Source of the DNA: Rhodococcus phenolicus
GTDB taxonomy: Bacteria > Actinomycetota > Actinomycetes > Mycobacteriales > Mycobacteriaceae
Assembly (NCBI RefSeq): GCF_001646785.1
Contig: NZ_LRRH01000092.1
Location: 1-60,202 of the forward strand
Direction of reading: 5' to 3'
Length of the DNA stretch: 60,202 nt
Position numbers and translations under genes: made by a program. The notes beneath the pieces are model-generated. The model saw only the letters and a list, made by a program, of their open reading frames with translations, did not search any database and was not told the DNA's origin. Below are positions 1-60,202 of this stretch, piece after piece (the stretch's first letter is position 1; each line of letters opens with the position of its first letter).

Positions 1-564
1 GCTGCCGACCTCGGCGGCGGTGCGGGGGCCGTCGGCTTCGCGCAGGAACCCGGCGATCCGGTCCAGGGTCGCGGGGGAGACGCCCTTCGGGGTCGACGCC
101 TTCGTGTTCGACGTGCGCAGCGCGGCCATCGCCCGATCGATGTCGTGTTGCGCGACCGCTGTCTCCGCCGAACCCAGCGCGGTGCGGTAGGCGAGGTAGT
201 GGTCGAGTTTGTCGCGCAGTGCCGCGAACGTGAACGGTTTGAGCAGGTACAGCACGATGCCGCGGGACACCGCGGTGCGGACCACCTCGAGGTCGCGGGC
301 CGAGGTGACCGCGATGATGTCCGGGCTGGGCCGCAACGCGCTCAGTGCCGACGCGACGTCGAGGCCGCTCATGTCGGGCAGTCCGATGTCCAGCAGCACC
401 AAGTCGATCGGTGCGCCGCTGCGTGCCGCCGCGTTCGCCGCCCTCAGTGCGGCAGCACCGGTGTGGACGGCGTCGTGTACCTCGAAATCCGCCATCCGCC
501 CGAGGTATTCGCGGTGCGCCCCGGCGATGAGGGGTTCGTCCTCGACGATGAGAACTCGGATCAC
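1..564 (-). CDS. CitB/DcuR-type response regulator (3' end outside window)
   Basis: Cytoplasmic response regulator paired with the sensor kinase just upstream, probably sensing C4-dicarboxylates or citrate and controlling transport. The receiver begins VIRVLIVEDEP (acidic pocket) and has a phospho-acceptor Asp in DLVLLDIGLPDMSG near residue 55. A conserved Lys lies in LLKPFTF and the start of a C-terminal DNA-binding region follows. The GTG start overlaps the kinase TGA (GTGA), so the two are translationally coupled. The reading frame runs off the left edge, so about 188 codons are visible of an expected 220-240. Substrate is inferred from the neighbouring dctA-like gene. Confidence 0.85.
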   Translation of the reverse strand, partial: MIRVLIVEDEPLIAGAHREYLGRMADFEVHDAVHTGAAALRAANAAARSGAPIDLVLLDIGLPDMSGLDVASALSALRPSPDIIAVTSARDLEVVRTAVSRGIVLYLLKPFTFAALRDKLDHYLAYRTALGSAETAVAQHDIDRAMAALRTSNTKASTPKGVSPATLDRIAGFLREADGPRTAAEVGS

Positions 565-2144
565 GAGCGGCCCCCGAGCGGAATCTCCACGACGATCATC
601 GCGCCGAGAGACGGCTCGGTGCGCAGCGTGCCCCCGTGGCGGGCGACGACCTGCGCGACCAGGGCGAGCCCGAGTCCGCGCTGGGCCGATTTCGTCGAAT
701 ACCCGCGCTGCATCGCCTGCGCCAGGCTGTCCGCGGACATCCCGGGCCCGCTGTCCGCGACCTCGACGATCATCGTCGAATCTTCCCTTCTGACAGTCAC
801 TTCCACCCACGGATCGTCTGCGGTGCGGGCAGCGTCGATGGCATTGTCGATCAGGTTACCGACGAGCGTGACCAGGTCGCGGGACGGCACCGACGGCACC
901 GGCCCCAGGGCGGTGTCCTCGGTGACGGTCAGCTCGACGCCGCGCTCGGCGGCCTCGTCGACCTTGCCGAGCAACAGCGCCGCGAGCGCCGGTTCGGCCA
1001 CATCGGCGGTCAGCCGGTCGATGAGGTTCTGGGACACCGCCAGCTCGCGCGTCGCGAAGTCCACCGCCTCCTCGGGTCGGCCCAGCTCGACCATCGTGAT
1101 GATCGTGTGCAACCGGTTCGCCGACTCGTGGGCCTGGGCCCGCAACGACTCGGCGAACCCGCGCACCGAATCCAGCTCACCGAGCACGCCCCGCAACTCG
1201 GTGTGATCCCGCAACGTCACGACCGTGCCGATACGACGGCCCTCCCACCGCACGGCGTCGCTGCCCACCACCAGCACCCGGTCCCGGGTCAGGTGCACCT
1301 CGTCGCGCACCTCCTCCCCGGTCGCGAGGGTCCGCAGGGTCTCCGGAAGCGAGTCGAAGGGCACCGGCCCGGTGGGGGCGAGTCCCAGCAGCCGGCGGGC
1401 CTCGTCGTTGACCACGTCGACCCGCGGGGCCCGGTCGCCCGACGTGCCGAAGACCAGCAGGCCCTCACCGATGGCGTGCAGCACCGCGTCGTGATGCTCG
1501 TACATGCGCAGCAACTGGTCCGGGTTCAACCCGAGGGTCTGCCGGCGCAGCCGCCGGGCGACGAGGACGGCCCCGGCCGCGGTGACCGCCACGCCCGCGC
1601 CGACGACCCCGACGATGCCCGGCAGACCCCGCACGAAGTTGTCGGCGATGCGCTGCCGCGTCACTCCGACCGACACGAACCCGGCGAGCGTGCCGTCGCC
1701 GGCGTACACCGGGGTGATCGTGCGGATCGACGATCCCAGGCTGCCGGTGTACGTCTCGCTGTACGGCTGCCCGGCACGGGCCTGCTCGGTGTGGCCGCTG
1801 TAGGGCAACCCGATCTGATCGGGCCGTGGATGCGTCACCCGGATCCCGTCCGGGTCGACGATCACGACGAAGTCGACACCGGTGGCCTCGCGGATCTGCT
1901 CGGCGAGGGGCTGCAGCGCCGCGGTCGGATCGGGGGAGCGCAGTCCCTCGGCGACCTCGGGGACCTGCGCGGTGGTCACTGCGACGGCCGTCACGGTGTC
2001 GCGCGTCGCGTCGTCCGCATCGTGGCGTTCGTCGACGACGAACAGCACCCCCGCCACCACCGCGACCACGGTGAACACCACGAGTTGCAGGATCAGCAAC
2101 TGCCCCGCCACGCTCATCGGCCGACGTGTGCCGCCAAGGTTCAC
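561..2144 (-). CDS. CitA/DcuS-type sensor histidine kinase
   Basis: Membrane sensor kinase of 527 aa. Order of parts: TM helix at about residues 15-37, extracytoplasmic single-Cache/PAS-like domain (about 40-170), second TM (about 175-196), cytoplasmic PAS (about 215-320), and a dimerisation helix with AQAHESANRLHTI holding the likely phospho-His around 339. An HATPase domain follows, with N-box GNLIDNAIDAA and G-box DSGPGMS. This layout is typical of CitA/DcuS kinases for citrate or C4-dicarboxylates. The GTG start is favoured by GGAGGT a few bases upstream. It is divergent from the dicarboxylate symporter, a classical arrangement for substrate-induced uptake. The ligand itself cannot be read from sequence. 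Confidence 0.88.
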   Translation of the reverse strand: MNLGGTRRPMSVAGQLLILQLVVFTVVAVVAGVLFVVDERHDADDATRDTVTAVAVTTAQVPEVAEGLRSPDPTAALQPLAEQIREATGVDFVVIVDPDGIRVTHPRPDQIGLPYSGHTEQARAGQPYSETYTGSLGSSIRTITPVYAGDGTLAGFVSVGVTRQRIADNFVRGLPGIVGVVGAGVAVTAAGAVLVARRLRRQTLGLNPDQLLRMYEHHDAVLHAIGEGLLVFGTSGDRAPRVDVVNDEARRLLGLAPTGPVPFDSLPETLRTLATGEEVRDEVHLTRDRVLVVGSDAVRWEGRRIGTVVTLRDHTELRGVLGELDSVRGFAESLRAQAHESANRLHTIITMVELGRPEEAVDFATRELAVSQNLIDRLTADVAEPALAALLLGKVDEAAERGVELTVTEDTALGPVPSVPSRDLVTLVGNLIDNAIDAARTADDPWVEVTVRREDSTMIVEVADSGPGMSADSLAQAMQRGYSTKSAQRGLGLALVAQVVARHGGTLRTEPSLGAMIVVEIPLGGRS

Positions 2145-2327
2145 CTGTCACCTCCGGTGAACACTATGTACACAAACTTCTCCGTGGCCCGTTCCACGAC
2201 CACCATTCTCGTAGGTGGACGTGATACCGGTCACCTCCCGGGTGCGGAGTGGACGCTCTCCGCAGCACGACATCCCGAGTTCTCACCGGTTGCCACCGAC
2301 TCCGTTTCCGTGATCGAAGGGCAACCC

Positions 2328-3686
2328 ATGAGCAGCACCACCGTGTCCCGCCGCAAGGACCGGACCCATTGGCTGTACATCGGCGTCGTCGTCGCCGTGG
2401 TCGCCGGTGTGCTGGTCGGCTGGCAGGCACCGGACGTCGGCAAGTCGCTCGGCATCCTCGGCACCACTTTCGTCGACCTGATCAAGATGATGATCAGCCC
2501 GGTCATCTTCTGCACCATCGTGCTGGGCATCGGCTCGGTACGCGCGGCCGCCAGCGTCGGCCGGATCGGCGGCCTCGCGCTGATCTACTTCGTCGGCATG
2601 TCGACGGTCGCGCTCGGCATCGGCCTGGTCGTCGGCAACCTGCTCGACCCCGGCAGCGGCCTGACGCTCGACGAATCGACCGCCGCATCCGGCGCCGCTC
2701 TCGCCGAGAAGGCCCACGAGGCCGGCGGCACCGCCGAGTTCATCTCCTCGATCATCCCGACGTCGATGCTGTCCGCGCTCACCTCGGGCAGCGTGCTCCA
2801 GACACTGTTCGTCGCGCTGCTCGTGGGTTTCGCGATCCAGGGGATCGGCAAGTCCGGCGAACCGATCCTGCGCGGCGTCGCGCACGTGCAGAAGCTCGTG
2901 TTCCGGATCCTGACGATGATCCTGTGGCTCGCCCCGATCGGCGCGTTCGGCGCGATCGCCAACGTCGTCGCCCAGACCGGCCTGAGCGCGGTCGTCCAGC
3001 TCGGCGCGCTGATGCTCGCGTTCTACCTGACGTGCCTGGTGTTCGTGTTCGGTGTGCTCGGCACGTTGCTGCGCGCGGTCGCCGGGATCTCGGTGTTCAA
3101 GCTGGTGCGCTACCTGGCCCGCGAATACCTGCTGATCTTCGCGACGTCGTCGTCCGAGTCGGCTCTGCCGCGCCTGATCGCCAAGATGGAGCACCTGGGC
3201 GTGCAGCGCACCACCGTCGGTGTCGTCGTGCCCACCGGCTACTCGTTCAACCTGGACGGCACCGCGATCTACCTGACGATGGCCGCGCTGTTCGTCGCCG
3301 ATGCGATGGGCCGCCCGCTGGCGCTGGCCGAACAGCTGTCGCTGCTGCTGTTCATGATCATCGCGTCGAAGGGTGCGGCCGGGGTGACCGGCGCCGGGCT
3401 CGCGACGCTCGCGGGCGGGCTGCAGAGCCACCGCCCCGACCTCGTCGACGGAGTGGGTCTGATCGTCGGTGTCGACCGGTTCATGTCCGAAGCGCGTGCC
3501 GTCACGAACTTCTCCGGCAACGCCATCGCGACCCTGCTCATCGGCACCTGGACCCGGACCGTCGATCGTGCCCGCGTCGACGAGGTACTCGGCGGCCGGC
3601 TGCCGTTCGACGAATCGATGCTCGGCGACGACGACGGGCATCCGGCTCCGGAGAAGGAACCGAAGCTCGAGAAGATCGACGCCTAG
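2328..3686 (+). CDS. dctA: Dicarboxylate/amino acid:cation symporter (DctA-like)
   Basis: Inner-membrane secondary transporter of 452 aa in the DAACS/SLC1 family, taking up C4-dicarboxylates (succinate, fumarate, malate) with cations. Visible signatures are the first-hairpin serine motif SSSESALPRL, the NLDGTAIYLT segment of TM7, and NFSGNAIATLLIG of TM8. The first TM follows MSSTTVSRRKDRTHW. ATG at 2328 is chosen because GAAGG lies just upstream and the open frame further 5' is only antisense to the kinase. It is divergent from the CitA/CitB-type system, which probably controls it. A strong hairpin follows the stop. Glutamate/aspartate transport is the main alternative. Confidence 0.9.
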   Translation: MSSTTVSRRKDRTHWLYIGVVVAVVAGVLVGWQAPDVGKSLGILGTTFVDLIKMMISPVIFCTIVLGIGSVRAAASVGRIGGLALIYFVGMSTVALGIGLVVGNLLDPGSGLTLDESTAASGAALAEKAHEAGGTAEFISSIIPTSMLSALTSGSVLQTLFVALLVGFAIQGIGKSGEPILRGVAHVQKLVFRILTMILWLAPIGAFGAIANVVAQTGLSAVVQLGALMLAFYLTCLVFVFGVLGTLLRAVAGISVFKLVRYLAREYLLIFATSSSESALPRLIAKMEHLGVQRTTVGVVVPTGYSFNLDGTAIYLTMAALFVADAMGRPLALAEQLSLLLFMIIASKGAAGVTGAGLATLAGGLQSHRPDLVDGVGLIVGVDRFMSEARAVTNFSGNAIATLLIGTWTRTVDRARVDEVLGGRLPFDESMLGDDDGHPAPEKEPKLEKIDA

Positions 3687-3704
3687 CCACACCGTCTCTC
3701 GTCA

Positions 3705-3736
3705 GCGGCCCGGACTCTTCACGGAGTCCGGGCCGC
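3705..3736 (+). terminator. Intrinsic-type terminator after dctA
   Basis: Perfect 13-bp GC-rich inverted repeat (left arm GCGGCCCGGACTC) with a 6-nt loop, 19 nt after the symporter stop. There is no clear U-tract, as is common in actinobacteria. Confidence 0.75.
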
Positions 3737-3847
3737 AGTGCATCATCGTCCGCCCATTGCCTGCCGAGCAGTGGAGGAGCAAGGTGGAACACAGGGAAAA
3801 TACGGCGACGCTGTGTCGGCGCCGCCCTGAGGAGAAGGGTGCAGATC

Positions 3848-4468
3848 GTGTTTGCACGCTCGACCACAATTCATGCGCACGCCTCGTACATCGACCCCGG
3901 CATCATGCACGTACGCGAGACCGTGATGCCCGCGCTGACGGACATCGAGGGCTGTGTGGGGATGTCCCTGCTGATCGATCGCAGCTCGGGTCGGTGTATC
4001 GCGACCAGTTCGTGGCGGGACGAGGACTCGCTTCGCGCCAGCGAGGGACCGGTGCGGGCACTGCGGGACGCCGCCGCCGAGATCTTCCACGGCACCACGG
4101 AGGTGTCGCGGTGGGAGATCGCTGTGATGCATCGTGACCACCATTCCGAGCGCGGGGCCTGCTGCCGGGTCACGTGGATCAAGATCGATCCGGCCGCCAT
4201 GGACCGCGGAGTGGACCTGTGGAAGATGGCCGCGCTGCCTCGGATGGAGGAACTGGAGGGCTTCTGCAGCGCCAGTCTGATGCTCGATCGTCCTGCCGGT
4301 CGCGGGGTGTCGTCGCTGACGTTCGACAGCGCCGAGGCGATGGAAAGCCACAGGGAACGTCTCGACAGCATCCGGGAGGGTGTGGTCCGCGAGGCGGGCG
4401 CCGAAGTGCTCGATTCCTGCGAGTTCGAACTGGCCATCGCGCACCTGCACGTTCCCGAGATGGCGTGA
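3848..4468 (+). CDS. Tandem antibiotic-biosynthesis-monooxygenase-like (ABM) domain protein
   Basis: Predicted cytoplasmic protein of 206 aa with two related halves of about 100 residues, each resembling the dimeric ferredoxin-like ABM fold. The first starts FARSTTIHAHASYIDPGI and the second CCRVTWIKIDPAAMD. Each half has a VMPALTDIEGCVGMSLL / ALPRMEELEGFCSASLM segment, so the gene looks like an internal duplication. ABM proteins are small oxygenases or heme/quinone-binding proteins, but no catalytic residue can be assigned here. GTG at 3848 sits about 9 nt after GAGGAGAAGG; an in-frame GTG at 3839 is too close to that site. Function unknown. Confidence 0.7.
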   Translation: MFARSTTIHAHASYIDPGIMHVRETVMPALTDIEGCVGMSLLIDRSSGRCIATSSWRDEDSLRASEGPVRALRDAAAEIFHGTTEVSRWEIAVMHRDHHSERGACCRVTWIKIDPAAMDRGVDLWKMAALPRMEELEGFCSASLMLDRPAGRGVSSLTFDSAEAMESHRERLDSIREGVVREAGAEVLDSCEFELAIAHLHVPEMA

Positions 4469-4577
4469 ACCCGCGGGACGGCGTCCGGGATCTCGGGGCG
4501 TCGTATTGGTCCTGAAAATCGCTGTGGGAGATTGCAGTACGAATGAAGTCGATGTCATCCGAAGGGTAGTGGCCCCG

Positions 4578-4997
4578 TCAGGGTCGGGCCCCCGGGTCGG
4601 TGCTGAGCGCGCGCTGCCTGTTGGCGGCGTGGCGAAGCTGCAGGATCCGTAGGCCACCGGCGATCCCGACGATCGCAGCTCCGGCGATCGCCGCGAACAG
4701 CAACGCCACACCCAGCGGGAGCGAGAAGTCCCACCCGAACAGTTCGAGGGTGATGCTGTCCAGGTTCTGCAGGATGAACACCAGCAGCAACAGCAGGATG
4801 AGCACACCGGTCACGAGCGCGGTCCAGAGTGCGCCGGTGCGGGTGCGCCTGATGCCCTTACGGCGGGCGAGATCGGGATGCAGATCTGCAGCGTCCCCGC
4901 CCGTCGCGCCGGATGGAGGGCCGGGGACGACGCCGCGCCGCTGACTCGGCGTGAAGTCAGGGTTCGAATCGTCTGGGTTCCTCGAGGTGGTGGACAT
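4578..4997 (-). CDS. LapA/DUF1049-family two-TM membrane protein
   Basis: Small membrane protein of 139 aa. A hydrophilic N-terminal tail of about 55 residues (MSTTSRNPDDSNPDF) precedes RRTRTGALW and two hydrophobic helices (about 62-82 and 97-120). Between them lies FILQNLDSITLELFGWDFSLP, which matches the LapA signature, and a short basic tail follows. In Gram-negatives LapA helps LPS assembly; in actinobacteria the role is unknown. The ATG at 4997 is the first credible start, because the sequence further upstream is low-complexity and unlike the family. Confidence 0.78.
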   Translation of the reverse strand: MSTTSRNPDDSNPDFTPSQRRGVVPGPPSGATGGDAADLHPDLARRKGIRRTRTGALWTALVTGVLILLLLLVFILQNLDSITLELFGWDFSLPLGVALLFAAIAGAAIVGIAGGLRILQLRHAANRQRALSTDPGARP

Positions 4998-5317
4998 GCC
5001 CGTCGAGTACCCACACCCCGTTCCGGCTACCCCGGTCGCCGGCCTGTAACCCGTGGGGGCGCGCCCCCGGGGTGTGATTCCGCCATCCTCGGTGACCCGG
5101 CGGGCGTTGCCGCCCGATCCGGCGAACCTGTCCCCGGTTGTGCCGCGCGGGTCCGGTCCAGGGGCCCTGAGCTGCGACGATGCAGTCGTGCGCCCAACGA
5201 TGCGAGGGCGGTTCCCCGCGAGGACAACGTTCGTCTCCGAGAGGCTCGTGTAAATTTTAGGCATACCGGTCATAACGGGAATCGATGCCGGGACGGTTGT
5301 TTCGGCGAGGAGGAAGT
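4998..5317. other. 320-bp intergenic region between divergent lapA-like and ter genes
   Basis: No coding signal was found. It contains a perfect GC-rich 14-bp palindrome (GGGGGCGCGCCCCC) near 5052-5065. An AT-rich patch, TGTAAATTTTAGGCAT near 5250, is the only good candidate for the -10 region of the ter gene that follows. Confidence 0.5.
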
Positions 5318-6634
5318 GTGCAGCTTGGGAAGGGGTCGAAGACCGACCTCACCGGCGACCGGTACACCGTCGCGATCACCGCGTCGGGTCCGGGCAACGC
5401 CGTCGACATCGCTGCGGTGCTCCTCGGCGCAGACGGTCGCGTCCGTGGCGACGACGACTTCGTGTTCTTCAACAACCCGGAATCCGGCGGTGTGGCCCTG
5501 GTGTCGGATGCGGTGATCTCGGTGGACCTGGCTGCGGTGCCGGCAGACGTGCATCGGGTGCTGGTCACGGCGAGCACCGAATCGCAGGGCACGACGTTCG
5601 CCGCCGTTGCGGGACTGTCCGTCGATATCGCCACGCCGGGGCAGCAGTCGACATTCGTTCCGTCCGGGTTGAGTACCGAGACGGTGTTGCAGGTGGTGGC
5701 CTTCTACCGGCGCGGCGTCGGGTGGCGGCTCGACGCGGTGGGGCAGGGCTACAGCGAAGGACTCGCGAAATTCGCGACCGAGCACGGCATCACCGTCGAC
5801 GATCCCGGCCCGGACGGCTCCCCGGACGTGCAGTCACCGGCACCGGTGGCTCACGCACCGGGGCCGATCGACTTCGAGAAGGTCAGAGTGTCCCTGACGA
5901 AGGACTCGGCCGACAAGACCGCCCGCATCGATCTCCGCAAGAGCCAGGGCGACCCGAACTGGGTGCTCACCGTCGGTCTCGAATGGGACGGTCGCGGAGC
6001 CAGATATGACCGCCGCGACAACGTGAAGCGTTATGGGGAAGGCGATCTCGACGTCTACTTCTTCTGCCGGAACGAGGAGACGAACAAGTACGTCGTCATC
6101 AGCGGAGAGAACAAACATCGCGGCAGCCTCGACGAGTGGCCGTACATGCACCACTACGGTGACAGCAAGGGGCCCGGTAAGGGCAACAAGCCTGCCGCCG
6201 AACAGGTTCGGGTTCTCCCCGGCGAGAACGGGGATCTGCTGGTGAACGTCTACCAGAGTGTCGACAACGGTGCCGGCGCGATCGACACGTTCGGCCGGCC
6301 GCGGGTCGCGATCCGCTACGGCCGCATGGGTTTCGACGGCCTGCCCGGCCCGGATGCCGACGAAATCCTGGTCTACGTCGGCAACGGCCGCAATTCGTAC
6401 TGGGCCACGGTGGCGCACATCGACGTTCAGGACGGTGTCCTCACCGTCGACGGCGAGACCCGCTACAGCCGGCCCGGCAGCGAACGGATGCCCGTCCTCG
6501 ATGCAGCAGGTGAGTGGGTGCAGGAATCGGCAGACGGTCCGGTGGGGCGCAGCAAGAAGGCGCACCGCGGAATCGGGCTCACGAAATACACCGGACGGTG
6601 TCCCGACCCGAACCGGGGCAGCCGTCAGTTCTGA
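5318..6634 (+). CDS. TerD-domain / TerA-like two-domain stress protein
   Basis: Cytoplasmic protein of 438 aa from the tellurium-resistance (Ter) superfamily. The N-terminal domain, about residues 1-160, is a TerD/CABP fold. It begins VQLGKGSKTDL and carries DDDFVFFNNPES and FYRRGVGWRLDAVGQGYSEG, much like the TerD gene downstream. The C-terminal domain from about 190 (VRVSLTKDS) resembles TerA, with LDVYFFCRNEETNKY and DEILVYVGNGRNSYW. The GTG at 5318 is chosen because GAGGAGGA lies at 5307-5314; an in-frame ATG at 5285 lacks such a site. It heads a same-strand cluster with TerB and TerD. Family members bind calcium and act in stress tolerance; the substrate is unknown. Confidence 0.85.
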   Translation: MQLGKGSKTDLTGDRYTVAITASGPGNAVDIAAVLLGADGRVRGDDDFVFFNNPESGGVALVSDAVISVDLAAVPADVHRVLVTASTESQGTTFAAVAGLSVDIATPGQQSTFVPSGLSTETVLQVVAFYRRGVGWRLDAVGQGYSEGLAKFATEHGITVDDPGPDGSPDVQSPAPVAHAPGPIDFEKVRVSLTKDSADKTARIDLRKSQGDPNWVLTVGLEWDGRGARYDRRDNVKRYGEGDLDVYFFCRNEETNKYVVISGENKHRGSLDEWPYMHHYGDSKGPGKGNKPAAEQVRVLPGENGDLLVNVYQSVDNGAGAIDTFGRPRVAIRYGRMGFDGLPGPDADEILVYVGNGRNSYWATVAHIDVQDGVLTVDGETRYSRPGSERMPVLDAAGEWVQESADGPVGRSKKAHRGIGLTKYTGRCPDPNRGSRQF

Positions 6635-6740
6635 CAGTGGAATCTTCCGCGCAACCGCGCGTCCACCTGCCTGCGCAACAGTGCCCGGGAGCGGGCGCTG
6701 CCTCGCAGGCGGTGACCGAAACCCCGACACAGGAGGACCG

Positions 6741-7196
6741 ATGGGATTCTGGGATCAGCTCAAGGCGAAGACGCAGGAACTGAACGGCCAGCTGCAGGTG
6801 AAGACCGCCCAGTTCAAGAACAAGGAGTTCGCCAACGGTGCGATGGCGATGTGTGCCTTGATCGCTGCCGCGGACGGAAGCATCGACCCGTCGGAGCGGC
6901 AGAAGACAGCCGCCCTGATCATGTCGAACGAATCGCTGAAGGTGTTCGCGCCGGACGAGCTGCGTCAGAAGTTCGACTGGTACTGCGACAAGTTGCAGGG
7001 CGACTTCGACTTCGGCAAGGTCGAGGCGACCGCCACCATCGGCAAACTGAAGTCGAGGCCGGAGCAGGCTCGCGCTGTACTCCAGATCGGCATCATCATC
7101 GGCGGTGCCGACGGCAACTTCGACGACCACGAGAAGAACGCGGTCAGGGAAGCCTGCTTCGCGGTCGGGATCAGCCCGGCCGAATTCGATCTCTGA
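6741..7196 (+). CDS. terB: TerB family tellurite resistance/stress protein
   Basis: All-helical cytoplasmic protein of 151 aa. The metal-binding TerB signature is visible: [18 protein letters not shown] near residue 35 and [16 protein letters not shown] near 115, each an acidic loop with Asp/Glu ligands. The length matches TerB. AGGAGG lies seven bases before the ATG. It sits between two TerD-domain genes with gaps of about 105 and 130 bp, consistent with a co-regulated cluster. TerB binds divalent metals and associates with TerC-type membrane proteins, but no terC gene is seen in this window. Confidence 0.92.
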
Positions 7197-7326
7197 TCGA
7201 GCGTTCGACCACCGGATCGCCGGATCCACAGCACACCGAGAGTCGGGCCACCGCCGGTGGCCGACTCACCGATTCTCGCGAACACGCTGGGAATCGTTAC
7301 TGCACAACGAGTCCAGGAGGACCAAC

Positions 7327-7902
7327 ATGGGCGTGAGCCTGACCAAGGGTGGCAATGTCTCGCTGACCAAGGAGGCGCCCGGGCTGACTGCCGTCGCTGT
7401 CGGTCTCGGCTGGGATCTGCGCACCACGACCGGGCAGGACTTCGATCTCGACGCATCAGCGATCGCGTTGGGCGCCGACAAGAAGGTCGTCTCCGACCAG
7501 CACTTCGTGTTCTTCAACAACCTGAGGTCCCCGGACGGTGCCATCGAGCACACCGGCGACAACACCACCGGCGACGGTGACGGCGACGACGAGATCATCA
7601 AGGTCGACCTCGCCGCGGCGCCGGCGAGTATCGACTCGATCGTGTTCCCCGTCTCGATCTACGACGCGGACAACCGCAGCCAGTCGTTCGGCCAGGTCCG
7701 CAATGCCTACATTCGTGTGGTGAACCAGGCGGACAATTCCGAGCTGGCCCGTTACGACCTCTCGGAGGATGCGTCGACCGAGACCGCGATGGTGTTCGGT
7801 GAGCTGTACCGCAACGGCGCCGACTGGAAGTTCCGTGCCGTCGGTCAGGGCTACGCGTCGGGCCTGTCGGGAATCGCCCGCGACTTCGGCGTCAACGCCT
7901 GA
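7327..7902 (+). CDS. terD: TerD family calcium-binding stress protein
   Basis: Single TerD domain of 191 aa, the normal family length. Visible marks are the start [59 protein letters not shown] with acidic calcium ligands, [14 protein letters not shown], and the C-terminal [25 protein letters not shown] directly precedes the start. Cytoplasmic; the family is linked to tellurite, peroxide and phage resistance. Known TerD operons include terC or terZABCD; here only TerA-like/TerD, TerB and TerD are present. Confidence 0.95.
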
Positions 7903-8025
7903 GTCCGCCCGTAGCACTCGGTGGCGGCGTGCCGTGGTCATCGGTGCGCCGCCGCCGGGACGGCAGTTCCGCGACGGAAGGGAGGAGCGGACGATAACGT
8001 CGGAGCGACCGTACGACGAGGGGGT

Positions 8026-8652
8026 GTGGTGGCGGACTTCGAGCAGGACCGGGATCTGTTGATCCGGCTGTGGCGTATGTGGGCCGAGCGGGCTGCCGAG
8101 CTGACGGACGAGCAGTGGACAACCGGGACGCGTCTTCCCGGTTGGACCGTCCGAGACGTCTATGTGCACGTCACCCCGGACGTCATGATCGCGATGCTGG
8201 CGGAGCCCGCCGCCGGCGGCGACGCGAGAATCACCAGCGCGGCGGAGATGCTCCGGTTCTTCAACGCCGACCTGGCCGCGGCCGAACCGATGCATGCGCA
8301 GCTCGCCGAGATGGTCCGTCGGATCGCCGCCGACTCGGACCGCGCGACCGTCGTCGAGCGCTTCGGCTCCGAACTGCCCGATGTGTTCGGACGGCTCACC
8401 GGCCTGAATCGCGCCACCGTGATCGCGCATCCCATTCTGGAGTCGGTGTCGCTCGGTGCCTTTCTCGACATGGCGATCCTGGAATCGACGATCCACTGGC
8501 TGGACGTGGTCGACGCGGTCGGAGGTCCTGCCCCGGAGGCTGCGGCACTCGAGCGGGCGCGGGACGTGCTGGTGGGGGTGCCCGATCCGGTCGAGTTCAT
8601 CGAAGCCGCGTCGGGGCGGTCGAATCGGCCGGTCCTGCCCGTGATGCAGTGA
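8026..8652 (+). CDS. DinB-like / mycothiol-dependent maleylpyruvate isomerase family protein
   Basis: Cytoplasmic four-helix-bundle protein of about 208 aa. The N-terminus (DFEQDRDLLIRLWRMWAERAAELTDEQW) with LPGWTVRDVYVHV matches the MDMPI/DinB-2 family, whose members use mycothiol as thiol cofactor or bind a metal with a His triad. HV in YVHV would be the first ligand, while the other ligands are less clear. The start is uncertain: consecutive GTG codons at 8026 and 8029 follow GAGGGG closely, and an upstream frame to 7921 looks non-coding. Substrate unknown. Confidence 0.7.
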   Translation: MVADFEQDRDLLIRLWRMWAERAAELTDEQWTTGTRLPGWTVRDVYVHVTPDVMIAMLAEPAAGGDARITSAAEMLRFFNADLAAAEPMHAQLAEMVRRIAADSDRATVVERFGSELPDVFGRLTGLNRATVIAHPILESVSLGAFLDMAILESTIHWLDVVDAVGGPAPEAAALERARDVLVGVPDPVEFIEAASGRSNRPVLPVMQ

Positions 8653-8899
8653 GGGCTCGACGTCGTCCGAGGTGACCACTCGCTCTGGGCGCGCCACAGC
8701 TTCCTGCCGTGCACAGGAACACCACGACCGGGAGGACTGCAATCGGCACCGGCACGACCCACCACGGCCGGTGCAACACGGCCCCCACCCGCCCGGTGAC
8801 GAGATACCTCGCCCACAGCGCGTAGTACCCGGTGAGCGCGGCCAGAGCGGGCACCGACCACCACCGGACGAGTTCGCCCGCACCCGTGACCGCAGGCAC
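8597..8899 (-). CDS. Possible small membrane protein, hypothetical
   Basis: A 100-codon frame in an otherwise gene-free 350-bp gap, starting at GTG (VPAVTGAGELVRWW). It encodes two plausible TM helices: SVPALAALTGYYALW, then a WWVVPVPIAVLPVVVFLC stretch. The last 18 or so codons overlap the 3' end of the opposite DinB-like gene and look like shadow coding. No ribosome binding site is clear. It may be real, a decayed gene, or chance. Confidence 0.35.
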   Translation of the reverse strand: MPAVTGAGELVRWWSVPALAALTGYYALWARYLVTGRVGAVLHRPWWVVPVPIAVLPVVVFLCTAGSCGAPRASGHLGRRRALTASRAGPADSTAPTRLR

Positions 8900-9002
8900 G
8901 ACCAGGCGCAGCGCCTGGCCTGCGTGTTGCCGTGGACGGTTCTGCTGCCGCGCTCACGGACCGACACTCCGATCTCGCGGTGCGCCGACTACGTTGGATC
9001 GC

Positions 9003-9497
9003 ATGACCACATCTCTGCAGGACATCCCGATCAACACCCTTGCCGGCGATCCCACGTCCCTCTCCGCATTCGACGGCCACGCCCTCCTCGTCGTCAACGT
9101 GGCGTCCAAGTGCGGTCTGACCCCGCAGTACACGGCGCTCGAGCAGCTCGCGAAGGACTACGCGGACCGCGGCCTGATCGTCGTCGGCGTTCCCTGCAAC
9201 CAGTTCATGGGTCAGGAACCGGGCACAGCCGAGGAGATCCAGGAGTTCTGCTCCACCACCTACGGCGTCACCTTCCCGCTGCTCGAGAAGATCGACGTCA
9301 ACGGCGAGAACCGGCACCCGCTGTACGCGGAGCTGACCCGGCACGCCGACGCCGACGGCGAGGCCGGCGACATCCAGTGGAACTTCGAGAAGTTCGTCGT
9401 CGCACCGGACGGCTCGGTTGTGAACCGCTTCCGTCCGCGCACCGAGCCGGACGCACCCGAAGTCGTCGCCGCCATCGAGGCCGTGCTGCCCGTCTGA
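9003..9497 (+). CDS. Glutathione peroxidase family (thioredoxin/mycothiol-linked) peroxidase
   Basis: Thiol peroxidase of 164 aa, the family's usual length. It reduces hydroperoxides in the cytoplasm, probably with thioredoxin or mycothiol-linked reductants because this lineage lacks glutathione. The peroxidatic Cys is near residue 37 in NVASKCGLTPQY, with Cys in place of selenocysteine. The GVPCNQFMGQEPG motif supplies the conserved Gln and a second Cys. The Trp-Asn of the tetrad is in IQWNFEKF. ATG at 9003 starts MTTSLQDIPI. The next gene starts only 9 bp after its stop. Confidence 0.92.
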   Translation: MTTSLQDIPINTLAGDPTSLSAFDGHALLVVNVASKCGLTPQYTALEQLAKDYADRGLIVVGVPCNQFMGQEPGTAEEIQEFCSTTYGVTFPLLEKIDVNGENRHPLYAELTRHADADGEAGDIQWNFEKFVVAPDGSVVNRFRPRTEPDAPEVVAAIEAVLPV

Positions 9498-9506
9498 CCC
9501 GAAGCC

Positions 9507-10175
9507 ATGTTCTCGAACGAAGCGCGCAACGCGCTGTACGACATCATCCGCATGCGCCGCGACGTGCGCGCCGAGTTCGCCGGTGAAACCGTCGCCGAGG
9601 ACGTGCTGTGGCGCATCCTCGCCGCGGCTCACCACGCGCCGAGCGTCGGCAACACCCAGCCCTGGGACTTCGTCGTCGTCCAGGACCGGCAGCGCCTCGA
9701 GACGTTCGCCGAGCACGTCGCAGGGTGCCGGCAGGCGTTCGCCGATTCCCTCCCGGAGGACCGCCGGGACACCTTCGATCCCATCAAGATCGAGGGGATC
9801 GTCGAATCCCGCACCGGCATCGTCGTCACCTACGACCCGGAACGGGGCGGCAAGCACATCCTGGGCCGGCACACCATCGACGAATCCGGTTTGTTCTCCG
9901 CGGTTCTCGCGATCCAGAATCTGTGGCTCGCCGCGACTGCGGAGGGGCTCGGTGTCGGCTGGGTGTCGTTCTACGACGAGCCGTTCCTCACCGAGTTCAT
10001 CGGTGCCGAGGCGCCGATACGGCCGATTGCGTGGCTGTGCGTCGGACCGGTCACCCGGCTCCAGGAGGTCCCGGACCTCGAGCGGTTCGGCTGGCGCAGC
10101 GGTCGTCCCCTCACCGAGGCGGTGCACCGCGACACGTTCGGCGCCGGATCACTCGATCCGGCTGCCGACGCCTGA
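9507..10175 (+). CDS. bluB: 5,6-dimethylbenzimidazole synthase (BluB)
   Basis: Flavin-destructase of the nitroreductase fold, 222 aa, which converts reduced FMN and O2 to 5,6-dimethylbenzimidazole, the lower ligand of cobalamin. BluB-type features are the start LYDIIRMRRDVRAEF, the flavin-binding HHAPSVGNTQPWDFVVV, the conserved Asp region TYDPERGGKHILGRHT, and LAATAEGLGVGWVSFYD. It closely follows the peroxidase gene and may be co-transcribed. No other cobalamin gene is in the window. A generic nitroreductase is the alternative, but the HILGRHT/GVGWVSF combination favours BluB. Confidence 0.88.
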   Translation: MFSNEARNALYDIIRMRRDVRAEFAGETVAEDVLWRILAAAHHAPSVGNTQPWDFVVVQDRQRLETFAEHVAGCRQAFADSLPEDRRDTFDPIKIEGIVESRTGIVVTYDPERGGKHILGRHTIDESGLFSAVLAIQNLWLAATAEGLGVGWVSFYDEPFLTEFIGAEAPIRPIAWLCVGPVTRLQEVPDLERFGWRSGRPLTEAVHRDTFGAGSLDPAADA

Positions 10176-10187
10176 CGCCCGACGACC

Positions 10188-10223
10188 GACGGCCGCCGAC
10201 GCTTCCTGGCGTCGGCGGCCGTC
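10188..10223. terminator. Bidirectional terminator between bluB and the flavin oxidoreductase gene
   Basis: Perfect 15-bp inverted repeat (left arm GACGGCCGCCGACGC) with a 6-nt loop, lying between two convergent genes. Confidence 0.8.
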
Positions 10224-10247
10224 CGTTTCGGTCCGGGGACTTCCGGG

Positions 10248-12374
10248 TCAGAGGTCGGTGGCGACCTTCCACGCCGTGTGCACGGCACCCTCGATGTAGT
10301 CGACCTCGCCGGCGTCACCGACGATGCGGACATCGAGTCCGGAGTCGGCGAGCCGGTCGGCCAGCGGCGCGGCGGCCGAGACGCCGGACGCGACGATCAC
10401 CATGCGGGCCGGTGCCGTCATCGTTTCGCCGCCGACGGTGAACTCGACGGTCTTCGGGGTGATGCGCTGCACCGTCGCGTTGCGGTGCACGGTCAGGCCC
10501 ACCTCGCGGGCGTGCTTGACCGCGGCCCAGCGGCGCGGCATCGCCATCGGAACACCGAGCTGCTGTCCTTCGGCGAGCAGCGTGACATTGCTGCCGCGCT
10601 CGGCCATGAACTCGGCGAGTTCGAGTCCGACGAGGGATCCGCCGATCACGACGACGTCCTTGGCCATCGGCAGGAACTTCAGGAAGCGGCTGCTGAGGCT
10701 GCGGATCCGCTCGGCGCTGCCGGTGATACCCGCCAGCTTGCCGAGCTTGCTCGCCACCCGCAGGTACAGCGGCTGACCGGACACGTCGCCCGAGCCGGTC
10801 ATGAGGGCACGCATGCTGTCGCCGGTGTGCACGTGCGGCAGGTCTCCGCCGGGAATCGCGGGCCGTTCACGCACGGCACCGGTCGCGACGATCACCACGT
10901 CCGGGTCGAGTGCGCGGATGCTCTCGGGGGTGGCCTCGGTGCCGAGCCGCACCTCGATTCCCAGGCGCTCGATCTCGGCGGCGAGCCACCGGAGCAGGCG
11001 CCCGTTGTCGGGGGTGGTCAGCGAGGAGAACCACAGGGTGCCGCCGAGCCGGTCGGTCTTTTCGAGGACGGTGACCCGGTGACCGCGTTCGGTGGCGACG
11101 CGGGCGGCCTCGAGCCCACCGGGACCGGCACCGACGACGACGACACGCTTGGATTCGGCGCCGCGCACGAACGGCACCAGACCCTCGTTGCCGAGCGCCG
11201 GGTTGACTGCGCAGATCGGGGTGCCGTCCCAGAAGTTCTCCTGCACGCATACGTAGCAGTTGATGCACGGACGGATCTGCTCGACGCGTCCGGTCTTCAG
11301 CTTGTCGACGAGTTCGGGGTCGGCCAGCAACTGGCGGCCCATGGCGACGAAGTCGGTGTTGCCCTCGGCGATCATCTTCTCGCCGACCTCGGGGAGCATG
11401 CGGCCGACGGTGATGACGGGGATCGACACCGCGCGCTTGATGACCGCGGCGTTCTCGGTGTAGTAGCCGATCCTGTTGGGCAGCGGGCCGTCGGTGAAGT
11501 TGGCGAAGGCGTTCAGGGCGGTACCCGAGACGTGGATGGCGTCCGCGCCCGCTTCCTCGAACATCTTTGCGGCACGGGCGGATTCCTCGACGGTCAATCC
11601 GTCGGTCTCGCCGTATTCCTGACCGGCCAGACGAACGATGACGGCGAGGCTGTCGCCGACCTCTTCCTTGACCGCGCGGATCACCTCGATCGACAGGCGG
11701 GCCCGATTCTCCAGCGATCCGCCGTATTCGTCGTCGCGCTGGTTCGAGTAGCGGCTCAGGAATGCGCCGAGCACGTAGTTGTGGGCGCAGTGGATCTCGA
11801 CAGCGTCACCACCGGCCTTCTTCACCCGGCCGGCGGCCTCGGCGAACATGCGGATGAGCCACTCGAGGTCGTCCTTGGTGGCCTCGTGGTAGGTCGCCTG
11901 CTTGCCGCCCTGGATGGCGGCCATCCTCGTGAGTTCCTCGGGGGTGTTGTCGGCGAACGCGCTCATGTCGCTCGGTGGCTTCGGCATGCTCGGCACCAGC
12001 TGCGGCCGGTCGTCGAGGGTGTCGATGCGCGCGACCTTGCCGTGGTGGGTCATCTGGACGCACAGTTTGCTGCCGGTCTCGTGGATCGCATCGGCGAGTG
12101 CCTTCAGGCCGGGAATGAACCGGTCCTCGGACAGGCCCGGTTCCTTCGTGCTCGCGCAGCCGACGGGGTAGGCCACCGCGCAGCATCCGGTGATGATCAG
12201 GCCGGTGCCGCCGGCGGCGCGGGCGACGAAATGGTCGATGTCCTCCTGCTCGATCTCGCCGTCCTCGCTCAGGTTCATGTCCATTGCGGGGAGCACCACC
12301 CGGTTACTCAACGTGATGGGCCCGATGGTGCCGGGGGAGAGCAGCTTGGGGTACGTCATTTCGCGCGTCGTCAC
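10248..12374 (-). CDS. NADH:flavin oxidoreductase, 2,4-dienoyl-CoA reductase-like, Fe-S flavoprotein
   Basis: Large oxidoreductase of 708 aa. An N-terminal old-yellow-enzyme TIM barrel (about 1-370, FMN) contains SNRVVLPAMDMNL and the NQRDDEYGGSLENRARL motif. A 4Fe-4S cluster site CINCYVC...C follows. A C-terminal FAD/NAD(P)H domain contains VVVGAGPGGLEAARVA and DVVVIGGSLVGLELAEF. The architecture matches FadH/trimethylamine-dehydrogenase-type enzymes that reduce enoyl or cyclic enone substrates. The HGAHGYL-like motif is altered to HCAHNYVLGAFLS. It is third in an operon after a P450 and a TetR regulator, which suggests catabolism of a terpenoid, steroid or similar alicyclic compound. ATG at 12359 (MTYPKLLSPGTIG) is an equally likely start. 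Confidence 0.88.
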   Translation of the reverse strand: MTTREMTYPKLLSPGTIGPITLSNRVVLPAMDMNLSEDGEIEQEDIDHFVARAAGGTGLIITGCCAVAYPVGCASTKEPGLSEDRFIPGLKALADAIHETGSKLCVQMTHHGKVARIDTLDDRPQLVPSMPKPPSDMSAFADNTPEELTRMAAIQGGKQATYHEATKDDLEWLIRMFAEAAGRVKKAGGDAVEIHCAHNYVLGAFLSRYSNQRDDEYGGSLENRARLSIEVIRAVKEEVGDSLAVIVRLAGQEYGETDGLTVEESARAAKMFEEAGADAIHVSGTALNAFANFTDGPLPNRIGYYTENAAVIKRAVSIPVITVGRMLPEVGEKMIAEGNTDFVAMGRQLLADPELVDKLKTGRVEQIRPCINCYVCVQENFWDGTPICAVNPALGNEGLVPFVRGAESKRVVVVGAGPGGLEAARVATERGHRVTVLEKTDRLGGTLWFSSLTTPDNGRLLRWLAAEIERLGIEVRLGTEATPESIRALDPDVVIVATGAVRERPAIPGGDLPHVHTGDSMRALMTGSGDVSGQPLYLRVASKLGKLAGITGSAERIRSLSSRFLKFLPMAKDVVVIGGSLVGLELAEFMAERGSNVTLLAEGQQLGVPMAMPRRWAAVKHAREVGLTVHRNATVQRITPKTVEFTVGGETMTAPARMVIVASGVSAAAPLADRLADSGLDVRIVGDAGEVDYIEGAVHTAWKVATDL

Positions 12375-12402
12375 GATCCGACGCTAGTCCCGGCCGTGAC
12401 CG

Positions 12403-13044
12403 TCACGGGCGCGGGGTCTTGATGACCGGGACGCCGCGTCTCCGGCGGGTGCGATCACGCGTCCGCGCGGTGGAGCTCGCCGTGAGCAGCACGGGTGTGA
12501 CGAACCGCTCGATGTAAGCGGCCTCGTCCTCGGGCCCGGCCTCGGGCATCACGACGAGACCGATGATCGTGCGTGTCAGCCAGCGGGCGGTGTCGGCGAG
12601 CCGCGCCCGGTCGGGCTCGGCCTCTGTGTGGCGAGCGAGGAACGTCTCCAGCGCTGCCGCGACCGCCGTGTGCGAGACCGCCGTCTTGGCGGGCAGTCCC
12701 GCGTCCGGCTCGAACCACGGTCCCAGTGCCGGATCGTCCCGGATGGCACGGATCGCCGCGGTGACGGCCCGGGTCGTCCGATCGGCCGCGGCGTCGACGG
12801 ATGCGGTCTCGTCCATGATGTCGCGAAGGATCCGCTCCGTGGTGGTGCGGATGTATGCGCTCGAAAGATCGTTGCGCGTAGGGAAATAGCGGTACAGCGT
12901 CGCCCGTGAGCAGCCGGCGGCCGCGGCGATGTCGGCCATGGTGACTTTGTCCACGCCGCGCTCGGTGAACAGGTGCTCCGCGACCTCGAGCAGCCGTGCC
13001 TCGGCCGCTCGTGTGCGTTCGTCGTCGTTCCAGTTCCTGGGCAT
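12403..13044 (-). CDS. TetR family transcriptional regulator
   Basis: DNA-binding repressor of 213 aa. The N-terminal helix-turn-helix reads VTMADIAAAAGCSRATLYRYFPTRNDL (broken as VTMADIAAAAGC / SRATLYRYFPTRNDL), typical of TetR. The C-terminal ligand-binding half is variable. Its ATG lies one base after the P450 TGA, so it is coupled to the P450 gene and followed 28 bp later by the flavin oxidoreductase. It probably autoregulates this operon through the inverted repeat that covers the P450 start. Confidence 0.93.
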   Translation of the reverse strand: MPRNWNDDERTRAAEARLLEVAEHLFTERGVDKVTMADIAAAAGCSRATLYRYFPTRNDLSSAYIRTTTERILRDIMDETASVDAAADRTTRAVTAAIRAIRDDPALGPWFEPDAGLPAKTAVSHTAVAAALETFLARHTEAEPDRARLADTARWLTRTIIGLVVMPEAGPEDEAAYIERFVTPVLLTASSTARTRDRTRRRRGVPVIKTPRP

Positions 13045-13045
13045 G

Positions 13046-14284
13046 TCAGTGGTTCATCCGCATCGGAACGACGGTCGGTCGCCGCACGTAGTTGCCTTCG
13101 GCGTATTCGATTCCGGCGGCATCGACCTCGAAGTGCGGGAATGTCGACAGCAGTTCCTCGAGCGCCACCCGCGCCTGCATGCGTGCCGCGGCAGCGCCGA
13201 GGCAGTGGTGGTGGCCCCTGCTGAAGGTGAGGATCCTCTGCGGCGCCCGATGGATGTCGAGTGCGGCCGCGTCGGGGCCCCAGCGGCGCTCGTCGCGGTT
13301 GGCCGAGCCGTACAGCAGCAGCACTTTCCGTCCGCGGGGCACGACGGTCCCGTCGATCACGACGTCCGTGCCGGTGGTGCGTGCCAGCCCCTGCACCGGT
13401 GAGGTCAACCGCAGGAACTCCTCGATCGCGTCGGGCAGCAGTTCGGGTCGTTCGACGAGTTCCCGCCGCTGGTCGGGGTGAGAACTCAGCAGTTCCGCCG
13501 CGCCCCCGAGCAGACCGGTGGTGGTGTCGTTGCCACCGGCGACCATCGTGAACGCGAACGCCAGGATCGACAGCAACCCGCCCGGTTCGGCGGGATCGTC
13601 GGCGACGCCCGCGGCCACCAGATGCGAGACCGTGTCGTCGCCGGGGGCCGATTTCCGGTACTCGATCAATCCGGTGAAGTACGCCATCATCTCGGTCACG
13701 GCGTCGGCGGCGACCGGCAGCGCCGCAGCCATGCCGCCGCCGGGATTCGCTCCGACGATCGATTCGGTCCAGCGGTCGAACTGCACACGGTCGCTGTCCG
13801 GAACGCCCAGGTAGTGGGCCACCACCATCGACGGCAGCGGTTTGAACAGGTGACCGACGATGTCGATCTCCCGGCCCGGCTCGAGTTCCGCCAGCCGCTG
13901 CCGCACGAATGCCCGGACCTCGGGTTCGACCTCCCGAACCTGCCGGGGGGTGAAGCCGCGGGAGACCAGTGTGCGGAACCGGGTGTGAGCGGGTGGATCG
14001 AGCATCACCATCGGCGGGTTGTCCTGCATGCCGATCGCTTCGAGTTCTCCGTAGGTCACCGTCAGGCCGCCACCCGAGACGAAGTTCGTGGCGTCGGTCG
14101 CGGCCTGCGCGACATGGTCGTACCGGCTGAGCACGTAGTAGTCGGACGTCGGATCGCCGGTGGGTTCGACGTGGTGCACGGGATCCTCGTCGCGCAGCCG
14201 TCGATAGGCGGTGAACGGATCGCGCCAGGTATCGGCGGAGCGGAGAACGAAACCCCCCGCGTCCTGAGACATTGTCTCGTTCAT
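13046..14284 (-). CDS. Cytochrome P450 monooxygenase
   Basis: Soluble bacterial P450 of 412 aa, full length. The I-helix oxygen-activation motif is VAGGNDTTTG, the ExxR of the K-helix is in EEFLRLTSPV, and the heme-thiolate loop FSRGHHHCLG carries Cys at about residue 361. PPAHTRFRTLVSRGFTP is the conserved C-helix region. It needs a ferredoxin and reductase, neither of which is in this operon. It is the first gene of a P450-TetR-flavin oxidoreductase operon. The substrate is unknown; similarity to linalool-, sterol- or terpene-oxidising actinobacterial P450s is only general. Confidence 0.95.
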   Translation of the reverse strand: MNETMSQDAGGFVLRSADTWRDPFTAYRRLRDEDPVHHVEPTGDPTSDYYVLSRYDHVAQAATDATNFVSGGGLTVTYGELEAIGMQDNPPMVMLDPPAHTRFRTLVSRGFTPRQVREVEPEVRAFVRQRLAELEPGREIDIVGHLFKPLPSMVVAHYLGVPDSDRVQFDRWTESIVGANPGGGMAAALPVAADAVTEMMAYFTGLIEYRKSAPGDDTVSHLVAAGVADDPAEPGGLLSILAFAFTMVAGGNDTTTGLLGGAAELLSSHPDQRRELVERPELLPDAIEEFLRLTSPVQGLARTTGTDVVIDGTVVPRGRKVLLLYGSANRDERRWGPDAAALDIHRAPQRILTFSRGHHHCLGAAAARMQARVALEELLSTFPHFEVDAAGIEYAEGNYVRRPTVVPMRMNH

Positions 14285-14301
14285 GTCTTATGAATAGGAC
14301 A
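14284..14301. promoter_or_regulatory. Candidate TetR operator at the P450 start codon
   Basis: Inverted repeat TGTCTTATGAATAGGACA: the two 8-base arms match at 7 of 8 positions around a 2-bp centre. It is AT-rich compared with its surroundings, abuts the P450 ATG and is the only strong palindrome in the 114-bp divergent gap. Length and symmetry fit a TetR dimer site. Confidence 0.6.
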
Positions 14302-14398
14302 TCGACCGTCTTGTGTCAACAGTTGCGCGGCCGTGTGTTCCGGCAGCTTTCACTTCGATGCCCGCCGCCATTCACCGGCCGACGGCACGCTGGGAGTC

Positions 14399-15100
14399 AT
14401 GACCGTGCAGCTGATCGTGTCGGTGTCGGGGATCAGGGACGTCACGCGTGATCTCGTCGACGCGTTCGCGCGCGACATGGACGAACGCGGCGTACCGCTG
14501 TCGCTGTTCGTCGCGCCGCGCCTCGAGGACCACTACCGGCTGGCGCGCGACCCGGCGACCCAGGAATGGCTGCTCGAACGCCGCGAAGGCGGCGACGCGA
14601 TTGTGCTGCACGGCTACGACCAGGCCGCGACGAAACGCCGCCGCGCCGAGTTCTCGGCCCTCCCGGAACACGAGGCGCGGCTCCGGCTGCTCGCCCCGGA
14701 CCGGGTACTCGAGGAGACGGGACTGCGGACCCGGCTGTTCGCACCGCCCCGCTGGGTCGCCTCACCCGGTGCGATTGCCGCCCTGCCGCAGACCGGATTC
14801 CGGCTCATGGCCGACGCGACCGGCGTGCACGACCTGGATCGGAGCACCGTCGACAGGTCCCGGGTGTTCGGGATCGGCGACGGCGCGCGGGCCGAACCGT
14901 GGTGGTGCCGCGCCATGGTCATCGGCGCGGGGCGGGTCGCGCGGCGCGGCGGCACGCTGCGCCTGGCGATCTCCGGGCCGCAGCTGCGCAAACCCGGACC
15001 GCGGCAGGCGATCGTCGACGCGGTGGACATCGCGCTGCACCACGGCGCGCAACCGGTCGTCCACCGATGGGAACCCCGGGTCCTCGGGCGCGTTGCCTGA
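14399..15100 (+). CDS. Polysaccharide deacetylase-like (DUF2334-type) protein
   Basis: Protein of 233 aa with a NodB/deacetylase-like layout. It starts MTVQLIVSVSGIRDVTRDLVDAF and has LSLFVAPRLEDHYRL, then AIVLHGYDQ, the metal-binding-like motif region. GLRTRLFAPPRWVASPGAI resembles the FxxPxW motif of the family. The canonical HD/HxxxH ligands are incomplete, so activity is uncertain. It lacks a signal peptide. A KstD-like flavoprotein follows 51 bp later on the same strand. The gene is divergent from the P450 operon. Confidence 0.7.
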   Translation: MTVQLIVSVSGIRDVTRDLVDAFARDMDERGVPLSLFVAPRLEDHYRLARDPATQEWLLERREGGDAIVLHGYDQAATKRRRAEFSALPEHEARLRLLAPDRVLEETGLRTRLFAPPRWVASPGAIAALPQTGFRLMADATGVHDLDRSTVDRSRVFGIGDGARAEPWWCRAMVIGAGRVARRGGTLRLAISGPQLRKPGPRQAIVDAVDIALHHGAQPVVHRWEPRVLGRVA

Positions 15101-15151
15101 TGCCGTTCGGTCCCTCCCGTCCCGAAGTACCGGCCGGTAGTGTCTGCGGAC

Positions 15152-16795
15152 ATGGACGCAGACGTGATCGTGGTGGGGGCGGGTCTCGCCGGGCTGGTGG
15201 CGACCGGTGAGCTGATCGACGCCGGGCGCAAGGTGATCCTGGTGGACCAGGAGAACTCGAACAACATTGGCGGACAAGCATTCTGGTCGTTCGGCGGATT
15301 GTTCTTCGTCGACAGTCCCGAGCAGCGCCGGATGGGGATCAAGGACTCCTACGACCTCGCCCTGCAGGACTGGATGGGCACCGCCGGATTCGACCGCGAC
15401 ATCGAGGACCGCTGGCCGCGCCGGTGGGCGCAGGCGTACGTCGAGTTCGCCGCCGGGGAGAAGCACGCCTGGCTCGCGCAGCGCGGCCTGAAGATCTTCC
15501 CGATGGTCAACTGGGCCGAACGCGGCGGCTACGACGCCGGCGGACACGGCAATTCGGTGCCCCGCTTCCACATCACGTGGGGCACCGGGCCCGGACTCGT
15601 CGAGATCTTCGCCCGCAAGGCGCTCGCCGCGGCGGAAAGAGGACTCGTCACCTTCCGGCACCGGCACCGGGTCGACGAGCTGATCGTCACCGACGGCGCG
15701 GTCACCGGCGTGCGCGGTACCGTCCTCGAACCCACCGACGCGGCGCGCGGAGTGGCGTCCTCGCGCACCGCCGTCGGCGACTTCGAGCTCACCGCCGGCG
15801 CCGTCATCGTCACGTCCGGTGGCATCGGCGGCAACTACGACCTCGTGAAGAAGAACTGGCCCGCGCGGCTCGGCACCCCGCCGAAGCACATGCTCACCGG
15901 TGTCCCCGCCCACGTCGACGGCCGCATGCTCGAGATCACCGAGAACGCCGGTGGCAACATCGTCAACCGAGACCGCATGTGGCACTACACCGAAGGCATC
16001 ACCAACTACGACCCGGTGTGGCCGAACCACGGCATCCGCATTCTGCCCGGGCCGTCGTCGCTGTGGCTCGACGCGACCGGCAAACGCCTGCCCGTCCCGC
16101 TGTTCCCCGGGTTCGACACGCTCGGCACCCTCGAGCACATCGTCACCACCGGTCACGACCACACGTGGTTCGTCCTCGACCAGAAGATCATCGAGAAGGA
16201 GTTCGGACTGTCCGGTTCCGAACAGAACCCGGACCTGACCGGTCGCGACATCCGGTTGCTGGTGCAGCGCATCAGATCCGGTGCGCCGGGGCCGGTCGAG
16301 GCGTTCAAACAGCGCGGCGTCGACTTCGTGGTGCGCGACAACCTCGCCGATCTCGTCGCGGGCATGAACGAGCTGACCCCCGACGCGCCGCTCGACTACG
16401 CGGCGGTGCGGTCGGTGGTCGAGGCCCGCGACCGCGAGATCGCCAACAAGTACACCAAGGACCTGCAGGTGGCGGCGATGCGCGCGGCACGCGCCTACCT
16501 GCCCGACAAGATCGCGCGGATCGCGTCGCCGCATCGCATCCTCGATCCGAAGGCCGGGCCGCTCATCGCGGTGAAACTGCACCTGCTCACCCGCAAGACC
16601 CTCGGCGGCCTCGAAACCGACCTGTCGTCGCGGGTGCTGCGGGCGGACGGTACGGCGTTCGACGGCCTGTTCGCCGCCGGGGAGGTCGCCGGGTTCGGCG
16701 GCGGCGGTGTGCACGGCTACCGCTCGCTCGAAGGCACTTTCCTCGGCGGCTGCATCTTCTCCGGCCGCGCGGCAGGTCGTGCCGCGTCCCGCTGA
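15152..16795 (+). CDS. FAD-binding dehydrogenase (KstD/fumarate reductase-like flavoprotein)
   Basis: Flavoprotein of 547 aa. The Rossmann motif VIVVGAGLAGLVATGELIDAG is at the N-terminus (broken: VIVVGAGLAG / LVATGELIDAG), followed by GGQAFWSFGGLF. A central substrate domain contains VIVTSGGIGGNYDL. The C-terminal FAD motif is DGLFAAGEVAGFGGGGVHGYRS (broken: DGLFAAGEVAG / FGGGGVHGYRS). This matches the FAD_binding_2 family that includes 3-ketosteroid delta-1-dehydrogenases and the mycobacterial Rv0785 type. A steroid substrate is possible but not shown. ATG at 15152 is preferred; an in-frame GTG at 15140 exists. The start may be leaderless, because no Shine-Dalgarno is present. Confidence 0.88.
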   Translation: MDADVIVVGAGLAGLVATGELIDAGRKVILVDQENSNNIGGQAFWSFGGLFFVDSPEQRRMGIKDSYDLALQDWMGTAGFDRDIEDRWPRRWAQAYVEFAAGEKHAWLAQRGLKIFPMVNWAERGGYDAGGHGNSVPRFHITWGTGPGLVEIFARKALAAAERGLVTFRHRHRVDELIVTDGAVTGVRGTVLEPTDAARGVASSRTAVGDFELTAGAVIVTSGGIGGNYDLVKKNWPARLGTPPKHMLTGVPAHVDGRMLEITENAGGNIVNRDRMWHYTEGITNYDPVWPNHGIRILPGPSSLWLDATGKRLPVPLFPGFDTLGTLEHIVTTGHDHTWFVLDQKIIEKEFGLSGSEQNPDLTGRDIRLLVQRIRSGAPGPVEAFKQRGVDFVVRDNLADLVAGMNELTPDAPLDYAAVRSVVEARDREIANKYTKDLQVAAMRAARAYLPDKIARIASPHRILDPKAGPLIAVKLHLLTRKTLGGLETDLSSRVLRADGTAFDGLFAAGEVAGFGGGGVHGYRSLEGTFLGGCIFSGRAAGRAASR

Positions 16796-16809
16796 AACGA
16801 GTCGAGGCC

Positions 16810-16898
16810 ACAGGGCTCCGGGCTCCGGGTCGCAGGGCTCCGGGCTCCGGGTCGCAGGGCTCCGGGCTCCGGGTCGCAGGGCTCCGGGGGTCCGGGTC
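16810..16898. repeat. Tandem repeat, 22-bp unit, about 4 copies
   Basis: Units of GCAGGGCTCCGGGCTCCGGG plus TC begin at 16810, 16832, 16854 and 16876. The first three are essentially identical and the last is degenerate with one extra base. It lies between two convergent genes just after the flavoprotein stop. No spacers are present, so it is not a CRISPR array. Confidence 0.9.
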
Positions 16899-16910
16899 GC
16901 CGAGTTCCTG

Positions 16911-16944
16911 CGTTCCGGGTGACGGGCATCCGTCACCCGGAACG
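16911..16944 (-). terminator. Terminator overlapping the AraC-family gene stop
   Basis: Perfect 15-bp inverted repeat (CGTTCCGGGTGACGG, loop GCAT). It includes the last codons of the AraC-type gene on the minus strand. Confidence 0.65.
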
Positions 16945-17892
16945 GCGCACCGATCCGGGTGATTCCCCGGTGACCCGCTTGAACGCCCGCGCGAACCCGG
17001 CCTCGGACTCGTACCCGGATCTCGACGCCAGTTCGGCGACCGTCGCCCCGTCACGCAGCGCCGCTGCCGCCGCCTCCATCCGCCATCGGGACACGTAGCG
17101 CATCGCCGGTTCCCCCACCAGCGCGGTGAACCGCGCGGCGAACGCCGAGCGCGACATCGCCGATTCCCGGGCGAGCGCGGTCAGCGTCCACGCCCGTTCC
17201 GGATGGCGGTGCACCGCGGCCAGCGCACGGCCCACCTGCGGGTCCTGCAGTGCCCCCACCCAGCCCCGCCGGGCGGCGGGATCGGAGTCCACCCAGGTCC
17301 GGATCGCCATGATCACCAGGATGTCGGCCAGCCGCGTGAGCACCGCCTCGCCGCCGGGCCGCACCCGCCGGGCCTCGTCCGCCATCAGTGCCAGCACCTG
17401 TGCCGTCGCCCCCGGAACCGCCGCCGCAGCCTCGATTCGCAGAATCGGCGGCAACAGCGAGACCAGGCGAGCGGACGTCGGATGATCGAATTCGACGATC
17501 CCGCACACGAGGACGGAACGGTCGCCGTCCCCGCCGTGACGCAGCAGCGAATAGTGGTCGCCGAACATCTCCTGGGGGGCCGTGTCGACCCGGACCGTGT
17601 GCACGGGCGACGGTTCGCTGCGAATCACGTGGCCGGACCCGTGTGGCACCACCGCGAAATCCCCGGGGCGCAGGAGCATCGGCGGCGAACCCGGGACGTC
17701 GAGCCACGCGTCGCCCGCGACGACCGTGTGGAAGCTGGCGCTGCCCGCGAAGGCCGGCATCTCGAGACCCCACGGTGCACCCAGTTCCGACCGGCAATAG
17801 AAACTGCCGCGCATCCGGAGCAGGTGCAGTGCCTCGCCGAGCGGATCGACGGGAGTCCACGGATACGTCACCGGCGCGCGCTCGATCGTCAT
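16933..17892 (-). CDS. AraC family transcriptional regulator with cupin sensor domain
   Basis: Regulator of 319 aa. The N-terminal half (about 10-200) is a cupin-type AraC-binding domain with LLRPGDFAVVPHGSGHVI, which resembles regulators such as RclR. The C-terminal half has two helix-turn-helix motifs, LTALARESAMSRSAFAARF and VAELASRSGYESEAGFARAF, ending in a GESPGSVRR tail. ATG at 17892 begins MTIERAPVTYPW; an upstream GTG at 17970 would add residues coded by the operator region. It is divergent from an NAD(P)-binding protein, with strong inverted and direct repeats between them, so it very likely controls that gene. Confidence 0.9.
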   Translation of the reverse strand: MTIERAPVTYPWTPVDPLGEALHLLRMRGSFYCRSELGAPWGLEMPAFAGSASFHTVVAGDAWLDVPGSPPMLLRPGDFAVVPHGSGHVIRSEPSPVHTVRVDTAPQEMFGDHYSLLRHGGDGDRSVLVCGIVEFDHPTSARLVSLLPPILRIEAAAAVPGATAQVLALMADEARRVRPGGEAVLTRLADILVIMAIRTWVDSDPAARRGWVGALQDPQVGRALAAVHRHPERAWTLTALARESAMSRSAFAARFTALVGEPAMRYVSRWRMEAAAAALRDGATVAELASRSGYESEAGFARAFKRVTGESPGSVRRSG

Positions 17893-17911
17893 GAGCCCAC
17901 GATTCCCCGTT

Positions 17912-17968
17912 CCGGACCGTTCGTCCAGATGTCGTGGACGAACGGTCCGGGATCGTGGACCCACGGTC
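17912..17968. promoter_or_regulatory. AraC-type operator region: 16-bp-arm inverted repeat plus 21-bp-spaced direct repeat
   Basis: Two structures overlap. Arms CCGGACCGTTCGTCCA (17912-17927) and its perfect reverse complement (17935-17950) flank a 7-nt centre. TCGTGGAC-NN-ACGGTC occurs at 17932-17947 and again at 17953-17968, exactly 21 bp (two helical turns) apart. The second copy ends just before the expected -35 of the divergent gene, and TAGCGT at 17993-17998 would be its -10. This is the geometry of a class II AraC activator site. Confidence 0.7.
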
Positions 17969-18031
17969 ATGGAACGTCCCGGATCCGCTTCCTAGCGTGG
18001 ACTTGTCAGCAGACAACCCGAAGGAGGAGTC

Positions 18032-18682
18032 ATGAGGATCGTGGTGATCGGAGCAACCGGTGGATCCGGGCGGGCCGCGGTGGCGGCGCTGCTCGAACGG
18101 GGACACGACGTCACCGTTTTCGTGCGGGACCCCGAGGCGGTGCGCGACATCGCGGACGACGTCACCGTCGTGCGCGGCGACGTGATGCACCCCGACGACG
18201 TGGACGCCGCCGTGCGCGGCCACGATGCGGTCGTGGTCACTCTCGGTATCAGTGAGAACCCGGTGCGGGTCCGCCTGCGCGGGCCCGCGCGAACACCCAT
18301 CGACGTGCGGTCCCGGGGCACGCGCAACGTCGTCGACGCCATGCGCCGTCACGGGGTTCCGCGGCTCGTCGTGCAGACCTCGTACGGGGTGGGAGAGACG
18401 CACGGCCGACTGCCGCTGCGCTACGGCCTGATGTTCCGGATCCTGCTCGGGCCCCAGATCGCGGACACCGAGAACCAGGACGCGCTCGTACGGGACAGCG
18501 GCCTCGCCTGGACCCTTGTGCAGCCGGTGAATCTCACCGACGAACCCGCCGGCGGCACCGCGACGGCCACGGTGGACGGGGCGGTCACCGGCTGGCACGT
18601 GTCGCGCGGCGAGGTGGGGAAGGTCCTCGCGGACGCGGCGGGCAACGGCAGCTATCTGCGATCGACGGTGGCTGTGTCCTGA
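18032..18682 (+). CDS. NAD(P)-binding oxidoreductase, NmrA/SDR-like
   Basis: Atypical short-chain dehydrogenase-type protein of 216 aa. The N-terminal dinucleotide motif is VVIGATGGSGRAAVAALL, typical of NmrA/YwnB/BVR-B-like proteins that act as redox sensors or flavin/biliverdin-type reductases. RLVVQTSYGVGETHG replaces the usual SDR Ser-Tyr-Lys triad. AAGGAGGAG lies a few bases before the ATG. It is divergent from and presumably activated by the AraC-type regulator. Substrate unknown. Confidence 0.88.
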   Translation: MRIVVIGATGGSGRAAVAALLERGHDVTVFVRDPEAVRDIADDVTVVRGDVMHPDDVDAAVRGHDAVVVTLGISENPVRVRLRGPARTPIDVRSRGTRNVVDAMRRHGVPRLVVQTSYGVGETHGRLPLRYGLMFRILLGPQIADTENQDALVRDSGLAWTLVQPVNLTDEPAGGTATATVDGAVTGWHVSRGEVGKVLADAAGNGSYLRSTVAVS

Positions 18683-18691
18683 GTTCGCGTC

Positions 18692-19336
18692 TCAGACCTC
18701 GGTGTCGGATTCGTGGGGCAGAACGCGGAATTCCGTTCCCGCCGGTGCCATCTCGGTGTAGCGGCCGTAGAAGATGCCGTTGGCCTGCTCGGTGATGATG
18801 GCCTGGTGGATCGGGACCGCGACCCGCGGATTCACCGCACGCAGGTAGTCCACCGCTTCCCAGATCTTCAGCCACGGCGCCGCGGACGGGAGCGCGAGTA
18901 CATCGACCTGCTCGTGGGGGATGTACAGCGAGTCGCCGGGATGCAGCAGACGGGCCGGGTTCGCGTCGTCGCCGAGCAGGAACGCGGTGTTGTCGATGAC
19001 CGGCAGCTCCGGGTGGATGACGGCATGCCGGCCGCCGGTGCCGCGCACCGTCACCTCACCGATCTCGAACGTGTCGCCGGGGCGCACCGCGGTCCAGTCG
19101 CCGTCGAGCAGGTCCGCCGACTGCGGATCGGAGAACAGTGCCGCCTCGGGGTTCGCGTCGAGCAGGGCGGGAAGGCGTGCCGCGTCGGCATGGTCGGGAT
19201 GCTGATGGGTGACCAGGATCGCGTCGAGGCCGGTGATGCCCTCGAATCCGTGCGAGAAGTTGCCAGGGTCGAACAGGATCTTCGCGCCGCGGTGTTCGAC
19301 GAGCAGGCAGGAGTGTCCGAAGTGGGTCAGTCGCAT
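18692..19336 (-). CDS. Metallo-beta-lactamase-fold metal-dependent hydrolase
   Basis: Cytoplasmic hydrolase of 214 aa in the UlaG/YtnP-like branch. The metal-binding motif THQHPDHADAARL (HxHxDH) is near residue 45, with further ligands in GGRHAVIHPELP and LLHPGDSLYIPHE. The start MRLTHFGHSCLLVEHRGAKILFDPG (shown as MRLTHFGHSC and LLVEHRGAKILFDPG) is diagnostic of this family. It lies 59 bp downstream of the copper ATPase on the same strand and may be co-transcribed. Substrate unknown. Confidence 0.88.
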   Translation of the reverse strand: MRLTHFGHSCLLVEHRGAKILFDPGNFSHGFEGITGLDAILVTHQHPDHADAARLPALLDANPEAALFSDPQSADLLDGDWTAVRPGDTFEIGEVTVRGTGGRHAVIHPELPVIDNTAFLLGDDANPARLLHPGDSLYIPHEQVDVLALPSAAPWLKIWEAVDYLRAVNPRVAVPIHQAIITEQANGIFYGRYTEMAPAGTEFRVLPHESDTEV

Positions 19337-19395
19337 GGGATCAGTATCTCCCACCTGATCTTCCACCCACCCGATCTCCCACCTGCTCGTCGGTC

Positions 19396-21633
19396 CTAGC
19401 GTGGCGAGAACCGGCGCAGCCGCAGGCTGTTGCTCACCACGAACACCGAGCTGAACGCCATCGCCGCGCCGGCGATGAGCGGATTGAGCAGTCCGAGCGC
19501 GGCCAGTGGCAACGCCGCCACGTTGTAAGCGAACGCCCAGAACAGATTTCCCTTGATCGTGCCGAGTGTGGCGCGGGCCAGCCGGATCGCATCGGGCGCC
19601 GACGTCAGATCGCCGCGCACCAGCGTCAGGTCGGATGCCTCGATCGCGACGTCGGTGCCGGTGCCCATCGCGAGGCCCAGATCGGCCTGTGCGAGTGCCG
19701 CGGCGTCGTTGACCCCGTCGCCGACCATCGCGACGACCCGGCCTTCCCGTTGCAGCCGTTCGACGACCGCGACCTTGTCGCCCGGCAGCACTTCCGCGAT
19801 CACCTCGTCGATGCCGACCTGCGCGGCGACCGATTCGGCGGCGCGGCGGTTGTCGCCGGTGAGCAGAACCGGGTGCAAGCCCAGTGCGCGCAGTTCGGTG
19901 ACGGCGTCCGCGGAGGTGTCCTTGACGGTGTCGGAGACGACCACGACGGCCCGGATCGTCCCGTCCCACGCGACCCAGACCGGGGTACGGCCCTCGGCCT
20001 CGGCATCGTCCGCGGCCCGGCGCAGTGACTCGGGCGGGGTCAGCGACCACTCGTCACGCAGCCAGGACAGCCGTCCGGCCAGGACGGCACGACCGTCGAC
20101 GACTCCGGAGACGCCCCGGCCGCCGTGATTCTCGAAGCTCTCGACATCCGACAGCGTGCCCGCACGCTCGGCGACGGCCCGCGCGATCGGGTGCTCGGAG
20201 GCGTGCTCGAGCGATCCGGCCAGATGCAGTGTCTCGGTTTCGGTTTCGCCGTCGGCCACGTGCACCGATTCGACGCTCATGCGCCCGGTCGTCACGGTTC
20301 CGGTCTTGTCCAGCACGATCGTGTCGACGCGCCGTGTCGATTCGAGGATCTGCGGTCCCTTGATCAGGATGCCCAGCTGGGCGCCCCGTCCGGTGCCGAC
20401 GAGCAGTGCGGTGGGGGTGGCCAGGCCGAGTGCGCAGGGGCACGCGATGATCAGGACCGCGACCGCCGCGGTGAAGGCGGACGAGACCGGATCGTCGGTG
20501 AACAGCAACCAGCCGGCGAGGGTGAGCAGCGACAGGCCGATCACGATGGGTACGAACACCGCCGACACCCGGTCGGCGAGACGCTGCACCTCGGCCTTGC
20601 CGTTCTGGGCATCGGTGACCAGCCGTGCCATCTGCGCGAGCTGGGTGTCGGCGCCGATGCGGGTTGCGCGGACCTCGAGCCGCCCGCCGGCGTTGACGGT
20701 CGCGCCGACGACGTTGTCGCCGGGGGCGACCTCCACCGGCACGGATTCGCCGGTGAGCATCGATGCGTCCACCGCCGATGTGCCGGAGGTGACGACACCG
20801 TCGGTCGCGATCTTCTCGCCGGGGCGCACCACGAACACGTCGCCGACCGCGAGCTGCCCGATGGGGATGCGCGCCTCGGTGCCGTTCCTCAGTACGGCGA
20901 CGTCCTTGGCGCCCATGTCCAGCAGGGCCCTCAGCGCCGCCCCGGACTGCCGCTTGGCGCGGGCCTCGAAGTACCGGCCGGCGAGGATGAAGGTCGTGAC
21001 GGCCGCCGCGACCTCCAGGTAGATGTGCGCCTCCCCGTCGCCGGACGGGAACAGGTCGAAGGCCATGCGCATCCCGGGCATGCCGGCGTGCGTGAACAGC
21101 AGCGCCCACAGCGACCACAGGTAGGCGGCGATGACACCGACCGAGATGAGGGTGTCCATCGTGGCCGCGCCGTGACGGAGGTTGGTCCAAGCGGCACGGT
21201 GGAAAGGCAGCGCACCCCACACCACGACGGGGGAGGCGAGGGTCAGCGCGATCCACTGCCAGTTGTCGAACTGCAGCGCCGGGATCATCGACAGCAGCAC
21301 GACCGGGACGGTGAGGGTCGTGGACACGAACAGCCGCTGCCGCCACGCTGCCGCCTCGTCGGGCTCGGTGGGCTCGGTCGCCGCTTCCGTCCCGGGCGGT
21401 GCCGGCGGCGCGGGCAGCGCTGCGCTGTAGCCGGTGGCCTCGACGGTCGCGACCAGGTCCTCCGGGGCGATCTCTCCGGTGTAGCTGACCTTCGCGGTTT
21501 CGGTTGCGTAGTTGACCGTCGCGGTGACGCCGTCCATCCGGTTGAGCTTCTTCTCGACGCGCGCCGCGCAGGACGCGCAGGTCATGCCGCCGATGGAAAG
21601 TTCGATGTCGTGCAGGGTGTCTCCGGTGGTCAT
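19396..21633 (-). CDS. copA: Copper-exporting P1B-type ATPase
   Basis: Inner-membrane Cu(I) efflux pump of 745 aa. One N-terminal metal-binding domain carries GMTCASC (Cys about 19 and 22). Eight TM helices are expected, with the transport-site CPC in [17 protein letters not shown]. Other motifs are the actuator MLTGES, phosphorylation DKTGTVTTG, the SEHPIARAV motif typical of P1B pumps, and the hinge [16 protein letters not shown]. Length and order are normal. The CsoR-type operator in its promoter indicates copper induction. No csoR or copZ gene is present in the window. The metallo-hydrolase gene follows. Confidence 0.95.
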
Positions 21634-21664
21634 CGGGTGCTCCTCTCGTTCCTCACAATTCCTT

Positions 21665-21683
21665 TATACCCCCCTGGGGTATA
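21665..21683. promoter_or_regulatory. CsoR-type copper-responsive operator
   Basis: TATACCCCCCTGGGGTATA is a near-perfect palindrome of the G/C-tract flanked by TATA arms known for CsoR sites. It lies 32 bp upstream of the copA start. Confidence 0.85.
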
Positions 21684-21790
21684 TCTGTGAAGTCCGTCGA
21701 CCGGTGCCCGGCCTCCACGGTGCTCCCGGTAAACTGCTGTTCGTCCGGTGTCCGTCCCCGGACGCCAGCACTACTACCGAGGAGCAGCAC

Positions 21791-22036
21791 GTGGCTCGTG
21801 TCGTCGTCGAAGTCATGCCCAAGGCCGAGATTCTCGATCCCCAGGGCCAGGCCATTGTCGGGGCGCTGTCGCGGCTGGGCTTCCCGGGCGTGTCCGACGT
21901 CCGCCAGGGGAAGCGCTTCGAGCTCGAGATCGACGGCAGCGTCGACGACGCCGAGCTCGAGAAGATCGCCGAGGGCCTGCTCGCCAACACCGTGATCGAG
22001 GACTGGACGGTGCGCCGGATCGACGGTGACGCATGA
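21791..22036 (+). CDS. purS: Phosphoribosylformylglycinamidine synthase subunit PurS
   Basis: Small dimeric subunit of 81 aa that bridges PurL and PurQ in the FGAM synthase complex (step 4 of purine synthesis). Typical features are [33 protein letters not shown] and [13 protein letters not shown] start after GAGGAG. Its stop overlaps the purQ ATG (ATGA), so PurS and PurQ are coupled. It is divergent from copA. Confidence 0.95.
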
Positions 22037-22710
22037 GCGCGCGCGTCGGAGTCATCACCTTCCCGGGCACGCTCGACGACGTCGACGCAGTCCGGGCCGT
22101 CAAGCTCGCCGGCGGTGAGGCCGTGAGCCTGTGGCACGGCGACGCCGATCTCCAGGGTGTCGACGCGGTCATCGTGCCCGGCGGCTTTTCCTACGGCGAC
22201 TACCTGCGGTGCGGCGCCATCGCGCGTTTCGCACCCGTCATGGGCAAGGTCGTCGAGGCGGCCAAGGGCGGCATGCCGGTCCTGGGTATCTGCAACGGCT
22301 TCCAGGTGCTGTGCGAGGCGGGCCTGCTGCCCGGTGCTCTCACCCGCAACGAGGGCCTGCACTTCGTCTGCCGCGATCAGTGGCTGAAGGTCGAGTCGAA
22401 CTCGACGGCGTGGACCTCCCGCTACGAGTCCGGTGCCGAGATCCTCGTTCCGCTCAAGTCGGGGGAGGGTCGCTACCAGGCGTCGAACGAGGTCCTCGAC
22501 GAGCTCGAGGGTGAGGGCCGCGTCGTGTTCCGCTACGCCGGTGGCAACCCCAACGGCTCGCAGCGCGGCATCGCGGGCATCGCGTCGGCGAACGGTCGCG
22601 TCGTCGGCCTGATGCCGCACCCCGAGCACGCCACCGAGCCGCTCACCGGCCCCAGCGACGACGGCCTCGGCATGTTCTACAGCGTTCTGGACGCGGTCGT
22701 CTCGGCCTGA
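22033..22710 (+). CDS. purQ: Phosphoribosylformylglycinamidine synthase subunit PurQ (glutaminase)
   Basis: Class I glutamine amidotransferase of 225 aa supplying ammonia to PurL. The nucleophile Cys is at about residue 87 in GICNGFQVL, with the catalytic His-Glu in [26 protein letters not shown] is the family marker. Overlaps purS by 4 bp. Unlike in many actinobacteria, purL is not adjacent but about 4.5 kb downstream. Confidence 0.97.
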
Positions 22711-22734
22711 CCGGTCTCCGCGCCCCTCGGTGAC

Positions 22735-22770
22735 GGGAACCTTCGCCCGGCCCGGCCGGAGAAGGTTCCC
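22735..22770 (+). terminator. Terminator after purSQ
   Basis: Perfect 10-bp arms GGGAACCTTC / GAAGGTTCCC around a GC-rich 16-nt loop that can itself pair in part. Confidence 0.65.
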
Positions 22771-22800
22771 ATCGCCGTTCGAGAATCGTATTCTCGCCTG

Positions 22801-23229
22801 ATGGATGTGCAGGCTGTACACGACAAACTCGAAATCAAAGAGCTCCTCTACCGCTACGCGCGGTCCGTCGACACGAAGGACTGGGAGGCACTCGCCTCGG
22901 TCTTCACCGACGACGCGCATCTGGACTACAGCTCCGTCGGGTACCCGCCGGGTTCGCGCGACGAGGTCGTCGCGATCCTGTCCCGCGCGCTCACCGCGGT
23001 GCCCATGACGCAGCACTTCATCAGCAACATCCAGATCGATCTCGACGGCGACCGGGCCGACGTGACCGCGATGTTCTACAACCCGATGCAACTGCCCGGG
23101 ATGGACGCGCTGACGTTCTGCGGCGGCAACTACCACCACCGCGTCGTCCGTACCGCGGACGGCTGGAAGAGCGAGCATCTGGTCGAGGAGAACCTCTGGT
23201 TCGTCAATCCGCCGGTCCGTCGGAAGTAA
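22801..23229 (+). CDS. SnoaL/NTF2-like domain protein
   Basis: Cytoplasmic protein of 142 aa with the cone-shaped SnoaL-like fold. Its N-terminal helix pattern is LEIKELLYRYARSVDTKDWEAL, shown here as LEIKELLYRYARS and VDTKDWEAL, followed by VFTDDAHLDYSSVG. The central MTQHFISNIQIDLDGDRA and YHHRVVRTADGWK complete the fold. Relatives include scytalone dehydratase-like and steroid isomerase-like enzymes, with no activity predictable from sequence. ATG at 22801 is probably leaderless or weakly led; TATTCT lies just upstream at 22789-22794. Confidence 0.82.
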   Translation: MDVQAVHDKLEIKELLYRYARSVDTKDWEALASVFTDDAHLDYSSVGYPPGSRDEVVAILSRALTAVPMTQHFISNIQIDLDGDRADVTAMFYNPMQLPGMDALTFCGGNYHHRVVRTADGWKSEHLVEENLWFVNPPVRRK

Positions 23230-23243
23230 CCACTCCGAACCCG

Positions 23244-23290
23244 AACGAGGGGCTCTGCCGCGATCCCGATCAGCGGCGGAGCCCCTCGTT
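23244..23290 (+). terminator. Terminator after the SnoaL-like gene
   Basis: Stem of about 17 bp with one mismatch, starting AACGAGGGGCTC and ending GAGCCCCTCGTT, 14 nt past the stop. Confidence 0.75.
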
Positions 23291-23498
23291 GCGAGTGTCC
23301 GGGGATCGACCCCCCGATCGGGCCCCCGGCCGGATACCGGGATTCTCCCCCGAAGCCGCGGTATCGAGGACAATTCTGCCCGGTTCGTCCCGCTCGTTTC
23401 TTGAGTAGGACTACGCATCTTTCCCGGGTGTTTCTTTCGGGGTCCCCACGACCAGGAAACGCACGGACGGTGTCGGTGGACGCCGTTAGTGTCACCCC

Positions 23499-23849
23499 AT
23501 GACACTGAGCATCGGCATGATCACGTTCGACAGCGCGAATCCCGGACCGCTCGCCACCTGGTGGGCCGAACAGACGGGCGGTCGCGTCGAGCAGGACAAC
23601 GGCGGCTTCTTCTACATCGTCGGGCTGCCCGGTTCGGAGCAGAAACTCGGCTTCCAGAAGGTCACCGACCCGACTCCCGGCAAGAACCGCGTCCATCTCG
23701 ATCTCGGCACCGAACACCTCGACGACGAGGTCGCGCGGCTGATCGCCGCGGGCGCGACCGAGGTGCACCGCGAGGACATGGACGGTTTCCGCTGGGTGAC
23801 CCTCACCGATCCCGACGGCAATCTGTTCTGCGTGGCCTCCGGCCACTGA
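23499..23849 (+). CDS. VOC family (glyoxalase/bleomycin-resistance-like) protein
   Basis: Single-domain vicinal-oxygen-chelate protein of 116 aa. It has [33 protein letters not shown] with a potential metal His, and the C-terminal [18 protein letters not shown]. Probably a homodimer. Gene order relative to the M18 peptidase and purL matches mycobacterial Rv0801. The substrate is not known. Confidence 0.85.
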
Positions 23850-23922
23850 CCGGGGCCCGACCCCGTCCTCGGCCGCCCGGGCACGCCGGGTGGATTCACG
23901 GCGGTGGTGCGAGGATGCAGGA

Positions 23923-25233
23923 ATGGCTTCTCTCACCCGCGCCGACGCCCAGGGACTGTGCAACTTCGTCGATCTGTCACCGTCGCCGTTCCACGTGTGC
24001 GCGACGGTTGCGGCGATGCTCGCCGACGCCGAGTTCGACGAACTGACCGAGACGCAGCCCTGGCCGACCGAGCCCGGGCGGTATTACGTGATCCGCGGCG
24101 GCTCGCTCATCGCGTGGAGTACGGAGGGGGAGGGCACGCCGGACGCGTCCGGTGCGACCCGGCCGTTCCGGATCGTCGGCGGGCACACCGACAGCCCCAA
24201 TCTGCGGGTCAAGCAGCACCCGGACCTGGTGTCGGCGGGGTGGCGGACCGTCGGTCTCGAACCGTACGGCGGGGCGTGGCTGAACTCGTGGCTGGACCGA
24301 GACCTCGGCATCTCCGGCCGGCTGACGGTACGGAACGGCGCGACCGCCGAGGACGTGCTCGTACACGTCGACAGCCCGATCCTGCGGGTGCCGCAACTGG
24401 CGATCCACCTGTCCGAGGACCGCAAGGGCGTGCAACTCGATCCGCAGCGCCACGTCAACGCCGTGTGGGGTGTGGGCAGCGAGCCGCGGTCGTTCATCGG
24501 CTATCTCGCCGAGCAGGCCGGGGTGGCCGCGGACAGTGTGCTCGGCTGGGAGCTCATGACCCACGATCTGGCGCCGAGTTCGCTCGTGGGGGTGGACGGC
24601 GACCTCGTCAGCGCGCCACGCCTCGACAATCAGGGGACCTGTTACGCGGGGGTGCACGCGCTGCTGGCCGCGACCGAGCACGTCGTCGAGAATCCGGGCC
24701 CCGCCCCGATGCTCGTGCTGTTCGATCACGAGGAGGTCGGAAGCATGTCCGACCGCGGCGCGTTCTCCGACCTGCTGAACACGGTGCTCGAGCGGATCGT
24801 GCTCGCGCGCGGCGGTGGTCGCGAGGAGTTTCTGCGCACGATGGCCGGGTCGATCGTCGCGTCCGGCGACATGGCGCATGCGACGCACCCGAACTACGCG
24901 GAACGGCACGAACCGTCGCACCGCATCGAGGTGAACGGCGGCCCGGTGCTCAAGGTCAACCAGAATCTGCGGTACGCGACGGACGCGGCCGGAGCCGCGG
25001 CGTTCGCCCTGGCCTGCGACCGGGCGGGGGTGTCGTTGCAGCGGTACGTGCACCGCGCGGACCTGCCCTGCGGGTCGACGATCGGACCGATCACCGCATC
25101 CCGTACCGGCCTGACCACCGTCGACGTGGGCGCCCCGCAGCTCGCGATGCACTCGGCCCGCGAGCTGATGGGTGCCGCCGACGTCGCCTCCTACGCGGAC
25201 GCGCTGGCCGCCTTCCTGACACCGGCGGCCTGA
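23923..25233 (+). CDS. M18 family aspartyl aminopeptidase
   Basis: Dodecameric zinc aminopeptidase of 436 aa, normal family length. Metal ligands and catalytic residues are seen in [42 protein letters not shown], and the C-terminal [13 protein letters not shown]. It removes N-terminal acidic or neutral residues in the cytoplasm. ATG at 23923 ([24 protein letters not shown]) is chosen over an upstream ATG at 23890 because AGGA precedes it and it matches the family start. It corresponds to the mycobacterial pepC-type gene (Rv0800). Confidence 0.93.
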
Positions 25234-25238
25234 CGTCT

Positions 25239-25267
25239 CCCGGGCGGATCGATCCGGTCCGCCCGGG
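25239..25267. terminator. Bidirectional terminator between M18 peptidase and DoxX genes
   Basis: 10-bp perfect arms CCCGGGCGGA / TCCGCCCGGG with a 9-nt loop, between convergent stops. Confidence 0.65.
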
Positions 25268-25273
25268 GCCGGA

Positions 25274-25696
25274 TCAGGGCCGGCGGTGGTACGCGACAGC
25301 GAGTCGCGAGAGTGCCACGGCCGCGACCAGCAGCCCGAAATCGCGTAGTGCGATGTCGTAGTAGCCGGAGTAGGTCAGCAGGTCGACGATGATCCCGGCG
25401 AGCCACGCCGCGACGATCCAGGCACCGATACGCGGTGCGACGGCGACGAGGATGCCGGCGGCGATCTCGATGATGCCCACGAGATACATGGCTTGTTGCG
25501 CGGTGCCGGGCAGGATCTCGTCGATCCACGGTGCCAGGTAGCCGGGCCAGTCGGTCAACAGGTTGGTGAACTTGTCGAGCCCGAACAGGATCGGGGCGAC
25601 GGTGAACACTGTGCGTAGCGCGAGGAAAGCCTGGTAACCGGGGTCGTGGAGGTGTCCGCGCGTGGTGGTGGCGATGGGGGATGAGGTGGTGGACAT
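25274..25696 (-). CDS. DoxX family membrane protein
   Basis: Integral membrane protein of 140 aa with four predicted TM helices. FLALRTVFTVAPILFGLDKFTNLLTDWPGYLAPW carries the DoxX signature (shown as FLALRTVFTVAPILFGLD and KFTNLLTDWPGYLAPW). GIIEIAAGILVAVAPRIGAW and IALRDFGLLVAAVALSRLA follow. DoxX proteins associate with redox and thiol-stress functions. ATG at 25696 is preferred over the 160-aa frame because GGGAGAT lies upstream and the extension reads through the operator region. It is divergent from a Cys-rich regulator and probably its target. Confidence 0.88.
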   Translation of the reverse strand: MSTTSSPIATTTRGHLHDPGYQAFLALRTVFTVAPILFGLDKFTNLLTDWPGYLAPWIDEILPGTAQQAMYLVGIIEIAAGILVAVAPRIGAWIVAAWLAGIIVDLLTYSGYYDIALRDFGLLVAAVALSRLAVAYHRRP

Positions 25697-25714
25697 GGTG
25701 ATCTCCCTCTGTCC

Positions 25715-25787
25715 GTTTCTAAAACCTACTGCCACTGATTTTAGAACCGGCGGCAAAATTCAGTCAACGAAAATCGGTTTTACAATC
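25715..25787. promoter_or_regulatory. Candidate operator: three related half-sites between doxX and its regulator
   Basis: GATTTTAGAACCG at 25737-25749 matches the reverse complement of 25775-25787 at 11 of 13 positions. A third, inverted copy (TTTCTAAAACC) begins near 25716. This AT-rich patch stands out in GC-rich DNA and lies exactly between the two divergent starts. Confidence 0.55.
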
Positions 25788-25792
25788 GGGGG

Positions 25793-26473
25793 ATGGACCG
25801 CGTGCAGCAATCCGGGATCGCCGCCGTCGCGGTACTCGGCGAACCCACTCGGAGCCGGCTCTACGACTACGTGGTGAGCCGGCGCGAACCGGTGGGACGC
25901 GACGAGGTGGCTGCCGCGCTCGGCATCGCCCGCACCACCGCCGCCTTCCATCTCGAGCGGCTCGTCGAGGACGGGCTGCTCGACGTCGAGTTCGCTCGCC
26001 GGAGCGGGCGCTCCGGGCCGGGGGCGGGACGTCCCGCCAAGCTGTACCGCCGCGCCGATCGGCAGATCGAGGTGACCCTGCCGGCCCGGCGATACGAACT
26101 CGCAAGCCGACTGCTCGCGGAAGCGATCGACGAGGCCGATCGCACCGGCGAATCGCCGCGGGCGGCGCTGTCGCGACGCGCGGCGCATCAGGGCCGGCGC
26201 ATCGGTGAGGATTCCGCGGGCAAGCCGGCCGCAGAGGTTCTCGCCGAGCACGGGTTCGAGCCGGTCGACGAAGGCGCGACCATCCGGCTCGGAAACTGCC
26301 CGTTCCACGCTCTGGTCGGCGGGCATACCGATCTGGTGTGCGGGATGAACCTCGATCTGCTCACGGCGCTGCTCGAGGGACTGGGTGACAGCAGCCGGCG
26401 GGCGTGTCTCGACCCGGAGCCGGGTTTCTGCTGCGTCCGATTGGTGCCTTCGGACCGGATGGACCCCGCGTAA
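25793..26473 (+). CDS. Winged-helix regulator with C-terminal cysteine cluster (SufR/ArsR-like)
   Basis: Transcription factor of 226 aa. The N-terminal HTH spans about 12-65 (LGEPTRSRLYDYVVSRREP, then EVAAALGIARTTAAFHLERL). A basic RSGRSGPGAGRPAKLYRR linker resembles SufR-like regulators. The C-terminal half carries Cys at about 169, 183, 205, 213 and 214 (GNCPFH...LVCGM...RACLDP...FCC). Spaced cysteines of this kind hold an Fe-S cluster in SufR, so a redox or NO/iron-sensing role is inferred, not shown. It is divergent from doxX. Confidence 0.83.
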   Translation: MDRVQQSGIAAVAVLGEPTRSRLYDYVVSRREPVGRDEVAAALGIARTTAAFHLERLVEDGLLDVEFARRSGRSGPGAGRPAKLYRRADRQIEVTLPARRYELASRLLAEAIDEADRTGESPRAALSRRAAHQGRRIGEDSAGKPAAEVLAEHGFEPVDEGATIRLGNCPFHALVGGHTDLVCGMNLDLLTALLEGLGDSSRRACLDPEPGFCCVRLVPSDRMDPA

Positions 26474-26546
26474 GCCCGGACGCGAACCGGTCTCCGGTGC
26501 GAAACTGATGTGCACTCTCCCCGCCGAGGACGAACGGTGGTGATCG

Positions 26547-27173
26547 ATGATGAGCGGTCCGTCGTTCCCCGACCATCTGCTGACGGTCGACGAGTGGGCG
26601 ACCCTGCCCGAGTACGAGCGGTACCGGCTCGAGCTGTGCGAGGGCGTACTCGTCGCGTCCCCGCATCCCGGATACCTGCATCAGCACGTGACGTTCGCGC
26701 TGGTCGACGCGTTGGCCGGGCAGCTTCCCCGCGAGCTGAGTGTGCTCGGCGACGTCGAGGTACTGCTGCCGGGGGAGCCGCCGACGGTCCGCTGCCCGGA
26801 CGTGATCGTCGTCGATCGGGCCCTCGTCGAGGCCGACCCGGACCGTGCGACCGCCGCCGACGTGCGGCTCGTCGTCGAGGTCACGACCGGTGGCAGCGGA
26901 CGCACCGACCGGGTCACCAAGTTCTCCGAATATGCCGAGAGCGGAATCCCGCAGTACTGGATCGTCGATCTGACCGAACCGGCCGTGCTGGCGGCGTTCA
27001 CGCTCGAAAACGGGTGGTACCGATTCGACGGCGAGCAAGCGGGGACGGTGAGGCTGAGCGCGGCCGGTCACGACGTGACCGTGGACCTGGAAGAGCTCAC
27101 CGCGGTGCGGACGGACACCCGGGGCGCGACCGGCGATGCACCGGTGGAACCGGGCGGCGGTTCCCCCCGATAG
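26547..27173 (+). CDS. Uma2 family (DUF820) restriction-endonuclease-fold protein
   Basis: Protein of 208 aa. The N-terminal [25 protein letters not shown] (shown as [15 protein letters not shown] and [10 protein letters not shown]) is the Uma2 hallmark. The PD-(D/E)xK-like core is in [12 protein letters not shown] and [34 protein letters not shown] completes the domain. Uma2 proteins are widespread nuclease-fold proteins of uncertain role. ATG at 26547 or 26550. It sits between the Cys-rich regulator and purL, with no functional link to purines evident. Confidence 0.88.
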
Positions 27174-27238
27174 ACTGGCCGCGGCAGTGCGCGCCCGGCC
27201 TGCCGTTTCGATCCCAGAGTGAAGGGACCCGACGCCCA

Positions 27239-29518
27239 GTGTCACCGCAGGTGGATACCGTCACCCACGCCTCCGAGAGTTCCGATCTTCCTCAGCCGTA
27301 CGCCGAGCTGGGACTGAAGGACGACGAGTACGCCCGCATCAAGGAGATCCTGGGCCGCCGTCCCACGGACGCCGAGCTGGCGATGTACTCCGTGATGTGG
27401 TCCGAGCACTGCTCCTACAAGTCGTCGAAGGTCCACCTGCGCTACTTCGGGGAGACCACCACCGACGAGATGCGTTCCTCGATGCTCGCAGGTATCGGCG
27501 AGAACGCCGGTGTCGTCGACATCGGCGACGGCTGGGCGGTGACCTTCAAGGTCGAATCGCACAACCACCCGTCGTACATCGAGCCCTACCAGGGCGCGGC
27601 GACCGGTGTCGGCGGCATCGTCCGCGACATCATGGCGATGGGCGCGCGTCCGATCGCGGTCATGGACCAGCTGCGCTTCGGTGCCGCCGACCACCCTGAC
27701 ACCCGTCGCGTCGTCGACGGCGTGGTGCGCGGTGTCGGCGGCTACGGCAACTCGCTCGGTCTGCCCAACGTCGGCGGCGAGACCGTGTTCGATGCCTCCT
27801 ACCAGGGCAACCCGCTCGTCAACGCGCTGTGCGCGGGCGCCATGCGCGTCGAGGACCTGCATCTGGCGTTCGCCTCCGGAACCGGCAACCGGATCATCCT
27901 GTTCGGTGCCCGCACCGGCCTCGACGGCATCGGCGGCGTGTCCGTCCTCGCGTCCGAGACGTTCGACGACAGCGAGGGTGGACGCCCGAAGAAGCTGCCG
28001 AGCGTCCAGGTCGGCGATCCGTTCACCGAGAAGGTGCTCATCGAGTGCTGCCTCGACCTGTACCGCGAGAAGCTGGTCGTCGGCATCCAGGACCTCGGCG
28101 GTGCCGGCCTGTCCTGCGCGACGTCCGAGCTCGCCGCTGCCGGTGACGGCGGCATGCACATCTACCTCGACCGGGTCCCGACCCGCGCGAAGGGCATGAC
28201 CCCCGCGGAGGTGCTGTCCTCGGAGTCGCAGGAACGCATGTGCGCGGTCGTCGCGCCGGAGAACGTCGACGCGTTCATGGCCGTGTGCAAGAAGTGGGAT
28301 GTGCTGGCCACCGACATCGGTGAGGTCACCGACGGTGAGCGGCTGGTCATCACGTGGCACGGCGAGACCGTCGTGGACGTGCCGCCGCGTACGGTCGCGC
28401 ACGAGGGCCCGGTCTACGAGCGTCCCGTGCAGCGCCCGGACTCGCAGGACGCGCTGGTCGCGAACACCACCGCCGGCCTGAAGCGCCCGGAGACGGACGA
28501 CGAACTGAAGGCCACGCTGCTGAAGATGCTCGCGTCGCCTGCGCTGTGCAGCCGCAAGTGGATCACCGAGCAGTACGACCGGTACGTGCGCGGCAACACC
28601 GTCCTGGCCGAGAACGCCGACTCCGGGGTTGTCCGCATCGACGAGGAGACCGGCCGCGGCATCGCCCTGGCCACCGACGCATCGGGCCGCTACACCCAGC
28701 TCGATCCGTACGCCGGCGCGCAGCTCGCGCTCGCCGAGGCATACCGCAACGTCGCCACCACGGGCGCGACCCCCAAGGCCGTGTCCAACTGCCTCAACTT
28801 CGGTTCGCCGGAGGATCCGGCCGTGATGTGGCAGTTCCAGCAGGCGGTGCGCGGCCTCGCCGACGGATGCGCGCAGCTCGGCATCCCGGTGACCGGCGGC
28901 AACGTCAGCTTCTACAACCAGACCGGTTCGACGGCCATCCTGCCGACTCCGGTGGTCGCGGTGCTCGGCGTCATCGACGACGTGCACCGCCGTATCCCCA
29001 CCGGTATCGGTCTCGAGCCCGGTGAGACGCTCATCCTGCTCGGCGAGACCCGCGACGAGTTCGACGGTTCGATCTGGGCGCAGGTGGAGCACGATCACCT
29101 CGGTGGTGTGCCCCCGAAGGTCGACCTCGAGCGTGAGCGGCTCATCTCGGAGATCCTCGTCGCCGGTTCGCGCGACGGGCTGATCTCGGCGGCCCACGAC
29201 CTGTCCGAGGGCGGCCTCGCGCAGGCCGTCGTCGAGGCCGCACTCGCGGGCGAGACCGGTTGCCGGATCCTGCTTCCCGAGGATGCGGACCCGTTCGTGA
29301 CGCTGTTCTCCGAATCCGCCGGCCGGGTGCTGGTCGCGGTGCCGCGCACCGAGGAGTCCCGTTTCACGGGCATGTGCTCGGCGCGCGACCTGCCGTGGGT
29401 GCGGATCGGTGTCGTCGACGAGGGGTCCGATTCCGTCGAGGTGCAGGGCCGGTTCTCGGTGACCCTGGCCGAGCTGCGAGAGGTCTACGAGGGCACCCTC
29501 CCCGCCTTGTTCGGGTAG
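27239..29518 (+). CDS. purL: Phosphoribosylformylglycinamidine synthase subunit PurL
   Basis: ATP-dependent FGAM synthase large subunit, 759 aa, the small PurL type that needs PurS and PurQ. Features include the N-terminal helical [15 protein letters not shown], the ATP/Mg region [20 protein letters not shown], and [18 protein letters not shown] pseudo-repeat in the second half has [12 protein letters not shown] and [10 protein letters not shown]. The GTG at 27239 follows GAAGGGA; the longer upstream frame overlaps Uma2 and is not coding. Cytoplasmic, de novo purine synthesis. Confidence 0.97.
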
Positions 29519-29520
29519 CC

Positions 29521-31293
29521 ATGGCCGGCACCCAGGTCGATCGGCTGGCGTTGATCGAAGCCCGGCAGGGCCAGGTCATCGCCGCGGTCACCGATTTCGG
29601 TGACCGGCACCCCCTCACCGCGCGGGTGTGGGGGTGGCTGAGCCTGGATTTCACCGGCATCGCCTTCGCGGCGTTGTTCTTCTGCTGGTCGCTGTCACCG
29701 TCGCTGCTGCCGCGCGACTGGCTGTTCCAGGGACTCATCGGCGGTATCAACGCCGCGGTCGGCTACGGCGTCGGCTGCGTCGCGGGCTGGCTCGCCGACC
29801 GGTTCGTGATGTCGCGGTTGCGGTGGTGGCCACCACCGATCCCGGTGCTGCGGGCGATCAAGGTCGCGGTGCCGGTCGCCGCGATCGTCGCGTCGGTGGT
29901 GGCGCTGGTGCTCGCTGCGACCCAGCAACGTCAGCTCGCGGCGCTGATGGGCGCCGAGGGCACCACCACCAGCGGTTACCTGCGCACGCTGGCGCTGGCT
30001 CTGGCGGTCGCCGGTCTACTCGTCTCCGCGTGGCGCGGTCTGCGCGACATCGGCAGATGGATCGCGCGGCAGCTGATCCGGCGTCATCTTCCTGCCGGTC
30101 TGGCACGAACCCTCGGGGTGCTGGTGGTCGTGCTGGTGACGTTCATGCTCATCGACGGCGTGCTGATCCGGGGAACCTACGCGTTCGTCAACTCCGCGTT
30201 CAGCATCCAGGACGGCGAGACCCGCCCCGGCGCGGTGCAGCCGATCGCGCCCGAGAAGTCCGGCAGCCCCGATTCGCTCGCGCCGTGGGACACGCTCGGA
30301 TTCGAGGGCCGCAACTTCGTCTCCCGCGGCCTCGACGCCGCCGAACTCGGTGCCATCAACGGCACCCCCGCGAAGGAACCGATCCGCGTCTACGTCGGTC
30401 TCGGCACCGCCGACACCGCCGAGAAGCGGGCGGATCTGGTGATCGACGAACTCGAACGCACCGGCGCGTTCGACCGCAAGGTGCTCGTGATCATCCCCAC
30501 GACCGGCACGGGCTGGGTGAACCCGACCGCCGCCCAGGCCATGGAACTGGTCCACAACGGAGACCTCGCGATGGTCGCGTGGCAGTACTCGTTCCTGCCG
30601 AGCTGGATCTCGTTCCTCGCGGACCGCGACAAGGCCGCCGAAGCCGGCCGGATCCTCGTCGACCGGGTCCACGAACGCTGGCTTGCCCGGCCGCCGGACC
30701 GGCGCCCGCAGCTGTACGTCTACGGCGAAAGCCTCGGAACCCAGTCGGGGGAGGGAGCTTTCGACAGCCTCGCCGAAATCCGTGCAACCGTGAACGGAGT
30801 CCTGTGGGTCGGGCCGCCGAATGCCAACCGGCTGTGGCGCCAGCTCGTCGACCGTCGCGACCCCGGTACCCCCGAGGTGCAGCCGGTCTACGCCGACGGC
30901 ATGGTCGTGCGGTTCACCGACGACGTCTCCGACATCGGCACTCCGCCGACACCGTGGCTGAATCCGCGTGTGCTGTACATCCAGCACGCGTCGGATCCGG
31001 TGGTGTGGTGGTCGCCGGATCTGCTGTTCTCGCGGCCCGATTGGCTGTCCGAAGCACCGGGACCGGATCGCCTGCCGCAGATGCGCTGGTTCCCGTTCGT
31101 CACGTTCTGGCAGGTCTCGGCGGATCTGACGAACGCGGCCGGCGTGCCCGACGGGCACGGGCACAACTACGGCACCGAGGTCCTCGACGGGTGGATCGCG
31201 GTCACCCAGCCGGAGGGCTGGACCGCCACCGACACCGAACGGGTGCGATTCGCGCTCGGGGTGCTCGCCGGGAGTCAGGGGCCGGAGAAGTGA
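29521..31293 (+). CDS. Membrane-anchored alpha/beta-hydrolase-9 family protein
   Basis: Protein of 590 aa. The N-terminal half, about 1-215, has around four to five TM helices (FTGIAFAALFFCWSLSPSLLP is one). The C-terminal half, from about 250, is an alpha/beta hydrolase with the nucleophile elbow YGESLGTQSGEGAF and late catalytic-region GHGHNYG. This two-part layout is the Abhydrolase_9 family common in mycolate actinobacteria, of unknown substrate. The start is 2 bp after the purL stop and the end overlaps the CPBP gene by 4 bp (GTGA), so it appears to be in the purL transcript. Confidence 0.9.
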   Translation: MAGTQVDRLALIEARQGQVIAAVTDFGDRHPLTARVWGWLSLDFTGIAFAALFFCWSLSPSLLPRDWLFQGLIGGINAAVGYGVGCVAGWLADRFVMSRLRWWPPPIPVLRAIKVAVPVAAIVASVVALVLAATQQRQLAALMGAEGTTTSGYLRTLALALAVAGLLVSAWRGLRDIGRWIARQLIRRHLPAGLARTLGVLVVVLVTFMLIDGVLIRGTYAFVNSAFSIQDGETRPGAVQPIAPEKSGSPDSLAPWDTLGFEGRNFVSRGLDAAELGAINGTPAKEPIRVYVGLGTADTAEKRADLVIDELERTGAFDRKVLVIIPTTGTGWVNPTAAQAMELVHNGDLAMVAWQYSFLPSWISFLADRDKAAEAGRILVDRVHERWLARPPDRRPQLYVYGESLGTQSGEGAFDSLAEIRATVNGVLWVGPPNANRLWRQLVDRRDPGTPEVQPVYADGMVVRFTDDVSDIGTPPTPWLNPRVLYIQHASDPVVWWSPDLLFSRPDWLSEAPGPDRLPQMRWFPFVTFWQVSADLTNAAGVPDGHGHNYGTEVLDGWIAVTQPEGWTATDTERVRFALGVLAGSQGPEK

Positions 31294-31916
31294 CCCGGTT
31301 CGGTGTCGCGGGCCCGGCCGTCGCGGCGGCAGCGGTCCTGTGGAGCGCGACGCTGCCGTCGGCGCCGCTCGGGGCGCACGGGCGCACATGGGCGTCGGCA
31401 GGTCTGGGGGTGTGCGCGGTCGTCGCGGCTCGTGCGTCGGGCATGAACCGCGCCGAGCTGGGACTTGATCCCGCCCGCATCCCGTCCGGGTTGCGCTGGG
31501 GTGCGGTGGCCGCGGGTGCCGTCCTCGGTGGTTACGCGATCGCCCTGACCGTGCCCGCGGTGCGCGACCGGATCGCGGTCTCGGCCGGAGCCGGGCGCGA
31601 CGACTTCTGGACCTGGATCACCCTGCACATCCCGGTGGGGACGGTGCTCGCGGAGGAACTGCTGTTCCGCGGGGTGCTGACGCCGCTCGCGGGTTCTGCC
31701 GTCCACGCGACCGCGTTCGGGCTGTGGCACGTGCGTCCGGCGATGATCGCCGGGGACAATGTTGCGGGAACGGTTGCGGTGACGGGCCTGTCCGGGCTCG
31801 GATTCGACTGGCTGCGCCGTCGCAGCGGCAGCGTTCTCGCGCCCGCGCTGGCGCACCTGGCGATCAACGCCGGGGGAGCGGCCGCGGTGCGTCTGGCGAC
31901 GTCGCGGCGCGGATAG
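31290..31916 (+). CDS. CPBP family intramembrane glutamic endopeptidase (CAAX-like)
   Basis: Polytopic membrane protease-like protein of 208 aa. The three family motifs are present: VLAEELLFRG (EExxxR), FGLWHVRP (FxxxH) and LAHLAINAGG (HxxxN). The GTG start overlaps the upstream stop. Its likely role is cleavage or processing in the membrane, with no known target. Confidence 0.9.
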   Translation: MTRFGVAGPAVAAAAVLWSATLPSAPLGAHGRTWASAGLGVCAVVAARASGMNRAELGLDPARIPSGLRWGAVAAGAVLGGYAIALTVPAVRDRIAVSAGAGRDDFWTWITLHIPVGTVLAEELLFRGVLTPLAGSAVHATAFGLWHVRPAMIAGDNVAGTVAVTGLSGLGFDWLRRRSGSVLAPALAHLAINAGGAAAVRLATSRRG

Positions 31917-31927
31917 GCTGGCTGGCC

Positions 31928-32317
31928 GTGGCCCCACGCAAACCCGTCGATCCCGCCGAACTCCGAGACGCCCTGCTGCGGGTCGAGCCGTGGCTGCGCG
32001 GCGACGTCGACGACCCGCCTGCCCGGGCGGACCTCGCGGCGGCGGTGCGGCTCAGCGCACGCACGCTCGAGCAGGTGGCGCCGGGTTCGAGCGTCGAGGT
32101 GCGGGTGCCGCCGTTCGTGGCGGTGCAGTGCATCGAGGGACTGCGGCACACCCGTGGCACACCCCCGAACGTCGTCGAAACGGAGCCGCGCACGTGGCTG
32201 CTGCTCGCGACCGGCCTGCTCGGATACGACGACGCGGTCGCGTCCGGGAAGCTCGACGCGTCCGGCAGCCGGGCCGTGGAGATCGCGCACTGGCTGCCGC
32301 TGATGCGGGTCGTGTGA
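31928..32317 (+). CDS. Sterol carrier family / Rv0807-like conserved protein
   Basis: Small cytoplasmic protein of 129 aa. VAPRKPVDPAELRDALLR starts it, with GSSVEVRVPPFVAVQCIEGLRHTRGTPPNVVE in the middle (broken: GSSVEVRVPPFVAVQ / CIEGLRHTRGTPPNVVE). It matches conserved proteins found immediately upstream of purF in mycobacteria, often labelled sterol carrier family protein. The GTG start is 12 bp after the CPBP stop. No biochemical function is established. Confidence 0.8.
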   Translation: MAPRKPVDPAELRDALLRVEPWLRGDVDDPPARADLAAAVRLSARTLEQVAPGSSVEVRVPPFVAVQCIEGLRHTRGTPPNVVETEPRTWLLLATGLLGYDDAVASGKLDASGSRAVEIAHWLPLMRVV

Positions 32318-32397
32318 CCGATCCCCGATAGGGGTTACCGGAACCTGCTCGTAGAATGGGTGTGCCCCGCCCTTGTCCAGCCCCAGGGAGCACCCCG

Positions 32398-33987
32398 GTG
32401 ACCAGTGCCGATCTGTCGGTTCACACTCGTAATCTTCTCGCCTCCGACGAACCCGAAAACGAGCCCCGCGAGGAGTGCGGCGTCTTCGGAGTCTGGGCGC
32501 CCGGTGAAGACGTGGCGAAGCTCACGTACTACGGCCTCTACGCGCTGCAGCATCGCGGGCAGGAAGCGGCCGGCATCGCCGTCGCCGACGGCTCGCAGGT
32601 GCTCGTATTCAAGGATCTCGGCCTGGTGAGCCAGGTGTTCGACGAGCAGACGCTCGCCGCGATGCCCGGCCACATCGCCGTCGGCCACTGCCGCTACTCC
32701 ACCACCGGGTCGACGACCTGGGAGAACGCGCAGCCGATCTTCCGCACCACCGCGACCGGTACCGGTGTCGCACTCGGCCACAACGGCAACCTCGTCAACA
32801 CCGCGGAGCTCGCCGCACGCGCCCGTGAGCTGGGCATCATCGATCCGGCCCGGCCCGGTGCAGCGACCTCGGACTCCGACATCGTCGGCGCGCTGCTCGC
32901 GCACGCCGTCGCCGACGGCACGCTCGAGCAGGCCGCGCTCGAGCTGTTCCCGAAGCTGCGCGGCGCGTTCTGCCTGACGTTCATGGACGAGCACACCCTG
33001 TACGCGGCGCGCGATCCGTGGGGCATCCGGCCGCTGTGCCTGGGCCGCCTCGACCGCGGCTGGGTCGTGGCCAGCGAGACCGCCGCCCTCGACATCGTCG
33101 GTGCGTCGTTCGTCCGTGACATCGAGCCCGGTGAACTGCTCGCGATCGACGCCGACGGTGTCCGGTCGTCGCGGTTCGCGAACCCGGAGCCCAAGGGCTG
33201 CGTCTTCGAGTACGTCTACCTCGCCCGCCCCGACTCCACGATCGCCGGCCGGTCGGTGCACGCGACCCGCGTCGAGATCGGCCGTCGCCTCGCGAAGGAA
33301 CACCCGATCGACGCGGACCTGGTGATCCCGGTGCCCGAGTCCGGCACGCCCGCCGCGGTCGGCTACGCGCAGGGCTCGGGCCTGCCCTACGGCCAGGGCC
33401 TGATGAAGAACGCGTACGTGGGCCGCACGTTCATCCAGCCCAGCCAGACGATCCGCCAGCTCGGCATCCGGCTCAAGCTCAACCCGCTGCGCGAGGTCAT
33501 CCGCGGCAAGCGCCTGGTGGTCGTGGACGATTCGATCGTCCGCGGCAACACCCAGCGGGCCCTGATCCGGATGCTGCGTGAGGCCGGGGCGCTCGAGATC
33601 CACGTGCGCATCGCGTCGCCGCCGGTCAAGTGGCCGTGCTTCTACGGCATCGACTTCGCCTCCCCGGCGGAGCTGATCGCCAACGGCAGCGGCACCCGTG
33701 ACGACGCCTCTCCCGCCGCCGGGCACGACTTCGACGAGATGGTCGAGATGGTGCGCCGGTCCATCGGCGCCGACTCGCTCGGCTACATCTCGATCGACGG
33801 GATGATCGGCGCGACCGAGCAGCCGGCATCGCGACTGTGCGCGGCCTGTTTCGACGGTCACTACCCGATCGGGCTGCCCAAGGAGCACGCCGTCGGCAAG
33901 GACATCCTCGAAGGTGTCGTCGACGTCGCCTCCCCGACCCCCACGGTCCTCGACAACGACAACGCAGACGCGTTGAGCCGTCCCTGA
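32398..33987 (+). CDS. purF: Amidophosphoribosyltransferase PurF
   Basis: First enzyme of purine synthesis (PRPP + Gln to phosphoribosylamine), 529 aa. A propeptide of about 26 residues precedes the catalytic CGVFGVWAPGE (Cys about 27), as in the Bacillus-type self-processed enzyme. YGLYALQHRGQE is typical, and the PRPP loop is VVVDDSIVRGNT. The C-terminal CAACFDGHYPIGLP supplies Fe-S cluster ligands. The GTG at 32398 follows AGGGAG. Upstream purL and downstream purM lie on the same strand. Confidence 0.97.
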   Translation: MTSADLSVHTRNLLASDEPENEPREECGVFGVWAPGEDVAKLTYYGLYALQHRGQEAAGIAVADGSQVLVFKDLGLVSQVFDEQTLAAMPGHIAVGHCRYSTTGSTTWENAQPIFRTTATGTGVALGHNGNLVNTAELAARARELGIIDPARPGAATSDSDIVGALLAHAVADGTLEQAALELFPKLRGAFCLTFMDEHTLYAARDPWGIRPLCLGRLDRGWVVASETAALDIVGASFVRDIEPGELLAIDADGVRSSRFANPEPKGCVFEYVYLARPDSTIAGRSVHATRVEIGRRLAKEHPIDADLVIPVPESGTPAAVGYAQGSGLPYGQGLMKNAYVGRTFIQPSQTIRQLGIRLKLNPLREVIRGKRLVVVDDSIVRGNTQRALIRMLREAGALEIHVRIASPPVKWPCFYGIDFASPAELIANGSGTRDDASPAAGHDFDEMVEMVRRSIGADSLGYISIDGMIGATEQPASRLCAACFDGHYPIGLPKEHAVGKDILEGVVDVASPTPTVLDNDNADALSRP

Positions 33988-34138
33988 GGCCCGAGCTTTT
34001 CTCTCCTCGCGCACCGACGGTCCCGGCCGGTCCGGTACCGTAGGTGCGCGGCCGGCTGCTTTCGGCGTGCACACGCGCGCCCGGATGACGGTGCCGGCAC
34101 ACCTGTTCATCACAACTCGAGGCTGGAGCCGACAACCC

Positions 34139-35212
34139 ATGACCGAGGACACAACCCCCGGAGCTTCCTACGCAGCGGCGGGCGTGGACATCGAGGCAGG
34201 CGACCGAGCCGTCGAACTGTTCGCGCCGCTCGCGAAGAAGGCGACCCGACCGGAGGTGCTCGGCGGCCTCGGTGGATTCGCGGGCCTGTTCGCGCTCAAG
34301 GGTGACTACAAGGAGCCGTTGCTGGCCGCGTCCACCGACGGCGTCGGCACGAAGCTCGCCGTCGCCCAGGCACTCGACAAGCACGACACCGTCGGCCTCG
34401 ACCTGGTCGCGATGGTCGTCGACGACCTGGTCGTGTGCGGCGCCGAACCGCTGTTCCTCCAGGACTACATCGCGGTGGGCCGGGTCGTTCCCGAGCGGGT
34501 CGCGGAGATCGTCGGCGGTATCGCCGAGGGCTGCATCCAGGCCGGCTGCGCGCTGCTCGGCGGCGAGACGGCCGAGCATCCCGGTGTCATGGCGGACGGC
34601 GATTACGATCTGTCCGCGACGGGTGTGGGTGTCGTCGAAGCCGACAAGCTGCTCGGCCCCGACCGGGTCCGCCCCGGCGACGTGGTGATCGCCATGGGTG
34701 CCTCGGGCCTGCATTCCAACGGTTACTCGCTCGCCCGCAAGGTGCTGCTCGACATCGGCAAGATGAGCCTGACGGCGCACGTCGACGAGTTCAGCCGCAC
34801 CCTCGGCGAGGAACTGCTCGAGCCGACCCGCATCTACGCCAAGGACTGCCTCGCGCTCGCTGCCGAAACCGAGGTCCGCACGTTCTGCCACGTCACCGGT
34901 GGTGGCCTGGCCGCGAACCTCGCGCGCGTCATGCCGAAGGGTCTCGTCGCCGAGCTGGACCGTACGACGTGGAGCCCCGCTCCGGTGTTCGGCCTGATCG
35001 CCCAGCGCGGTCGCGTGGAGCGCGCCGAGATGGAGAAGACGTTCAACATGGGCGTCGGCATGGTCGCGATCGTCGCGCCCGAGGACGTCGACCGGGCCCT
35101 GGCAGTGCTCACGGCACGCCACATCGACTGCTGGACCCTCGGAACGGTCCGCAAGGCGCAGGACCAGGACGACACGCGCGCCGTGCTGCTCGGCGACCAC
35201 CCGCGGTTCTAG
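34139..35212 (+). CDS. purM: Phosphoribosylformylglycinamidine cyclo-ligase PurM (AIR synthetase)
   Basis: ATP-dependent enzyme of 357 aa closing the imidazole ring of AIR. SYAAAGVDIEAGDRAVELF opens the protein, LAASTDGVGTKLAVAQAL and DLVVCGAEPLFLQDYIAVG are AIRS motifs, and GLHSNGYSLARKVLL and CHVTGGGLAANLARVMP follow. ATG at 34139 has a weak CTGGAG upstream. It follows purF by about 150 bp and is ended by a remarkable 40-bp palindrome. Confidence 0.97.
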   Translation: MTEDTTPGASYAAAGVDIEAGDRAVELFAPLAKKATRPEVLGGLGGFAGLFALKGDYKEPLLAASTDGVGTKLAVAQALDKHDTVGLDLVAMVVDDLVVCGAEPLFLQDYIAVGRVVPERVAEIVGGIAEGCIQAGCALLGGETAEHPGVMADGDYDLSATGVGVVEADKLLGPDRVRPGDVVIAMGASGLHSNGYSLARKVLLDIGKMSLTAHVDEFSRTLGEELLEPTRIYAKDCLALAAETEVRTFCHVTGGGLAANLARVMPKGLVAELDRTTWSPAPVFGLIAQRGRVERAEMEKTFNMGVGMVAIVAPEDVDRALAVLTARHIDCWTLGTVRKAQDQDDTRAVLLGDHPRF

Positions 35213-35227
35213 TTCGAACCGGATCTG

Positions 35228-35267
35228 CACGAAGCACTGTGCCCGGGCCCGGGCACAGTGCTTCGTG
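35228..35267 (+). terminator. Perfect 40-bp palindromic terminator after purM
   Basis: Positions 35228-35267 form an uninterrupted 20-bp-arm palindrome. The left arm begins CACGAAGCACTG and the centre is CCCGGGCCCGGG. It lies 15 nt after the purM stop and is followed by CTTCGG. Confidence 0.75.
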
Positions 35268-35368
35268 CTTCGGTGCGTGCTGAGATCCCGGGCCGGGGGC
35301 ATCCGTGCCGTCGCGGCGCGGAAACCCGGAGAACGCACCCCGGCCGGGATGCGTTCTACGCCAGTAAA

Positions 35369-35393
35369 GGGGAGCCGGTGTTGCCGGCTCCCC
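35369..35393 (-). terminator. Terminator of the DUF3073 gene
   Basis: 10-bp perfect arms GGGGAGCCGG / CCGGCTCCCC with a 5-nt loop. On the minus strand it is followed by TTTAC. Confidence 0.7.
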
Positions 35394-35420
35394 CCAGTCC
35401 GTGCGTGGGATTACTCTGGG

Positions 35421-35612
35421 TCAGCGACGCCAGTCGTCGTCCGAGTCGTCGTCCCAACCGGAGCGTTGGTCTGCGAAGACTTCGTCCCGGTGCGAGATGG
35501 GTTCACCACCAGACAACTCTCGCTGGAGGCTCTCGAAGTCGGTGGACGGCGAGCTGTACTTGAGTTGCCGTGCAACCTTGGTCTGCTTTGCCTTAGCCCG
35601 GCCGCGGCCCAT
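35421..35612 (-). CDS. DUF3073 small conserved protein
   Basis: Basic-then-acidic protein of 63 aa beginning MGRGRAKAKQTKVARQLKYSS and ending DDDSDDDWRR, exactly the DUF3073 pattern restricted to actinobacteria; mycobacterial Rv0810c is the likely counterpart next to purM. GAGGGGG precedes the ATG. Charge segregation suggests binding to nucleic acid or ribosome, but this is inference; the function is unknown. TAGAGT at 35691-35696 on the minus strand is a possible -10. Confidence 0.9.
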   Translation of the reverse strand: MGRGRAKAKQTKVARQLKYSSPSTDFESLQRELSGGEPISHRDEVFADQRSGWDDDSDDDWRR

Positions 35613-35805
35613 GGCTAACCCCCTCGCGCTTTGACGGGGCGGCCTGGGGAATTTGGCGGCCCCGGTGATGTGAGTATTTTCCTGCGCTCCACTCTAGCGT
35701 GGAAAAGTTCGTTCCGCCTCCACACACCCCGCCGAGGCCGTGTCCGATGCGTCTCATCCGGACACGACCTGCACCGATGACGGTGTTCGTCGGGTGGTTC
35801 GGCGG

Positions 35806-36762
35806 TCAGAACACCCCCGGGATCGCGCGAACCGTGCCGACCCGCACACCTCCGCCGAGCACCGGCTGCGATGCGAGGGTCGCGTGTTCCTCGGACCAGT
35901 CGACGCCGAGCCGGTGCAGCAGGGCCGCGGTCAGCGGCAACCGGGCACGTTCGTGACCGTCGTCGATCTTGAACGCGAAGGCGGTCCCGTCCGGCAGCGC
36001 ACCCGCGTGGATGCCGTCGGCGCCGGCCTTGCACATCAGGCCCGGGACCGCGGTCATCAGCCGATCGTCGTCCTTGCCGGTCCCGGAGACGAGGAACGGG
36101 TGGGCACGCAGGGCGTCGGCGACCGCCCGCTCCGGGGTGTCGGGGGCGGCGGTGACGAGCCGCGAGTACGCGGTCGCGAGGTTGAACAAGGGCAGCGGCA
36201 CGATCGGCAGGCCGCAGCCGTCGATACCGAGCTCGGCGTCCTCGACGTCGCCGGCCAGGTCCAGGACGGTGTCGACGACGGCCTGCTGCAGCGGATGGGC
36301 GGGGTCGAGGTAGCTGCGCGTGTCCCAGTCGTTGGCGGCGCACGCGGCGAGCATCGCGGCGTGCTTGCCGGAGCAGTTCATGTACACCGTGCGCGGCGGC
36401 CGCCCCGATGCCAGGACCTCCGCGCGGGCCAGCTCGTTGCCGGGCAGGTCCGCCGGGCACTGCAGATCGGTCTCGTCGAAGCCGTACTCGTCGAGCAGAT
36501 CCTCGACGAGCTCGACGTGCTCGGACTCGCCTTCGTGCGACGCCGTCGCGATGGCCAGCTCGGCGGTCGTGCGGGGGACGAAGCCGTGCCGCAGCAGCGC
36601 GGTCGCCTGCAACGGCTTGTTCGACGATCGCGGGTAGACGGGGGTGTGGACCTCACCCAGCGAGATCAGGACCTCGCCGCGCGGATCCAGGACTATCAGG
36701 GAGCCGCGGTGCACGCACTCGCGGAACCCCGATCGCACCACCTCCACCAGTTCGACGCTCAC
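35806..36762 (-). CDS. L-asparaginase II-type amidohydrolase
   Basis: Asparaginase family protein (PF06089 type) of 318 aa. It has VVRSGFRECVHRGSLIVLD, YPRSSNKPLQATALL, TASHEGESEHVELVE and MNCSGKHAAMLAACAANDWD, all family signatures. The enzyme hydrolyses asparagine to aspartate and ammonia; it is predicted cytoplasmic, with no signal peptide. The ATG overlaps the MOSC gene stop (ATGA), so it is the last gene of a YgfZ-MOSC-asparaginase operon. Confidence 0.9.
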   Translation of the reverse strand: MSVELVEVVRSGFRECVHRGSLIVLDPRGEVLISLGEVHTPVYPRSSNKPLQATALLRHGFVPRTTAELAIATASHEGESEHVELVEDLLDEYGFDETDLQCPADLPGNELARAEVLASGRPPRTVYMNCSGKHAAMLAACAANDWDTRSYLDPAHPLQQAVVDTVLDLAGDVEDAELGIDGCGLPIVPLPLFNLATAYSRLVTAAPDTPERAVADALRAHPFLVSGTGKDDDRLMTAVPGLMCKAGADGIHAGALPDGTAFAFKIDDGHERARLPLTAALLHRLGVDWSEEHATLASQPVLGGGVRVGTVRAIPGVF

Positions 36763-37436
36763 TTCGCCCCCTGCACCTGTCGTTTCGCGAGCCGCCGGCG
36801 AACCTTCTCGACGACGGTCGGCGACAGATCGTCCTGCTGTTCGAGCAGCAGCGCGAGCCGGTCCGGGTCGCGCCCGGTGAACATATCCCGGACGGTGACG
36901 CCGTGCTCGGGAACCGACACCACCCGGATCTCGTCGCCCTCGGCGATCGGGCCCTCGGTGACGACCTTCAGGTACGCGCCGGTGTCACCGCGCTCGGTGA
37001 AGCGCTTGACCCAGCCCGGCTCGGCCGCCCACACCCCGAAGGTGCCGCACGGGGTGCGGGGCTCGGTCACCTCGAGCACCAGACCCGCGGTGCCGATCCG
37101 CCACCGCTCACCGATCACCGCGTCCGTCGTCCGGATGCCGCTCAACCGCAGGTTCTCGCCGAACCAGCCGCTGGACAGGTCCCGGCCGAGCTCGGCCGCC
37201 CAGCGCTGCGCCTCGTCCTCGCCGTAGACGTAGACGGCCTTGTGACGGCCACCGTGGTACTCGGTGTCGCACTGGCGGTCGCCGGTGAGGCCGAGAGCGT
37301 GCACGTGCACCGGGCCGGTCACCGGACGCTTGTCGATGGCCGTGCGCGGAACCCGGCGGGTGCCGCTGTCCCGGATCGCGTGGACCACGCACACCGCGTC
37401 CACCCGGCCGAGCCGGGCGGTGTCCGGCGCGGTCAC
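36759..37436 (-). CDS. MOSC domain-containing protein (YiiM-like)
   Basis: Protein of 225 aa with the MOSC (molybdenum cofactor sulfurase C-terminal) fold. LGLTGDRQCDTEYHGGRHKAVYVYG (shown as LGLTGDRQCDTE and YHGGRHKAVYVYG) and the active-site Cys in EPRTPCGTFG are diagnostic. A C-terminal extension ends VEKVRRRLAKRQ. Relatives carry sulfur to, or reduce N-hydroxylated compounds with, molybdenum cofactor. GTG at 37436 overlaps the YgfZ gene stop (GTGA). Confidence 0.9.
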   Translation of the reverse strand: MTAPDTARLGRVDAVCVVHAIRDSGTRRVPRTAIDKRPVTGPVHVHALGLTGDRQCDTEYHGGRHKAVYVYGEDEAQRWAAELGRDLSSGWFGENLRLSGIRTTDAVIGERWRIGTAGLVLEVTEPRTPCGTFGVWAAEPGWVKRFTERGDTGAYLKVVTEGPIAEGDEIRVVSVPEHGVTVRDMFTGRDPDRLALLLEQQDDLSPTVVEKVRRRLAKRQVQGAK

Positions 37437-38563
37437 CGGCCGCGCAGCCGCTCGACGGCCAGGCGGCCCGCCTGGATTCCGCTGTCGTCCGGCACGGAAT
37501 CGGCGTCGATCGCGGCGGCGCACGGCCCCGCGACCAACGCCGTTCCGGCGGGAACGTTGCGTTTGATCAGGGCGAGCGCGATCGGTCCGAGCTCGTGGTG
37601 GTCGACGACGGTGCCCAGACGGCCCACGGTCCGGCCGTCCGCGGTCACCGGATCTCCGGGTTCGGGGCGGCCGTCGGCGGAACCGTCGAGGTGCAACAGC
37701 ACCAGCTGCCGCGGCGGCTTCCCGAGGTTCTCCACCCGGGCGACCGTCTCCTGGCCGCGATAGCAGCCCTTGTCGAGGTGCACGGCGCCGAAACGGTCGG
37801 GAGCGCCGATCCAGCGCGCCTCGTGCGGGATGGTGCGCTCGTCGGTGTCGAGTCCGATGCGGGGTCGCACGGCCTCGACGCGCAGGGCCTCGAAGGCCCA
37901 CGTGCCTGCGGGGCGGGCGCCGGCGGCGGTGAGAGCCCCGAACACGTCGGTGAGCTTCTCCCGCGGTACCAGCAGGTCGTACGAATGGGCGGTCGGCCAC
38001 GGCATGCGTCGCACGAAACCGCCGCCGGGCAGCGCGACCGCGGCGTACGGCTCGGACGGCAGCGCGTCGAGCCCGAGAGCCGCGAGGATGCGGGGGTCGC
38101 CGGACTGCGGGCCCAGCAGGCTCAGCATCGCCATTTCGTTCCCGTCGCGCGGTTCGGCCGCGGCCCAGAACACCATCTTGGTGAGGAACGCCAGCAGGTC
38201 CGGTCCGCGCGCGGGTTCGGTGTCGATCCAGGTGACGCCGTCGAGGTCGGTCTGCACGAAGTGGTGCTCGATGCGCCCGTTGGCGTCCAGGCTGAGGTTC
38301 TCGGCCGAGGTGCCGTCGGGCAGTGCCGCGACGTGCTGACTCGAGATCGTGTGCAGCCACGAGAGCCGTTCCTTGCCGGAGATCGCGACGATGAACCGCG
38401 TCGACCGGTCGATCACCGCGACTCCGAGCGTCGCGGCGCGCTGTTCACCGAGGGGATCGCCGTGGTGCCAGGGCAGTCCGGCATCGGGTGTGCCCGGAGG
38501 TGCGGCAACGGCGTCGGGGAGCGCGAGAAGTGGGCTTTCGGTCACGTTCGGAAACTCGGCCAC
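37433..38563 (-). CDS. ygfZ: Folate-binding protein YgfZ (GcvT-like), Rv0811c-like
   Basis: Tetrahydrofolate-binding protein of 376 aa that helps iron-sulfur enzymes mature or be repaired. The signature KGCYRGQETVAR is present, with IDRSTRFIVAISGKERLSWLH near the N-terminus and GVLWxD-like VTWIDTEPARG. It starts a three-gene overlapping operon and is divergent from the aminodeoxychorismate lyase gene by 55 bp. The folate link between these two divergent genes is notable. Confidence 0.88.
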   Translation of the reverse strand: MAEFPNVTESPLLALPDAVAAPPGTPDAGLPWHHGDPLGEQRAATLGVAVIDRSTRFIVAISGKERLSWLHTISSQHVAALPDGTSAENLSLDANGRIEHHFVQTDLDGVTWIDTEPARGPDLLAFLTKMVFWAAAEPRDGNEMAMLSLLGPQSGDPRILAALGLDALPSEPYAAVALPGGGFVRRMPWPTAHSYDLLVPREKLTDVFGALTAAGARPAGTWAFEALRVEAVRPRIGLDTDERTIPHEARWIGAPDRFGAVHLDKGCYRGQETVARVENLGKPPRQLVLLHLDGSADGRPEPGDPVTADGRTVGRLGTVVDHHELGPIALALIKRNVPAGTALVAGPCAAAIDADSVPDDSGIQAGRLAVERLRGR

Positions 38564-38618
38564 GACACCAGTCTATGGGGAAGCCGGTCCTGCACCGCCA
38601 ATGGATATTGTGGGCGCC

Positions 38619-39473
38619 ATGGCTGATCGGGTGCTGGTGACGCTGGACGGCGAGGTGCGGGACGCGGAGGCGCCACTGCTCCACGCCGACGATTTCGGGG
38701 TGCTGCGCGGGGACGGCGTGTTCGAGACGTTGCTGGTGCGGGACGGGCGGGCACGGACGGTCGAACTGCATCTGGGCCGGATGGCCGCCTCCGCCGAGGC
38801 CGCGGGTCTGCCCGAACCCGATCGCGACGACTGGCGGCTGGCGATCGAGATGGCCGTCGAGCACTGGGGTGCGGACCGCGAGGGTGCGCTGCGGCTGGTG
38901 TACACCCGAGGGCGCGAGGCGGGTAGCGATCCGACCGCGTTCCTGCTGGTCACCCCGGTTGCGGAGCGGGTCGGCGTGGCACGGCGCGACGGTGTGTCCG
39001 TGGTGACCCTCGAACGCGGCTTCTCGGTGGATCTGGCGGCGAAGGCGCCCTGGCAGCTTCTCGGCGCGAAGACACTGTCGTACGCGACGAACATGGCGGC
39101 GCTGCGGCACGCGGAGTCGCTCGGTGCGGACGACGTGATCTTCCTCAGCAGCGAGGGATGCGTGCTCGAGGGTCCGCGTTCGACGGTGGTGATCGCCCGG
39201 GGCCGGACGCTGCTGACACCGCCTCCGGCGCACGGGATCCTGCCGGGAACCACGCAGCAGGCGCTGTTCGAGGTCGCCGAGCAGCGTGATTTCACCGCGC
39301 GGTACGAGACGTTGCGGCCGGCCGATCTGATCGTCGCCGACGGTGTGTGGCTGGTGTCGAGTGTCGCGCTCGCGGCGCGGGTGCACACGCTCGACGGGCA
39401 TCCGCTGAACGGGCGGACCCTGGTCGGTGAGGTCGAGGAGCTCGTCGACCTGGCGGTCGACACCGTCGAGTAG
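38619..39473 (+). CDS. pabC: Aminodeoxychorismate lyase (PabC-like, class IV PLP enzyme)
   Basis: Class IV aminotransferase-fold protein of 284 aa, predicted to release pyruvate from 4-amino-4-deoxychorismate giving p-aminobenzoate for folate. LHADDFGVLRGDGVFETLL is the family start, LGAKTLSYATNMAALR and EGCVLEGPRSTVVIARG carry PLP-site residues, and HGILPGTTQQALFEVA follows. ATG at 38619 is chosen because TATTGT (38605-38610) is a TANNNT -10 placed for leaderless initiation; ATG at 38601 is an alternative. A branched-chain or D-amino acid aminotransferase is the other possibility. Confidence 0.87.
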   Translation: MADRVLVTLDGEVRDAEAPLLHADDFGVLRGDGVFETLLVRDGRARTVELHLGRMAASAEAAGLPEPDRDDWRLAIEMAVEHWGADREGALRLVYTRGREAGSDPTAFLLVTPVAERVGVARRDGVSVVTLERGFSVDLAAKAPWQLLGAKTLSYATNMAALRHAESLGADDVIFLSSEGCVLEGPRSTVVIARGRTLLTPPPAHGILPGTTQQALFEVAEQRDFTARYETLRPADLIVADGVWLVSSVALAARVHTLDGHPLNGRTLVGEVEELVDLAVDTVE

Positions 39474-39567
39474 GGGAGCGGGCCGCGCGGTTCCGGTGAG
39501 TGATTCGTCGACCGCCCGACCCGGACTGTGTTTGTGGACACCGAGTCCGCATCCTGCGGGAATTATC

Positions 39568-39584
39568 TACTACATTTTGTAGTA
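39568..39584. promoter_or_regulatory. Palindromic operator upstream of cydA
   Basis: TACTACATTTTGTAGTA is a perfect 7-bp inverted repeat with a 3-bp centre, inside an AT-rich island 115 bp before cydA. Its TACA...TGTA core resembles BlaI/CopY/MecI-family operators; the cognate regulator is not in the window. Confidence 0.6.
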
Positions 39585-39699
39585 ACACCGGATCGTCCGC
39601 GCGTGCCCCGCGTGGTCGCTACGTTGTGCACAGGATTCGGGTGTGCCTGCCCACGACCCGGATTCGGCGATTGTTCCTGGGCGTCACCACGGAGTTGCC

Positions 39700-41196
39700 A
39701 TGGATGTGTTGGACCTGTCCCGGTGGCAGTTCGGCATCACCACCGTCTATCACTTCATTCTCGTCCCGCTGACCATCGGCCTGGCGCCGATGATCGCGAT
39801 CATGCAGACGATGTGGGTGGTCACCAAGAAGGACCACTGGTATCGCCTCACGAAGTTCTTCGGGAAGCTGTTCCTCATCAACTTCGCGCTGGGCGTCGCC
39901 ACCGGCATCGTCCAGGAATTCCAGTTCGGTATGAACTGGAGCGAGTACTCCCGGTTCGTCGGTGACGTCTTCGGCGCACCTCTGGCCCTCGAAGGCCTCG
40001 TCGCGTTCTTCCTCGAATCCACGTTCCTCGGCCTGTGGATCTTCGGCTGGACCCGGCTTCCGAAACTGCTCCATCTCGCGACGATCTGGCTGGTCGCGAT
40101 CGGCGTGAACGCCTCGGCGTTCTTCATCATCGCCGCGAACTCGTTCATGCAGCATCCCGTCGGCGCGGTCTACAACCCCGACACCGGGCGTGCCGAACTC
40201 ACCAGCATCTGGACACTGCTCACCAACAACACGGCCCTGGCCGCGTTCCCGCACGCCGTCGCAGGTGCCTTCCTCACCGCGGGCACGTTCGTCGCGGGTA
40301 TCGGCGGCTGGTGGATGGTCCGCAACATGCGGCGTGCGAAGGAGGCGACCGACACGGCCGAGGCCGAGCGCTTCGAAAGCGAAGCCCGGACGGTGTTCCG
40401 GCCCGGTACCCGCCTCGGCCTGCTCGTGATGATGATCGCCGGCGTCGCCGTGATCTTCACCGGCGACATCCAGGCCAAGCTCATGTTCCAGCAGCAGCCC
40501 ATGAAGATGGCGTCCGCGGAATCCCTGTGCCACACCGAAGTCGACCCGGACTTCTCGATCCTCACGATCGGGACCCACAACGACTGCGACGGTGTCATCC
40601 ACCTCATCGAGGTTCCGTTCATCCTGCCCTACCTCGCCGAGGGGCAGTTCACCGGTGTCGAACTGCAGGGTGTGGAGGACCTGCAGGCGCAGTACGAGGA
40701 GCAGTTCGGTCCCGGCAACTACCGGCCCAACCTGTTCGTGACGTACTGGTCGTTCCGGGCCATGATCGGCCTCGGCGCCGGCTCGCTGGCGCTCGCCCTC
40801 GCCGGACTGTGGGTCACTCGCGGCGGACGCGTTCCCGATCAGAAATGGTTCGGCCGGCTCGCGCTCATCGCCATCCCGACACCCTTCCTGGCCAACAGTG
40901 CCGGCTGGATCTTCACCGAGATGGGTCGCCAGCCCTGGGTCGTGCACCCCAACCCGACCGGCGTCGACATGATCCGGCTGACCGTCGACCAGGGCGTCTC
41001 CGATCACTCCAGCGCCACGGTGATCACCTCGCTGGTCGCGTTCACCCTCGTGTACGCGGCGCTGGGTGTGGTGTGGTTCTGGCTGATCCGCCGCTACACG
41101 ATCGAAGGACCTCTGCCGCACGACGCACACCCGCCGGGCGAGCACGACGAGCCTGACGACGACGGCCGGCCCAAGCAACTGTCCTTCGCGTACTAG
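39700..41196 (+). CDS. cydA: Cytochrome bd ubiquinol/menaquinol oxidase subunit I
   Basis: Heme-bearing subunit of the high-affinity terminal oxidase, 498 aa with nine expected TM helices. LDLSRWQFGITTVYHFILVPL (shown as LDLSRWQFGITT and VYHFILVPL) holds the heme b595 His. The GRQPW motif is in FTEMGRQPWVVHP, and the Q-loop is short. Membrane quinol oxidase conferring growth at low oxygen and resistance to NO and cyanide. ATG at 39700 follows GGAG; the extra upstream codons lack TM content. First gene of cydABDC. Confidence 0.96.
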   Translation: MDVLDLSRWQFGITTVYHFILVPLTIGLAPMIAIMQTMWVVTKKDHWYRLTKFFGKLFLINFALGVATGIVQEFQFGMNWSEYSRFVGDVFGAPLALEGLVAFFLESTFLGLWIFGWTRLPKLLHLATIWLVAIGVNASAFFIIAANSFMQHPVGAVYNPDTGRAELTSIWTLLTNNTALAAFPHAVAGAFLTAGTFVAGIGGWWMVRNMRRAKEATDTAEAERFESEARTVFRPGTRLGLLVMMIAGVAVIFTGDIQAKLMFQQQPMKMASAESLCHTEVDPDFSILTIGTHNDCDGVIHLIEVPFILPYLAEGQFTGVELQGVEDLQAQYEEQFGPGNYRPNLFVTYWSFRAMIGLGAGSLALALAGLWVTRGGRVPDQKWFGRLALIAIPTPFLANSAGWIFTEMGRQPWVVHPNPTGVDMIRLTVDQGVSDHSSATVITSLVAFTLVYAALGVVWFWLIRRYTIEGPLPHDAHPPGEHDEPDDDGRPKQLSFAY

Positions 41197-41208
41197 GAGA
41201 GCACGATC

Positions 41209-42252
41209 ATGGGACTTCAAGAACTCTGGTTCGTCCTCATCGCGGTGCTGTTCACCGGGTACTTCGTGCTCGAGGGCTTCGATTTCGGCGTCGGCATGCT
41301 CATGCCCGTCCTCGGCCGGGGCAGGGACGCCGTCGCCGACACCCGGCGCCGGGTGCTGCTCAACACGATCGGTCCGGTCTGGGACGGCAACGAGGTGTGG
41401 CTGCTCACCGCGGGCGGCGCGTTGTTCGCGGCCTTCCCCGAGTGGTACGCCACGTTGTTCTCCGGCTTCTACCTGCCGCTGCTGCTGATCCTGCTCGCCC
41501 TCATCGTGCGGGTCTGCGCGATCGAATACCGCGGCAAGATCGACGATCCCACCTGGCGCCGCCGCTGGGATCTCGGCATCATCGTCGGTTCCTGGGTGCC
41601 CGCGGTCCTGTGGGGCGTGGCGTTCGCGAACATCGTCCGCGGCGTCGCGATCGACGCGGACAAGCAGTACGTCGGCGGGTTCTTCGCCCTGCTCAACCCG
41701 TACGCGCTGCTCGGTGGTGCCACCACCGCACTCGTGTTCGCGTTGCACGGCGCGGTGTTCCTCGCGCTCAAGACCGGTGACGAGGTCCGCGGCGACGCGG
41801 TGAAGCTCGCCCACCGCCTGTCGATCCCCACGGTTCTGGTCGCAGGCGTGTTCGTGCTGTGGACGCAGCTGGCATACGGCAAGAACTGGACCTGGATCCT
41901 CGTGGGTGCCGCCGCGGCCGCGTTGCTCGCGGTCGTCGCGCTCACCCGGGTCGAGCGTGAAGGCTGGGCGTTCGTGTTCACGACCTTCGCGATCGTCGGC
42001 ACCGTCGTTCTGCTGTTCGGGTCGCTGTTCCCGAACGTCATGCCGTCGACGCTGAACGACGCGTGGTCGCTGACGATCCAGAACGCGTCGTCGAGCCCGT
42101 ACACCCTGAAGATCATGACGTGGGCCGCGGTGATCGTCACCCCCGTGGTCCTGGTCTACCAGGGATGGACGTACTGGGTGTTCCGCCAGCGCATTTCGAC
42201 CCAGCACATCCCGAAATCGATCGGGCTGCCGCTCGGAGCGGGCCGGTCGTGA
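41209..42252 (+). CDS. cydB: Cytochrome bd oxidase subunit II
   Basis: Second membrane subunit, 347 aa with eight TM helices. MGLQELWFVLIAVLFTGYFV, then LEGFDFGVGMLMPVLG, and the family motif NTIGPVWDGNEVWLLTAGGALFAAFP (given in parts: NTIGPVWDGNEVW, LLTAGGALFAAFP) identify CydB. It starts 12 bp after cydA and overlaps cydD by 4 bp (GTGA). Confidence 0.97.
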   Translation: MGLQELWFVLIAVLFTGYFVLEGFDFGVGMLMPVLGRGRDAVADTRRRVLLNTIGPVWDGNEVWLLTAGGALFAAFPEWYATLFSGFYLPLLLILLALIVRVCAIEYRGKIDDPTWRRRWDLGIIVGSWVPAVLWGVAFANIVRGVAIDADKQYVGGFFALLNPYALLGGATTALVFALHGAVFLALKTGDEVRGDAVKLAHRLSIPTVLVAGVFVLWTQLAYGKNWTWILVGAAAAALLAVVALTRVEREGWAFVFTTFAIVGTVVLLFGSLFPNVMPSTLNDAWSLTIQNASSSPYTLKIMTWAAVIVTPVVLVYQGWTYWVFRQRISTQHIPKSIGLPLGAGRS

Positions 42253-43955
42253 CCACCGCCGACGTCACCCCCGCGAACCGGCCCGATTCCGCGGAATCCG
42301 GTGCGCGGGGGCGCCGTCGCCCGATCGATCCGCGGCTGTGGCGATACTCGCAGTCCGCGCGCGGATATCTCGTCCTGTCCGTCCTCGCCGCGCTGATCGA
42401 CGTGGCCGCGATCGTGGTGTCCGCGTTGATGATCGGCCGGATTCTGGCGGGCGTGATCACCACCGATGCGCGCACCCTCGGTGACTGGCGCACCGACCTG
42501 CTCGTCCTCGCCGCCGCGATCACGATGCGCGTCACCACATCCTGGGTGCGCAGCCGTTACGCGCACCGTTCGGCGAGTCGCGTCGTCGCCGAACTCGAAC
42601 ACGAGGTGCTCGCCGCCGCGGCGGCATCGCCACCCCGGGAACTGGACCCGCGCCGCGACGAGATCGCCACCGTGCTCACCCGCGGTCTCGGCGGCCTCAC
42701 CGAATACCTCACCGGCTACGTGCCGGCCCTGCTGCTCGCGGTCGTCTCCACCCCGATCGTGCTCGTCGCGATCGCGACCCAGGACATCACGTCGGCGATC
42801 GTCGTCGCCGTCACGCTGCCGCTGATCCCGGTGTTCATGATCCTCATCGGCCTGCTCACCAAGGGTCGTGCCGACCGCAGCCTGCGCACGATGACCACGC
42901 TGTCCGCGCAACTGCTGGATCTGCTCGCGGGCCTGCCGACCCTGCGCGCACTCGGCCGCGAACAGGGACCTGCGGGACGCGTCCGCGACCTCGGCGACGA
43001 CCACCGCCACGCCACCATGTCGGCGCTGCGGATCGCGTTCCTGTCCGGATCCGTGCTCGAGTTCCTCGCGACCCTCTCGGTGGCGCTCGTCGCCGTCGGC
43101 ATCGGTCTGCGTCTGGTCGTCGGCGGGATGCCCCTCGAAGCCGGGATCGTCGCGTTGATACTCGCGCCCGAGGCGTATCTGCCGCTGCGCACCGTCGGCG
43201 CCAAGTTCCACGCCGCGGAGGACGGAATGGCCGCGGCGGAAAGAGCTTTCGCGATCCTCGATGCCGCGCCTCCGGCCGCGACCGCGACCGCGACCACCGC
43301 GTCGCTCGATGCTCGCGGTCGCGACCTCGTGCTCGACGGCATCTCCGTCGCCGGTCGCGACGGGTACGCCCCGCACGGTCTCGCGGCCGTGTGCCGCCCC
43401 GGCACGATCACCGCGCTCACCGGCGCGAACGGTGCCGGAAAATCCACCGCGTTGCTCGCGATCCTCGGCCTCACCGGACTCGCGAGCGGGCGTGTCCTGA
43501 TCGGCGCCGACGAAGTGCGCGGCACCGACGCGTGGTGGTCGCAGGTCGCGTGGTTGCCGCAGCGGCCCGTTCTGCTGCCCGGGACCCTGGCCGGCAATCT
43601 CGCGCTCACGGGCGTCGACGCCGCCGATCCGGAACTCGGAAATGTCTGTGCAGCAACAGGTTTCGACGAAGTCCTGAACGAACTGCCCCGGGGGTGGGAC
43701 ACCGAGGTCGGTGCCGGCGGAACCGGCCTGTCCCTCGGCCAGCGACAGCGGCTCGCGCTGACCCGCACCCTCGCGTCGCCCCGTCCCGTGCTGCTGCTCG
43801 ACGAACCCACCGCGCACCTCGACAGCGACACCGAGGCGACGGTCCTGGCGGCACTGCGCGAACGTGCCGACCGCGGCGCGACGGTCGTGATCGTCGCGCA
43901 CCGCCCCGCCCTCCTGGCCGCCGCCGACAGCGTCGTGGAGGTGACCGCAGGATGA
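42249..43955 (+). CDS. cydD: Heterodimeric ABC exporter subunit CydD
   Basis: ABC half-transporter of 568 aa needed for cytochrome bd assembly, exporting reductant (cysteine/thiol) to the periplasmic side. Six TM helices are followed by an ATPase with Walker A GANGAGKST, signature LSLGQRQR and Walker B VLLLDEPTAHLD. The GTG start overlaps cydB. In mycolate bacteria, which lack glutathione, the natural thiol cargo may be cysteine or a mycothiol-related compound; that is inference. Confidence 0.93.
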   Translation: MTTADVTPANRPDSAESGARGRRRPIDPRLWRYSQSARGYLVLSVLAALIDVAAIVVSALMIGRILAGVITTDARTLGDWRTDLLVLAAAITMRVTTSWVRSRYAHRSASRVVAELEHEVLAAAAASPPRELDPRRDEIATVLTRGLGGLTEYLTGYVPALLLAVVSTPIVLVAIATQDITSAIVVAVTLPLIPVFMILIGLLTKGRADRSLRTMTTLSAQLLDLLAGLPTLRALGREQGPAGRVRDLGDDHRHATMSALRIAFLSGSVLEFLATLSVALVAVGIGLRLVVGGMPLEAGIVALILAPEAYLPLRTVGAKFHAAEDGMAAAERAFAILDAAPPAATATATTASLDARGRDLVLDGISVAGRDGYAPHGLAAVCRPGTITALTGANGAGKSTALLAILGLTGLASGRVLIGADEVRGTDAWWSQVAWLPQRPVLLPGTLAGNLALTGVDAADPELGNVCAATGFDEVLNELPRGWDTEVGAGGTGLSLGQRQRLALTRTLASPRPVLLLDEPTAHLDSDTEATVLAALRERADRGATVVIVAHRPALLAAADSVVEVTAG

Positions 43956-45715
43956 CCACGCCACGCCGAAGCGATCGCCCCGGAGTCGGTCGGCTCGGAG
44001 AAGGACGGCATGGCCGGCGTCGACGCCGCAGGGGCGACCTGCGCCGGGCCATGACGCTGCTCGAACTCGAACCCCGCCGCGTCGCCGTCGCCGTCGCGGC
44101 CGGGGTCGCGACCCTCGGTGCCGCGCTGTTCCTGTCGGGGCTGTCCGCGTGGCTCATCATCCGCGCATGGCAGATGCCCCCGGTCCTCGACCTCACCGTC
44201 GCGGTCGTGGCCGTCCGCGCCCTCGGTATCTCGCGGGGCCTGTTCCGCTACTGCGAACGCCTGGCAACCCACGACGTCGCCCTGCGCGGCACCACCGCCG
44301 CCCGCGCCGGGCTCTACCGGCGACTCGCCGCGGGCGACCCGGCCGCGTCCGCGGGCCTGCGCCGCGGCGAACTGCTCACCCGGACCGGCGCCGACGTCGA
44401 TGCCCTCGGCGACGTGGTGGTCCGTGCGCTCGTCCCCATCGCCGTTGCGATCGTGCTGTCCGTCGCCGCAGTGGTGACGCTCGCGCTGATCTCCCCGCCC
44501 GCCGCCGCGATCCTCGCGATCGCGCTGCTGGTCGCCGGGGTGCTCGCCCCGTGGCTGTCCGCGCGTGCCGCTACCCGCGCGGAGGCCGACGGCGCCGAAG
44601 CACGCGCCCGGTTCGCGCAGGACGCGGTCACCGTGCTCGACCACGCGGCCGAACTGAGAGTCGCGGGCCGGCTCGACGCGACCACCGCGCGGGCCTACGC
44701 GGAGAACGATGCGCTGGTCGCGGCGACCGACCGTGCCGCGGCCCCCGCTGCGTTCGCGGAGGCGGCCACACCCCTGGCGATCGGCGCGAGCGTGCTCGGA
44801 TCACTGCTCGTGGGCATCACCGCGTTCGCGTCGGATCCCGCGATGAGCCCGATGTCGCTCGGCATCCTCGTGTTGCTTCCGCTGGCCGCGTTCGAAGCGG
44901 CCGGGACGCTGCCCGCCGCGGCACTGACTCTGACCCGTGCCCGGATCGCGGCAGGCCGGGTCACCGACCTGCTCGACCGCGCCGCCCGGCCCGTCCCCCA
45001 CGGGACACACCCGGTCGGCCGGGGCCACCTGAAGGCCACGGGCCTGCGCAGCGGATGGCCGAACGGCCGCGCGTCGGCACCGCTCGACGTGGACCTGCCT
45101 CCCGGCGCGCGCGTGGCGATCGTGGGTGCCAGCGGCAGCGGCAAGACCAGCACGATCATGACGCTCGCCGGCCTGCTTCCCCCGGTCGCGGGGACCGTCG
45201 CTCTCGACGGTGTCGCGCTCGCCGACCTGGACCCGGCCGAGCTGCGTCACCATGTCGGGTTCTTCGCCGAGGACGCCCACGTCTTCGAGACGTCGGTGCT
45301 CGAGAACCTGCGCGTGGCGCGCGGCGACATCGACGAGACCGCCGCCGCCACCGCACTCGCGTCGGTGGGACTGGCGGACTGGGTGTCGGGCCTGCCGGAC
45401 GGACTGCACACGATCCTCGAAGGCGGTGCGCGTGCGCTGTCGGGTGGTCAGCGCCGACGGCTGCTGCTGGCGCGGGCGCTGCTGTCCCCGGCGCGGGTGC
45501 TGCTGCTCGACGAACCGACCGAGCATCTCGATGCCGACGACGGGGGCCACCTGCAGCGTCTGCTGCTGGACCGCGACGCCGGTCTGGTCGCGTCCGACCG
45601 GACGGTCGTCGTCGTCACCCACCAGCTGCCCGCCGGCACCGCCGCGGACCGGGTCGTCGAGGTCCTCGAGGCCTCGGAGGACGTCCCCGGAAATAATCCG
45701 TTGCCCGCCCGCTGA
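43952..45715 (+). CDS. cydC: Heterodimeric ABC exporter subunit CydC
   Basis: Partner half-transporter of 587 aa. An unusually basic N-terminal stretch (RHGRRRRRRGDLRRAM) precedes LLELEPRRVAVAVAAGVATLG and six TM helices. Its ATPase has Walker A GASGSGKTS, signature LSGGQRRR and Walker B VLLLDEPTEHLD. The ATG overlaps the cydD stop (ATGA). An internal ATG at 44052 (MTLLELEP) is an alternative start that would drop the basic extension. Last gene of cydABDC; no terminator hairpin directly follows. Confidence 0.92.
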   Translation: MTTPRRSDRPGVGRLGEGRHGRRRRRRGDLRRAMTLLELEPRRVAVAVAAGVATLGAALFLSGLSAWLIIRAWQMPPVLDLTVAVVAVRALGISRGLFRYCERLATHDVALRGTTAARAGLYRRLAAGDPAASAGLRRGELLTRTGADVDALGDVVVRALVPIAVAIVLSVAAVVTLALISPPAAAILAIALLVAGVLAPWLSARAATRAEADGAEARARFAQDAVTVLDHAAELRVAGRLDATTARAYAENDALVAATDRAAAPAAFAEAATPLAIGASVLGSLLVGITAFASDPAMSPMSLGILVLLPLAAFEAAGTLPAAALTLTRARIAAGRVTDLLDRAARPVPHGTHPVGRGHLKATGLRSGWPNGRASAPLDVDLPPGARVAIVGASGSGKTSTIMTLAGLLPPVAGTVALDGVALADLDPAELRHHVGFFAEDAHVFETSVLENLRVARGDIDETAAATALASVGLADWVSGLPDGLHTILEGGARALSGGQRRRLLLARALLSPARVLLLDEPTEHLDADDGGHLQRLLLDRDAGLVASDRTVVVVTHQLPAGTAADRVVEVLEASEDVPGNNPLPAR

Positions 45716-45729
45716 GCCCGGCGTACCTT
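45701..45729 (+). promoter_or_regulatory. Predicted promoter for the small RNA/mini-ORF region
   Basis: TTGCCC at 45701-45706 and TACCTT at 45724-45729 are separated by exactly 17 bp, giving a start near 45736, just inside and beyond the 3' end of cydC. Confidence 0.5.
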
Positions 45730-45735
45730 CGTCCG

Positions 45736-45960
45736 TACACGAGGAAGGAGGTGGTCTGGACAATGAGTGAATGTCGGACACGTGAGGTGGCTGCCGGCTA
45801 GCCGCTGTCGCCGACGACGGTATTCACCGACCGCGCGCGCGGCTGGCGAATCCCAGGTAGTCACCCGGCCCCCGAGCCCCCGGTCCGTCCGGCCGGGACC
45901 CGTGAGGGAGTGGATGCGTCCGCCCTCGCCGGTACGGCTCGGGGGCCGCTTGCCGTCCAC
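45736..45960 (+). ncRNA. Putative structured RNA
   Basis: A perfect 13-bp helix can form between CGGCCCCCGAGCC (45866-45878) and its complement at 45936-45948. It encloses two further hairpins: GGTCC/GGACC (45882-45900) and GAGGG/CCCTC (45904-45927), a three-way-junction-like fold. It follows a promoter, strong RBS and mini-ORF and lies between convergent genes. No known RNA family is recognised. A plain cydC/nitrobindin terminator region is the alternative. Confidence 0.4.
45763..45801 (+). CDS. 12-codon mini-ORF with very strong ribosome binding site
   Basis: The ATG starts the peptide MSECRTREVAAG and ends at TAG. It is preceded by GAGGAAGGAGGTGGTC, among the strongest Shine-Dalgarno sequences in the window, with about 8 nt spacing. 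It lies downstream of cydC and the next gene is on the opposite strand, so it is not a simple leader. Its function is not recognised. It may be part of a dual-function RNA with the structured region that follows, and the frame stays open for about 100 codons past TAG. Confidence 0.45.
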   Translation: MSECRTREVAAG

Positions 45961-46001
45961 GGGCGGCGCGGTTCCACAGGTGGTTCGGTCTACCTGCCGA
46001 T

Positions 46002-46673
46002 TCAGCCCATGTGCCGCGACAACCGCGCCGAGAGGCGCGGCTTCAGATCGCCGTCCGCGGCGACGCGTTCCTCGACGTACGCGAGGTCGCCGCCTTCGAT
46101 GATCCCGTAGAGACGCTTCGCACCGCCGACGACCTCACCGGACTGGCTGCGAATCACCACGTCCGTCGCGATCTCCCACGACGACTGGGTCAGGGCCGTT
46201 CCGTAGTAGAGCTCGACGACACCGGAGCTGTGGCTGATCAGCAGCTCGAGCGTTTCGGGGTCTTCGCTGCCGGCGGTGTCCTGGCCGGCCACCCGCCAGA
46301 AGCCGCTCTCGCGGCGATCGGGCGCGGTGTAGCCGCCGTTCTCGTCGAGCCGCCAGGACCGCGATTCCCACACCAGATAGTCGCCGCCGTCGTGCGAGAC
46401 GACGATCTGCTGACCGAACCGGTAGTCGCCGGTCTCGGGATCGTTGCCCTCGCCCTCACCGCGCCACACGCCGACCATGGGCAGCAGCGCCAGCAACGCG
46501 GGGTGCAGATCCGGTCCCAACCGCAGGTTGGCGGTGTCCTCGGGCAGCGGGAGCCCCGGCAGGACGGGAATGTTCAGGTCCGCGGTCGCCTTGGCGCGCT
46601 CGATGGCGTCGGCGACGGCCTTGTCCCCGCTGCCGCGAACGACACCGGGGTTGTCACCGTGTTCGGCCGTCAC
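46002..46673 (-). CDS. Nitrobindin family heme-binding protein (Rv0813c-like)
   Basis: Beta-barrel heme protein of 223 aa. [22 protein letters not shown] (given as [22 protein letters not shown]) bears the family GxWxGxGxG motif. [22 protein letters not shown] and SGFWRVAG follow, and it ends with [10 protein letters not shown]. Nitrobindins hold ferric heme with a proximal His and can isomerise peroxynitrite or bind NO. A poorly conserved N-terminal 60 residues precede the barrel. GTG at 46673 overlaps the TGA of a tiny membrane-protein gene. Cytosolic. Confidence 0.92.
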
Positions 46674-46768
46674 GACTCGTCGGCGACCAGGCGGTAGATG
46701 GTGTACAGCGTGAACCACGTGATGAGCAGCGCTGCCAGGACGAGAAGGACCTCGAAGAAAATGACCAC
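46670..46768 (-). CDS. Small single-pass membrane protein (32 aa), coupled to nitrobindin
   Basis: This frame encodes [18 protein letters not shown] followed by [14 protein letters not shown]: one TM helix with a short charged tail. Its TGA overlaps the GTG of the nitrobindin gene (GTGA), the same coupling seen across this window. On the minus strand TAAGAT (46775-46780) is a TANNNT -10 placed so that transcription would begin at GTG 46768, i.e. leaderless; an in-frame GTG at 46774 is the alternative. No homologue is recalled with certainty and the function is unknown. Confidence 0.65.
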
Positions 46769-46904
46769 GGGCACATCTTAGACCGCGTCCGGAGGGCACG
46801 AAAATCGACGGTCGGGATCGGTGCAACGAGGTCGACGGCCGCAGCGATTACTGTTCGTCCGATCCGGTCGCCTCGGCCGGCCCTCACGCATCTCCGGAGG
46901 TCGC

Positions 46905-48137
46905 GTGCGCCCGTTTCGCACCACAGTTCTCGCTGCAGCGGTGCTCGCTGCCCTGTCCCTGTCCGTACCGGTTGCCGCCGCGGTACCGGGCAGCGGATCG
47001 TCGCTGCCCGGGTCCGGGCCGCTCGTCCACCCCGACAACGCGGCGCTCGACTGCCCGGACCTGCTGATCGTCGCCGTCTCCGGTGCCACCGACTCGACCG
47101 CCGACCGGAATCCGGTCGAGGAGGAGACGCGGCAGGTGTGGTCCAACTGGGTCGGCAACGTCACCGTGCCCGCCGGCGAGGCGAACAGCAGGTATCCCGG
47201 TTCGGTGGGGTGGATGTACGTGCCCTATCCCGCCACCTACGGGCTCGGGTTGTTCGAGGACGTGCCGACCTACCAGGATTCGGTGGCGGCCGGGGTCGCC
47301 TCGACGAACCGCATCCTCGACGAACAGAAGACCCGCTGCGGGGACCGCACGCGGTTCGCGCTCGTCGGCTACAGCGTGGGCGGGGAGGTCGTCGAGCGGG
47401 TCGCCCGGGAACTCGGCCATCGCCCCGCCGACGCCCACGTGAGCCCCGACGACGTCGCCGGGGTCGTGCTGATCGGTGACCCCTACCGGCCGGCCGGGGT
47501 CGATTCGCTCGATACTCCGGGCCCCTCCGGCGGCGGTTTCATGTCGTCCGAACCCGCCGACTACGGTGCCCTCGCGGACCGCGTCCGGCACGCCTGCCGG
47601 CCCTACGACATCGCGTGCGACGCACCCGAGGAGATCGCGGTCCTCGAACTGGCACTCGGTGTTCTCGGGCAGATGCGGTTCACCCTGGCGAATCCCCTCC
47701 AGACGATCACCGACGCCCAGCGGGTGGTGTCCACGATGGCGGCCCGTGCCGCCGCGCACATCGTCTCCGACGACGAGTGGTGGGAGTCCGACGAATCCGT
47801 GCTCGACGTCCTGCGGGCGGTGGCGGACCGAACGCGTCCGGTGCCGGACGCGGACCTCGGCCCCGACCGGCTCCGGGAACTCCTCGACTGGGCGGTGGGC
47901 CCGGGCATGCCGGTCGTTCAGGAGAAACTGCGCGCCGAGGGGGCCGGTTTCGTCGAGGACAACAGCGGCCTGGTCGAGCTCGTCCTGAAGCCGTACATCT
48001 TCCTCGCGTTCATCCAGCACATCGCGTACTGGAACAACAATCCGCACGATCCCTGGTATTGGGAGAGCGAGAAGATCGTGGACTGGATCGGCGTGCTCGC
48101 CCAGGAGGAGCGGGCGCGGAATTCCGCCGGCAACTGA
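46905..48137 (+). CDS. Cutinase family secreted serine esterase-like protein
   Basis: Exported protein of 410 aa. The signal peptide is VRPFRTTVLAAAVLAALSLS followed by VPVAAAVPG. The mature part has an alpha/beta hydrolase core: LDCPDLLIVAVSGATDST, then the nucleophile elbow FALVGYSVGGEVVERVA (GYSxG) and VVLIGDPYRP. The long C-terminal part ends with YWNNNPHDPWYW. Such proteins are esterases or lipases of the cell envelope. The GTG follows CCGGAGG. The catalytic Asp/His could be in GDPYRP and FIQHIAYW, but this is unverified. Confidence 0.88.
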   Translation: MRPFRTTVLAAAVLAALSLSVPVAAAVPGSGSSLPGSGPLVHPDNAALDCPDLLIVAVSGATDSTADRNPVEEETRQVWSNWVGNVTVPAGEANSRYPGSVGWMYVPYPATYGLGLFEDVPTYQDSVAAGVASTNRILDEQKTRCGDRTRFALVGYSVGGEVVERVARELGHRPADAHVSPDDVAGVVLIGDPYRPAGVDSLDTPGPSGGGFMSSEPADYGALADRVRHACRPYDIACDAPEEIAVLELALGVLGQMRFTLANPLQTITDAQRVVSTMAARAAAHIVSDDEWWESDESVLDVLRAVADRTRPVPDADLGPDRLRELLDWAVGPGMPVVQEKLRAEGAGFVEDNSGLVELVLKPYIFLAFIQHIAYWNNNPHDPWYWESEKIVDWIGVLAQEERARNSAGN

Positions 48138-48145
48138 GACGACAT

Positions 48146-48186
48146 CGCGGAGGGCCCCGTTCCGAACCGGAACGGGGCCCTCCGCG
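48146..48186. terminator. Bidirectional terminator between cutinase-like and sseC genes
   Basis: 19-bp perfect arms (left arm CGCGGAGGGCCCCGTTCCG) with a 3-nt loop, between two convergent stops. Confidence 0.85.
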
Positions 48187-48201
48187 TGGATGCGGTCGCT
48201 G

Positions 48202-48507
48202 CTACTTCGCGACGGTCACGTCGACGTTGTGCACACCGGCAGCGCTCGGGCTGACGGTGGAGTCGCCGTTGCCGGCGCTCGAGAGTGCACGGACCTTCCA
48301 GTCGCCGGGCGCGGCGAAGAAGCGGAAGTCGCCGGTCGCGGACGCGACGACCTCGGCGGTGAATTCACCGGTGCCGTCGAGCAGGCGCACGAAGGCACCA
48401 CCGACGGGCTGTCCGTCGGCATCGAGGACGCGGCCGGTGATGACCGTCTCCTTCTCGACGTCGACGCCGGCAGGCAGGCTCTGGCTCTGAACGGGTGCTC
48501 CACACAT
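48202..48507 (-). CDS. sseC: DUF1416 protein SseC
   Basis: Protein of 101 aa with a transthyretin/carboxypeptidase-regulatory-like fold: VLDADGQPVGGAFVRLLDGTGEFTAEVV (given as VLDADGQPVGGAFVRLL, DGTGEFTAEVV) and GVHNVDVTVAK. It starts MCGAPVQSQ, with a Cys at position 2. It lies 5 bp after the sulfurtransferase gene, as sseC follows cysA2 in mycobacteria. It is thought to work with sulfur transfer; the mechanism is unknown. Confidence 0.92.
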   Translation of the reverse strand: MCGAPVQSQSLPAGVDVEKETVITGRVLDADGQPVGGAFVRLLDGTGEFTAEVVASATGDFRFFAAPGDWKVRALSSAGNGDSTVSPSAAGVHNVDVTVAK

Positions 48508-48512
48508 GTTTC

Positions 48513-49346
48513 TTACGCTCCCAACTCGATCGGTGCGCCGACCAGCGAGCCGTATTCGACCCAGCTGCCGTCGTAGTTCTTGACGTTCTGCTTACCGAGG
48601 ATCTCCTGCAGCACGAACCAGGTGTGGCTCGAGCGCTCGCCGATGCGGCAGTAGGCGATGGTCTCCTTGGAGTCGTCGAAACCCTTGTCCGCGTACAGCT
48701 TCGCGAGGTCCTCGTCGGACTTGAAGGTGCCGTCCTCGTTGGCGGTGGTGCTCCACGGGATGTTGATGGCGCCGGGGACGTGGCCGCGCTGCTGCGCCTG
48801 CTCCTGGGGGAGGTGCGCCGGAGCGAGGATCTTGCCGGAGTACTCGTCGGGGGAGCGCACGTCGACCAGGTTGGCCTTGCCGATCGCAGCGATCACGTCG
48901 TCGCGGAACGCGCGGATCGAGGTGTCCGGGGCCGAGGCCTTGTACTCGGTGGCGGGGCGGGTGACGGTGTCCTTCGACAGCTCACGGCCGTCGAGCTCCC
49001 ACTTCTTGCGGCCGCCGTCGATGAGCTTGACGTCCTGGTGGCCGTACAGCTTGAAGTACCAGTAGGCGTAGGCCGCGAACCAGTTGTTGTTGCCGCCGTA
49101 CAGGACCACGGTGTCGTCGTTGGCGACGCCCTTGGCGGACAGCAGCTCGGAGAACTGCTCCTGGTTCAGGAAGTCGCGGCGGACGCCGTCCTGCAGGTCC
49201 TTGCGCCAGTCGAGGCGGATCGCGCCGGCGATGTGGCCGCCGTCGTACGCGGAGGTGTCCTCGTCGACCTCGATGAAGACGGTCTTCGGCGCATTGAGGT
49301 TCTGCTCTGCCCAGTCGGCAGAGACCAGGACGTCGGAGCGAGCCAT
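48513..49346 (-). CDS. cysA2: Thiosulfate sulfurtransferase (CysA2/SseA type)
   Basis: Two-rhodanese-domain enzyme of 277 aa moving sulfane sulfur from thiosulfate to cyanide or thiol acceptors. The active loop is AYCRIGERSSHTW with Cys about 233; the inactive N-terminal rhodanese has VVLYGGNNNWFAAYAYW. ATG at 49346 is chosen because AAAGGAAA lies six bases upstream and it gives the standard family length. Middle gene of DUF4395-cysA2-sseC, preceded by a cysteine-rich leader peptide. Confidence 0.95.
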   Translation of the reverse strand: MARSDVLVSADWAEQNLNAPKTVFIEVDEDTSAYDGGHIAGAIRLDWRKDLQDGVRRDFLNQEQFSELLSAKGVANDDTVVLYGGNNNWFAAYAYWYFKLYGHQDVKLIDGGRKKWELDGRELSKDTVTRPATEYKASAPDTSIRAFRDDVIAAIGKANLVDVRSPDEYSGKILAPAHLPQEQAQQRGHVPGAINIPWSTTANEDGTFKSDEDLAKLYADKGFDDSKETIAYCRIGERSSHTWFVLQEILGKQNVKNYDGSWVEYGSLVGAPIELGA

Positions 49347-49391
49347 GGATTTTCCTTTCGGTGATGACACTGAGGAAGTCGTGGGGAGCGG

Positions 49392-49859
49392 TCAGGTGGA
49401 CGCGGGACGCAGACGCGTGACCAGGGGATAGATCCGGCAACCGAGGCACAGGCCGAAGGCTGCGTTGAGCAGCGCGGCGAACAGTGCGAACCCGGCCGCG
49501 ACGGACCCGATCACCGCGGCGCCGGAGAGGAAGCCGACGGTACCGACGGCGGCGAACACGAAACCGACGAGCTGCGCGAAACGCAGCGGCGGCACCGGTT
49601 CGGTCTCGGCCGGCGCACCGAGACGCGGCGCCACCAGCGCCGCGAACAGCCGGCCGTAGGGGCTGCGACGCGGCCCGAACGCCGCACCGAGTGCGAACAC
49701 CACGGTCTGCACCGCGAGCAGCACGCCTGCTGCCAGGGTGGAGAACGTCGCGACGATCAGCACGACGACGAGGACTGCGGTCGTGACCCACGCGGCGAAC
49801 CGGGGGCCGCGGACGTCGACCCGGTCGACGGTGCCGGATCGGGAAACTGAAACGGACAT
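49392..49859 (-). CDS. DUF4395 membrane protein
   Basis: Integral membrane protein of 155 aa with about four TM helices. VDVRGPRFAAWVTTAVLVVVL opens it (seen as VDVRGPRFAAWV and TTAVLVVVL). LCLGCRIYPLVTRL at the C-terminus is the DUF4395 Cys-x2-Cys hallmark. CAGGAGC precedes ATG 49859; an in-frame ATG at 49892 is less well led. Usually linked to thioredoxin-like and sulfurtransferase genes, as here, suggesting thiol or sulfur handling at the membrane. Confidence 0.88.
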   Translation of the reverse strand: MSVSVSRSGTVDRVDVRGPRFAAWVTTAVLVVVLIVATFSTLAAGVLLAVQTVVFALGAAFGPRRSPYGRLFAALVAPRLGAPAETEPVPPLRFAQLVGFVFAAVGTVGFLSGAAVIGSVAAGFALFAALLNAAFGLCLGCRIYPLVTRLRPAST

Positions 49860-49994
49860 CAGGGTGCTCCTGCGGGAATCGAGGGCGCGCATGGCGGATC
49901 GAGGTGCCGGAAGCGGTCGGTGGACCGCGAGGCGATCACATCGTTGTGTCTGAAGCGACGTACCGAAGGGTGGTGGACGTCGGGGCCGAGGTGA

Positions 49995-50057
49995 TCAGCA
50001 GGAACAACAACAGCCACCGAGGCGGCACAGATCGACTGCGCGGCGTCGGGTGAGCAT
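49995..50057 (-). CDS. Cysteine-rich leader peptide (20 aa), attenuator of the cysA2 operon
   Basis: ORF of 20 codons plus stop encoding MLTRRRAVDLC followed by RLGGCCCSC: five Cys, four of them in the last five residues. It lies 135 bp upstream of the DUF4395-cysA2-sseC genes on the same strand. TACACT at 50086-50091 (minus) is a likely -10. Cysteine-responsive leader peptides with the pattern VDLCR...CCxxC have been reported for the mycobacterial cysA2-type operon. Ribosomes stalling at the Cys run when cysteine is low would change expression downstream. Confidence 0.8.
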   Translation of the reverse strand: MLTRRRAVDLCRLGGCCCSC

Positions 50058-50100
50058 CAGCTCTTGGCGGAAGTGCACGTCACGAAGTGTAGCGAAGTTC

Positions 50101-50565
50101 TCAGGAAAGAGAATCCCCAGGGCCGCGCAGCGGCACCAGCGCAGAAGTCAGGTCCGCGGCGTTCGGGACTCCCGAAACCCGGAACCGCTCCGCGCCGCTC
50201 GCGTCGAACAGGAACGTCGTCGGCAGCGACAGTACTCCGAGTTTCCTTGCCAGCTCCGGGTTTTCGTCGAGATCGACCTCGACGTCCCGGGGGAGCGGCA
50301 GGTCGTCGCCCGCGGCGGCGAAATTCTCGATCACCTGCGCGACGACGCGGCGCACCGCGCTGCACGGTCCGCACCACGGAGCGGAGAAGTGCAGAACGGT
50401 CGGTTCGGGGCCGGCGCCGATGCCGAGCGCGGAGAGCAACGGGTCCACCCCCGCTGCGCCGGGTTCGGCGGCGACCGCCCGCACGGTGCCGGATCGGGAC
50501 CGCATCAGCGTGCCCACCACGAGGGCGGCAACGAGCACCACGAGCAGAACGATGATTCCGGTCAC
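50101..50565 (-). CDS. Membrane-anchored thioredoxin-like protein (ThiX-like)
   Basis: Protein of 154 aa. An N-terminal TM helix ([21 protein letters not shown]) anchors a thioredoxin domain with the active site FSAPWCGPCSAVRRV and the cis-Pro in LSLPTTFLFDASG. The domain side is probably cytoplasmic or periplasmic depending on topology, which cannot be settled. The GTG overlaps the lmeA-like stop (GTGA). Gene order matches mycobacterial thiX (Rv0816c). Confidence 0.9.
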   Translation of the reverse strand: MTGIIVLLVVLVAALVVGTLMRSRSGTVRAVAAEPGAAGVDPLLSALGIGAGPEPTVLHFSAPWCGPCSAVRRVVAQVIENFAAAGDDLPLPRDVEVDLDENPELARKLGVLSLPTTFLFDASGAERFRVSGVPNAADLTSALVPLRGPGDSLS

Positions 50566-51350
50566 AGTCGCTGCACCGCCTCCAGGTCGATGACCGTGTC
50601 GCGGGCTTCGCCCTCGATGACGATCTGGGAGCCGCGCGCCTCCACCGACGTCGGGTACACGCCGAACGGCAGATCCTGAGGTTCGATCGTGGTGGTGAAC
50701 AGGCCCAGCACGATCGGCTTCAGCGGTTCGGGCACCGTGTAGTCGGCCTCGCCCTCGGGTCCGAAATACAGATCTGACGCGACGATGCGGATGCTGTCGC
50801 CGTCGAGCACCAGGTCGGCCTGGACGCTCACCTGAGCGGAGACCGGTCCGACCGGGACGGTGCCGGTGAGCACGACGCCGCCCGCGGTGGTCGGACCCGA
50901 ACCTCCGGATCCGCCGGTGCCGTCCGACTTGTTGGCCGGCGGTGCGGAAATCTGCAGGTCGGGGATGTTGTACAGCCTTCCGAGCTCGGTCGCGTCGATG
51001 CGGACCCTCCCGAAGAGCAGGTCCACCGGCACCGACCGGATCGACCCGTCGAGCAGTTCCGCGGCCGGGGCGTGCGCGCCGATCAGGTTCGCCTCGATGG
51101 TGATGTCGCCGAGCATGTCGCTGTGGACGCCCTGGGCGCGGATCTCGACGTTCTCGTAGTGGCCGTCGCGGGCCTGCACCAGGAACGGGAAGCCGTGGAT
51201 GGTCACCGCGGGATCGGAGGTCAGGGCACCGCCGTCGCGCAGGGCCCGGGAGACCCGGTACTCGGACCACGCGGCAGCGCCGAAATCGACGAGCAGGGCG
51301 AGTCCGAGCAACACGACGAGGCCGAGGATCAGTTTGCGCACGCCCACCAT
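50562..51350 (-). CDS. lmeA: LmeA family phospholipid-binding protein (DUF2993)
   Basis: Envelope protein of about 262 aa. One N-terminal TM/signal ([20 protein letters not shown]) precedes a DUF2993 domain: [31 protein letters not shown] and [20 protein letters not shown]. Family LmeA supports mannan elongation of lipomannan in mycobacteria and binds phospholipid. The start is uncertain: ATG 51350, a GTG nine bases later (VRKLIL), or GTG 51377. First of an overlapping pair with the thioredoxin-like gene. Confidence 0.88.
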
Positions 51351-51473
51351 TGTGACCGACGCGGCGAGGAGCCTCATTTGCGTGCTTACACGGTGGTAAC
51401 AAAAGGGGCGTTAATCTGTAGCGCGTCGTTCATAAGCGAAAAAAGCGCTCGTGACACCAAGAATGGAGGCCCG

Positions 51474-52208
51474 GTGGAACTGCTCCTGCTGACCTCCGAC
51501 CCCAACCCCGATGCGGTGTTGCCGTCCCTGTCGCTACTGGCGCATTCCGTCCGGCCTGCGCCGACCGAAGTGTCCTCCCTGCTGGAGGCGAGTTCGGCGG
51601 ACATCGCGATCGTCGACGCCCGCACCGATCTGGCCGCGGCCCGAGGACTGTGCCGGTTGCTCGGCAGCACCGGTTCGGCGGTTCCCGTCGTCGCCGTGCT
51701 CACCGAGGGCGGGCTCGTGGCGGTCAACCCGGAGTGGGGTCTCGACGACATCCTGCTCACCACGACCGGCCCGGCCGAACTCGACGCGCGGCTGCGGTTG
51801 CTCCTCGGTCGTACCGGCGGCGCGGTCGCACCCGAGAACACCGGCAAGATCACGCTCGGTGAGCTCACCATCGACGAGGGCACCTACACCGCGCGGTTGC
51901 GCGGTCGCCCGCTCGACCTGACCTACAAGGAGTTCGAGCTCCTCAAATACCTCGCGCAGCACGCCGGCCGGGTGTTCACCCGGGCGCAGCTGCTGCAGGA
52001 GGTGTGGGGTTACGACTTCTTCGGTGGCACCCGCACCGTCGACGTCCACGTCCGGCGGCTTCGCGCCAAGCTCGGCCCCGAGTACGAGTCCCTGATCGGC
52101 ACGGTCCGCAATGTCGGGTACAAGGCGGTCCGGCCCACCAGCAAGTCCGGTAAGGGCGGCGTCGCCACGGTCGAATTCGAGGACCCCGACACCGAGTTCG
52201 CGGACTAA
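51474..52208 (+). CDS. glnR: GlnR-type orphan OmpR-family response regulator
   Basis: Transcription factor of 244 aa. The receiver-like N-terminus carries Asp about 48 in [10 protein letters not shown], and the acidic pocket is incomplete, as in GlnR, which acts without phosphorylation. The C-terminal winged helix has [21 protein letters not shown] (cited as [21 protein letters not shown]), [20 protein letters not shown] and [12 protein letters not shown]. GlnR controls nitrogen assimilation genes such as glnA and amtB. The GTG follows GGAGG. The adjacent mshD matches mycobacterial Rv0818-Rv0819. Confidence 0.92.
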
Positions 52209-52218
52209 CCTCGGCGGG

Positions 52219-53130
52219 ATGGAATTCGACACTCGACCGACCCCCGACGTGGCTGCCGCAGTGCGCGCGGTCCTCGATCGCGCGACCGCCGCCGACGGCA
52301 CCGCACCCGTCTCGGAACAGGGCGTGCACTCGCTCGCCCGCGACGACGACGCCCGGCATGTCGTGGCGAGCATCGACGGTGAAGTCGCCGGCTGGGCGGT
52401 CCTGGTGCCCGGCCACGGTGAACACAGCGCGATGGCCGAGGTCGTCGTCGATCCCGGGCGCCGCGGCCGCGGGCTCGGCACGGAACTCGTCGAGGCCGCC
52501 CTGTCGGCCGGTGGCGACGACACCCGGGTGTGGGCCCACGGCGACCTGCCCGCGGCGCGCGCGGTCGCCGCGCGGCTCGGACTGACCGGCGTGCGGGAGC
52601 TGCTGCAGATGCGCCGATCCCTCACCGACCCGAAGCTGCCCGACGTCGAGGTGCCGGACGAGCTGCTGCTGCGCACCTATCGGGGCCCCGAGGACGACGC
52701 GGAACTGTTGCGCGTCAACGCGGCAGCGTTCGCATGGCACCCCGAGCAGGGCCGCTGGACCGAGCCCGACATCGCTGAGCGCCGCGCCGAAGCCTGGTTC
52801 GACCCGGCCGGGTTGTTCCTCGCGTTCGACCGCGACGACCCCGCACGGCTGCTCGGCTTCCATTGGACGAAGGTGCACGCCGCCACCGACACCGAACCGG
52901 CGCTCGGCGAGGTGTACGTGGTGGGGATCGACCCGGAGGCGCAGGGTCGTGGGCTGGGCAGGCTGCTCACGCTGGCGGGTCTGCACCACCTGCGCGACCG
53001 GGGCCTCGGCACGGTGCTGCTGTACGTGGAGGGCGACAACACCGCCGCGCTGAACACCTACGGCCGGCTCGGCTTCGACCGGTTCCACGTCGATGTCGCC
53101 TACGCTCGGGAGGCCGGCCGGACCGCGTGA
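52219..53130 (+). CDS. mshD: Mycothiol synthase MshD
   Basis: Acetyltransferase of 303 aa that acetylates Cys-GlcN-Ins in the last step of mycothiol synthesis. It has two GNAT domains: the N-terminal [21 protein letters not shown] and the C-terminal [21 protein letters not shown] with [37 protein letters not shown] between them is typical of MshD. Cytoplasmic. Starts 10 bp after glnR and is probably co-transcribed. Confidence 0.95.
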
Positions 53131-53163
53131 GCGAGTACTGCGTGATTGCCGTCACCACGCCGA

Positions 53164-53230
53164 GTGAACGGACTGTGACCGATGTAATACACCCATCATG
53201 TATTCGGTGTCGGTTCACCTTCCGTTCACC
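53164..53230. promoter_or_regulatory. PHO box(es) upstream of pstS
   Basis: GTTCACC at 53213 and 53224, exactly 11 bp apart, is the PhoP-type direct repeat of actinobacterial PHO boxes. A second, weaker pair in the opposite orientation (GTGAAC at 53164, GTGACC at 53175) also has 11-bp spacing. Between them lies an inverted repeat AATACA/TGTATT (53186-53204). Confidence 0.8.
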
Positions 53231-53344
53231 GACGATCCCCTGAGCGGCCACTGTCCGCCTCTAACTTTCGCTACGGGTCGAGCCTTCGGCCCGGTACCGG
53301 AATCGACCGGTACCTGCACGGTCGCGAACTCCGGAGGAGAACAG

Positions 53345-54463
53345 GTGAACTTCAAGCGCAGTGGCGCCCTGCTCGGCGTGGTGGCCGCGGGTGCCCTCAC
53401 TCTGGCCGCATGCGGAAGCGACAACAACGCCTCCGAGGTCGACGTCGACACGTCCGCCTCGACCGCGAGCTGCGAGGGTAAGCCGACGTTGTCGGCTGCC
53501 GGCTCGTCCGCGCAGAAGAACGCCATGGACACGTTCGTGTCCACGTACATCGCGGTGTGCTCGGCCAAGGGCGCGAACGTCAACGTCGCGTACAACCCGT
53601 CCGGCTCCGGTGACGGCCGCACCCAGTTCATCGCAAAGCAGATCGACTTCGCCGGCTCGGACTCCGCGATCAAGGACGAGCAGGCCGCCCAGGCCGCCGA
53701 GCGGTGCGCGGGCAACCCGGCGTGGAACCTGCCGCTCGTGTTCGGTCCGGTCGCGGTCGCCTACAACGTCGACGGTGTCGACAACCTGGTGCTCGACGCC
53801 GAGACCATCGCCAAGATCTTCAACGGCGGTATCACCAAGTGGAACGATCCGGCCATTGCCGCGCTCAACAGCGGTGCGACGCTGCCGGATACGCCCATCG
53901 CCGCGATCGTCCGCTCCGACTCGTCGGGCACCACCGACAACTTCCAGAAGTACCTCGAGACCGCGTCGGCCGGCGCGTGGACCACCGGTGCGGGCTCCGA
54001 CTTCACCGGTGGAATCGGCGAGGGCGCGAAGGGATCCGCCGGTGTGGCGCAGGCCGTCGCGAGCACCCCGGGGTCGGTGACCTACGTCGAAAGTTCCTTC
54101 GCCACCCAGAACAATCTGAACGTCGCGCAGATCGACACCGGTTCCGGCCCGGTCGAACTCTCCGAGGAGAGCGCGGGCAAGGCCATCGAGGGCGCCGCGT
54201 TCGCCAGCACCGGCGGCGGCGACCTCACCCTCGACCTGTCCTCGATCTACGGCACCACCGAAGCCGGGGCCTACCCGCTGGTCCTCGCCACCTACGAGAT
54301 CGTCTGCTCCGGCGGGTACGACGCCGACACCTCCGCGGCGGTCAAGTCGTTCCTCACCAGCGCCGCCAACGAGGGCCAGGAGGGCTTGTCCGAGCAGGGT
54401 TACGTCCCGCTGCCCGACTCCTTCAAGACCAAGCTGACCGAGTCGATCAACGCCATCGGCTGA
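53345..54463 (+). CDS. pstS: Phosphate-binding lipoprotein PstS
   Basis: Extracytoplasmic phosphate receptor of the Pst transporter, 372 aa. The signal with lipobox is GALTLAACGSD, lipidated at Cys about 24. Phosphate-contact motifs include LSAAGSSAQKNAMDTF, YNPSGSGDGRTQF, IDFAGSDSAIKDE and RSDSSGTTDNFQKYL. The GTG at 53345 follows GGAGGAGA. It heads pstSCAB and is controlled by the PHO box upstream. In M. tuberculosis the pst genes at this locus are reduced to phoT. Confidence 0.96.
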   Translation: MNFKRSGALLGVVAAGALTLAACGSDNNASEVDVDTSASTASCEGKPTLSAAGSSAQKNAMDTFVSTYIAVCSAKGANVNVAYNPSGSGDGRTQFIAKQIDFAGSDSAIKDEQAAQAAERCAGNPAWNLPLVFGPVAVAYNVDGVDNLVLDAETIAKIFNGGITKWNDPAIAALNSGATLPDTPIAAIVRSDSSGTTDNFQKYLETASAGAWTTGAGSDFTGGIGEGAKGSAGVAQAVASTPGSVTYVESSFATQNNLNVAQIDTGSGPVELSEESAGKAIEGAAFASTGGGDLTLDLSSIYGTTEAGAYPLVLATYEIVCSGGYDADTSAAVKSFLTSAANEGQEGLSEQGYVPLPDSFKTKLTESINAIG

Positions 54464-54524
54464 TCCGCCGCAGTGCGCCGACCGCCCGGAACTATATTCA
54501 TGCCTACAGAGATTGCGAGCGCAG

Positions 54525-55577
54525 ATGAGTGACGCGCCCACCACTTCGGCACCTCGCACCCCCGCCCACCCATCCGGGGGGGTGGGGGCGGGCGGTCCGC
54601 ACGGCAGCACCCCGGAGGCCACGATTACAGATCCCCGCAACGGCGCCCGGAAGTCGGTGAGCAGGCCCGGCGACCGGATTTTCGGGTCGCTGGCCACCGG
54701 ATCGGCCGTGTTCATCTCGCTGATCATCGGCGCCATCGCCGTGTTCCTGGTGTGGCGCGCGGTTCCGGCGCTGCAACGCAACACCGTCAACTTCCTCACC
54801 AGCCGTGAATGGGTCACCCAGGACATCGAGAAGATGGCCTTCGGCGTGCTCGACCTGTTCCAGGTCACGGTGCTGGTGTCGTTGTTCGCGCTGCTCCTGG
54901 CGATGCCGGTGGCGCTGGGCATCGCCATCTTCCTCACCTCGTACTGCCCGGACCGGATCAAGAAGCCGCTCGCGTACGTCATCGATCTGCTCGCCGCGGT
55001 GCCGTCGATCGTGTACGGCCTGTGGGGCCTGCTGGTGCTGGCACCGGCCATCCGCCCGTTCGCGCAGTGGCTCAACGACAACCTCGGCTGGTTCCCGCTG
55101 TTCGCCGACGGCTCCGGTTCCATCGTCGGCGGCGGCACCATCTTCACCGCAGGCATCGTGCTCGCCGTGATGATCCTGCCGACCATCGCCGCGGTCAGCC
55201 GCGAAGTGTTCGTGCAGACCCCCGTCGCGCACATCGAGGCCGCGCTCGCGCTCGGCGCCACCCGGTGGGAAGTCGTGCGGACCACCGTCATCCCGTTCGG
55301 CAAGTCCGGGTACATCAGCGGTTCGATGCTCGGCCTCGGGCGTGCGCTGGGCGAGACCATGGCGCTGTACATGATCCTGCGCACCACCTCGCAGGCGTTC
55401 TCGTGGTCGCTGTTCGACGGTGGCGCCACCATCGCGTCGAAGATCGCTCTCGGATACGCCGAGTTCAACAACGACATCCAGGCCGGTGCCTACATCGCCG
55501 CGGGTCTGGTCCTGTTCGTGCTCACCTTCGTGGTCAATGCCGCGGCCCGCATGGTGGTCGCCGGAAAGAAGGACTGA
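54525..55577 (+). CDS. pstC: Phosphate ABC transporter permease PstC
   Basis: Membrane permease of 350 aa. A Pro/Gly-rich N-terminal tail of about 45 residues precedes six TM helices. The EAA-loop ALGATRWEVVRTTVIPFGKSG and GRALGETMALYMILR are typical of PstC. ATG 54525 is preferred to GTG 54513. It follows pstS by 61 bp and precedes pstA by 3 bp. Confidence 0.95.
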   Translation: MSDAPTTSAPRTPAHPSGGVGAGGPHGSTPEATITDPRNGARKSVSRPGDRIFGSLATGSAVFISLIIGAIAVFLVWRAVPALQRNTVNFLTSREWVTQDIEKMAFGVLDLFQVTVLVSLFALLLAMPVALGIAIFLTSYCPDRIKKPLAYVIDLLAAVPSIVYGLWGLLVLAPAIRPFAQWLNDNLGWFPLFADGSGSIVGGGTIFTAGIVLAVMILPTIAAVSREVFVQTPVAHIEAALALGATRWEVVRTTVIPFGKSGYISGSMLGLGRALGETMALYMILRTTSQAFSWSLFDGGATIASKIALGYAEFNNDIQAGAYIAAGLVLFVLTFVVNAAARMVVAGKKD

Positions 55578-55580
55578 CCC

Positions 55581-56492
55581 ATGTCGACGACCGTTCTCGA
55601 CTCGCCCGTCAAGGGGCCGACCTTCCGGGGTGTGGGTACCCGCCGCCGGCTGGCCGACTACACGGCCACCGTCCTGGTGACGCTCTCCGTCTTGGTCGCG
55701 CTGGTGCCGCTCGCATGGGTGCTGATCACGGTGATCTCGAAGGGCATGACCGCGCTGCTCTCGTCGACGTGGTTCACCCATTCGTTCAGCGGCCTGACCG
55801 CGTCGTCGATGGGTGGCGGTATCTACCACGCGCTCATCGGAACGCTGATGCAGGGCCTGGTGTGCGCGGTCATCTCCATCCCGCTCGGCGTGTTCGTCGC
55901 GATCTATCTCGTCGAGTACGCCGGCGGTTCGAAGCTCGCCCGGATCACGACGTTCATGGTCGACATCCTCAGCGGTGTGCCCTCGATCGTCGCCGCGCTG
56001 TTCATCTACGCGTTGTGGATCGCCACGTTCGGGTTCCCGAAGTCCGCGTTCGCGGTGTCGCTGGCGCTGGTGCTGCTCATGGTCCCGGTCGTCGTGCGCA
56101 ACACCGAGGAGATGCTGCGCATCGTGCCGCAGGACCTGCGCGAGGCGTCGTACGCGCTCGGCGTTCCGAAGTGGAAGACGATCGCGCGCATCGTTCTTCC
56201 CACCGCGCTGCCCGGCATCATCACCGGCATCATGCTCGCGCTCGCCCGCGTCATGGGCGAGACCGCGCCGCTGCTGATCCTGGTCGGCTACGCGCCGTTC
56301 ATCAACTTCAACCTGTTCGGCGGGGAGATGGGTTCACTGCCCGGCGTCATGGTCGCCGAGATGAACAACCCCACCGAGGCCGGATCGATGCGCATCTGGG
56401 GTGCAGCCCTGACCCTCATCCTGGTCATCGCGGTCCTGAACATCGCCGCCAAGCTCATCGGCCGCTTCTCGCAGGTCGGCACCGCGAAGTAG
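55581..56492 (+). CDS. pstA: Phosphate ABC transporter permease PstA
   Basis: Second permease subunit, 303 aa and six TM helices. It has the EAA-loop [20 protein letters not shown] and [17 protein letters not shown]. It forms the phosphate channel with PstC and is energised by PstB. The start is 3 bp after the pstC stop. Confidence 0.95.
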
Positions 56493-56538
56493 CCGTCATG
56501 CACTCACTCGACATCGATACACCAGTAGGGAGCCGGTA

Positions 56539-57315
56539 ATGGCCAAGCGTCTGGATCTCAAGGACGTCAACATCTACTACGGCAAGTTCCATGCCGTGTC
56601 CGACGTGACCTTGTCGGTGCCCCCGCGCAACGTCACCGCCTTCATCGGCCCGTCCGGTTGTGGCAAGTCGACGGTGCTGCGGTCGCTGAACCGCATGCAC
56701 GAGGTCACCCCCGGTGCCCGCGTCGAAGGGTCGGTGCTGCTCGACGGCGAGGACATCTACGACTCGTCCGTCGACCCGGTCGGTGTCCGTAAGACCATCG
56801 GCATGGTGTTCCAGCGGCCGAACCCGTTCCCCACCATGTCGATCCGCGACAACGTCGTCGCCGGCCTGAAACTGCAGGGCGTGCGGGACAAGAAGAAGCT
56901 CGACGAGATCGCCGAGCGGTCGCTTCGCGGCGCGAACCTGTGGAACGAGGTCAAGGACCGCCTCGACAAGCCGGGCGGCGGCCTGTCCGGTGGCCAGCAG
57001 CAGCGTCTGTGCATCGCCCGGGCGATCGCGGTGTCGCCCGACGTGCTGCTCATGGACGAGCCCTGCTCGGCGCTCGACCCGATCTCGACGCTCGCCATCG
57101 AGGATCTCATCACCGAGCTCAAGCGGGACTTCACGATCGTCATCGTCACCCACAACATGCAGCAGGCCGCGCGGGTGAGCGACCAGACGGCGTTCTTCAA
57201 CCTCGAGGCCACCGGCAAGCCGGGCAGGCTCATCGAGATCGACGACACCGAGAAAATCTTCTCGAATCCGACGCAGAAGGCCACCGAGGACTACATCTCG
57301 GGCCGCTTCGGATAG
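56539..57315 (+). CDS. pstB: Phosphate ABC transporter ATP-binding protein PstB
   Basis: ATPase of 258 aa. Walker A is GPSGCGKST, the signature [16 protein letters not shown], Walker [15 protein letters not shown], and the H-loop [30 protein letters not shown] at the C-terminus is typical of PstB. The ATG overlaps the TAA of a 13-codon frame in the spacer (TAATG), and GGGAGCC provides a ribosome site. Confidence 0.97.
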
Positions 57316-57326
57316 GCGCCCACAGC

Positions 57327-57363
57327 ACAATGGCCCGGCCGGAAACTCCGGCCGGGCCATTGT
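57327..57363. terminator. Bidirectional terminator between pstB and phoU
   Basis: 17-bp perfect arms (left arm ACAATGGCCCGGCCGGA) with loop AAC, between convergent stops; ends TTGT. Confidence 0.88.
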
Positions 57364-57387
57364 CGTCAGTGCTTCTTTCCGCGATCG

Positions 57388-58095
57388 CTACTGCTGGTCG
57401 GGGTACACCGTCAGGTGATCGACCTTCTTACGGAACGCGCGGAAGTCCTCGTCGGTCGGGAGCTTGCCGGTGACGAGGAAGACCACCCGGCGCCCGACCT
57501 CGACCGCGTGATCGGCGAACCGCTCGTAGAACCGGCCCAGCAGCGTCACGTCGACGGCGGCCGCGACCCCGTGATCCCAGTCCCGGTCCATCAGGACGGT
57601 GAACAGGTGACGGTGCAGATCGTCCATCGCCTCGTCCTCCTCGTGCAGCCGCGCCGCCCGCTCGGGGTCGCGGGTCTCGAGGATTTCCTTGGTGGCGGCA
57701 CCGAGGGCCACCGCGATGCGGCCCATCTCGGCGAAGTAGCCGTTCACTTCCTCCGGGAGCACGTGGTTGGGGTGGCGCCGGCGGGTGGCCTTCGCCACGT
57801 GCAGGGCCAGTGCTCCCATCCGGTCGATGTCGGCGACGATCTGGATGGCACTCACAACGGCGCGCAGATCACCGGCGACCGGACCCTGGAGCGCGAGGAG
57901 CGCGAACGCCTTCTCCTCGCAGATCGCACTGAGGTCGGTGATCTTGTCGTGTTCACCGATGACGATCTCGGCCAGGGGCAGATCGGCATGGAGGAGGGCC
58001 TCGGTGGACCGTTCCATGGCGAGACCGGCCAGACCCGCCATCTCTCCCAGGAGATCGGCGAGCTCGGTCATCTGTTCGTTGTAAGCGACGCGCAT
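57388..58095 (-). CDS. phoU: Phosphate transport system regulator PhoU
   Basis: Cytoplasmic all-helical protein of 235 aa with two three-helix repeats. Metal-cluster motifs are seen in [18 protein letters not shown] and, in the second half, [19 protein letters not shown]. It dampens Pst/two-component phosphate signalling and has counterparts in phoY2 of mycobacteria. Start [20 protein letters not shown] (standard). It is not in the pst operon but convergent to it. A PHO-like box lies upstream. Confidence 0.95.
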
Positions 58096-58140
58096 AATCT
58101 CGCAGCCTACGGCGGTAAGAAAGCCACGTCACGAGCACCG

Positions 58141-58158
58141 GATGAATGCTCGGTGAAC
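58141..58158 (-). promoter_or_regulatory. PHO box upstream of phoU
   Basis: On the minus strand GTTCACC is followed 4 nt later by ATTCATC (5 of 7 match), an 11-bp direct repeat like that before pstS. TAGGCT nearer the start would be the -10. Confidence 0.5.
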
Positions 58159-58189
58159 GACCGGCCCGGTGGTACCGGACGGCGGGCGA

Positions 58190-60202
58190 TCAGCCGCAGG
58201 AGTCGTCGCCGGCGTTCGTCACCGCGAGGTCGCCGGGAAGTTCGATCTCACCCGCCGGGGCCTGCTCCACCCGCACCGGTTCGAGGAGCGTGCCGGGAAG
58301 CTGCGGTTCCGCGATCGTCCCGGCGAAGTCGGACCCGAGCACGAGTTCGACGATGCCGTCGCGGTCGGCCGAGGACGACAACTGCTGCAGCACCGCCCCG
58401 GGGATCATCGACGCGACCGTTGCGGCCTGGGCTTCCTGACCGGGGGTGAACCGCACGACGGTCTGCGAGCTGGTGCCGGAGTAGTTGCCGACGGCGTAGA
58501 TGGAATAGCCGTACGCGCCGAGCGACTCCGCGGTCCGTGCGGCGAGACCGGCTTCCCCGGACGCGTTGGACACCTGCAGGGTGATGTACGTCGTGTCGAC
58601 CGATTCCTGAGCGGGCAGCACCTCCGGGGCCGCGACCTGCGGTGCCGCCGCGGCACCGGCCGCGGAGTCGGCGGGCGCGGGTTCCTCGCGCTTCTCGCCG
58701 GGGAGCGGCTCGTCGTCGATGATGGCCTGGAAGATCGCCTTGATGTCGTCGAGGCGCGGGATCTCGTTGCCCCAGTCGTTGGTGCCGTCCGTCGGCACGG
58801 TCAGGAAGGTCACGGCGCCGGCGTCGACGTTCTGCAGCGACCGGCCGAGCTTGACCAGCGACTCGGTGTTGACGTTCTCCACGAAGGTGGCCTGGGTGAA
58901 CGCGTTGATGAAGTTGTTGAGCTTGCCGGGATCGAGCAGCACCTTGTTGGACAGCGCGGACCGCAGCAGCGACGACAGGAACTTCTGCTGCCGGGCGATG
59001 CGGCCGTAGTCGCCGTTGCCCTCGGCTTCGACCTTTCGGGCTCGGACGTAGTCCAGGGATTGGCGGCCGTCGAGCATCTGCCGCCCGGCCGTCGGGAGGA
59101 TGGTGCCCAGCTCGCCGTCGACCAGCGGCACGCTGGTGCACACCTCGACACCGCCGATGCCGTCGACCATCGACTCGAACCCGGCGAAGTCGATCCCGAC
59201 GAAATGTCCGATCTTCAGGCCGGACATCTTCTGGATCACCTTCACCAGGCACTTCGGTCCGCCCAGCGCGTAGGTCGCATTGAGCTTGTCGCCGTCGGCG
59301 GCCGGATAGAGGTCGGACTCGTAGTCGCCGGTGACGCTGTCCCAGCCGCGGCACACCGGACGCTCCACGTCGAGGTCGCGGGGGAACGACACCGCGACGA
59401 CCCGGCTGCGGTCGGCGGGAATGTTGACGAGGATGACGGTGTCGGCACGGGCGCCCTCGGCGTCCTCGACGGTGCCGGCGCCGATCGAGCCGCTGGCCCC
59501 GGCGCGGGTGTCGGTACCGACGATCAGATAGGTCTCGTCGCCGGTCTGCCCGACCGGGTCGACGATGTCGGTGGATTCGGTGTCCAGCGCGGCGATCTGC
59601 GAGAAGCCCGCTTCGGTGGACCGCACATACCCCCAGACGCCGCCGGTGCCGACCAGAGCCAGCACCGACGCGAACGCGACCACCGTCCGGCCCGCGAGCG
59701 CGAGCCGGGACCGGCGTCTGCGTTTGCTGAGGGCGAGACGGCTGAGCCCGGCGGTTTTCCCGGCCGGCTTCGGCGCCGCTCGTTGCGGCGCGTCCGAGTC
59801 GGTGGGCCCTTCCGGCTGCTCCGGAGTCCCGGAGGGTGCTCCCGCGTCCACGGCCTCGAGCTGCACGGTCGGCTCGTCGTCCGGGTCGACCGGGGTGCTG
59901 CGCGGACGCCGTGCCGGAGGCAACGTGGTCGCGGTGGCGCGGGGTTGTTCGGTGGCCGGGCGCGGTTCGACCGGCCGGGGTGGAGCGACGATCCGGGTCT
60001 GTTCGACGACCGGGAGTGGTTCCACGACGTGGGGCTGTTCCAGGACGCGGGGAGGTTCGGCGACCCGGGTCCGCTCGGCGGCGGATTCCGGTGGTGCGGG
60101 AGGCCCTGACCGGACGGGCGGCGGCGTGGACGCTGCGGGCCGCGAGGGCGTGACTCGGGCGGGCGGTACGGGCCGGGCGCGAGGCGCCGATCGCGCGGGG
60201 GG
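58190..60202 (-). CDS. LytR-CpsA-Psr (LCP) family protein with LytR_C domain, 5' end outside window
   Basis: Membrane phosphotransferase likely joining arabinogalactan or other glycopolymers to peptidoglycan. Order of parts: long Pro/Val-rich cytoplasmic N-tail, basic patch ALSKRRRRSRLALAG, one TM (VVAFASVLALVGTGGVWGYV), LCP domain with YLIVGTDTRAG, ADTVILVNIPADRSRVVAVS, FPRDLDV and LDYVRARK, and a C-terminal LytR_C domain (YITLQVSNASGEAGLAA). The first in-window start is GTG 60025, but the frame stays open with the same Pro-rich composition to the edge, giving 671 codons. Rv0822c is of similar length, so the true start is probably just outside. Confidence 0.88.
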   Translation of the reverse strand, partial: PPARSAPRARPVPPARVTPSRPAASTPPPVRSGPPAPPESAAERTRVAEPPRVLEQPHVVEPLPVVEQTRIVAPPRPVEPRPATEQPRATATTLPPARRPRSTPVDPDDEPTVQLEAVDAGAPSGTPEQPEGPTDSDAPQRAAPKPAGKTAGLSRLALSKRRRRSRLALAGRTVVAFASVLALVGTGGVWGYVRSTEAGFSQIAALDTESTDIVDPVGQTGDETYLIVGTDTRAGASGSIGAGTVEDAEGARADTVILVNIPADRSRVVAVSFPRDLDVERPVCRGWDSVTGDYESDLYPAADGDKLNATYALGGPKCLVKVIQKMSGLKIGHFVGIDFAGFESMVDGIGGVEVCTSVPLVDGELGTILPTAGRQMLDGRQSLDYVRARKVEAEGNGDYGRIARQQKFLSSLLRSALSNKVLLDPGKLNNFINAFTQATFVENVNTESLVKLGRSLQNVDAGAVTFLTVPTDGTNDWGNEIPRLDDIKAIFQAIIDDEPLPGEKREEPAPADSAAGAAAAPQVAAPEVLPAQESVDTTYITLQVSNASGEAGLAARTAESLGAYGYSIYAVGNYSGTSSQTVVRFTPGQEAQAATVASMIPGAVLQQLSSSADRDGIVELVLGSDFAGTIAEPQLPGTLLEPVRVEQAPAGEIELPGDLAVTNAGDDSCG

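What the first reader, a model, noticed from the sequence alone, without database searches (positions are those of the whole stretch)
45700..45960. Unrecognised promoter, 12-codon ORF and multi-branched RNA between cydC and nitrobindin
A promoter with 17-bp spacing (TTGCCC/TACCTT) is followed by one of the strongest ribosome binding sites in the window (GAAGGAGGTGG), a 12-codon ORF (MSECRTREVAAG), and a segment where a perfect 13-bp helix (45866-45878 with 45936-45948) encloses two shorter hairpins. No gene on this strand lies downstream, since the neighbour is convergent. So it is neither an ordinary leader nor a simple terminator. A dual-function small RNA, or a stop-codon/frameshift-regulated small protein, is possible. 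The frame stays open about 100 codons past the TAG.
Basis: partly seen in the sequence, partly recalled or inferred. Interest (0 to 1): 0.78.

Follow-up and report, generated by a model that had tools for sequence, protein, structure and literature searches.

The report
Pseudoknotted mini-mRNA that binds ribosomes
The stretch holds a known but unexplained actinobacterial small RNA whose start looks made to grip the ribosome, which carries a tiny conserved reading frame folded into a knot, and which may sense or hold back ribosomes that are starting translation.

Summary
New here is its anatomy. (1) The 5' end pairs over 18 contiguous bases (G-U allowed) with the 16S rRNA 3' tail; 14-20 in 163 loci, 16-20 in 38 distant ones. 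(2) The 12-codon frame is kept as a frame, not as a peptide: ATG, GTG or TTG at the fixed place in 159 of 163 loci, 12 sense codons before the stop in 160. Of 38 loci outside the class, 21 have a canonical and 38 a canonical or near-cognate start in frame with the stop. (3) Codons 5-6 pair with the apical loop of the 3' hairpin, a covarying pseudoknot absent from the Rfam consensus; codons 8-11 form helix P1. (4) The promoter is conserved; no one same-strand gene follows across lineages. Best reading: a free-standing mini-mRNA that captures initiating ribosomes, whose loading competes with the pseudoknotted fold. Its function is inferred. Read-through and frameshift ideas are not supported.

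The parts
45701..45706 (+). -35 box TTGCCC, inside the 3' end of cydC
   Evidence: TTG at spacer 16-18 in 137 of 161 loci, 0 in the control stretch
45724..45729 (+). -10 box TACCTT (TANNNT type)
   Evidence: TANNNT in 161 of 161 loci, 6-7 bases before ACAC in 153; 2 in the control stretch
45737..45954 (+). the RNA: Rfam RF02471 Ms_IGR-5, model 1-184 in full
   Evidence: 127.8 bits, E 1.4e-28
45742..45759 (+). 18 contiguous bases complementary (with G-U) to the 16S rRNA 3' tail; contains the Shine-Dalgarno site
   Evidence: tail GGCTGGATCACCTCCTTTC found in the same genome
45763..45801 (+). 12-codon frame, ATG to TAG (MSECRTREVAAG)
   Evidence: 163 loci; 38 distant loci
45775..45780 (+). pseudoknot 5' strand (codons 5-6, CGGACA)
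   Evidence: GGAU/AUCC double change
45886..45891 (+). pseudoknot 3' strand (CGUCCG) in the apical loop of hairpin P4; in the window the A-C position 45780/45886 does not pair
45786..45795 (+). P1 5' strand (last base of codon 8 to codon 11)
   Evidence: 96.3% of cells paired, 6 of 10 pairs with double changes; also predicted by RNAalifold
45856..45865 (+). P1 3' strand (GGUAGUCACC)
45797..45802 (+). P2 5' strand, includes the stop codon
   Evidence: P2 counted as two short helices, 91.4% and 68.0% of cells paired (weak); not in the RNAalifold structure
45842..45847 (+). P2 3' strand
45848..45855 (+). internal loop GAAUCCCA between P2 and P1, partly conserved
   Evidence: A114 and C118 of the first sequence at 90% or more
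45866..45878 (+). P3 5' arm of the 13-bp helix (probable terminator stem without U-run)
   Evidence: 13 of 13 pairs with double changes
45936..45948 (+). P3 3' arm
45879..45897 (+). P4 hairpin carrying the pseudoknot loop

Best explanation
It is the local copy of an actinobacterial regulatory RNA family (RF02471) that is built as a mini-mRNA. Its own promoter makes a transcript of about 220 nt. The 5' end pairs with the 3' tail of 16S rRNA and so captures 30S subunits; initiation occurs at an often weak start codon a few bases downstream, and the frame ends at a fixed stop after about 12 codons. Codons 5-6 and 8-11 are at the same time strands of a pseudoknot and of helix P1 in the 3' domain, so a ribosome on the frame and the folded 3' domain exclude each other. 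Shown here by sequence comparison: promoter, 16S complementarity, start, stop, frame, P1, P3, pseudoknot. Reported for relatives by others: expression, and ribosomal reads in two mycobacteria. Inferred: that ribosomes really initiate there in this organism, that handling initiating ribosomes is the RNA's job, and that it thereby senses or titrates free 30S subunits rather than making a useful peptide.
For: 16S complementarity of 18 bases in the window, 14-20 in 163 loci, 16-20 in 38 distant loci; next best in the window 11-12. ATG, GTG or TTG at the fixed place in 159 of 163 (TTG 71, ATG 60, GTG 28, no CTG), 12 sense codons in 160 and 13 in 3, with a one-codon insertion in L119 and L124 and an 11-codon version in L010/L014. 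38 loci outside the class, frame set by the stop and open: canonical start in 21, canonical or near-cognate in 38; frame +1 gives 0 and 1, frame +2 gives 2 and 8. Pseudoknot: C-G 90, U-A 16, U-G 6, no mismatch among 112 at the core pair that varies; with one locus per family the flanking pairs form in 31 of 45 against 17.0 shuffled and in 21 of 45 against 12.7, and two families have core CGAC/GUCG. P1 and P3 covary. No one same-strand gene follows across lineages. Ribosomal reads on Ms_IGR-5 homologs in M. abscessus and M. smegmatis (PMC4974804, passages); expression in S. lividans and S. avermitilis (PMC8079986, PMC8780764, passages).
Against: No experiment on ribosome binding or on a mutant was found. 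The paper with the ribosomal reads says itself that most characterised ncRNAs of E. coli show such footprints and that coding is hard to judge, so they are weak support. The near-cognate class was added after a first test, anchored on GAGGTG, had given a canonical start in frame in only 19 of 38 distant loci, 7 and 2 in the other frames. Outer pseudoknot pairs fail in 37 and 62 of 112 sequences, three of the four core pairs never vary, one family has a core mismatch (AGAC/GUCG, L207), and L125, L205 and L208 lack the loop. With G-U allowed the distant-set complementarity does not exceed shuffles (6.03 against 5.87; without G-U 5.37 against 4.91). GGAC can equally pair with the GUCC at the end of the Shine-Dalgarno site (99.6% of cells, no covariation). 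In 11 loci of the window's genus a BCCT transporter gene follows on the same strand. The family was not found in 28 of 200 genomes of the order.
Confidence: 0.5

Rival explanations
1. Translation-gated base-pairing sRNA: the 3' domain or the internal loop pairs with target mRNAs, and ribosomes on the mini-frame switch this activity or the RNA's stability; the ribosome is the signal, not the target.
For: Same anatomy as the best explanation; partly conserved single-stranded GAAUnCC loop; no one same-strand downstream gene across lineages.
Against: No target was searched for; the 16S complementarity is longer than a gate would seem to need.
Confidence: 0.25
2. It is simply the mRNA of a very small protein whose 3' untranslated part is the terminator.
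For: Start, frame and stop are conserved; ribosomal reads in relatives (PMC4974804).
Against: Codons 2-4 are free; variation at codon 6 goes with the RNA pairing even when it changes the amino acid (Thr to Met or Ile); L205 and L208 keep a frame but in another register.
Confidence: 0.1
3. Leader/attenuator that controls the next gene on the same strand.
For: Short frame, alternative pairings and a terminator-like hairpin are the classic parts. In 11 loci of the window's genus a BCCT transporter gene lies downstream on the same strand (cluster 12), so a leader role is open there.
Against: In the window the next gene is convergent. In 44 loci a THAP4/nitrobindin-like ORF lies downstream on the other strand, within 200 bases in 28 of them; a same-strand citrate synthase ORF occurs in 16 other loci, roughly 0.8-1 kb away where its start can be judged, with a convergent PNPOx gene between in L069. 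ORF calls are automatic and rough.
Confidence: 0.07
4. The ribosome-binding site only stabilises an otherwise ordinary sRNA against RNases; the frame is a by-product.
For: A bound ribosome could protect the 5' end (recalled for Bacillus leaders).
Against: Does not explain a stop at a fixed place kept by three codons, in-frame insertions, or a frame in the distant loci.
Confidence: 0.08

Closest known systems
Rfam RF02471 Ms_IGR-5 (actinobacterial sRNA; IGR-5 of Li et al. 2013, known here only through a passage and the reference list of PMC10454040)
   Same: Member by score and full model coverage.
   Different: The Rfam consensus shown pairs the Shine-Dalgarno site with codons 10-11 (no double changes among 112) and has neither P1 nor the pseudoknot; no frame is marked in it.
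SprF1 of Staphylococcus aureus (RNA antitoxin that binds ribosomes through a 5' purine-rich stretch and attenuates initiation; passages of PMC8158120)
   Same: Works alike if the best reading holds: small RNA with a purine-rich 5' ribosome-binding stretch.
   Different: SprF1 is an antitoxin opposite a toxin gene; here no toxin partner is apparent, and there are a conserved frame and a pseudoknot.
rpsO pseudoknot of mycobacteria and E. coli (abstract of PMC8470358)
   Same: A pseudoknot at the translation start region controls translation.
   Different: That is the 5' untranslated region of a ribosomal protein mRNA under S15 control; here the RNA is free-standing.
Extended Shine-Dalgarno sites with non-canonical starts in S. 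aureus (abstract of PMC13009471)
   Same: Long 16S pairing combined with non-canonical start codons.
   Different: Those are start sites of mRNAs and leader frames; here of a free-standing small RNA.
Leader-peptide attenuators (general knowledge)
   Same: Short frame overlapping alternative RNA structures.
   Different: No one same-strand gene follows across lineages.

Membership tests
Rfam RF02471 (Ms_IGR-5) | score at or above the curated cut-off of 45 bits | tested here: met
   127.8 bits
Rfam RF02471 (Ms_IGR-5) | full-length match to the model | tested here: met
   1-184 of 184; about 32 letters inserted in the apical part of the 3' hairpin
SprF1-like ribosome-binding RNA | purine-rich 5' stretch that can bind the ribosome | tested here: met
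   18 bases complementary to the 16S tail, (sequence only)
SprF1-like ribosome-binding RNA | physical binding to ribosomes, interference with initiator tRNA | not testable with these tools
   only ribosomal reads in two relatives, PMC4974804 passages
SprF1-like ribosome-binding RNA | antisense to a type I toxin gene | not tested
   no toxin search was made; neighbours are cydC and a THAP4/nitrobindin-like gene
rpsO-type pseudoknot control | pseudoknot next to Shine-Dalgarno site and start codon | tested here: met
   5' strand at +13 to +18 from the start codon
rpsO-type pseudoknot control | lies on the mRNA of the protein it controls | tested here: not met
   stop after 12 codons, convergent neighbour in the window
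leader-peptide attenuator | regulated gene downstream on the same strand | tested here: not met
   not met in the window; open in 11 same-genus loci with a same-strand BCCT gene
tmRNA | tmRNA model match | tested here: not met
   only RF02471 reached its cut-off in the window

The most novel reading that the evidence does not exclude
A trans-acting RNA used through much of the actinobacteria to read or set the supply of initiating ribosomes: its 5' end takes up the 16S tail, the weak start codon (UUG in 71 of 163; CUG, AUU, AUC, AUA or ACG in 17 of 38 distant loci) makes passage depend on initiation stringency, and a GGAC element toggles between the Shine-Dalgarno end and the 3' loop, so that fold and ribosome state are coupled.
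Probability: 0.3. Interest if true: 0.85.

Novelty: new variant of a known kind. Interest (0 to 1): 0.62.

Why it matters
The RNA is widely kept (found in 172 of 200 genomes of the order, 249 of 394 of the class, 57 of 296 drawn from the phylum), and no paper opened here gives it a function. The anatomy turns it into a concrete question: does a free RNA that grips the 16S tail regulate translation initiation? The question can be answered with a deletion, a toeprint and a gradient.

Tried and rejected
Stop-codon read-through or frameshift: rejected. Conserved peptide as the product, suggested to me first by the consensus RTREVA(A/V)R: weakened when codon 6 was seen to follow the RNA pairing and when L205/L208 kept a frame in another register. 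Macrolide-arrest motif (R-x-R, recalled): absent from the W-T-C variants, dropped. Leader of a downstream gene: not in the window, open in 11 same-genus loci. Rfam's first helix (Shine-Dalgarno site with codons 10-11): 96.3% pairable, no double change. Shine-Dalgarno site with the P1 3' strand: 98.2% pairable, no double change. GUCC of the Shine-Dalgarno end with GGAC: 99.6% pairable, no covariation, but predicted by RNAalifold; kept as a possible alternative state. The base before GGAC as a further pseudoknot pair: 61 of 122 against 55.6, p 0.07, but 21 of 45 against 12.7, p 0.0002 with one locus per family; left open. Phages: no match; plasmids: one Nocardia farcinica record of 2.66 Mb.

Rows dropped and choices made. 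By my sorting 13 of the 51 stretches are chance matches and were left out, which gives 163 loci (125 + 38). One search used 122 of 125 loci (L059 and L062 gave no loop, L125 no core); its loop picks for L065 and L097 look wrong. One search picked loops for the 38 scan loci by script: AUCC 27, GUCC 11; by eye the picks for L133, L135, L161, L165, L167 and L172 are wrong, and the count becomes AUCC 30, GUCC 8. Alignment A1 holds 112 of 163 loci, chosen by hand: loci whose terminator end was misplaced and near-duplicates were left out; of its 22 GGAU rows 19 come from the scan, which selected on the 5' side only. One search used 161 of 163; the size of its control set was not printed. One search used one locus per family, 45 families as numbered; L097, L205, L208 and L209 (four further families) were left out and L090 was picked by me; 13 rows were read by eye and checked by the script against the sequence. 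In one search the stop was sought at the expected place (after GC or GG), start-type codons 2-9 bases after the 16S-pairing stretch, and an open path was required in every frame.
Full report
What is there. The window stretch 45737-45954(+) matches Rfam RF02471, Ms_IGR-5, over the whole model with 127.8 bits against a cut-off of 45; it is the only Rfam family reaching its cut-off in the 60-kb window and the only match in the genome. The -35 box lies inside the end of cydC (TIGR02868, 562 bits); the next gene is convergent.

How widespread. The family was found at E 0.001 in 33 of 41 relatives, 172 of 200 genomes of the order, 249 of 394 of the class and 57 of 296 of a phylum draw, each time in 0 of 14 control genomes, with one match per genome except in G178, G302 and G532 among the genomes listed. 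A pattern search of 40 genomes, 38 of them without a model match, found it in 1 more. 38 of the 57 phylum hits lie outside the class, 7 of them above the Rfam cut-off; all 38 were fetched and most show the same parts.

Promoter. In 161 of 161 loci scored a TANNNT box precedes the RNA, in 153 of them 6-7 bases before ACAC, and TTG stands 16-18 bases further up in 137; the same search in a control stretch gave 2 and 0 (control size not printed, at most 163).

Ribosome-binding end. The first bases of the RNA pair with the 3' tail of 16S rRNA over 18 contiguous positions in the window, counting G-U pairs; the best of 1306 candidate starts of longer ORFs in the window reach 11-12. Over 163 loci the length is 14-20, mostly 17, and over 38 distant loci 16-20. 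The tail sequence is present in the same genome.

The frame. Over 163 loci ATG, GTG or TTG stands at one fixed place in 159 (TTG 71, ATG 60, GTG 28, no CTG); L030 has ATC and L047 ATT there, L010 and L014 start one codon later. Twelve sense codons precede the stop in 160 (11 in fact in L010 and L014), thirteen in L119, L124 and L154; the stop is TAG 153, TAA 6, TGA 4. The 38 loci outside the class were read after this rule had been formed. A first test anchored on GAGGTG gave a canonical start in that frame in 19 of 38, against 7 and 2 in the other frames. A second test, anchored on the stop, with near-cognate codons added after seeing those sequences, gave 21 canonical and 38 canonical or near-cognate (CTG 9, ATT 3, ATC 3, ATA 1, ACG 1), against 0 and 2 canonical and 1 and 8 canonical or near-cognate in the other frames. 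The amino acids are not kept: codons 2-4 vary freely, and L205 and L208 read the GAGGTG stretch in another register. What is conserved is that a ribosome can start and stop there.

The fold. On 112 aligned loci (A1) P1 (end of codon 8 to codon 11 with GGUAGUCACC) is paired in 96.3% of cells with double changes in 6 of 10 pairs, and the 13-bp helix P3 in 95.6% with double changes in 13 of 13. The whole structure has 370 cells with double changes against 115 in shuffles, and slid versions stay below 0.07 in covariation score against 0.334. RNAalifold predicts P1 and P3 on the same alignment. P2 is weak (68.0 and 91.4%).

The pseudoknot. Codons 5-6 carry GGAC, the apical loop of the first hairpin inside P3 carries GUCC. 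A scan of one genome for each of 84,980 species for GGAD variants gave 51 stretches, of which I count 38 as members, all GGAU. By eye 30 of them have AUCC in the loop, 29 titled Nocardioidaceae or genera of it and one titled Thermoleophilia, and 8 have GUCC, which still pairs by U-G (Williamsia, Quadrisphaera, Pseudonocardia, Nanopelagicales, one Nocardioides, one unplaced actinomycete); the script's own count is 27 and 11, with six wrong picks. On A1 that pair is C-G 90, U-A 16, U-G 6, with no mismatch. With one locus per family the 3' flanking pair forms in 31 of 45 against 17.0 in shuffles and the 5' flanking pair in 21 of 45 against 12.7; two families outside the class have CGAC with GUCG, one has a core mismatch, AGAC with GUCG. 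On the distant set the complementarity exceeds shuffles without G-U (5.37 against 4.91, highest of 1000 shuffles 5.32) but not with G-U (6.03 against 5.87). The other three core pairs never vary in A1, so they are evidence only by position. L125, L205 and L208 lack the loop and have short forms with a simple hairpin. The Rfam consensus printed leaves both strands unpaired.

Alternative state. The GUCC at the end of the 16S-pairing stretch can pair with the same GGAC (99.6% of cells; also in RNAalifold) but shows no covariation. If real, GGAC toggles between closing the ribosome-binding site and closing the pseudoknot. This is an idea, not a result.

Context. By automatic ORF clustering and Pfam searches of representatives the RNA follows cydC (cluster 4, 32 loci) or a class IV aminotransferase ORF (cluster 1, 47 loci). 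Downstream, a THAP4/nitrobindin-like ORF lies on the other strand in 44 loci, within 200 bases in 28 (cluster 2). In 11 loci of the window's genus a BCCT transporter ORF follows on the same strand instead (cluster 12). In 16 loci of the class outside the order a citrate synthase ORF lies on the same strand, roughly 0.8-1 kb down where its start can be judged (cluster 7), with a convergent PNPOx gene between in L069. No one same-strand gene follows across lineages, but a leader role in the BCCT group is not excluded. These ORF calls are rough.

Literature. Three papers of the library name Ms_IGR-5: PMC4974804 reports ribosomal reads on it in M. abscessus and M. smegmatis, and says that such reads are common on ncRNAs; PMC8079986 gives RNA-seq support in S. 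lividans, PMC8780764 an sRNA transcription unit in S. avermitilis (passages only). PMC10454040 equates IGR-5 with ncMSMEG15794c (passages). The discovery paper is not held. The listings of searches showed no paper on its frame, pseudoknot or 16S pairing; most listed papers were not opened, and most subscription journals are not in the library.

Mechanism. A ribosome that starts at the frame covers or passes codons 5-6 and 8-11, and the pseudoknot and P1 need those bases; the two states exclude each other by geometry (inference). With 16S pairing this long and a start codon often weak, I think that the RNA's business is with initiating 30S subunits: it holds or counts them. Related devices are known: SprF1 (passages of PMC8158120), the rpsO pseudoknot (abstract of PMC8470358), and extended Shine-Dalgarno sites with non-canonical starts (abstract of PMC13009471). 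The next most likely reading is that the ribosome gates a base-pairing sRNA. A peptide product, a leader, or mere stabilisation explain less; on checking I raised the leader from 0.05 to 0.07 and lowered the gated sRNA from 0.27 to 0.25 after finding the same-strand BCCT genes.

Verdict. Real, and a member of a known family, with an anatomy that I did not find described. Interest is moderate to high because the RNA is widespread and unexplained and the model can be tested directly; confidence in the function is only fair.

Noticed in passing
codon 6 of the frame, window 45778-45780, and 163 related loci: The third base of codon 6 is never C (0 of 163) although ACC is a common Thr codon in GC-rich genomes (recalled); GGACC would pair better with the end of the ribosome-binding site. 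In the loci outside the class GGACC is common.
   Followed up: partly
L125, L205, L208: Short forms: same 5' end and a frame, but a simple hairpin in place of the pseudoknotted 3' domain.
   Followed up: partly
window 45848-45855 and alignment A1: Partly conserved unpaired GAAUnCC between P2 and P1; possible target-binding or tertiary element.
   Followed up: no
L003, L005-L007, L009-L012, L016, L017, L019: In these 11 same-genus loci a BCCT transporter ORF follows on the same strand instead of the convergent THAP4/nitrobindin-like gene (cluster 12; Pfam of the L007 copy 579 bits).
   Followed up: partly
G146, G171, G218 (genus g25 of the same family, 4.4-4.8 Mb, estimated 100% complete): Genomes of an otherwise mostly positive genus have no copy by model or pattern; probable loss.
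   Followed up: partly
window 46821-48137(+): ORF with a weak match to carboxylesterase Culp6 (59.9 bits, cut-off 570).
   Followed up: no
NZ_LN868939.1 (Nocardia farcinica plasmid 2, 2.66 Mb): The only plasmid hit; the record is large enough to be a mislabelled chromosome part (inference).
   Followed up: no
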